Assembly (NCBI GenBank): GCA_030837315.1 | Contig: JAUPKS010000229.1 | Span: forward strand, 1 to 32,716 | Direction: 5' to 3' | Source: Planctomycetota bacterium | GTDB lineage: Bacteria > Planctomycetota > Brocadiia > Brocadiales > Brocadiaceae | DNA: 32,716 nucleotides | Shown: positions 1 through 32,716 of the stretch, piece after piece | Layout: each line of letters starts with the position of its first letter | How positions within the stretch are numbered: position 1 is the first letter of the stretch | Made by a program: the position numbers and the translations under genes | Notes under the pieces: generated by a model | What the model was told of the DNA's origin: nothing | Databases searched by the model: none | What the model saw: the letters and a program-made list of their open reading frames with translations, nothing else

Positions 1-100
1 TCTTCACGTGCGTTCCCTGGATAAACCCAGCACTCGCTACCCCACCGCCAGCTATCACCGCACTCAATACCACTGCTCCTATCCATCCTCTTCCTTTCAT
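1..100 (-). CDS. Exported protein, N-terminal fragment (cut by window edge)
   Basis: An ATG at 98-100 on the minus strand opens a frame of 33 codons that runs off the left edge without a stop. The start is supported by a purine-rich ribosome binding site (GGAGGGAAGGAAG) just upstream. The peptide begins MKGRGWIGAVVLSAVIAGGG and continues VASAGFIQG: two basic residues, a hydrophobic core and a Val-Ala-Ser-Ala cleavage site, which is a classic Sec signal peptide. The mature part visible is too short to assign a family. It lies downstream of, and in the same direction as, the sigma-54-type regulator pair, separated by a 509-base gap. Exported, function unknown. Confidence 0.7.
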   Translation of the reverse strand, partial: MKGRGWIGAVVLSAVIAGGGVASAGFIQGTHVK

Positions 101-609
101 CGCTCTTCCTTCCCTCCTAATCTTCAACTTTTAGGAATATAGACCTGAAACATTTTAAAACTTCGCATTCATACCACACAACCTACAAAACTTCATGATT
201 ACAAATTCTCCCCAATCACCTCCTTTCACAGATAATCAATTATATAATTTTTTACAGCGTTAGGTTTTTACAACTAAACTAAATCAATTTTCCAGCGACA
301 ACCTTAACTAACACCTTCTAACCATCGTGCATCCCTTTACCGATAACGCCGATAACAATATCACAAATATTCTCTAACCGAAGATCAGCAACAACCATAC
401 CATTCTGTCTAAATTAAAAATTACACAGCGTAACTCCTTGCAAAAAGCACTATTATACAAATGACACCGGATAGAACTAACCAACACAAAAGACTATAAA
501 TGGTCAGCAAGAAATGGCTTTGTTTTTGAATATTAGTCGTATCTACTTAATAACAAAGATCATAGTAAGTGACTACTTATGGCCACGAAATGTTGTTCCA
601 TTGTCATGA
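101..609. other. Intergenic stretch, 509 bases, with possible minus-strand regulatory signals
   Basis: No convincing protein gene longer than about 30 codons lies here on either strand. On the minus strand, towards the truncated exported gene, there is a sigma-54-like site (387-402), a TATAAT hexamer (239-244) without a good -35, and a near-perfect Shine-Dalgarno sequence (AAAGGAGGTGAT, 215-226). About 18 bases after the latter comes a 13-codon frame with two cysteines (155-196, MKFCRLCGMNAKF). These may form a regulated leader for the exported gene, but none is proven. The region is clearly more AT-rich than the flanking genes. Confidence 0.5.
387..402 (-). promoter_or_regulatory. Possible sigma-54 (RpoN) promoter
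   Basis: Read on the minus strand the sequence is TGGTAT-GGTTG-TTGCT. It has the invariant GG and GC dinucleotides at the required 12-base step and a perfect TTGCT -12 element; the -24 element TGGTAT matches TGGCAC at four of six bases. It points away from the response regulator gene, towards the truncated exported protein, and would give a leader of roughly 275 bases. Its position beside a sigma-54 activator gene makes it more credible than a random match, but single sites of this quality do occur by chance. Confidence 0.35.
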
Positions 610-1998
610 TTATGAAGTTGATTTGTCAAACAATTGCAACTTTACCAGTCTATTGCGAAGTGTGGTTCGAGGAATGCCTAATATCTCTGCCATTTTGACT
701 TGGTTGCCATTTGTTTTTTGATGTGCCCATTGAATAAGTTTTTTTTCAACTTCCGTAAGTGCGTCTTGCAAGTTTATCGTTTGTCTGTTATATAAATCAA
801 TAGATAACAAGTCTTTGTGTATATCGACATTTTTCAAGTACTCTGGAAATGCTTCTAATGAAATACCCTTTGATTTAGAAAAAGCGATAGCGTGTTCAAT
901 GACATTTTCAAGCTCCCTGACATTTCCAGGCCAATTATATGCCATCAGCACATGCATTGCCTCTTGTGAGACATCCGGCAAAGCATCTTCGTATTGCGAT
1001 ACAAAATTCTTTAAAAAATAATTGACCAATAGGTGAATATCTTCCTTTCGTTCCCGTAATGGTGGAATACTAATTGGCACCACATTCAACCGGTAAAACA
1101 AATCCTCCCGAAAGTGCCCTTCTTTCACCCGTTCCAAAAGGTCTTTTTTCGTTGCACAGATAATTCTTACGTCCGCGCCGATGGTTTCTTCACCTCCGAC
1201 CCTTTCAAACGTCCTTTCCTGAAGTACACGCAGGAGTTTGACCTGCATATACAGCGGTATGTCGTCTACATCATCCAAAAAAATCGAACCACCGTCTGCC
1301 AATTCAAATCTTCCGCGTCTTGTCTTGATCGCACCTGTAAAGGCGCCCTTTTCATGCCCAAAGAGTTCGCTCTCCAATATTTCTCTGTTTAATGCAGCAC
1401 AACTGACCCTAATAAATGGCCCTGTTTTCCTGCTGCTATGGTAATGAATGGCACCCGCTATTTTTTCCTTTCCGGTACCACTTTCTCCCCGGATGAGAAC
1501 GGTTGTGTCTCTTTCTGAAACACCTTTGACAATTTCAAGCACTTTTTTCATAGCTTCACTGTTTCCAACAATGTTACAAAATTCAAACTCCGCCTGTATC
1601 TCACCTCTGAGACGATTTACTTCTGCAGTCGTATTTTTATAGTGTAAAGCCCTTTGAAGTTTGATAATCAACTCATCCGTAGAAAATGGCTTTGCAATAT
1701 AATCATATGCTCCTTCTTTGATTGCTGAAACAGCACTTTCTAGTGTCCCATAAGCCGTCATGATAACAACAATAATTTCCGTATTATACTTTTTAATTTC
1801 CCTGAGAATCTCCATTCCTCCCATGCCTGACAATCTTAAGTCCGTCACTACTGCGTCATATTCTTCAGTCTTAACCATTTTTAATCCATCGATAGCATTA
1901 TCCACCGATTTCACATGATACCCTTCCTTTTTCAACTGAGTTTCCAGGGATATTCTCATAAGTTTCTCGTCATCCACTATCAACACTTTACTGCCCAT
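610..1998 (-). CDS. NtrC-family sigma-54-dependent response regulator
   Basis: Cytoplasmic transcription activator of 462 residues with the full three-domain NtrC layout. The receiver domain (about 1-120) has the acidic pair D9/D10, phospho-acceptor D53, T81 and K103. The AAA+ domain (about 140-375) has Walker A GESGTGKE (171-178), the sigma-54 contact loop GAFTGA (218-223), the Walker B region FLDDVDD (240-246) and the arginine-rich PPLRER stretch. A Fis-type helix-turn-helix lies at about 430-452. The start ATG follows AGGAG at about the right distance. The gene lies 23 bases after the histidine kinase gene on the same strand, so the two are almost certainly co-transcribed and a cognate pair. 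One oddity: the second acidic residue of Walker B is Asp where most family members have Glu. The stimulus and target genes are unknown; the exported gene downstream is a candidate target. Confidence 0.93.
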   Translation of the reverse strand: MGSKVLIVDDEKLMRISLETQLKKEGYHVKSVDNAIDGLKMVKTEEYDAVVTDLRLSGMGGMEILREIKKYNTEIIVVIMTAYGTLESAVSAIKEGAYDYIAKPFSTDELIIKLQRALHYKNTTAEVNRLRGEIQAEFEFCNIVGNSEAMKKVLEIVKGVSERDTTVLIRGESGTGKEKIAGAIHYHSSRKTGPFIRVSCAALNREILESELFGHEKGAFTGAIKTRRGRFELADGGSIFLDDVDDIPLYMQVKLLRVLQERTFERVGGEETIGADVRIICATKKDLLERVKEGHFREDLFYRLNVVPISIPPLRERKEDIHLLVNYFLKNFVSQYEDALPDVSQEAMHVLMAYNWPGNVRELENVIEHAIAFSKSKGISLEAFPEYLKNVDIHKDLLSIDLYNRQTINLQDALTEVEKKLIQWAHQKTNGNQVKMAEILGIPRTTLRNRLVKLQLFDKSTS

Positions 1999-2021
1999 GC
2001 GTCACTCCTAAAAATTTTTGA

Positions 2022-4346
2022 TCACGTCGCTACGGTTACTTTTCTCACAGGCAAGCAAATATAAAATGTCGTTCCCTTACCTACCCTACTCTTCACCATG
2101 ATGTTTCCATTATGATCGTCTATAATTCTCTTACTAATTGCAAGTCCTAATCCGCTTCCCATCTCCTTCGTAGTAAAAAATGGATTAAATATTTTATTGA
2201 GAATCTCTTCAGGAATTCCTGATCCGGTGTCACTAATTACAACTTGTATACTCGAATGCTGGAAGTCACAATACCCAGTCTTTATTGTCAGATTGCCACC
2301 GCTTGACATGCTATCCAAGGCATTTACAATAATATTGATGATAACCTGCGATATGTTGTCTGCATCTCCATAGATTTCAGGCAAATCCGGAGACAAATTC
2401 TTTTCCAGGTGGATACCAAACTCCTTTATCCTATGATCCACAAAGCGTAATGAATTTTCTGTAATCTCATTTAAATTATGATTGCACATGTGGGTAGAAT
2501 ATGGCCTGGAAAATGCCATCAGCTGTTTTACAATAACCTCGATCCGTTTCAGTCCTTCCGACATCAAATCAAGAAACTCTAGATTTTGTGATACATTCCC
2601 GGCTTCCTTCTTCATCATTTTTACAAAATTCTGCAAACCTCCTAATGGATTATTCACCTCATGGGCCACACCTGCAGCTAATTCTCCCACTGCTGCCAAG
2701 CGTTCTGTCTGAATCAGCTGTAACTCCATCTTTTTCCTCTCGGTAATATCACGACAAATCCACTGAATCGTCTTTCGTTTTCCATATTCAATCACACTCG
2801 CACTAATACTCACGGGAGTAAGTCTTCCATCGACATGCTTGTAATCAATGTTATCCAGCATACCTGATCCTGTCTCGTTTATCGCGACCCACAATTCTTT
2901 TGTCTTTTCCCGATCATATTCCGGAACAATTTCCCATATCTTCTTTTCGTCTAATTCATCTTTTAAATATCCCGATAGCTCCTCGGCCTTTTTATTTAAA
3001 TCAATGATCTGCGCTGAATTAACATCCAGAGTAAAAATGGCGTCGTTAGCCAGATTAATAGATTCCCTATACTTTTCTTCAGATTCTCTCAGCTGTGCTG
3101 TACGCTCACGAATCCTTTGCTCAAGCCCCGCGTAAGATTCTTCTAATTTTTCAGCCATTTTATTAAATTCTGATGCAAGTACGCCCACTTCATCTTCTGA
3201 GTTAATGGGAATACGATGTCCAAGGTTTCCCCGCCCAATTGCATTTGCGCCTTGAACCAAACGAAGGATGGGATGCGTAATGCCGTGAGCTAAAACAAAA
3301 ACGATGACAACGATAATACATACACTTGCAATCGCCAGGGTAATTACCTGATTCTTTAATTCCATGATGGACTTAAAGGCCTCAGATGTGTCCTGTTTTA
3401 CCATTAACCCCCATTTCAACTGCGGTATATAACGAAAAGCCAAAAGGACTTCTACCCCTCTATGATCAAAAGTCTTTATGATGCCTTCTTCCGCCGCATC
3501 TAGCATAAAAGACTCTGGCGCCATTGATTTCGCAGGAATACTCATTCTTAATGCCGTATCCATAAGATGCCTTGTGTTGTTGAGAAATAGTAATCGATCC
3601 CCATCGCGACGCACTAACAAAGTCTCCCCCGTTTCCCCACTACCAGGCCATTGCTGCAGCAATGGACCTATAGCATTGTTGGTATTTACACGAATGGTGA
3701 CAATACCATTGACAACGTCTGTCTCCTCCATGGTAATCGGATCCGTTCTTTTCATGGTGCCAAACAGTGTCATTCCAATCCGTTTTGTGTATTCTGAATG
3801 GTGGATATCTTTAAACGGCATCCCGTTATTTCCCAAAACATCGAGATAATGCTTATAGTCCCCATCTATTAACCCAATATTTGATTCGGTGGTGGACATT
3901 ACAATCTCACCATTTTCTACATCCAAAATAGATATTTCATCACAGTAAATAAACTTTGCCTTGAGTTTGCCTAAATATTCTGAAAGTCTTTTATAATAAA
4001 CCTCAGCAATCTCCGATTCCTTCATTCTATCAATGGAACGGAATGCCTTTCTTAAGTAAAGCAAGTTAGAAAATGATACTTCCAAGGATTTGTTCGTTGA
4101 AAGGACACCTATGTCGACCAGCCTCTCCTGTAACCAGTTACTCAGTTGTGCCTTTTTTAATTCCGCAATCGAGGTCAGCTTTTCAATTACCCTCTCGTTT
4201 AACGCTTTCTTCCCTCGGTTATAAGATGTGCTACTTACTATGAGAATAGGAAGTGTTGTTATAAGGATGAAATAGCAAATGAGCTTAACCTTAATGCTTT
4301 TAAAAAAACGAACAAAACCTATCATTCTGCCGCTCTTGCTAGCCAT
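2022..4346 (-). CDS. Membrane sensor histidine kinase (Cache-like sensor, HAMP, PAS, HisKA, HATPase)
   Basis: A 774-residue inner-membrane sensor kinase. A transmembrane segment (about 20-40) precedes a large periplasmic region (about 45-330) resembling a Cache-type ligand sensor. A second transmembrane helix (about 335-354) leads into a HAMP linker (about 355-410), a PAS domain (about 422-535), the HisKA dimerisation helix with phospho-acceptor H562 in AHEVNNPLGG, and a HATPase domain with N-box (NIIVNALDS, 671-679), G1 DTGSG (706-710), NPFFTTK (721-727) and G2 GSGLGL (730-735). All residues for kinase activity are present. It should phosphorylate the NtrC-type regulator encoded immediately downstream. 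The start ATG at 4346 has no clear ribosome binding site; a second ATG at 4325 is possible. It is divergent from the PQQ-propeller gene across a 217-base gap. The ligand cannot be told from sequence. Confidence 0.93.
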   Translation of the reverse strand: MASKSGRMIGFVRFFKSIKVKLICYFILITTLPILIVSSTSYNRGKKALNERVIEKLTSIAELKKAQLSNWLQERLVDIGVLSTNKSLEVSFSNLLYLRKAFRSIDRMKESEIAEVYYKRLSEYLGKLKAKFIYCDEISILDVENGEIVMSTTESNIGLIDGDYKHYLDVLGNNGMPFKDIHHSEYTKRIGMTLFGTMKRTDPITMEETDVVNGIVTIRVNTNNAIGPLLQQWPGSGETGETLLVRRDGDRLLFLNNTRHLMDTALRMSIPAKSMAPESFMLDAAEEGIIKTFDHRGVEVLLAFRYIPQLKWGLMVKQDTSEAFKSIMELKNQVITLAIASVCIIVVIVFVLAHGITHPILRLVQGANAIGRGNLGHRIPINSEDEVGVLASEFNKMAEKLEESYAGLEQRIRERTAQLRESEEKYRESINLANDAIFTLDVNSAQIIDLNKKAEELSGYLKDELDEKKIWEIVPEYDREKTKELWVAINETGSGMLDNIDYKHVDGRLTPVSISASVIEYGKRKTIQWICRDITERKKMELQLIQTERLAAVGELAAGVAHEVNNPLGGLQNFVKMMKKEAGNVSQNLEFLDLMSEGLKRIEVIVKQLMAFSRPYSTHMCNHNLNEITENSLRFVDHRIKEFGIHLEKNLSPDLPEIYGDADNISQVIINIIVNALDSMSSGGNLTIKTGYCDFQHSSIQVVISDTGSGIPEEILNKIFNPFFTTKEMGSGLGLAISKRIIDDHNGNIMVKSRVGKGTTFYICLPVRKVTVAT

Positions 4347-4422
4347 TTTTAAATACCGTTCAGAAATTTATCGAATTCTTATCCAAATCATCCATTAACA
4401 CCCGGCACAAAACGTTCTTTTA

Positions 4423-4454
4423 TTGACTTATTATAGTATTTGTTTTACTATAAT
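4423..4454 (+). promoter_or_regulatory. Promoter with overlapping palindrome upstream of the PQQ-propeller gene
   Basis: TTGACT (4423-4428) is followed after 17 bases by TACTAT (4446-4451); a perfect TATAAT also starts at 4449, at a longer 20-base spacing. Over the spacer and -10 lies a perfect 9-base inverted repeat, ATTATAGTA-TTTGTTT-TACTATAAT (4430-4454). Its symmetry places a -10-like hexamer on each strand, so it could serve both the propeller gene and the divergent kinase gene. The position suits an operator where a dimeric regulator would block RNA polymerase. The regulator is unknown. Confidence 0.5.
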
Positions 4455-4563
4455 TGCATCGTTTTACTCTGAAAAAGATTTTTTTGTAATACGTTCAAGC
4501 ATGATTACAATTGCGCTTTATGGTAGTGAATTAATTCTGTAATATACCTTGCGGAGGAAAATA

Positions 4564-5733
4564 ATGCAAGTACCGTCTCGTGCTCGTTTAACCACATTGC
4601 TTTTTTTTATTATACTTTTAATTCTCCCTCATTTCAAACCCACACAGGCAGATGACAACGAAAGTCCCTGGCAAATGTTCAGAGGAGATATCCAGCATAC
4701 AGGCCAAAGCGCTTACAAAGGCGCACAAACTAATACGTTAAAATGGTCGTTTAAAATAGACACCCGCATTACATCCTCTCCATCCATTGCATCCGATGGC
4801 ACTATCTATTTTGGTTCTATTGATGGCAGACTCTATGCTGTTAACCCGGACGGCACCTCCAAATGGACATTTCAAGCAGGCGATGAGATAACAGCCTCCC
4901 CGGCAATTGGGAAAGATGGCACAATTTATATTGGCTCCCGAGACAAAAAGATGTATGCAATCACACCCGAAGGGAAGCCTAAATGGACATACCAGGTGGG
5001 TGGTATTATCCTTTCCTCAGCTGCGGTTACCGACGACACCCTTTACTTTGGTTCGGACGATAATAATCTTTATGCCCTTACCACTGATGGTAAATTAAAA
5101 TGGAACTACACGGCTAAGAGCAATATAACTGCTTCCCCGGCAATCTGGACGGATGGAAGCATCTACCTTTTTGAAATAAGTGGGGCACTCCATGCACTTT
5201 CTCCTGATGGACTTGAAAAATGGATGAAACGGGTTGGCACAGGCGTTTACGACTCCTATTCTTCTCCATCATTAGGGTCTGACGGGACTATTTATGTAGG
5301 AACAGATAGCGGAAGGCTCGTTGCCATTAAACCCGACGGAAATGTAAAATGGTATGTCAATACCGGAAAGGCTGTCCATTGTAGCCCTGCGGTTACAAGA
5401 GATGGAACCATTGTCTTCGGTTCATATAATGGTTTTATATACGCCGTCCTTCCGGATTGCAAACTCAAATGGAGTTTTAAAGCAAACAGCTGGGTGGAAT
5501 CTTCTCCCGCCATTGATGCAGAAGGAAGCATTTATATCGGCTCAAGCGATGGGAAACTATACGCTATCAACACCAACGGCACGCTGAAGTGGTCATTTCA
5601 GACGAAAGGCGCCATCGAATCATCTCCAGCAATAGGTCCCGATGGCACGATATACATCGGATCAGATGACAACCACCTGTACGCCATAGGTGGTTCCGCA
5701 CAGACGTCTTCGGTACCCATGTTTGAAAAATAA
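4564..5733 (+). CDS. Exported eight-blade PQQ-like beta-propeller protein
   Basis: The start is the ATG at 4564, placed just after the ribosome binding site GCGGAGG; the upstream in-frame TTG at 4549 would overlap that site. The 389-residue product has a signal peptide (hydrophobic core about 10-22, likely cleavage after PTQA near residue 29). It then has the WQMFRGDIQHTG opening typical of PQQ-like propellers and eight tandem repeats of about 40 residues with the pattern SSPAI-DGTIYIGS-DGKLYAI-DGTLKW. Eight blades would close a propeller on their own. There are no heme-binding or obvious catalytic motifs, so a structural, scaffolding or binding role in the periplasm is as likely as a quinoprotein enzyme; the short repeats match the PQQ-like family rather than true alcohol dehydrogenases. 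It is transcribed away from the sensor kinase. Fold confident, function unknown. Confidence 0.88.
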   Translation: MQVPSRARLTTLLFFIILLILPHFKPTQADDNESPWQMFRGDIQHTGQSAYKGAQTNTLKWSFKIDTRITSSPSIASDGTIYFGSIDGRLYAVNPDGTSKWTFQAGDEITASPAIGKDGTIYIGSRDKKMYAITPEGKPKWTYQVGGIILSSAAVTDDTLYFGSDDNNLYALTTDGKLKWNYTAKSNITASPAIWTDGSIYLFEISGALHALSPDGLEKWMKRVGTGVYDSYSSPSLGSDGTIYVGTDSGRLVAIKPDGNVKWYVNTGKAVHCSPAVTRDGTIVFGSYNGFIYAVLPDCKLKWSFKANSWVESSPAIDAEGSIYIGSSDGKLYAINTNGTLKWSFQTKGAIESSPAIGPDGTIYIGSDDNHLYAIGGSAQTSSVPMFEK

Positions 5734-5824
5734 CATTCCCTATTTTCTTCAAGACTACCTTGCGAAATTCCCATATCGAAGTATCTCGCGACGATAACAG
5801 AGTTTTCCTGTTCATTTTTTACAT

Positions 5825-5853
5825 TTCATATTCATGGCTTTTTATGTTATACT
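5825..5853 (+). promoter_or_regulatory. Weak candidate promoter for the radical SAM gene
   Basis: TTCATA (5825-5830) and TATACT (5848-5853) are separated by 17 bases and lie about 150 bases before the radical SAM start. Each hexamer is an imperfect match to the housekeeping consensus. I see no terminator between this site and the propeller gene, so read-through from upstream is also possible. Confidence 0.3.
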
Positions 5854-6010
5854 AACTTAGTTTTATACATTTTACAGAAAAGATCATTGAACCGCGTAAC
5901 ACATATTTTCCCTGCATTTTTTGAATAGCGGCAACAAACTTTGATGAATTATGCAGAGGAAAATTTTTTCTTACTTCTCACACCTATATGAGGATATTTA
6001 AGGAAACAGC

Positions 6011-7489
6011 ATGAACATACTATTGATATACCCTGAGTTCCCGGATACATTTTGGAGTTTCAAACACGCACTTAAATTCGTGCGTAAAAAGGCCGCCTTT
6101 CCACCGCTAGGGCTGCTGACAGTTGCCGCTATGCTACCGACAGAGTGGACAAAGCGCTTAGTTGACGTCAATGTGACAAGTCTCACGGACGAAGTTCTGG
6201 CATGGGCTGATTATGCGTTTATCAGCAGCATGGTTGTACAAAGAACGTCGGCTCAGCAGATCATTAAGCGTTGCAAGGAACTTGGCGTCAAAGTGGTTGC
6301 CGGAGGGCCTTTATTCACGAGTGAACATGAACAATTTGAAAATGTCGATCATTTTGTGCTCAATGAAGCAGAGCTAACCCTGCCACCCTTTTTAGAAGAC
6401 CTGAATAATAATTGCGCCAAGCGAGTATATAGCACAGCTCATTTTGCTGACATTCAAAAGACTCCAGCGCCTCTTTGGGAATTAGCTGATCTGAGACAAT
6501 ACGCCTCAATGAGCATACAGTACACCCGTGGTTGTCCATACCACTGCGAGTTCTGTAACGTAACGTCATTATTTGGACGAAATCCACGTACCAAAACTCC
6601 CGAACAAATTGTTGCCGAGTTGGACAGTTTCTATCGTATGGGATGGCGTGGATCCGTATTCTTCGTAGATGACAATCTCATCGGGAACAAAAAAAGCCTT
6701 AAGAACCAATTGTTGCCTGCTTTAATCAAGTGGCAGAGAGAACATGTGCCGATACCGTTTAACACTGAGGTCTCTATCAATGTGGCCGACGATGAATCCC
6801 TGATGCAAATGATGTCTGAAGCAGGCTTTAACACAGTTTTTGTCGGGATCGAGACTCCGGATACGGAGGGCCTGGCAGAATGTAACAAAAAACAGAACAA
6901 AAACCGTAACTTAGTTGAAGACGTGCGGCGTATTCAGCGAGCCGGACTGCAAGTACAAGCAGGCTTTATCGTAGGCTTTGATACTGATACGAAATCTATC
7001 TTTCAACGGCAAATTGATTTTATACAGAAAAGCGGGATTGTGTCGGCGATGGTTGGCATGCTTCAGGCGCCGAGAGGGACAAGGCTTTACGACCGTCTAA
7101 AGAAAGAGGGACGTTTGCTTGGGCAGATGTCGGGGGACAATTTAGACGGCACAACGAACATTATCCCTATCATGGACATCGATACATTCCGGGAAGGGTA
7201 TAAAAAAATATTGAGACACATTTATTCCCCAGAAAACTATTATCGGCGCATAAAAACCTTCTTCAGGGAATATAAAGCGCCAAAGATTAATGCTCAATTT
7301 ACATTCAATGATATCCTGGCGTTATTTCGTGCCATCTACCACCTCGGTATTCTTGGCAATGAACGCGTCCAGTTTTGGAAACTCTTGCTATGGACGTGCT
7401 TGCATCGTCGCGAATTATTACCGCTGTCTGTTACCCTTGCAGTTTACGGATACCATTTCCGTAAAGTCAGCAAATTACATGTCCTTTAA
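6011..7489 (+). CDS. B12-binding radical SAM protein (DUF4070 type)
   Basis: A 492-residue cytoplasmic enzyme. The N-terminal third (about 1-145) is a cobalamin-binding-like Rossmann domain, opening MNILLIYPEFPDTFWSFK and followed by PPLGLLTVAA. The radical SAM core (about 165-340) carries the 4Fe-4S/SAM motif C175-x3-C179-x2-C182 in RGCPYHCEFC. The C-terminal part (about 345-490) looks like the DUF4070 extension found in this group. Relatives include class B radical SAM enzymes such as the hopanoid C-2 methylase HpnP, but this N-terminus matches the broader uncharacterised group rather than HpnP itself, so I do not assign a substrate. AAGGAAA just before the ATG supports the start. It stands alone between the propeller gene and the convergent glycosylase gene, so context gives no pathway. 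Methylation of a non-nucleophilic carbon on a lipid or small molecule is the likely chemistry. Confidence 0.85.
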   Translation: MNILLIYPEFPDTFWSFKHALKFVRKKAAFPPLGLLTVAAMLPTEWTKRLVDVNVTSLTDEVLAWADYAFISSMVVQRTSAQQIIKRCKELGVKVVAGGPLFTSEHEQFENVDHFVLNEAELTLPPFLEDLNNNCAKRVYSTAHFADIQKTPAPLWELADLRQYASMSIQYTRGCPYHCEFCNVTSLFGRNPRTKTPEQIVAELDSFYRMGWRGSVFFVDDNLIGNKKSLKNQLLPALIKWQREHVPIPFNTEVSINVADDESLMQMMSEAGFNTVFVGIETPDTEGLAECNKKQNKNRNLVEDVRRIQRAGLQVQAGFIVGFDTDTKSIFQRQIDFIQKSGIVSAMVGMLQAPRGTRLYDRLKKEGRLLGQMSGDNLDGTTNIIPIMDIDTFREGYKKILRHIYSPENYYRRIKTFFREYKAPKINAQFTFNDILALFRAIYHLGILGNERVQFWKLLLWTCLHRRELLPLSVTLAVYGYHFRKVSKLHVL

Positions 7490-7540
7490 TTCCAAAACGC
7501 GCAAGGATTCGATGAGTGAGTTTTAGGGGATTCTAAAAAT

Positions 7541-8395
7541 CTAGGTTGGATTGGATTTTTTCTGAGTTAATTGACCCAGAAGATCCCGCACCTTCTTCAT
7601 ATCCTCCCAGACCTTCGCCTTGTCATTAGAGTTTCTCAGGAGATAAGCGGGATGGTAGGTAACCATCATGGGGATGCTTTTGTAATCGTGGAATTTACCC
7701 CTTAACGTACCAACCGGGGCTTTCGTGTTAAGCAGTGTCTGGGCTGCAAAGGTGCCCAGGGCACACAAGACCTTTGGCTGAATCATCTCGATCTGTTTTA
7801 AGAGATAAGGCATGCACAGAGCAATTTCTTCGGGAAGTGGATTGCGGTTTTCCGGAGGACGGCACTTCAGGACATTGGCGATATAGACATCACTGCGATT
7901 CATACCAATAGCCTCGATAATTTTTGTGAGTAATTGACCTGCACGGCCAACGAAGGGTTCGCCTTGAAGGTCTTCGTCCCGACCTGGAGCCTCACCCACA
8001 AACATAAGGTTTGCCTTGGGATCGCCTATACCAAAAACAAGATTGGTTCGTGTCTTACCCAAGGGGCATTTGTGGCAGGCCAGCATTTCACGCCGCAGTT
8101 CTTCCAAAATTTGAGTCCTTCTTTCTTTCACACACGTTTGATTATCTAATGGTTTAGCTATAACATTGGTAGAACACCCGTTCGCCTCTACCTTCATCAT
8201 CTGAATTTGCTCGCCGACGGCAGGGGTTTCGAGAGGTTTATTTTCTGTAAGCGAGTTTGGCGAAGATGAACTTGCCGCCTTGTTCGGTTTAGAGAGCGTA
8301 ACGGTATGTATCCCAAATCCCTTTTCAATCTCAACCCGTGTTTTAACAGCACGAATTATAGATGCCAACTCTCTTTTTATTTCTTCCATGTGCAT
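7541..8395 (-). CDS. Uracil-DNA glycosylase, family 4 (iron-sulfur)
   Basis: Removes uracil from DNA as the first step of base excision repair. Using the ATG at 8395 (284 residues), the catalytic domain begins near residue 95. It has the water-activating motif GEAPGRDEDLQGEPFVGRAG (about 135-151), the second motif HPAYLLR (about 248-254), and four cysteines for a 4Fe-4S cluster at about 107, 110 (CHKC), 178 (KCRPPENRNP) and 194. The roughly 95 N-terminal residues are a poorly conserved, Ser/Asn/Lys-rich extension; many family-4 enzymes are nearer 200 residues. The start is uncertain: TTG at 8404, ATG 8395 and ATG 8389 are all in frame and none has a strong ribosome binding site. It is convergent with the radical SAM gene (51 bases between) and lies 93 bases downstream of the DHH phosphoesterase gene on the same strand. 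Confidence 0.9.
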   Translation of the reverse strand: MHMEEIKRELASIIRAVKTRVEIEKGFGIHTVTLSKPNKAASSSSPNSLTENKPLETPAVGEQIQMMKVEANGCSTNVIAKPLDNQTCVKERRTQILEELRREMLACHKCPLGKTRTNLVFGIGDPKANLMFVGEAPGRDEDLQGEPFVGRAGQLLTKIIEAIGMNRSDVYIANVLKCRPPENRNPLPEEIALCMPYLLKQIEMIQPKVLCALGTFAAQTLLNTKAPVGTLRGKFHDYKSIPMMVTYHPAYLLRNSNDKAKVWEDMKKVRDLLGQLTQKKSNPT

Positions 8396-8488
8396 GCCCA
8401 ACAACTAACAACCCTTCTGTCACAAAGAATCCAGGTTACACCCTTTCATACGAAAGTTTTTTTTGACAGTTTTTTAAACCAGAACGGC

Positions 8489-9484
8489 TCACCTATGCTG
8501 TAATAGCGCTTTTTCCAGTTCTCCAAGAATACGTTGCTGTACATCGGCGATACTACCTTGTATCTCACAGCCTGCTGCATATTTATGACCACCGCCTCCA
8601 AATATTTTAGCAATGGTATTCACATCAAATCCGTTTCTACTTCTCAAACTCACCTTCACCCAATTGGGCTTTGTCATCTCGCGGAACAACACACCAATAG
8701 TCACGCCATCGATTGATACAGGGATATCGGCAAATTCCTGGGTATCAATAGCATCAACATGAGTTTTTTCCAACATTTCCTTAGTCAACCAAACTGTGGC
8801 AATCCTATTTCCCACGTGGAGCTTGATGGTATGAAGCACATGGGCATGCAGTTGGGTCAAATTAAAGGGGTTCGTATTGTAAACGTTTTTGGAAATTTCT
8901 GTATGCCTTGCCCCGCGCTCGATAAGAAAGGCAGCAGCCCTGAGCGCCTCAGGAGTGGTGTTGCTGTGGGTAAATCTCCCCGTATCCGTTACAATCGACA
9001 CATATAAAGCAGTGGCAATATCCGGGGTAATATCGACATTCGCCTCTTTAAGGAGCGCCAGAATAATTTCACCCGTGGCGCACACATCATCTGCCACCCA
9101 ATTGATATTGCCAAAATATTCATTCGAGATATGGTGATCAATGTTTATGATTATTGCATCCTTAGGGATGATTTCCTGTATTTTACCAAGTCGTTCAAGG
9201 GTGGGACTATCTAGTGTGAAAACAACCTCCGCGTGATCTTGAGAAACTTCAGGATAGATACACATCCCTGTATCGGGAATGATGAACTTATAAATTTGGG
9301 GAATTGGAGAATCGTTGACAATACAGACCGATTTTCCCATACCAGTGAGTGCATGATACAGGGCTATTTCGGACCCGATACCGTCCCCATCTGCCCGAAC
9401 ATGGGTGGTAATAAGAAACCGTTGATATTGTTTTATCCTGTTATAAATTTCATTTACCACTATTTTTATGGTGGTGTCTTTCAC
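8489..9484 (-). CDS. nrnA: DHH-family phosphoesterase, NrnA-like (nanoRNase/pAp phosphatase)
   Basis: A 331-residue cytoplasmic enzyme of the DHH/DHHA1 superfamily, expected to degrade 2-5 nucleotide RNAs and probably dephosphorylate pAp. Visible motifs in order are motif I THVRADGDGIGSE (metal ligands H28, D32, D34), D92 in TLDSPT, the DHH signature in NIDHHIS (about 114-120), D167 in VTDTGRF, and the C-terminal DHHA1 substrate-binding motif GGGGHKYAAG. I chose the GTG at 9484 because AGGAGT sits seven bases before it; the GTG at 9493 directly abuts that site and is less likely. In many bacteria nrnA lies by rbfA or truB; here it precedes the uracil-DNA glycosylase gene with which it may share a transcript. 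Confidence 0.88.
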   Translation of the reverse strand: MKDTTIKIVVNEIYNRIKQYQRFLITTHVRADGDGIGSEIALYHALTGMGKSVCIVNDSPIPQIYKFIIPDTGMCIYPEVSQDHAEVVFTLDSPTLERLGKIQEIIPKDAIIINIDHHISNEYFGNINWVADDVCATGEIILALLKEANVDITPDIATALYVSIVTDTGRFTHSNTTPEALRAAAFLIERGARHTEISKNVYNTNPFNLTQLHAHVLHTIKLHVGNRIATVWLTKEMLEKTHVDAIDTQEFADIPVSIDGVTIGVLFREMTKPNWVKVSLRSRNGFDVNTIAKIFGGGGHKYAAGCEIQGSIADVQQRILGELEKALLQHR

Positions 9485-9801
9485 AAATAACACTCCTAAC
9501 TGACCATTTTCCGCAAGTTTTTATCTGTCTCTCATCCAGTTTTCTAAAACAGGAAATGGATGGTAAATTAGTTGATGCCTGTTTGTGAAATGTTTCTTGG
9601 AGGGAGATGGTAATCACACGACAAGTTTCAACCACTAAGAAAAGGTGATTATAGGGAAAACTGTGCCCTTTGTCAAACCTTCTTTTCCCTTGCATTTTAT
9701 CTGTTGATACGTTAGGATGAAGTTTTAAAAGTTGTTCGTTTTTTCTCACATAGTACTATATAAAATATTCTAGAATATTGTTAAAAAAGGTGGGGGGGAA
9801 T
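9485..9801. other. Divergent intergenic stretch, 317 bases, with a possible nfnAB promoter
   Basis: The gap lies between the divergent phosphoesterase and nfnAB genes. On the plus strand TTGTTC (9732-9737) and TACTAT (9754-9759), 16 bases apart, are a weak promoter candidate, followed by an AT-rich run and the G-rich ribosome binding site (GGTGGGGGG, 9789-9797) of nfnAB. A 7-base inverted repeat AAACAGG/CCTGTTT (9547-9553 and 9578-9584) is seen with no known role. Minus-strand frames here look unlike protein. Confidence 0.4.
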
Positions 9802-12180
9802 ATGTTCAAGATTGTTGAAAAGGCAAAGATTGCAGAATCTACTTTTTTAATGAAGATTGAGGCGCCCATAGTTGCCAGCAAAAGAAAAGCTGGACAATTT
9901 GTTATGCTTCGTATAGACGAACCAGGTGAAAGAATACCATTAACGATCGCTGGTTCTGAGACAGTCCGTGGAACAATTACCATTATTTTCCAGGTCGCAG
10001 GAGACACGACCCGGCAGTTATCCACGTTAAATACTGGCGATTACCTCCTGGATATCGTTGGCCCACTGGGACATCCAACACATATTGAAAATTACGGAAC
10101 GGCCGTTTGCGTCGGCGGAGGTTTGGGTATTGCCCTCGTGATGCCAATTGTGCAAGCGCTCCATGATGCCGGCAACCATGTAATATCAATTATTAGTGCA
10201 AGAAACAAAGATCTCTTAATTTGTGAAAAAGAGATGGAAGCGTACAGCAAAGAGTTCTTAATAGCAACTGACGACGGTTCTAAAGGTATAAAGGGATTCC
10301 CTACACAGGTACTTCAGGATCTGATTAACAAAGGAAAAAAGATCGACATCGTGTTCGCCGTAGGACCTGTACCGCTTATGTCGGCTGTCAGCAAACTAAC
10401 AAAACCTTATAATATAAAAACGATTGTTAGCCTTAACCCAATCATGGTAGACGGAACCGGCATGTGTGGTTGTTGCAGGGTCTTAATAGATAACAAACCC
10501 AAGTTTGTTTGTGTGGACGGCCCTGAGTTTGATGGACATCTCGTAGATTATGAAAATTTAACCCAGCGTTTAAAAACATACATGAATAAGGAGCCCCGCA
10601 TACCTAGCGTAAGCAAAGACACTTCGTGCTGGAAACCCCCAGAGGATCGTGCAGGCATGGTACATAAACCAGAGGTCTCCATGCATGCAGCTGAAGGTCA
10701 TGCGGTTGTTGAACAATTAGCCACGGGACTTTCCGGTGTTGAAACAAGTGCAGGAAAATCCGGAGCAAGGAAAATGGGCGCTATCCCACGTCAAAAAATG
10801 CCGGAACAGGAACCTAAAAACAGGATAAAGAATTTTGAAGAAGTGCCTTATGGATACACAGCAGAAATGGCACGGCAGGAGGCATTACGATGTTTGCAGT
10901 GCAAGAAACCCCTTTGCTGCGACGGGTGTCCGGTCAGCATTGACATTCCTGGATTTATCAAACTCATTGCAGAAGGCGATTTTCTTGCAGCAGCACGGAA
11001 GATTAAGGAGACAAATGCCTTGCCAGCCGTTTGCGGACGGGTATGTCCACAGGAAGACCAATGCGAGAAGGCGTGCATTGTGGGCAAAAAGTTTAAACCT
11101 GTGGCAATCGGGAGCCTGGAACGTTTTGTTGCTGATTACGAACGAAACCAGGGTGCCGTAGAAATACCTAAGATACCAGGAAAGACTGGCTATAAGGTGG
11201 CGATTGTGGGTGCAGGGCCAGCAGGGCTTGCCTGCGCCGGAGAATTGATTAAGATGGGACATGATGTAACAATATTTGAGGCATTACATAAGGCCGGCGG
11301 AGTACTGGTTTACGGGATTCCGGAATTCAGACTACCTAAAGCTATTGTGCAATCTGAGGTTGAGTACCTTCGGAAATTAGGGGTCAAAGTTGAGCTCAAT
11401 GCCGTTATTGGAAAGGCACAGACTGTAGACGAATTATTACAAAACGGTTTCGATGCGGTCTTCGTTGGTACTGGCGCTGGATTGCCCATGTTTATGGGAA
11501 TTCCGGGAGAAAATCTCAACGGGGTATATTCCGCCAACGAATACCTCACGAGGGTCAATTTAATGAGGGCTTACAATCCCACATCTGCAACTCCCATTGC
11601 AATGCGAAAGAATGTGGCAGTGATTGGCGCAGGAAACGTCGCTATGGATTCGGCACGAACCGCATTACGTTTGGGCGCTGAAAATGTGTATGTCGTTTAC
11701 AGACGTTCCAGAGAAGAAATGCCTGCAAGAGTTGAAGAAATTCACCACGGAGAGGAAGAAGGGTTGCAGTTCAGGTTCCTGACGAATCCCATACGAATTC
11801 TAGGCGATGAAAAAGGTTGGGTTAAAGGCCTGGAGTGCGTACGCATGGAGCTAGGAGAACCCGACGAATCAGGAAGAAGACGCCCCATCCCGGTAAAAGG
11901 ATCGGAGTTCGTGATAGATGTCGAGTGTTTGATCATGTCCATTGGGAACGGTCCCAACCCTTTAGTTCAATCCACGACACCCGATTTACAGGTAAACAAA
12001 TGGGGCAACATTGTGGCGGATCTGGAGACGTGCAAGACAAACAAAGAGGGAGTTTTTGCAGGCGGTGATATTGTAACGGGAGCCGCAACAGTCATACTGG
12101 CTATGGGTGCAGGGAAAAAGGCAGCACAGGCAATCGACGCATATGTACGGTCCAACAAACCCGCAGCAGCACTGAATTGA
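9802..12180 (+). CDS. Fused NADH-dependent reduced ferredoxin:NADP+ oxidoreductase (NfnA-NfnB)
   Basis: A single 792-residue chain joining both subunits of the electron-bifurcating transhydrogenase, which reversibly couples NADH and reduced ferredoxin to the reduction of NADP+. Residues 1-265 are the NfnA half: a ferredoxin reductase-like FAD domain, an NAD-binding domain (VGGGLGIALV near 104) and the 2Fe-2S site D217-GTGM-C222-GC-C225 plus C237. An Asp plus three Cys is the unusual ligation reported for Nfn. Residues about 266-345 look like a poorly conserved linker. Residues about 346-792 are the NfnB/glutamate-synthase-beta-like half, with 4Fe-4S cysteines in CLQCKKPLCCDGCP (364-377) and CGRVCPQEDQCEKAC (411-425), FAD motif VGAGPAG (469-475), NADPH motif IGAGNVAMDSAR (608-619) and GGDIVTGA near the end. 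The start is the ATG after a G-rich ribosome site; an upstream TTG at 9778 would include it. thiS follows within six bases. Confidence 0.9.
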   Translation: MFKIVEKAKIAESTFLMKIEAPIVASKRKAGQFVMLRIDEPGERIPLTIAGSETVRGTITIIFQVAGDTTRQLSTLNTGDYLLDIVGPLGHPTHIENYGTAVCVGGGLGIALVMPIVQALHDAGNHVISIISARNKDLLICEKEMEAYSKEFLIATDDGSKGIKGFPTQVLQDLINKGKKIDIVFAVGPVPLMSAVSKLTKPYNIKTIVSLNPIMVDGTGMCGCCRVLIDNKPKFVCVDGPEFDGHLVDYENLTQRLKTYMNKEPRIPSVSKDTSCWKPPEDRAGMVHKPEVSMHAAEGHAVVEQLATGLSGVETSAGKSGARKMGAIPRQKMPEQEPKNRIKNFEEVPYGYTAEMARQEALRCLQCKKPLCCDGCPVSIDIPGFIKLIAEGDFLAAARKIKETNALPAVCGRVCPQEDQCEKACIVGKKFKPVAIGSLERFVADYERNQGAVEIPKIPGKTGYKVAIVGAGPAGLACAGELIKMGHDVTIFEALHKAGGVLVYGIPEFRLPKAIVQSEVEYLRKLGVKVELNAVIGKAQTVDELLQNGFDAVFVGTGAGLPMFMGIPGENLNGVYSANEYLTRVNLMRAYNPTSATPIAMRKNVAVIGAGNVAMDSARTALRLGAENVYVVYRRSREEMPARVEEIHHGEEEGLQFRFLTNPIRILGDEKGWVKGLECVRMELGEPDESGRRRPIPVKGSEFVIDVECLIMSIGNGPNPLVQSTTPDLQVNKWGNIVADLETCKTNKEGVFAGGDIVTGAATVILAMGAGKKAAQAIDAYVRSNKPAAALN

Positions 12181-12185
12181 AGCAA

Positions 12186-12386
12186 ATGAAAGTCATTCTA
12201 AACGGCGAATCAAAGGAATGCGTTGAAGGAATAACGATAGAAAATTTGCTTGATTTATATAAAATTGACAAGAATCGTGTTGCAGTGGAGCTGAATTTGC
12301 AAATTATTCCCAAGAAGGAACTTTCGACACTTGTACTCAGAGACACAGACTTATTGGAGGTCGTAACTTTTGTTGGCGGCGGATAA
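12186..12386 (+). CDS. thiS: Sulfur carrier protein ThiS
   Basis: A 66-residue ubiquitin-fold protein whose C-terminal glycine (ending FVGGG) is adenylated and turned into a thiocarboxylate, delivering sulfur to ThiG for the thiamine thiazole ring. Length, the opening [12 protein letters not shown] and the Gly-Gly tail are all typical. I prefer the ATG at 12186; a TTG at 12177 overlaps the nfnAB stop and is possible. The 3' end overlaps thiG by 17 bases, which implies translational coupling. No thiF or thiH is in the window, so the activating enzyme is encoded elsewhere. Confidence 0.9.
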
Positions 12387-13164
12387 GATCGAAAAAAGGA
12401 TAGAGGATACAAAGCTCAAGATCGGGAAGTATGAATTTACTTCCCGACTTTTTGTTGGTACCGGCAAATACCCTTCGATGGAGATAATGAAAGAGGCCTT
12501 ATCGGCCAGCGGGACAGAGGTCGTTACCGTTGCCGTACGAAGGGTAAAGATCAACGAGACAACATCGCTCTTAGATTATATTAACACAAAGAAATATAAG
12601 ATTTTGCCAAATACGGCGGGGTGCTTTTCTGCCGATGAAGCTATCAGGGTAGCTCGACTTGCACGGGAAGCTGGTATGTCCGATATGATCAAGCTGGAAG
12701 TGCTTGGTGATGAAAAAACGCTCTTGCCTGACCCGATTGAAACTCTGAAAGCAACTCAGGTTTTGGCTAAGGAGGGATTCACCGTCCTTGTGTATACTTC
12801 TGATGACCCTATTATCGCGAGAAAACTAGAAGATGCAGGCGCAACCTGTGTTATGCCGGCAGGCGCGCCGATTGGGTCTGGCCAGGGCATTTTAAACAAA
12901 AACAACCTACGGATCATCCTTGAATCAGCCAAGGTTCCCATTATTGTCGATGCAGGTGTTGGCACGGCATCTGACGTTGCCATCGCCATGGAACTTGGCT
13001 GCGAAGGTGTGCTGCTAAATACGGGGATTGCACTTGCAAAAGACCCTGTCCAAATGGCAAGGGCAATGAAACTAGCATGTGAAGCGGGGCGGCTTGCATT
13101 CCTTTCTGGGCGTATTCCAAAAAGACTTTACGCAAAAGCCAGCAGTCCTGAAAAAGATTTCTGA
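12370..13164 (+). CDS. thiG: Thiazole synthase ThiG
   Basis: Forms the thiazole phosphate moiety of thiamine from 1-deoxy-D-xylulose 5-phosphate, dehydroglycine and ThiS-thiocarboxylate; cytoplasmic TIM barrel. The 264-residue product has the conserved [10 protein letters not shown] segment (25-34), the Schiff-base lysine K108 in MIKLEVLGD, the phosphate-binding stretches [11 protein letters not shown] (163-173) and [10 protein letters not shown] (193-202), and [12 protein letters not shown]. No ATG fits the family N-terminus; a TTG at 12370 (with a second TTG at 12373) lies nine bases after GGAGG (12356-12360), so a TTG start inside the end of thiS is likely. Its substrate is made by Dxs, encoded in the minus-strand block of this window. 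Confidence 0.93.
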
Positions 13165-13267
13165 ACATTATTTTTCCTACCCATGTAAATTTTTACCATA
13201 GAATTTTGGGAAAAAGTTTTCTTCCGTTTTACTCCACTTTTTAAAATAAGGACGTTCTCAACTCATT

Positions 13268-14044
13268 ATGCTTGCTAAAAGAATTATACCCTGTCTGGAC
13301 GTTAAGGATGGGCGTGTCGTTAAAGGAACTAATTTTTTAAATTTAAAAGATGCAGGGGATCCCGTAGAAATAGCTGCTTTGTATGATAAGGCAGGTGCCG
13401 ATGAATTAACCTTTCTAGACATTACGGCATCCCATGAAAACAGAAACATCATTCTTGACGTCGTAAAAAAGACCGCAGAACAAGTATTTATGCCGTTAAC
13501 CGTTGGCGGAGGCATTCGTAGTATTGACGACATCCGTCGATTGCTCACTGCAGGGGCAGACAAGGTTTCCATCAACACAGCAGCAGTTAAAGAACCAGAG
13601 TTTATCAAAAAGGCTTCCAAGCGATTTGGTAGCCAATGCATCGTGGTCGCAATCGACGCAAAAAAGGTACAAGGCAATTTTGAAACACCAAAATGGGAAG
13701 TTTACGTAAGCGGCGGCAGAACACCTACTGGACTAGATGCCGTTGCCTGGGCAAGAGCCGTAGAAAAAAAGGGCGCTGGTGAAATATTATTAACAAGCAT
13801 GGACTGTGATGGCACAAGGGATGGATTTGATATTGAATTAAACAAAACCGTATCGGAAGCAGTAAACATACCAATCATAGCATCCGGTGGGGCAGGCACA
13901 CGAGAACATTTTTACGATGTCTTTACGAGAGGAAAGGTAGATGCGGCACTGGCTGCCTCTATTTTCCATTATAGAACAATTTCCATACAAGAAGTGAAAG
14001 AGTATTTAATGAAAAAAGGCATTAACATGAGAATCATTAGATAG
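13268..14044 (+). CDS. hisF: Imidazole glycerol phosphate synthase, cyclase subunit HisF
   Basis: With HisH it converts PRFAR and glutamine-derived ammonia into imidazole glycerol phosphate and AICAR (histidine and purine pathways). The 258-residue length equals the usual family length. The catalytic aspartates are D11 ([15 protein letters not shown]) and D130 (VVAIDAKK). The phosphate-binding loops VGGGIRS (79-85), [11 protein letters not shown] and [11 protein letters not shown] are intact. No other his gene is adjacent, so it is dispersed from the rest of the pathway. It sits 103 bases after thiG and is followed by the separate dnaG promoter. Confidence 0.96.
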
Positions 14045-14114
14045 TTACGTGCTTTTTTTACCACAAAATATTCCCATCTCAGTAGTATGTAGCAAATAAT
14101 TATCTCTCAATTTA

Positions 14115-14147
14115 TTGACATTATTCAAATTAATGATATAATTTGAA
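14115..14147 (+). promoter_or_regulatory. Perfect-consensus sigma-70 promoter for dnaG, with overlapping palindrome
   Basis: TTGACA (14115-14120) and TATAAT (14137-14142) are exact consensus hexamers 16 bases apart. They lie about 40-45 bases before the dnaG ATG, so the leader is short. The promoter overlaps a perfect 9-base inverted repeat, TTCAAATTA-ATGATA-TAATTTGAA (14124-14147), covering the spacer and the -10. A repressor bound there would block polymerase, so replication priming and sigma factor genes may be under control at this site. Confidence 0.8.
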
Positions 14148-14188
14148 GGTTTACATATTATCTTAGCTAATTTATCACTTCCAACTGA

Positions 14189-15982
14189 ATGGCAAATTTT
14201 ATCCCACAAGAAAAGCTTGCAGAGATACAACTTGCCTCAGATATTGTTCAAATCATATCAGAGTATGTAAACCTAAAGCAAAGCGGTAAAAACTTTCTTG
14301 GTTTATGCCCCTTTCATTCAGAAAAAACACCTTCCTTTACCGTAAATCCAGAAAAGAAACTTTTCAAGTGCTTTGGGTGTGGTGAAGGTGGAACTGTATT
14401 TCAGTTTTTAATGAAACAAGAAGGATTGGATTTCGTAGAGGCCGTAAAGCTATTAGCTTCCAAGTTACATATTGATCTTTCTCATTTAAACAATCAAAAG
14501 CAATCCCTCTCTCTGACAGAAAAGACTCGTTTAATAAATATAAACGATTTTTCTGCAAAATGTTATCATAAAATTTTGCAACATAGTGAACAAGGAAAGT
14601 TTGCAAGAGATTATTTGAGGAAAAGGCAGATAAATGATCAATCCATAAAAAATTTCTGTATTGGTTATGCTCCAGACAGTTGGAATACATTGATACGAGT
14701 GTGCAAAGAACGAAATATTCCCAGTAACCTATTAGAGAAAGCTGGTTTGGTCATACCAAAAAGAGATGGAAATACTTATTATGATCGTTTTCGCAATAGA
14801 TTGATGTTTCCTATCCTGGACACAAGAAAGCAGACTATTGGTTTTGGTGGAAGGGTATTAGACGATTCGCTTCCAAAATATCTAAACTCACCAGAAACCG
14901 TTCTTTTCAGCAAAAGCAATGTCATTTACGGGATTGATCAGGCAAAAAATTCAATTTTGAAACACCGCAAAGTCATACTCATGGAGGGATACACTGATGT
15001 AATCATGGCGCATCAGCATGGAATCGAGTGGGCGGTTGCCGTTATGGGTACGACTATATCAAAACAACACTTGCGGCTTTTAAGACAGTATTGTAATCAG
15101 GTGATACTGCTTTTGGATTCAGATATTGCTGGATGGAAGTCTTCCGATAGAAGTCTGGATATCTTTCTTGAAGAGGAGCTCGATGTAAAGATAGCTCAAT
15201 TACCCAAAGGGCATGACCCTTGCGACTTTCTCGTGGCAGAAGGCGGGGAAAAATTTTTAACCCATATTAACAATGCCATAGATTTCTTTAGTTTTAAGAT
15301 TGAAATGGCTGCATCAAAATGGGATATATCAACTATTACCGGAAAAGCCAATGCGATTGACGATATCCTTTCAACGGCAATGAAAATGCCTGATGTTATT
15401 AAGCGTAATTTACAAATCAAAAGGGTCGCCGAAGAAATGGCTATTGATGAGACTGCATTGCGGGCCCATCTTAAAAAATTCAACAAACAATCGCCTCTTA
15501 TGCAAAACAAACAAGACATCAAGCACCAATTAGATGCATCTTTCACGGCAGAGCGGGAACTTTTGTATTTGATGTTATCCTGCAATGATCTTATACCCAG
15601 AGTCGTAGAAGAAATAGGTTTGGAAGAATTTAGCAGTAGCGATCTGTTCAAGATTGCCGAAAAAGTGGTTGAATTATACCGCAAAAATACGGTGGTAAAA
15701 GAAGAAGATGTATTGCATATATTATATGACGTACCACTCAATAAAACGCTTATGGATATTGTAACAACAAAGGAATTTCAAAATATAACCAATCAGGGCG
15801 AGAGGCTAGAGGCATGCATTCATTTTTTTAAAAGACGAAATAGCAAAAAAGAACGGCACCAAGCAAAGGAAAAAACGTTAAAGACCATTAAGGTTGGCAG
15901 CAATGAAGAGGATATAATTGGATTGTTGGATGAATTTCATAGAAAAAGCAAAAATCTCCATATCCTGAAAAATAAAGCCTAA
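14189..15982 (+). CDS. dnaG: DNA primase DnaG
   Basis: Synthesises RNA primers for the replication fork. The 597-residue product has the N-terminal CHC2 zinc finger (C40, H43, C61, C64 in LCPFHSEKTPSF and KCFGCGEGG), the primase core (about 115-250), and the TOPRIM domain with catalytic E266 (MEGYTDVIMAHQ) and the D310-S-D312 motif (LLLDSDIAGWKSSDRS). A divergent C-terminal region (about 430-597) would bind the DnaB helicase. The ATG at 14189 gives the normal start, though there is no visible Shine-Dalgarno sequence. dnaG-rpoD order recalls the rpsU-dnaG-rpoD macromolecular synthesis operon of other bacteria, here without rpsU; a consensus promoter stands directly before dnaG. Confidence 0.96.
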   Translation: MANFIPQEKLAEIQLASDIVQIISEYVNLKQSGKNFLGLCPFHSEKTPSFTVNPEKKLFKCFGCGEGGTVFQFLMKQEGLDFVEAVKLLASKLHIDLSHLNNQKQSLSLTEKTRLININDFSAKCYHKILQHSEQGKFARDYLRKRQINDQSIKNFCIGYAPDSWNTLIRVCKERNIPSNLLEKAGLVIPKRDGNTYYDRFRNRLMFPILDTRKQTIGFGGRVLDDSLPKYLNSPETVLFSKSNVIYGIDQAKNSILKHRKVILMEGYTDVIMAHQHGIEWAVAVMGTTISKQHLRLLRQYCNQVILLLDSDIAGWKSSDRSLDIFLEEELDVKIAQLPKGHDPCDFLVAEGGEKFLTHINNAIDFFSFKIEMAASKWDISTITGKANAIDDILSTAMKMPDVIKRNLQIKRVAEEMAIDETALRAHLKKFNKQSPLMQNKQDIKHQLDASFTAERELLYLMLSCNDLIPRVVEEIGLEEFSSSDLFKIAEKVVELYRKNTVVKEEDVLHILYDVPLNKTLMDIVTTKEFQNITNQGERLEACIHFFKRRNSKKERHQAKEKTLKTIKVGSNEEDIIGLLDEFHRKSKNLHILKNKA

Positions 15983-16085
15983 CGCATCGCGCTGTCATAC
16001 GTAAGGCAGATTACGGCAGAACAGAAGTTAACTATTGATCATCTCCATTTACATAATTGACATTGTTGAGGAGGTCTATCTTTAG

Positions 16086-17738
16086 ATGGAAAGTTTAAAC
16101 CAAAAAGTCAAGCAGCTTGTACAAAAAGGCAAAGAGAAGGGCTATTTAACATACGAAGAACTGAACGATATGTTGCCCGATGATGCTGATATTTCTCCCG
16201 AAAAAATTGATGATATTCTAATGATGCTGGATGAATTGGGCATCGATTTGATCGACGAAACAGAGGTTGAAAGTCGTGATGTCGTTGAGGCAGAAGAGGG
16301 AGAACCATACCCGGAAGTAGATTTGGAGTTTGGTGAAGTTCCAACAATTACAGAAAAGATCGACGACCCTGTTCGTATGTATCTTACCCAGATGGGTGAA
16401 ATTCCTTTGCTTACCCGCGATGAAGAGATCATGCTCGCGAAAAAGATAGAAATTACACGAAAGAGATTTTTGAAGAAGGTATTGCATTCCGATCTCTCAT
16501 TGGCGACCTGTTTAAAGATATTGGAGGACGTAAACAATGGGGAGCTATCGTTCGACCGTACCCTGAAGGTAGATGCAATGGTCGAGAATTGCAAGGACGA
16601 AATATTAGGACACTTTCCGAGAAGTGCCAAAATCCTAAAATCGCTCCTCCAAAAAAACAAAGACGATTACCTGCGCGCGAAACGGAAACAGACTTCCGAA
16701 AAAGAAAAAATAAAGCTTCTCCGAACAATCCGGAATAGAAGACGAAAAGGTATAGATCTGCTCGAAGAAATCAATGTTCGCACAAAACGCATACAACCCA
16801 TGCTGAAAAAACTCCAAGAGGCTATTCTTGAAATGGAAGATCTGGAAAAGCAGCTGATAGAGAGCAAAAATCGTTCTAAATCCAATGGCCAGCACAAAGA
16901 ATTGGAGTCTCAATTCGCAAAGCTGGAAGAGTTAGTACTCGAATCTTCTAAAAGTTTGAAACGGCGTATAGAATCTGTTGAAAATATTTACAAAGAGCAC
17001 GAATCTGCCAAGCGAAAGCTTTCTGGTGCAAATCTACGACTGGTGGTAAGTATCGCAAAAAAGTACCGGAACCGCGGATTGAGCTTTCTTGATTTAATTC
17101 AGGAGGGTAATACAGGTCTTATGCGTGCCGTGGACAAATATGAATACCGGCGGGGATACAAATTCAGCACGTATGCCACGTGGTGGATACGTCAGGCAAT
17201 TACTCGTTCGATTGCCGACCAGGCAAGAACGATACGCATCCCCGTGCACATGATCGAGACCATGAGCAAGATCAGAAATGTTTCAAAGAAACTTTTACAA
17301 GAAAAAGGACGTGAACCAACGATAGAAGAGATTGCAAAAGAAGTAAAGATCACCGTAGGAGAAGCACGACGCGTCCTCAAGATATCTCGACACCAAATCT
17401 CGCTGGATCGGCCTGTCGGCGAAAGTGAGGACAGTTCCTTCGGCGATTTTATCGAGGATGAAAAGGCAGAATCTCCCGTATCTGCCGCAACCCAGGAGAT
17501 GTTGAAAGATAAGATTGAGAATGTATTGGAAACGTTAACGTATCGCGAAAGAGAAATAATTAAACTTCGTTACGGTATCGGCGACGGTTACACATATACT
17601 CTTGAAGAAGTTGGAAAGATTTTTAAGGTCACAAGGGAACGGGTAAGACAGATTGAGGCAAAAGCAGTGCGAAAATTGCAGCATCCGATCAGAAGCCGCA
17701 AACTTGAAGGATTCCTAGACGGAATCGCTGCGGACTGA
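16086..17738 (+). CDS. rpoD: Housekeeping RNA polymerase sigma factor RpoD (sigma-70)
   Basis: Primary sigma factor of 550 residues. Region 1.1 (about 1-75), region 1.2 ([21 protein letters not shown], 94-114), a charged coiled-coil-like non-conserved region (about 130-310), region 2 from [15 protein letters not shown] (313-327) through the -10-reading segment [20 protein letters not shown] (363-382), region 3 (about 385-460) and region 4 with the -35-reading helix-turn-helix ([20 protein letters not shown], 505-524) are all present. GAGGAGG precedes the ATG by about ten bases. The 103-base gap after dnaG has no clear terminator, so co-transcription with dnaG is likely. Its expected TTGACA/TATAAT specificity agrees with the consensus promoters found at 14115, 19272 and 31747 in this window. 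Confidence 0.97.
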
Positions 17739-17828
17739 CAGAAGAGACAGACTACAAACGGCTTCCCATGGTGATAACCGGTGGTTTGTCCCCTTTGATG
17801 CGCACAAAATTATGCTTAAGAGGAATCT

Positions 17829-18563
17829 ATGAATGAAAGGATAGAGGTACTACGGAGGTTGCAATTAATAGATACAAAATTGAAAAGGCTGGAAGGCGAT
17901 AAACTCTACCGAGGTTATGATGTTCAAAAGAAGCAAAACCAAACCCATCAAAAAAAGACTGAATTATCTAAACTAAGTGAAGAGATAAAGACCTTTCACA
18001 AGAACACCACTCTTAAGGAACTTGACTTAAAAAGCATGGAGGTAGAGATCAATAAGTTGCGACTCCAGATGAATCAAGTTAAAACGAACAAGGAATACAG
18101 CGCAACAAAAACAGAAATTGGAGGAAAGGAAGCGAACAAGTCCGTTCTGGAAGATGAAATCCTGGGAATGATGGCGAAGTATGAGGAAATGAAGCAGAGA
18201 TACAAATCATTCGAAAACGAGATTGAACATGAAAATACGCAATTAAAAGAGCTCCAGAAACAGGTGGATGCTGATATGAAAGCAACAGATGCTGAAATAA
18301 ATGAACTGAAAAAAAAGCGCGACAACTATGCATCCATGTTAGACTCAGATGCCTTACAAGAGTATAATCGGTTAGTAAGCCATAAAGATGCAGTGGCTGT
18401 AGTTAATGTTGTTAACAAGGTATGCCAAGGCTGTTTCATGTCCATAACAGCACAGACGCTTAACCAGCTTATGTCAGGTAAAAATCTTACCTTCTGTCAT
18501 AGCTGCGGCCGGATTTTGTATTTGGAGAGCGGCAACGAAGAGCTGGAGGATGACACAAAGTAG
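17829..18563 (+). CDS. Coiled-coil C4 zinc-ribbon protein (CT398-like)
   Basis: A 244-residue cytoplasmic protein. Residues about 10-185 are rich in Lys, Glu and Gln with heptad-like hydrophobic spacing, predicting a long helical hairpin. The C-terminus is a zinc ribbon with cysteines C199, C202 (CQGC) and C223, C226 (CHSC), the latter in FCHSCGRILY. This matches the CT398/YbgI-adjacent family of small zinc-ribbon proteins, whose chlamydial member has been linked to sigma-54 and the secretion apparatus; the exact function is not settled. RBS GAGGA lies before the ATG. The gene is placed between rpoD and rnpB, and its stop codon falls inside the predicted first helix of the RNase P RNA. A similar pairing of this family with rnpB is known in other phyla, notably Actinobacteria. 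Confidence 0.82.
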   Translation: MNERIEVLRRLQLIDTKLKRLEGDKLYRGYDVQKKQNQTHQKKTELSKLSEEIKTFHKNTTLKELDLKSMEVEINKLRLQMNQVKTNKEYSATKTEIGGKEANKSVLEDEILGMMAKYEEMKQRYKSFENEIEHENTQLKELQKQVDADMKATDAEINELKKKRDNYASMLDSDALQEYNRLVSHKDAVAVVNVVNKVCQGCFMSITAQTLNQLMSGKNLTFCHSCGRILYLESGNEELEDDTK

Positions 18564-18966
18564 ACAAGGCGGTCGTCGGTTTTCACTATTCTTGTGAGAA
18601 TAGTAAGGAACGGGAGGAAAGTCCGAGCTCCACAGGACGCAGTGCTCCGTAACGCGGAGTCCCGGCAACGGGAAGGAAAGTGCAACAGAAAATATACCGT
18701 CCCGGTTATTTTATGGGATAAGGGTGAAATGGCGGGGTCATTTCCCTGTTGAAGACATACAGGGACAAGCATAGACTTAATGTAAGAGCCCACCGCTCCG
18801 GTGGCGACACCGGAGGCATGGCAAACCCCACTGGGAGAAAGGCTAAATAGGGAGGGATGAAGTGGTCCGCTTCGTTAATACTTCTGGGTAAGCCGTTTGA
18901 TCTCGCTGGCAACAACGAGACTAGATAAATGATCGTCCACGACAGAACTCGGCTTACTGTCTACTT
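18558..18966 (+). ncRNA. rnpB: RNase P RNA (type A)
   Basis: Catalytic RNA that trims the 5' leader from pre-tRNAs. Conserved elements are visible in order: GGGAGGAAAGTCCGAGCTCC (from 18612; P4 5' strand and region I), GGAAGGAAAGTGCAACAGAA (from 18671; regions II/III), GGCAAACCCCACTGGGAGAA leading into GGCTAAATAGG (from about 18819; region IV), and ACAGAACTCGGCTTAC (18942-18957; region V, P4 3' strand). The ends are set by a perfect 9-base P1 helix, AAGTAGACA (18558-18566) with TGTCTACTT (18958-18966). The 5' end overlaps the last six bases of the zinc-ribbon gene including its TAG stop. A strong hairpin terminator begins six bases after the 3' end. Confidence 0.95.
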
Positions 18967-18971
18967 AAAAA

Positions 18972-19011
18972 CAAAACCCCTCCGAGAACAATTGTTCACG
19001 GAGGGGTTTTG
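18972..19011. terminator. Strong bidirectional hairpin terminator
   Basis: CAAAACCCCTCCG (18972-18984) pairs perfectly with CGGAGGGGTTTTG (18999-19011). The loop is itself a palindrome, GAACAATTGTTC (18986-18997), so the stem can extend past an A/A mismatch. On the plus strand it ends rnpB and is followed by a mixed T-rich run; on the minus strand it is followed by five Ts and would end the transcript of the short gene at 19096-19185. Confidence 0.9.
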
Positions 19012-19025
19012 CATTTCTTTCGATC

Positions 19026-19091
19026 CATGTTGAATTACATCAAGAAATAACCATATCTCATCATACCGAACTATCTGAGACATTCAACATG
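19026..19091. repeat. 10-base inverted repeat with 46-base spacer
   Basis: CATGTTGAAT (19026-19035) is the exact reverse complement of ATTCAACATG (19082-19091). A smaller nested pair TCTCA/TGAGA lies within. It sits just downstream of the stop codon of the short minus-strand gene, before the bidirectional terminator, so it would form a stem-loop in that gene's 3' untranslated region. There is no T tract, so it is not an ordinary terminator; a stability or regulatory element is possible. Confidence 0.5.
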
Positions 19092-19095
19092 CCAC

Positions 19096-19185
19096 TTATT
19101 TCTTTTTTCCCTTCTCTCCTGCCTTTCCCTTTTCCGATTCCCCCTTCTTTTTTCCGGGATTATGTTTCGCACATGTCGTACACAT
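19096..19185 (-). CDS. Very small Cys/Lys-rich protein (29 residues), unknown
   Basis: Minus-strand ATG at 19183-19185 opens a 29-codon frame ending in TAA. The product starts MCTTCAKHNPGKKK and continues GESEKGKAGEKGKKK. A Cys-x2-Cys pair sits at positions 2 and 5 and His at 8, followed by a highly basic, unstructured tail of Lys, Gly and Glu. Support for a real gene: AAGGGGGTG (one mismatch to the ideal ribosome site) lies four bases before the ATG, a promoter with an exact TATAAT -10 lies about 60 bases upstream, and a bidirectional terminator lies downstream. The gene is too short for usual annotation cut-offs. A metal- or nucleic-acid-binding peptide is conceivable from composition alone; I recognise no family. 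Confidence 0.6.
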   Translation of the reverse strand: MCTTCAKHNPGKKKGESEKGKAGEKGKKK

Positions 19186-19220
19186 ATAACACCCCCTTAT
19201 TCTTTTCAAAAAAACACTGA

Positions 19221-19272
19221 TTACAATAAAATACGATTGTAAATTATATTACATTAACTCCTTTTTTTGCAA
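19221..19272 (-). promoter_or_regulatory. Promoter and possible operator for the 29-residue gene
   Basis: On the minus strand TTGCAA (19267-19272) and a perfect TATAAT (19243-19248) are 18 bases apart. Immediately downstream, across the expected start of transcription, is a 7-base inverted repeat TTACAAT/ATTGTAA (19221-19227 and 19236-19242), which could be an operator or a 5'-end hairpin. Transcription would start near 19236, about 50 bases before the short gene. Confidence 0.65.
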
Positions 19273-19391
19273 ACATTCTTCCCCACACCAGACAAAACTA
19301 CCCAGTCTAATCTAAAATTAATAAAAGCGAAAGAAAGTTACCATTGCGCCAGCGTTTGCGCAAAAACTTACCTATTGTTTTACAGCAAGGA

Positions 19392-19937
19392 CTAACGAGA
19401 TGTTGATTCTATAACCTGTATACCGCTTTCGAATGCTTTTTTATTAATGGCAAACAAATCCCCCTTTTTCCCTTTTAGCATCGCCTGTAACTGATCCAAA
19501 ATAAGATTGGCAGAAAATAGCTTTTTAATTGCGAGATAGGCACCCATCATAACGATATTCGAGACCAGCACATTACCCAATTTGCTTGCGATCTCTGTTG
19601 CCTGAACTTTGTAGATTGTTGCGTCAGGTGGATTATTCACTTTAATCATGGAGGTATTCAAGAGAAGTAATCCATTGGGTTTTAACATCCCTTTAAATTT
19701 TTGATAGGAAGGTTGATTCATAATAATAAGGGTGTCAGCTTCTTCGATAATAGGAGAGAAAATCTCTTCGTTCGAAACGATCAGGTGATAGACGGCCGTT
19801 CCACCCCTCACTTCAGTACCATAGGAAGGAAAATACGTTACCTGTTTACCTTCAGCAATGGCTGCTTGTGCAAGTAATTTCCCCAGGAGCATCATCCCCT
19901 GTCCACCAAAACCTGCCAAGATTATTTTTTCAATCAT
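19392..19937 (-). CDS. 2-oxoacid:ferredoxin oxidoreductase, gamma subunit
   Basis: A 181-residue subunit of the POR/KOR/VOR gamma family. The N-terminal ILAGFGGQGMMLLGKLLAQA (5-24) and the segment TYFPSYGTEVRGGTAVYHLI are the family hallmarks; the latter lies by the coenzyme A site. It is the last gene of the oxidoreductase cluster, three bases after the beta subunit gene, and the last of the twelve-gene minus-strand block. A hairpin-forming sequence at 19344-19363 lies after the stop but lacks a T tract. Substrate specificity is not determined by this subunit. Confidence 0.92.
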   Translation of the reverse strand: MIEKIILAGFGGQGMMLLGKLLAQAAIAEGKQVTYFPSYGTEVRGGTAVYHLIVSNEEIFSPIIEEADTLIIMNQPSYQKFKGMLKPNGLLLLNTSMIKVNNPPDATIYKVQATEIASKLGNVLVSNIVMMGAYLAIKKLFSANLILDQLQAMLKGKKGDLFAINKKAFESGIQVIESTSR

Positions 19938-19940
19938 AAA

Positions 19941-20687
19941 CTAATTTTTTTGTTCCCAGTTTTTTATCACCCCAAGCGGGAAGGTTCTGGACATTTCTTC
20001 ATCAATGTGTCTCATCGCTTCATTGGCATCCATTCTCCAGTAAATCGGGCAAGGTGATAGAATTTCTATCAGGGAAAATCCCTTTTTCTCAATCTGTGTT
20101 TTAAATCCTTTTTCAATAGCTTTTTTTGTCTTTCGAATATTTTCCGGTGAGGAGAGGCTGACTCTTTCAAGGTAACTAGTCCCATCCAGTACCGCCAGCA
20201 GTTCACACACACGGATGGGATGTCCATAATTTGCCATATCTCTCCCCGCAGGCGTAGTGGCCGTTTTCTGCCCCAATAAGGTCGTTGGTGCCATTTGTCC
20301 ATTTGTCATGCCGTAAACGGCATTATTAACAAAGATGAATGTAATATTCTCTCCTCTATTGGCAGCATGAATGATTTCTGCGGTCCCAATTGCTGCCAGA
20401 TCACCGTCTCCTTGATAGGCAAAAACGATATGATCCGGATGGACTCTTTTGATGCCCGTAGCAACTGCTGGCGGACGACCATGTGCAGCTTCACACATAT
20501 CAATATCAAGATAATTATAGGCGAGCACAGCACATCCTACCGGTGCCAGCCCTATGGTTTTCCCCCGAATGCCCCATGCATCAATAATTTCAGCAATGAG
20601 CCTCAGGACAATTCCGTGTCCACAACCTGGACAAAAATGTGTTGCCGTATCGATAAATGCTTTTGGTTTTTCATAGAGCGATTGCAT
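19941..20687 (-). CDS. 2-oxoacid:ferredoxin oxidoreductase, beta (thiamine diphosphate-binding) subunit
   Basis: A 248-residue subunit holding thiamine diphosphate and Mg2+. It has FCPGCGHGIVLRLIAEI (18-34), GCAVLAYNY, the cofactor motif GDGDLAAIGTAEIIHAANR (93-111) and NNAVYGMTNGQMAPTT (121-136). The TTPAGRD segment followed by YGHPIRVCELL fits the KorB/VorA-type beta subunits rather than the longer pyruvate enzymes. One base separates it from the alpha subunit gene, and the gamma gene follows after three bases, so the subunits are translated together. The enzyme oxidatively decarboxylates a 2-oxoacid to its acyl-CoA (or runs in reverse for CO2 fixation) with ferredoxin. Confidence 0.94.
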   Translation of the reverse strand: MQSLYEKPKAFIDTATHFCPGCGHGIVLRLIAEIIDAWGIRGKTIGLAPVGCAVLAYNYLDIDMCEAAHGRPPAVATGIKRVHPDHIVFAYQGDGDLAAIGTAEIIHAANRGENITFIFVNNAVYGMTNGQMAPTTLLGQKTATTPAGRDMANYGHPIRVCELLAVLDGTSYLERVSLSSPENIRKTKKAIEKGFKTQIEKKGFSLIEILSPCPIYWRMDANEAMRHIDEEMSRTFPLGVIKNWEQKN

Positions 20688-20688
20688 A

Positions 20689-21780
20689 TCACCTTACCTC
20701 GGCTAAGTGTAATAATGTATTGGCTGCCCGGTTATCGGGCACGATTTCCACTATTTTTTTGATTACTTCCGAAGATGTAGGAACCCCACCACCCGTCCTT
20801 CCATAAAAATGAACTGGACATCTCCCTTCTACCGTAAGTCTTACATCCTCAACCATCTGCCCGGCACTCATCTCAACCGTTAAGATACACCGCACCTTTT
20901 CTGATATCTTTCGAATAATCTCTTTCGGAAATGGCCATAAGGTAATGGGACGTATCAGACCAACCCTAAATTCAAGCTGTCGGCTCTTTTTTACAACCTC
21001 TCTGCATACCCGTGCCGATGTCCCATAAGCGACCAATATAACATCCGCTTTATGAATATTAACCGCCTCATAACGAACTTCATGCTCTTCTATTGTTTTA
21101 TATTTTCTCTGCAAGTGGGCATTGAACTCTTCCAACTGACCTTTCACCGGATAAAAAGATTTTATAATATTCCTCTTTCTTCCTTCTGCGCCTGTGAGCG
21201 ACCAAGCTTTCTGCGGGAAATTCTTTTTCAATTTTTTATGAAATTCCACTGGTTCCATTAATTGGCCGACCTGTGCGTCTCCTAAGACCATGACGGGATT
21301 TCGATATTTATCAGCAAGATCAAAGGCGTCGTAGACAAGATCGGCCATCTCCTGGACAGAACTGGGTGCAAGCACTATGGTATGGTAATCACCATGCCCA
21401 CCACCCTTCACCGCCTGAAAATAGTCTGCCTGTGATGCGGAAATATCACCCAATCCAGGTCCTCCCCGCTGTATATTGACAATTACACAAGGCAGTTCAC
21501 TCCCTGCCAGATAGGAAATTCCTTCTTGCTTCAAACTAATGCCAGGACTTGAAGAGGATGTCATTGTACGCCCACCTGCCGCCGCACTCCCATGGACCAT
21601 ACTAATGGCTGCAATCTCACTCTCTGCCTGAATAAAAGCACCGCCAACCTGAGGCATTCTTACTGACATATAATTGATAAGTTCATTCTGAGGAGTAATA
21701 GGATACCCATAATAATACCTACAACCCGCTACAATAGCTGCTTCCGCAGCGGCTTCATTTCCGGTCAATAACTGTTTCAT
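20689..21780 (-). CDS. vorB: 2-oxoacid:ferredoxin oxidoreductase, alpha subunit (VorB type)
   Basis: A 363-residue subunit. It opens MKQLLTGNEAAAEAAIVAGC, then has YYGYPITPQNELINYMS (23-39), QAESEIAAISMVHGSAAAGG, the TSSSSPGISLKQEGISYLAG stretch and GGPGLGDISASQADYFQAVK. These match the alpha subunits annotated as VorB (3-methyl-2-oxobutanoate:ferredoxin oxidoreductase), though the closely similar KorA proteins act on 2-oxoglutarate, and the sequence alone does not settle the substrate. It follows the ferredoxin-like subunit gene by 47 bases, giving the order ferredoxin, alpha, beta, gamma common to four-subunit enzymes. In an anaerobe this provides or consumes reduced ferredoxin, which the Nfn enzyme encoded at 9802 can exchange with NAD(P)H. 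Confidence 0.92.
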   Translation of the reverse strand: MKQLLTGNEAAAEAAIVAGCRYYYGYPITPQNELINYMSVRMPQVGGAFIQAESEIAAISMVHGSAAAGGRTMTSSSSPGISLKQEGISYLAGSELPCVIVNIQRGGPGLGDISASQADYFQAVKGGGHGDYHTIVLAPSSVQEMADLVYDAFDLADKYRNPVMVLGDAQVGQLMEPVEFHKKLKKNFPQKAWSLTGAEGRKRNIIKSFYPVKGQLEEFNAHLQRKYKTIEEHEVRYEAVNIHKADVILVAYGTSARVCREVVKKSRQLEFRVGLIRPITLWPFPKEIIRKISEKVRCILTVEMSAGQMVEDVRLTVEGRCPVHFYGRTGGGVPTSSEVIKKIVEIVPDNRAANTLLHLAEVR

Positions 21781-21827
21781 GATAGATATGCCCCAAGCAA
21801 ATTGTCTTTATAAATAACGTTTATCAT

Positions 21828-22031
21828 TTAATTATAAATCTCTATTGCTACGTCCGGACACATTATTGCGCATTTCTTACAACCATCACATTCTGCATCC
21901 TCCCTGAACTTAACCGGATGCAACCCGTAATCGTTTATGGTATCGGATATTACTAACGATTTGTTATGACATACAGGGACACAGAGAAGGCATCCCTTAC
22001 AATAATTTTCTTTTATTCTAATTACGGCCAT
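21828..22031 (-). CDS. 2-oxoacid:ferredoxin oxidoreductase, delta (2x[4Fe-4S] ferredoxin) subunit
   Basis: A 67-residue ferredoxin-like subunit with two complete cluster motifs: C11-x2-C14-x2-C17-x3-C21 and C48-x2-C51-x2-C54-x3-C58, each followed by a partner Pro or Asn/Asp. It carries electrons from the thiamine site of the beta subunit to free ferredoxin. The ATG lies inside the 3' end of the NAD kinase gene (14-base overlap), which indicates translational coupling. Its presence makes this a four-subunit enzyme. Confidence 0.94.
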   Translation of the reverse strand: MAVIRIKENYCKGCLLCVPVCHNKSLVISDTINDYGLHPVKFREDAECDGCKKCAIMCPDVAIEIYN

Positions 22032-22860
22032 AATTCGGCAGTCCTCCCCAATTCAATTTTTCACGCAATACACCATAAAACGTCCGCGTGCCAGTATCAA
22101 TCATCTGAACCTCGGTATCCGACTTCTCCACCTGTATTTTGTCGCCCATCTCCAATTCCGTAAAGACCTGACCATCTACCGTAAAACCGGTACCGTTTAA
22201 TTGAGATAAGATTTCCATCTCAATCTTTACATCCGCAGAAACTACTAACGGCCGATTCGTAAGGGTGTGCGGACATATCGGCACAATGATAAACGCATTT
22301 AAATCAGGCGTTAAAATTGGCCCGCCCGCAGACAATGAATGTGCAGTAGAACCTAAAGGGGTCGATATGATTAAACCATCAGCCCGGTATGTTGCCACAT
22401 CTTCTCCGTTAATATTCAATTTGATGGAGATCAACCTTGACAAGGACGAACGGGAGATCACCGCTTCATTAATACCCATCGATTCGTTTATCGTTTTTCC
22501 TGCACGCTCAACGCGGGATAACAGGAGCATCCTTTTGCGCACCTGATAGTTTCCCGTAAATATTTTTTCTAAAGAGGCGCATACATCCTTTTCCGTAATC
22601 TCTGCCAAAAAACCAAATCTTCCCATGTGTACACCTATGATCGGTATTTGATTTCTTCCGAGCCCCCGACACGTTGAAAGAATCGCCCCATCTCCTCCAA
22701 ACACTACGGCAATTTCTGCCCCCATCTTTTCAATCTTCTTCCCTTTCGACACATCAAGAATTTCAGCAACCACGTGCTTATCCAACCATGGCTTTAAACC
22801 AAAAATCGTGTCGTAAATCATTTTCTTGCTTAAATCGCCGAGAACCAGAATCTTTTTCAT
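22018..22860 (-). CDS. nadK: NAD kinase
   Basis: Phosphorylates NAD to NADP in the cytoplasm. The 280-residue product (start MKKILVLGDLS) has the GGDG motif (55-58, VVFGGDGAILSTCRG), the conserved Asn-Glu pair (131-132, GINEAVISR), and the Gly/Ser-rich GLIISTPLGSTAHSLSAGGP (162-181). The frame extends upstream to 22908 but that region overlaps the end of dxs; starting at ATG 22860 leaves a clean four-base gap and matches the family N-terminus. Its 3' end overlaps the ferredoxin subunit gene. The product NADP is a substrate of the Nfn transhydrogenase encoded in this window. Confidence 0.95.
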   Translation of the reverse strand: MKKILVLGDLSKKMIYDTIFGLKPWLDKHVVAEILDVSKGKKIEKMGAEIAVVFGGDGAILSTCRGLGRNQIPIIGVHMGRFGFLAEITEKDVCASLEKIFTGNYQVRKRMLLLSRVERAGKTINESMGINEAVISRSSLSRLISIKLNINGEDVATYRADGLIISTPLGSTAHSLSAGGPILTPDLNAFIIVPICPHTLTNRPLVVSADVKIEMEILSQLNGTGFTVDGQVFTELEMGDKIQVEKSDTEVQMIDTGTRTFYGVLREKLNWGGLPNYGRN

Positions 22861-22864
22861 TCGC

Positions 22865-24802
22865 TCAAACGGACAAACGTTGCTTTCCCGTCTTGGTAAA
22901 AGAACCACGTATATTCATCAAATCAAGTGTTGTAATAAATTTATCGGCAATTCCACCTTCATCCAATCCAATATTTTTTAACATCAGATTCCGAGGCCCA
23001 TGCTCAATAAAGCAATCCGGAATACCCATTCGCAAAATTTTATTCACGTTTTCCCTTTCATCAGAAACGAGTTCAAGCACCGCAGAACCAAAACCACCCA
23101 TCAATGCATGATCTTCTGCCGTAATGATCAGTTTGTGATTCCTGATTAACTCCAAAATGAGTTCTTTGTCAAGGGGTTTGACAAACCGCGCATTCACTAC
23201 CGTAACCTCAATGCCTTTTTCACTCAGCTTTTCTGCGGCTTGCAAACATCGATACACCATGGCACCATAGGCAAGAAGAGCACCATCGGCGCCTTCCCTC
23301 AATACCTCAGCCTTTCCAATTTCAAATGTCTCATAGTGTGGGCTAAGTTTTTCTTCAGGGATATCCTCTTTAGGATATCTGATCGCTACAGGCTTGCCTG
23401 AATCTAAAGCAATCTTTAGCATAGATTTCAACTCATTCCCGTCTTTTGGCGCCATTAAAACAATCTCCGGTAGATTCCGAAGATAGGCAATATCAAACAA
23501 ACCATTATGAGTAGGGCCGTCATTCCCCACAATCCCGGCTCGGTCGAGCGCAAATACAACCCCATTTCGTTGCAGGCAGATATCATGAAACACCTGATCA
23601 TATGCCCTTTGTAAAAACGTCGAGTAGATAGCAACCACAGGTTTCAGCCCTCCTACAGACAATCCGTTGGCCAAACCCACGGCATGCTGTTCACAAATCC
23701 CAACGTCGTAAAACCGGTCTGGGAATTTTTTGCCAAAAGAAACCATGCCAGTTCCGTCAGGCATGGCGGCGGTAATACCTACCACCCTGGCATCTGTCTT
23801 TCCCAGCTCCACCAGGGTATCCCCAAAAACCTTGGTGTAAGAAACCTTTGGGGAATTACTGGCAGTCTGCTTAATCTTTCCATCACACATCTCGAACTTG
23901 CCGGCACTGTGGTATTGTGTGGGATTTTGACATGCCGGTTCAAAACCCCGCCCTTTTTCCGTTACTACATGCAAGAGCACAGGACCTTCGAGGTGTTTAA
24001 TATCATTCAATATCTCAATCAATATTCGGAAATTGTGCCCGTCAATTGGCCCAAAATAATTAAATCCAAGGTCTTTGAATATTTGCCCAGGAACGGCAGC
24101 CCCGCCACGTATTAATTCAACTACATGTTCCAATGTTTTTTCAACTGGCTTGCCAAAAACAGGCAATACTTTCAATAAATTATGAACTTCTTTTCTCATA
24201 TCCACATAGATTGGAGCAGTCCTGATTTTGTTCAGGTATTTCGAGAAAGCGCCAACGGTGTTGGAAATAGACATCTCATTGTCATTTAATACCACCAGCA
24301 AATTTTTCTTCAGATCACCCGCATGATTCAACGCCTCTAAAGACATTCCCGCCCCAATAGCACCGTCACCCACAACAACCACAGTAGACCTCTTGTGTCC
24401 AAGAATTGCATCAGCGCAAGACACGCCCAGTCCAGCCGATATAGCATTCCCGCTATGACCGCTTGTAAATGGGTCATACTCGCTTTCGTTTTTATCCGGA
24501 AAACCGCTAAGCCCCTTATACTGCCTCAGGGTAGGAAACTTCACTTTTCGACCCGTGAGAATCTTGTGAACATATGCCTGGTGACCCACATCCCACACGA
24601 TTTTATCCTTTTTAAAATCAAAACAGTAATGAAGCGCCATAGATAATTCAACTACACCAAGATTTGAAGAAAGATGACCTGGATTTTTCGAAACAACTTC
24701 CACGATTAGTTCGCGAATTTCCGCTGCGAGTTTTGGCAAATCATCCAGCTTTAATTTTTTCAAATCCTCCGGGCTTTCAATACAATCCAATAGTTTATTC
24801 AT
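22865..24802 (-). CDS. dxs: 1-deoxy-D-xylulose-5-phosphate synthase
   Basis: Condenses pyruvate and glyceraldehyde 3-phosphate to DXP, the entry to the MEP isoprenoid pathway and the precursor of the thiazole and pyridoxal rings. The 645 residues include the substrate-binding H43 region (NPGHLSSNLGVVEL), WDVGHQAYVHKILTGR (70-85), the thiamine diphosphate motif GDGAIGAGMSLEALNHAG (145-162) with NDNEMSIS, the pyrimidine-domain stretch IVGNDGPTHNGLFD, and the C-terminal transketolase domain. Full length. It sits 55 bases after xseB and four before nadK; the xseA-xseB-dxs neighbourhood is common in bacteria. DXP also feeds ThiG. Confidence 0.97.
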   Translation of the reverse strand: MNKLLDCIESPEDLKKLKLDDLPKLAAEIRELIVEVVSKNPGHLSSNLGVVELSMALHYCFDFKKDKIVWDVGHQAYVHKILTGRKVKFPTLRQYKGLSGFPDKNESEYDPFTSGHSGNAISAGLGVSCADAILGHKRSTVVVVGDGAIGAGMSLEALNHAGDLKKNLLVVLNDNEMSISNTVGAFSKYLNKIRTAPIYVDMRKEVHNLLKVLPVFGKPVEKTLEHVVELIRGGAAVPGQIFKDLGFNYFGPIDGHNFRILIEILNDIKHLEGPVLLHVVTEKGRGFEPACQNPTQYHSAGKFEMCDGKIKQTASNSPKVSYTKVFGDTLVELGKTDARVVGITAAMPDGTGMVSFGKKFPDRFYDVGICEQHAVGLANGLSVGGLKPVVAIYSTFLQRAYDQVFHDICLQRNGVVFALDRAGIVGNDGPTHNGLFDIAYLRNLPEIVLMAPKDGNELKSMLKIALDSGKPVAIRYPKEDIPEEKLSPHYETFEIGKAEVLREGADGALLAYGAMVYRCLQAAEKLSEKGIEVTVVNARFVKPLDKELILELIRNHKLIITAEDHALMGGFGSAVLELVSDERENVNKILRMGIPDCFIEHGPRNLMLKNIGLDEGGIADKFITTLDLMNIRGSFTKTGKQRLSV

Positions 24803-24857
24803 ATATTATTATTCGGGATAAATCCAAAAAGTCAGTTTAATATTTAGTAAATATTCA

Positions 24858-25103
24858 TTATGAATTATTACTTTGCGTAGTTTCAATCTCAAAATCTTTG
24901 GTACGGAATACACCACTCTCGTCCTTCACCAGGATTTGAATCTTTTTTTCTGCATTCTCTAATAGGGCAATACACTGCTTATAAAGTTTAAGACCCTGTT
25001 CGTATTCGGACAAAGTTTCATCAAGTGACAACTCTCCTTTTTCGAGACGCTCTACAATATCTTCTAATCCTTTTAGTGCATCCTCAAATTTTATCTTTGC
25101 CAT
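24858..25103 (-). CDS. xseB: Exodeoxyribonuclease VII small subunit
   Basis: An 81-residue helical subunit that binds XseA to form exonuclease VII, which degrades single-stranded DNA from both ends. The signature FEDALKGLEDIVERLEKGEL (6-25) followed by SLDETLSEYEQGLKLYKQC is highly typical. It lies 51 bases after xseA and 55 before dxs on the same strand. There is no clear ribosome binding site, but the ATG gives the expected N-terminus. Confidence 0.95.
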   Translation of the reverse strand: MAKIKFEDALKGLEDIVERLEKGELSLDETLSEYEQGLKLYKQCIALLENAEKKIQILVKDESGVFRTKDFEIETTQSNNS

Positions 25104-25154
25104 CAGTATAGGTATTGCCTTCGATTTTGATGCATGGAAATAGTTCCTTCATCG

Positions 25155-26399
25155 TTACTTTAATATCTCAACCACTGAGGATACAATAACCCCCTCACAC
25201 AATCGAGTCTTTAATAGTTTTCCTCTATCCAATGCTTCAACAGACTTGATAGGTTTATCATCCTCGACATTGGTAGTAATAGAATACCCCCTATTCAACA
25301 CTCTTAAAGGACTCACGCTGTCTAATCGATTTGTAAGACCAACAAGTCGCTCACGTTCTAATGCAACGGTATGTTTCCCGGCCGTAACGAACCGTTGTAC
25401 AATTTCATCCAAAGCTTGTTGCAACCTCAGTATTCTGTCGAATGGCCTTTTAAATGAAAAACTATTTTTAATCCTCAACAATGTAGTTCCCGCAAGCAAT
25501 ATTTTATTACACAATGCTTGTACAAGTCTAGTCTTAATTTTCTCAACTGCATCTTTTAACTGGTCATACCGTGGAACAACCAACTCGCCCGCCTCTGTGG
25601 GCGTGAGTGCCCTTTTATCTGCAACCAAGTCTGAAATAGTTACATCAATTTCATGACCTACAGCAGAAATAACAGGGATCTTTGAGCTATAAATGCTTCG
25701 TGCTACCACTTCCTCATTAAATGCCCACAGGTCCTCCAAGCTACCGCCTCCCCTTCCCACAATCATTACGTCGACATCGGGAATAGTATTCAAATCACCA
25801 ATTGCCCGTGCGATCTCCAGTGCGGAACCTTCGCCCTGTACCTTTACCGGATAAATGAGAATTTCTACCCTGGCAAATCTTCTGTTGATTACATTTATGA
25901 TATCTCTGATAGCAGCACCTGTTAAAGATGTCACAATGCCGATCTTCTTCGGGAGGAGCGGAAGTGGTTTTTTGTGTGCGGGATCAAATAAACCTTCCTT
26001 TTCGAGGCGTTCCTTTAATTGTAAAAATGCCAGTTGTAAGGCCCCAATTCCTTTAGGCTCCATACGTTCAATGATCAATTGATATTGACCCCGGGCTTCA
26101 TAAACAGTAACTGAACCAAAAGCTAAAACGGACATCCCGTCTTTTATCTCAAATTTTATGTTGTTTGCACGAGTTTTAAACATAACGGCTTGAAGTTGAG
26201 CATTAGCATCTTTCAGCGTCAGATATACATGCCCTGACGAAGGCCTCTTTACATTAGACACTTCTCCCACAACCCAAATATTAAAAAATTCTTGCTCGAG
26301 TGAACCACGTATCTTTCGCGTAAGTTCAGAAATCGTGAGTATCTTATTTTGACTTTTTGCTGTATCAAGGAACACGGGTAACGTCTTGACTAAGCTCAT
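25155..26399 (-). CDS. xseA: Exodeoxyribonuclease VII large subunit
   Basis: Catalytic subunit of exonuclease VII, 414 residues. An N-terminal OB-fold (about 18-115, with FFNIWVVGEVSNVKRPSSGH and YLTLKD) is followed by the nuclease domain with KKIGIVTSLTGAAIRDIINV, VMIVGRGGGSLEDLWAFNEE and ISAVGHEIDVTISDLVADKR, and then a helical C-terminal part that binds XseB. Length is slightly under the E. coli protein. The ATG directly follows the TAG stop of the upstream phosphoesterase gene with no gap. Confidence 0.96.
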   Translation of the reverse strand: MSLVKTLPVFLDTAKSQNKILTISELTRKIRGSLEQEFFNIWVVGEVSNVKRPSSGHVYLTLKDANAQLQAVMFKTRANNIKFEIKDGMSVLAFGSVTVYEARGQYQLIIERMEPKGIGALQLAFLQLKERLEKEGLFDPAHKKPLPLLPKKIGIVTSLTGAAIRDIINVINRRFARVEILIYPVKVQGEGSALEIARAIGDLNTIPDVDVMIVGRGGGSLEDLWAFNEEVVARSIYSSKIPVISAVGHEIDVTISDLVADKRALTPTEAGELVVPRYDQLKDAVEKIKTRLVQALCNKILLAGTTLLRIKNSFSFKRPFDRILRLQQALDEIVQRFVTAGKHTVALERERLVGLTNRLDSVSPLRVLNRGYSITTNVEDDKPIKSVEALDRGKLLKTRLCEGVIVSSVVEILK

Positions 26400-27191
26400 C
26401 TAATCCCCTTCTTTAACTTCAATTCTTTTGATGCTTTCTGCCTTTCCTGTTTGACTATTCACAACTATCTTCACGCCGCTTATACGCATGTCCTTTTCTG
26501 CCACGTCAAATCGAACAGGCATCTGTGTCACAATAGCCTTCAATACACACTCAATCTTTCTTCCAAGGATAGATTCGTGCGGACCGGTCATTCCCAAATC
26601 ACTGATAAAGGCCGTTCCTTTGGGTAATATTTTTTCATCTGCAGTAGGCACATGGGTATGCGTCCCAACAACGGCGCTCACCTTACCATCCAAATACCAA
26701 CCCATAGCAATCTTTTCTGAGGTCGCTTCTGCATGCATGTCCACAAAAATCACCTTTGTCTCTTTTGAAATATGCCTCAGAATCTCATCGGAGACACGAA
26801 AAGGACAATCTATTGGTTTCATAAATACCCGGCCCAACAAATTAATCACGCCTATCGGATTTCCCAATTTGGAATTCCTCACCACATAACCTTTTCCAAT
26901 TGCTAACGGAGAGTAATTAGCCGGTCTCAGGACGTTTGCATTCGTTTCCAGCATAGGGAGTATTTCTTTTTTATCCCATACATGATCACCTGTAGTTATA
27001 ACATCAATGCCATAGGAAAATAATTCTGTGGCTATTTCGCTGGTAATGCCAGCCCCCGCAGCAGCATTTTCACCGTTTGCAATGCAAAAGTGTATTTCTT
27101 CCTTACTGATAAATGATTTTAGCTTATCTTTCAATATGTCACGGCCAGGTTTCCCTACAATATCGCCAATAACTAAGACATTAATTTTCAT
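26400..27191 (-). CDS. YmdB-type metallophosphoesterase (cyclic nucleotide phosphodiesterase family)
   Basis: A 263-residue di-metal phosphoesterase of the YmdB family. In Bacillus this protein hydrolyses cyclic nucleotides and influences biofilm and sporulation decisions; in this organism the role is unknown. Metal ligands visible are D10 (IGDIVGKPGR), E41/N42 (ANGENAAAGAG), the GDH of TTGDHVWDKKE (67-77), H153 (VDMHAEATSEK), and H178/H180 (VVGTHTHVPTAD). The 5' end overlaps coaD by 11 bases and its stop abuts xseA, so it is translated as part of the block. Confidence 0.92.
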   Translation of the reverse strand: MKINVLVIGDIVGKPGRDILKDKLKSFISKEEIHFCIANGENAAAGAGITSEIATELFSYGIDVITTGDHVWDKKEILPMLETNANVLRPANYSPLAIGKGYVVRNSKLGNPIGVINLLGRVFMKPIDCPFRVSDEILRHISKETKVIFVDMHAEATSEKIAMGWYLDGKVSAVVGTHTHVPTADEKILPKGTAFISDLGMTGPHESILGRKIECVLKAIVTQMPVRFDVAEKDMRISGVKIVVNSQTGKAESIKRIEVKEGD

Positions 27192-27690
27192 TCAGTGGCT
27201 TTCTATGCATATGCTTAAATTTCTCTATCAAACGACTTTCAACATGTGGAGGAACAAATGGGCTCACACTGCCGCCCAGACTAACGATTTCCCTGATAAG
27301 CGTAGAATTCAAAAAAGAATATTGCTCACTGGTCATTACAAATACGGTTTCGACTTCTTTATTGAGCACTCGATTGGTCAGCGCCCTCTGAAATTCATAT
27401 TCAAAATCAGATACGGTGCGTATACCGCGCAATATAATGTTCGTTTGTTGCTTTTTGACATAATCCACCAACATACCGTTAAAACTGTCTACCTCAACAT
27501 TTTTTAAATCCTTAACATACTCCCGAATCATCTCCATGCGTTCCTTAACTGAAAATAACGCATCTTTTAATGGATTACATCCTACCGAAACAACTAATGT
27601 GTCAAAGATAACACTACCTCGCTTGATTACGTCGAGGTGTCCATTCGTAACAGGGTCAAATGTTCCTGGATAAATTGCTTTTCTCGTCAT
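27181..27690 (-). CDS. coaD: Phosphopantetheine adenylyltransferase
   Basis: Transfers AMP from ATP to 4'-phosphopantetheine in coenzyme A synthesis. The 169-residue product is of normal length and has the nucleotidyltransferase motif YPGTFDPVTNGHLDVIKRG (7-25; the T/HxGH type), RGIRTVSDFEYEFQRALTNR, and the second ATP-site motif STLIREIVSLGGSVSPFVPP. It starts 12 bases after lptD and overlaps the YmdB-type gene at its end. Coenzyme A is a substrate of the 2-oxoacid oxidoreductase at the end of this block. Confidence 0.97.
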   Translation of the reverse strand: MTRKAIYPGTFDPVTNGHLDVIKRGSVIFDTLVVSVGCNPLKDALFSVKERMEMIREYVKDLKNVEVDSFNGMLVDYVKKQQTNIILRGIRTVSDFEYEFQRALTNRVLNKEVETVFVMTSEQYSFLNSTLIREIVSLGGSVSPFVPPHVESRLIEKFKHMHRKPLNEN

Positions 27691-27702
27691 CTTTATTACA
27701 TC

Positions 27703-30507
27703 CTAAAACCAAAAACGTCTTGAGGTTTTCTGTAATCCTTTCGGTGTAATGTCAAACCTATAGGAATTATCATCTCTTACAGGATCTAATTCAAGGGTAA
27801 GACTGGCTACCCAATCGTGAAAATAGCGGGATAATACAAAATTTGTCTTGAGGTTCTTGGATTTATCTTCTGTGTCTATATCTCCATCCTTCACATCAAC
27901 TATCTTTGTAGACTTAAAGTCATACTTTTCCCCGAAGAGCACACTCCACTTTTCACTAATCTTATAGTCAGCCGCCAGGATAACGGTAGAACTGATGTCT
28001 CGTATATATCTGTGTCCAATGAAATATTGCCAATCGGGAGGGTTGTATATCTCAAAACCGGAAGAAAGAACATCAAATTGGAATTCTTCCGTATTAAACT
28101 CATTACGTTCAGAAACAAAGGCAACGATATCTGTTAGTTGTGATCTGAAATCTATATTCACAAAGTTGTCTTTTCTTATAATAATCCCATTTATGCCATC
28201 ATTATAAATCCCATCCCTCGCTAGAAACACATAATAATCTAGGTTTAAATCGATAAAATCCACTGTTTTTTCATAGCCCGGTTCCCCTCGTTTCGTCTGA
28301 AATTTGTTTTTTACACCCATAACAGCGATGTGGGATGAATCCAATGCATCGATTGCATCATATTGATATAAGTCATTGGGATCCTCTGTAACAACCGGGC
28401 TATACGTATAACGTAGTTCCGGAACAAAGATATGCCTTAACCGATTAATTCTAAAGAAATCATTATAGACACTGTAGCTTCTCCAATGCGTCGAACTCCA
28501 ATCAAATCCAAGAGAGCCGATGAAACGCCCCGTTCCGGGGCCGTTTGCCTCATCAACGGTATCAGATGTGTCAATACTTTCTGTATACCCACTGGCTCTA
28601 CCTTCTACAAACGGGTCTATGTTAAAAACCCACGGTTTAAACGGCATACTTACACGGTTTACGCTATCCATCCGCGCAAGAGATTGTGACTGAACCTCTG
28701 GTTTAACCCGTTCAAAAGAGCTGTCAAAATAAGTTACGGCAGACTCCGATGTGAATATCAGTTGATTATCCACAATAGGCTCTCCAATGATTCGATATGA
28801 CGCCTCAGGCAACCGTTCCGCATACCTCTTTTCACGAAGAGAATCTATCGTCGTATCAAATCCATTAAACTGTTCGTTAATTAAAAACGTTTCTGCTGAA
28901 GTATTATGAATTCTTCGTAAATATAATACCGTCTCGCGATCTTTCTCTTGTTTAAATTCGTGCGGAAAATATTCCCTGAGGAACCTCGGATCACTCAAAT
29001 AGGAATACTCCATATCCAAACGCAAATCAGCAGGTAATTGCTGCCGGTGTCTCCAAAGAATAGTGCCACGGTCTTCATGATCAATAGGGACGTCGTTAAT
29101 ATCGGAATCTCCCTTGTCTTTTATATAGTAGCTATCGACATACCCAAGCATATCCTGCCCTTTATATTCAAAATCAAGCCCTGTACCAACCCCCCTCTTC
29201 TCCAAATAATCTAGATTCAGGGTAAGGTCGCTCCAATCTTTTTGATTTCCACCTGTAACGGTATACAAATCCCAGTCTGATTTGAAAAAGGCGCCAAAAC
29301 GTGAAGAACTTCCGAATTGCCAGTCTTTTAATAGTCGTTCTTTCTTTCGCACATCCAGAGATAGATATGGCAAATACGCAACAGGATATTTATCCAGATA
29401 GAGTGTATTATGCGTAGAAGAGACTATATTATGAACACCCCTCTGAACCAATCGAATCTTTTTCCCCTTAAAACAGTAGTGCGGATGTCCATATCCGCAA
29501 GTACTTATTGTGCTATTGGCAATCTCGTACTGCCCTTTGCCAACGTGCCGTATCTCTTCTCCGCCAATATAAGCGGACGTGCCAGCCAAAGCAGAGGATG
29601 CCTGGTTTTTCTTCATACGTTCTTTTCCTTCGGAGGTATCACTTTTTTTAACTTCCGGTTGCTCAAAAGGAATTGTTCTCACCTGACTATTGATAAAAAT
29701 CCCCTTATTCTCCTTTTGGTTTTCAAATATCTTGTCGGCAATTATCACATCATCTTTACGGCGCATCGTCACATTTCCTTCTGCATATATTTCACCCAAA
29801 GGCCGTTCCGAGTGCTTCGAGCTATCCGCTTCTGTTTTATCAAACCACAAGATTACACTATCCGCATCGATCGTCATATCCTCTTTCTTAATGTCTACAT
29901 TTCCAAGGGCCACGACGATCCGCCGGTCTCCTTCCTCCCACGAGTCAATACTGTCTGCAATAATATCAACCATCTCTTCTTTTTGGGAAACCCCTGCAGT
30001 CAGTACCTTTTTTGGGATCTCGGTAGATAAATACTCTTCTTTTTTCATCGAACGAATTTCTTCACCCCGCAGGACAGCCTCTGTCTCCTGGGCATCTTCG
30101 AAAGTTTCTATCGGTTGGATATCAGGACTAACTACCACGCCAGTCATCGTCTCAAAGTTTAAATAGACCTGTTCATATTTCTCGTAATTTTCATCTTGAA
30201 GAATAGTTACTTTTCCTTCGCAATATACCTCCACAGTTGCCTCCGCACGTTGCAGAGCCTCTTCCTCATGAAACCAACAAACCACGGTATCCGCCGCAAT
30301 CTGAAATGGTCCCTGCACAACCCGCGCATCTTTATTGGCAACAAATACCCGAATTCCATCTTTTTTCCAGGTGCGAATCTGATTACCCAATAAGGAAAAA
30401 GGCCGTTGTTCTATATTTTTCACACCAGAAAGGAAACTTTCTGCGTAGCCGTATTCTTTTACGATAAACAACAGGGCGAGAAGCAAAAAAGCTTGCAGTG
30501 TTCGCAT
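27703..30507 (-). CDS. LptD-like LPS assembly outer-membrane protein with OstA repeats
   Basis: A 934-residue outer-membrane protein. A signal peptide (about 1-22, core AFLLLALLFIV) precedes an unusually long periplasmic part. OstA/LptA-like strand patterns occur at about 60-135 (IAADTVVCWF, VYCEGKVTI) and 180-280 (IVVALGNVDI, IDADSVILWF, IYAEGNVTMRR). The STCGYG...HYC stretch near 336-345 and YPVAYLPYLSLDV (374-386) match the LptD junction. The remainder (about 390-934) alternates aromatic and polar residues as in a beta-barrel and ends RRFWF, a C-terminal aromatic of the kind recognised by the Bam machinery. In LptD the barrel inserts LPS into the outer leaflet. It is more divergent than proteobacterial LptD, hence no symbol. 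It lies between the DegT aminotransferase gene (16 bases upstream) and coaD (12 downstream). Confidence 0.85.
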   Translation of the reverse strand: MRTLQAFLLLALLFIVKEYGYAESFLSGVKNIEQRPFSLLGNQIRTWKKDGIRVFVANKDARVVQGPFQIAADTVVCWFHEEEALQRAEATVEVYCEGKVTILQDENYEKYEQVYLNFETMTGVVVSPDIQPIETFEDAQETEAVLRGEEIRSMKKEEYLSTEIPKKVLTAGVSQKEEMVDIIADSIDSWEEGDRRIVVALGNVDIKKEDMTIDADSVILWFDKTEADSSKHSERPLGEIYAEGNVTMRRKDDVIIADKIFENQKENKGIFINSQVRTIPFEQPEVKKSDTSEGKERMKKNQASSALAGTSAYIGGEEIRHVGKGQYEIANSTISTCGYGHPHYCFKGKKIRLVQRGVHNIVSSTHNTLYLDKYPVAYLPYLSLDVRKKERLLKDWQFGSSSRFGAFFKSDWDLYTVTGGNQKDWSDLTLNLDYLEKRGVGTGLDFEYKGQDMLGYVDSYYIKDKGDSDINDVPIDHEDRGTILWRHRQQLPADLRLDMEYSYLSDPRFLREYFPHEFKQEKDRETVLYLRRIHNTSAETFLINEQFNGFDTTIDSLREKRYAERLPEASYRIIGEPIVDNQLIFTSESAVTYFDSSFERVKPEVQSQSLARMDSVNRVSMPFKPWVFNIDPFVEGRASGYTESIDTSDTVDEANGPGTGRFIGSLGFDWSSTHWRSYSVYNDFFRINRLRHIFVPELRYTYSPVVTEDPNDLYQYDAIDALDSSHIAVMGVKNKFQTKRGEPGYEKTVDFIDLNLDYYVFLARDGIYNDGINGIIIRKDNFVNIDFRSQLTDIVAFVSERNEFNTEEFQFDVLSSGFEIYNPPDWQYFIGHRYIRDISSTVILAADYKISEKWSVLFGEKYDFKSTKIVDVKDGDIDTEDKSKNLKTNFVLSRYFHDWVASLTLELDPVRDDNSYRFDITPKGLQKTSRRFWF

Positions 30508-30523
30508 GAGGATAAATTTAAAA

Positions 30524-31630
30524 TTATTGTCCTGAAATGAATTTTTTTATGTGACTAATCACATAATCCTGCTCTTTCTGAGTAATCTCGGGGAAGATCG
30601 GCAGGGCTAATGTTTCAAGAGAAGCTCTTTCTGACTCGGGTAAATCACCGCATTTATAACCTAAGTACTCAAAACACTTTTGCAAATGAAGAGGGACAGG
30701 ATAATAAATAGCTGTTTCTATCCCTTGCCGTTCAAGGTATTTCATCAATGCATCTCTCTTGGGCGTTGCTATTACATACTGATGAAATATGTGGACATTA
30801 TGGGATTCTATTTTCGGCAACCGAATAGGCAACCCCTTTAAACGTTCATGATAATATGCAGCAATCAATCTGCGTTTCTCAGACCAGCTATTCAGGTATT
30901 TAAGTTTCACAGAAAGGACAGCAGCCTGGATAGCATCCAACCTCCCATTAATCCCAATGTACGAATGGTAATACTTCGGTTTTGACCCATGAACCCTTAA
31001 GATTTTGATAAACTCCGCAAGCTTATCGTCATTCGTTGCGACAAGCCCCCCGTCACCATAACCACCAAGATTTTTTGTGGGATAGAACGAAAAACATCCT
31101 ACATGCCCCAAAGAACCGGCATTCCTCCCTTTATAAACCGCCCCTATTGCCTGTGCAGCATCTTCGATAACCATCAATCCATTGGCACGCGCAATTTCAA
31201 GGATTACGTCCATATTTGCGCACTGTCCATACAAGTGAACCGGCAGGATCGCCTTTGTCTTTTTGTTTATTGCAGTTGAAATCTTACTCCCATCGATGTT
31301 GTAGGTAGCGGGGTCTATATCCACGAAAACGGGAACCGCTCCTAAACGCGCAATGGAGCCTGCCGTTGCAAAGAAAGTAAAAGGTGTTGTGATGACTTCA
31401 TCGCCATTTTTAACACCACATGCCATTAAGGCTAACAAAATTGCATCAGTACCAGAGGATACGCCAACGGCGTGTCTTATACAACAAAATTGCGCTATAC
31501 TATCCTCAAATGACTCGACGAATGGTCCCAAAACAAAAGACTGGCTAGCTACTACCTCTAAAACCGCTTTATTTATTTCTTCTCGAATACTTTCATACTG
31601 CCGCTTTAAATCCAGAGAACTTACTTTCAT
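30524..31630 (-). CDS. DegT/DnrJ/EryC1/StrS-family sugar aminotransferase
   Basis: PLP-dependent transaminase of nucleotide-linked keto sugars, 368 residues from the ATG at 31630. That start gives the usual MKVSSLDLKRQYESI N-terminus; in-frame ATG 31651 and TTG 31660 would add 7-10 residues. Visible features are GVSSGTDAILLALMA (56-70), TPFTFFATAGSI (82-93), D157 in VIEDAAQAIGA, the PLP lysine K186 in FSFYPTKNLGGYGDGG, and the C-terminal YYPVPLHLQKCFEYLGY. It probably makes an amino sugar for LPS, another glycan or a glycosylated protein, which suits its place directly before the LptD-like gene. It is the first gene of the twelve-gene minus-strand block and is preceded by a perfect-consensus promoter about 80 bases upstream. 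Confidence 0.93.
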   Translation of the reverse strand: MKVSSLDLKRQYESIREEINKAVLEVVASQSFVLGPFVESFEDSIAQFCCIRHAVGVSSGTDAILLALMACGVKNGDEVITTPFTFFATAGSIARLGAVPVFVDIDPATYNIDGSKISTAINKKTKAILPVHLYGQCANMDVILEIARANGLMVIEDAAQAIGAVYKGRNAGSLGHVGCFSFYPTKNLGGYGDGGLVATNDDKLAEFIKILRVHGSKPKYYHSYIGINGRLDAIQAAVLSVKLKYLNSWSEKRRLIAAYYHERLKGLPIRLPKIESHNVHIFHQYVIATPKRDALMKYLERQGIETAIYYPVPLHLQKCFEYLGYKCGDLPESERASLETLALPIFPEITQKEQDYVISHIKKFISGQ

Positions 31631-31718
31631 GAACGAAGTAATAGCTTCCATAATAGTCAATTAAATTTTCAATTCCTAAGTTTGCTAAACTACTATATTT
31701 GCATCATTATAGGCCGTC

Positions 31719-31747
31719 ATTATATTGAGAGAGACCGGATTTGTCAA
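31719..31747 (-). promoter_or_regulatory. Perfect-consensus sigma-70 promoter of the minus-strand block
   Basis: On the minus strand TTGACA (31742-31747) and TATAAT (31719-31724) are exact consensus hexamers exactly 17 bases apart. Transcription would begin near 31711, leaving a leader of about 80 bases before the DegT aminotransferase start. As the downstream genes overlap or are separated by at most 55 bases, this promoter could drive all twelve genes to 19392, though internal promoters are not excluded. Confidence 0.88.
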
Positions 31748-31824
31748 CCAAAAAAGGCCGTTCAAAAACATCCTCCTTTACCAAACCAGAACCGATAAAC
31801 TTTAAGATTCACTTATAATTAGAC

Positions 31825-31852
31825 TTGACACTAGTTTATATATTTGTACTAT
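31825..31852 (+). promoter_or_regulatory. Promoter for the exported phosphoesterase
   Basis: An exact TTGACA (31825-31830) is followed after 16 bases by TACTAT (31847-31852), which matches the -10 consensus at four positions. It lies about 90 bases before the phosphoesterase ATG and is divergent from the consensus promoter at 31719-31747. Confidence 0.55.
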
Positions 31853-31940
31853 GTAATCGCTATCTTCTCATATCCATAACAAACAAAAAACGAAACCTAT
31901 AAAACCAGCAAAAATATCTAAAAAATCAGGAAAAACCACC

Positions 31941-32716
31941 ATGAAAAGGACGAAAGACCTGCATAAACAAATCAAAATATTTCTGCTTATCATCAGTGTT
32001 GTGATTATTCTGTTTTCACAAACACTTTACGCACAGGCATTACATTTTATTGCTTACGGAGATACGCGCCGCGATATGAAAACGATGGAAAAACCACAGG
32101 CAAAACACCATGCGATAGCCAGGGTAATACGGGAGCTAAACCCTGACTTTATCTTATTTTCGGGCGATATGATATATTATAATGAATTCGAAAGATTTTT
32201 AGAAGTAATTACCAGCAACTATACCGGAGATAAAAGAATCCCCCTCTACCCAGTCATCGGCAATCATGAACTTATATTCGGTGAAAAAATAGATACACTG
32301 ATAAAGGATTTACTAAAAAAAATAGGCGATGTAAATAAACACGAAGAACAGTTATCTCCTCATACAGGTCTTTCACATGAAATAGAAATATTACGGGGGC
32401 AACTTTACAAGGAAATCAACTCGATCATAGAAGCAAAGGCCAAAAAGAGGAGCCGACAGGTTTTATGCGAAGAAATCTGTGATAAATTGGATCCTGCATA
32501 CATCTCTTATTTGAAAGAGATATTATGTAAAACAACAAACGGACAGTCTTGGTATTCTTTCTTTAAAGAAGCTCATGGATTAAAAATAAAATTCATTGCC
32601 TTAAACTCCTCGTTGCCTGACGATGAAGAACAATACCAATGGTTCCTGGGTGAATTAAAGCAGTTTGGCGGCCCCAAGATTGTTTTTGCACACTACCCAC
32701 CGTATTCTATCGGACA
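31941..32716 (+). CDS. Exported calcineurin-like metallophosphoesterase, N-terminal part (cut by window edge)
   Basis: An ATG at 31941, nine bases after AGGA, opens a frame of 258 full codons that leaves the right edge without a stop. The product has a signal peptide: basic start MKRTKDLHKQIK, hydrophobic core FLLIISVVIILF (14-25) and a likely cut after LYA (31). The metallophosphoesterase motifs follow: GDTR with D41, SGDMIYYN with D76, and GNHE with N108/H109, then AHYPPYS near residue 250 supplying a later metal-binding His. An insertion of about 80 charged residues with an alpha-helical look lies between GNHE and the next core segment (FIALNSS). GDTR instead of GDxH is normal for the purple acid phosphatase-like branch. 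It acts outside the cytoplasm on a phosphate ester that the sequence does not reveal. Confidence 0.88.
   Translation, partial: MKRTKDLHKQIKIFLLIISVVIILFSQTLYAQALHFIAYGDTRRDMKTMEKPQAKHHAIARVIRELNPDFILFSGDMIYYNEFERFLEVITSNYTGDKRIPLYPVIGNHELIFGEKIDTLIKDLLKKIGDVNKHEEQLSPHTGLSHEIEILRGQLYKEINSIIEAKAKKRSRQVLCEEICDKLDPAYISYLKEILCKTTNGQSWYSFFKEAHGLKIKFIALNSSLPDDEEQYQWFLGELKQFGGPKIVFAHYPPYSIG

Follow-up and report, generated by a model that had tools for sequence, protein, structure and literature searches.

The stretch of DNA analysed here (the window, 32,716 nucleotides) is one contig of a 3.06-Mb draft genome of a Brocadia-type anammox planctomycete (Candidatus Brocadia-like). The gene of interest lies in a gap between rnpB and the gamma gene (19392-19937) of a 2-oxoacid:ferredoxin oxidoreductase whose gamma, beta and alpha subunit genes stand beside the gap. 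A sequence-only reading had proposed that the minus strand of this gap carries a promoter, an inverted repeat, a ribosome site, a 29-codon frame and a terminator, and all of these are indeed present. The features are listed below, with the supporting evidence in brackets.

18557-18971, plus strand: rnpB, RNase P RNA class A, convergent neighbour of the peptide gene (match of 261 bits)
18972-19011, both directions: two-way terminator hairpin, common to rnpB and the peptide gene (self-complementary match, 14-pair stem)
19096-19185, minus strand: 29-codon gene, product MCTTCAKHNPGKKKGESEKGKAGEKGKKK, stop TAA (orthologues, pN/pS, third-position excess)
19099-19155, minus strand: Lys-rich tail of variable length, ending KKK (Lys content, charge)
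19156-19185, minus strand: conserved head, codons 1-10, M-C-T-T-C-A-K-H-N-P, with a putative Cys2-Cys5-His8 metal site (invariance and nucleotide identity)
19192-19198, minus strand: Shine-Dalgarno site AAGGGGG (AAGGAGG type in relatives)
19226-19234, minus strand: GTATTTTAT element, 41-51 bases upstream of the ATG (at least 8 of 9 bases matching in about 20 of 25 relatives)
19243-19272, minus strand: sigma-70-like promoter TTGCAA-18-TATAAT (10 of 12 matches)

The promoter is composed of TTGCAA (19272-19267), an 18-base spacer and TATAAT (19248-19243), in a sequence where a promoter scan returned 5 sites against 1.0 expected. As judged by reading the loci, the complete pair is seen in the closest relatives and a few others and is absent from several Brocadia and Jettenia-type loci; the promoter proposed earlier thus exists in the window and is kept only in part of the relatives. 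The GTATTTTAT element is kept more widely; it could serve as an operator, as a 5' RNA element or as the -10 of a different sigma factor. CGTATTTTAT resembles a SigK/SigE -10, but a sporulation sigma was rejected for it, the host being a Brocadia, a planctomycete. The 7-base inverted repeat TTACAAT/ATTGTAA (19242-19236 and 19227-19221), placed across the transcript start by the sequence-only reading, is private to this genome, and its role as an operator was rejected.

The GC-rich hairpin at 18972-19011 has 14 pairs and a T tail. It occupies a tail-to-tail gap, and a similar hairpin follows rnpB in relatives without the peptide, from which we take it to be a two-way terminator that is primarily that of rnpB. 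The terminator assigned earlier to the small gene is therefore present and shared. The longer spacer, between the peptide stop and this terminator, holds a further inverted repeat, CATGTTGAAT...ATTCAACATG (19023-19089), enclosing about 45 bases; it is single copy in the genome, and a repeat family was rejected.

The frame runs from the ATG at 19185-19183 to the TAA at 19098-19096. Its relatives conform to the consensus M-C-[T/K/M]-T-C-A-[K/R]-H-N-P followed by a variable Lys-rich tail, usually with a KKK end, and range from 14 to 35 residues. Loci recovered by DNA search read M-C-T-T-C-A-K-H-N-P-G-G-K-K-K, then a Lys-rich stretch that varies and, most often, KKK at the end. The Cys2, Cys5 and His8 head and basic tail pointed out in the first description were borne out: C2, T4, C5 and H8 are invariant in 29 orthologues, Lys makes up 43-60% of the tail in the 25 loci measured, and the net charge of the whole peptide is +4 to +13 in every member. 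Tail length varies by whole codons, two draft-MAG indels excepted. The start codon is also conserved, with a Shine-Dalgarno site 6-9 bases upstream. The shortest forms, of only 14-16 residues, occur in family f2, where the 14-mer MCKTCARHNPKKKK is identical in two genomes although their codons differ and their flanks are unrelated, and a third encodes MCKTCAKHNPPEKKKK. These short forms argue that the head and a few lysines are enough.

On its own, a frame of 29 codons behind a good ribosome site is little proof; it is conservation that lifts this one above chance. Within the family, codons 2-10 gave pS 0.51 and pN 0.057 (pN/pS 0.11). Between independent species pairs, differences at codon positions 1, 2 and 3 numbered 12, 17 and 43 (p = 1e-5), and this third-position excess was found in the head (0/2/8, p = 0.006) and in the tail (14/16/36, p = 0.001) taken separately. 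Mean pairwise nucleotide identity was 86% over the first 30 bases of the frame and 37% at -40 to -16. A broken frame was seen in only 2 of about 31 loci, both through short indels in draft MAGs, so that the stops and frameshifts which would have spoken against a gene are nearly absent. One is a short duplication near the start (G031). The other, in a Scalindua rubra assembly (L076:1501-1590), stops the frame at 19 residues, next to nine consecutive A, while a Lys-rich tail continues in the neighbouring frame; assembly error, slippage or recent damage are possible causes. Taken together, the codon-position bias and pN/pS are those of a protein under purifying selection, as in a conserved translated microprotein, and the translated small gene proposed at the outset is almost certainly real.

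Using the gap DNA as query, we obtained a match in 26 of 59 relatives. A peptide profile built from 18 sequences detected the peptide in 25 of 33 genomes of the family and in 31 of 62 Brocadiales genomes, and none was found in about 350 Planctomycetota outside Brocadiales. An independent DNA pattern gave the same restriction to Brocadiales. A pattern combining a ribosome-binding site with M-C-x2-C-x2-H had 25 sites in 62 whole genomes, of which 24 were the peptide, compared to a single site for the reversed control pattern. No copy was recovered by any search in three g11 genomes (probably Kuenenia), in g3 and g9, or in most genomes of g14, the main genus of family f4, absence being weaker evidence where drafts are incomplete. 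Hydrazine synthase alpha was detected in many genomes of f1, f2 and f4, the families with the peptide, which places the range of the peptide within the anammox bacteria without filling it. Since several anammox lineages lack it, the peptide is dispensable, and its absence from g11, g3, g9 and most of the main f4 genus argues against a universal ribosomal function.

A wide scan beyond Planctomycetota used the MCTTCAxH form of the head. Two groundwater Woesearchaeota MAGs (L053:6452-6490 and L074:6111-6149) carry a 12-codon frame MCTTCAKHKKPK after GAGGTGAT; identity between the two extends over about 141 bases and is lost just past the stop. As the search pattern itself found this frame, it may be a coincidence, a distant relative, or a mobile or assembly junction that the two MAGs share.

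In Brocadiaceae, the peptide gene and rnpB are arranged tail to tail, with a CT398-like zinc-ribbon gene and rpoD next in order. The oxidoreductase operon upstream is confined to the genus Brocadia, and an operon link with it was rejected on this ground. In two Scalindua-type genomes (G048 and G061) the neighbourhood of the gene includes UbiD and cysteine dioxygenase genes; in two f2 genomes it includes a gene for a phosphatidylethanolamine-binding protein. No gene partner was constant across the lineages compared, indicating a stand-alone, monocistronic unit, and since the position varies between families it is the peptide, not the locus, that is kept. In one genome (G018; L089, about 920-1480), the gene adjoining rnpB, where Brocadia has the peptide, resembles a transposase in translation, by eye.

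The earlier statement that the peptide belongs to no known family was upheld by searches of Pfam, NCBIfam, PHROG and PDB sequences, with a best E of about 0.12 to single members only. Phage and plasmid records gave no match either, and such an origin was rejected. Neither the peptide sequence nor a study of anammox microproteins turned up in the literature searched. AlphaFold gave a low-confidence model (pLDDT 61), too weak to build on, which has a helix in the tail and shows no metal site. A cytochrome c haem attachment peptide was rejected, as the heads read CxxCAKH or CxxCARH instead of CxxCH and no signal sequence is present.

What could such a peptide do? The reading we prefer, with a rough probability of 0.4, is a cytosolic metal-binding (Cys-Cys-His, probably zinc) peptide that a disordered Lys tail would hold on RNA or the ribosome. 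It would stay in the cytosol because it has no signal sequence. Removal of the initiator Met would leave Cys at the N-terminus of the peptide. A single soft metal ion, most likely zinc, would be bound by Cys2, Cys5 and His8, perhaps helped by the terminal amine or by a partner protein. The tail, being basic, would lack structure until contact with RNA or the ribosome, where it would anchor the small metal knuckle. The invariant residues at 2, 5 and 8 are consistent with a metal knuckle that lacks part of its ligand set, a tail of 43-60% Lys fits nucleic-acid or ribosome contact, and charge and ligands together are compatible with a putative metal-binding ribosomal or RNA-binding peptide. Several points count against this. 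Three ligands alone are an incomplete zinc site, no profile of a metal- or RNA-binding family in the libraries searched matched the peptide, the AlphaFold model shows no metal site, and the lineages without a copy speak against a universal ribosomal role. More tentatively, the 14-residue product could itself be a complete metal-dependent, RNA- or ribosome-bound factor specific to the anammox order, although we hold this to be rather unlikely.

Alternatively, the peptide could be a soluble metal buffer or metallochaperone. Its head would bind Cu, Zn, Ni or Fe, as a soft metal to be stored or delivered, and its Lys tail would keep it soluble or dock it to an acidic partner. The invariant Cys and His residues suit such a role, which we consider possible though doubtful. 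E. coli HypB begins MCTTC, so that the peptide head equals the start of the HypB nickel site, with Cys-x2-Cys at the very N-terminus of both. The high-affinity Ni site of E. coli HypB is CXXCGC (PMC7055735). The peptide departs from that motif, with heads of CTTCAKH/CKTCARH type: HypB carries a GTPase domain and, in its motif, a further Cys (GC), whereas the peptide continues with Ala-Lys-His and ends at 14-35 residues. HypB scored above the cut-off in 5 of 33 Brocadiaceae without tracking the peptide, being absent from most peptide-bearing Brocadia and present in g11 genomes that lack it. We found no association with the HypB GTPase and hydrogenase maturation, and a HypB/nickel link was rejected for want of co-occurrence. 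A buffer would moreover have only three ligands and one site per molecule, and no metal-transport or maturation gene adjoins the peptide gene in any lineage.

A thiol-redox role is improbable. Here Cys2 and Cys5 would form a CxxC disulphide in a small dithiol carrier or redox sensor targeted by its tail, as the adjacent basic residues and the helix-forming tail of the weak AlphaFold model would allow; yet the invariant His8 and the following Asn-Pro point to a metal site, a thioredoxin-like framework is lacking and no redox partner lies nearby.

The fixed place beside rnpB raises the question of an accessory peptide of RNase P. In every peptide-bearing Brocadiaceae genome where both genes were located, they are convergent, and a basic peptide could bind the RNA. 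Nevertheless, the adjacency is broken outside Brocadiaceae (in G061 and the f2 genomes the gene does not adjoin rnpB), and g11 genomes have rnpB without the peptide. A link with rnpB was rejected accordingly, and such an accessory is very improbable.

The sequence-only reading had also offered a regulatory RNA of about 270 bases with an incidental frame, now refuted as the main reading and left with slighter odds still. The whole transcript does fold better than shuffles (z = -3.9), but most of the excess comes from the shared terminator and the second hairpin at about 19023-19089. The synonymous bias in head and tail, the whole-codon length changes, the conserved ribosome site beside only 37% identity outside the frame (-40 to -16) and the relocation of the frame alone to other loci all go against it. 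Least credible of all, a leader peptide controlling the transcription or translation of a downstream gene would suit a frame this short (14 codons in some species) with a hairpin after it, but is contradicted by gene order, since in Brocadiaceae no same-strand gene lies downstream, the next gene rnpB being convergent, and downstream genes vary in other families.

Anammox bacteria account for much of the fixed nitrogen that oceans and wastewater lose, and what is known of their biology comes, to our knowledge, almost entirely from gene predictions. To this, a gene of 14-35 codons that selection has kept in much of the order, and that routine gene calling does not see, is a concrete and checkable addition. 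The patchy losses (g11, probably Kuenenia; g3; g9) provide natural knock-outs for comparison, and the 14-residue version is a test of the minimum length of a free-standing protein gene under selection. If the reading of that version as a complete factor were true, its gene would be among the smallest conserved protein-coding genes and would define a new class of one-knuckle metallopeptide.

The metal-binding, RNA- or ribosome-held peptide that we favour may be set beside two ribosomal proteins. bL36 is a small zinc-knuckle ribosomal protein, tiny and very basic, with four Cys/His metal ligands, a fold and a nearly universal distribution. The peptide is alike in size, basicity and Cys/His ligands; it differs in having three ligands, no fold, a restricted lineage and no sequence match, so that the resemblance is one of working only. 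bTHX is a Lys/Arg-rich ribosomal peptide of about 25 residues, mostly an unstructured chain, without a Cys/His head. Here the likeness lies in size and in the basic, mostly unstructured chain, and the difference in the Cys/His head of the anammox peptide, again with no sequence match.
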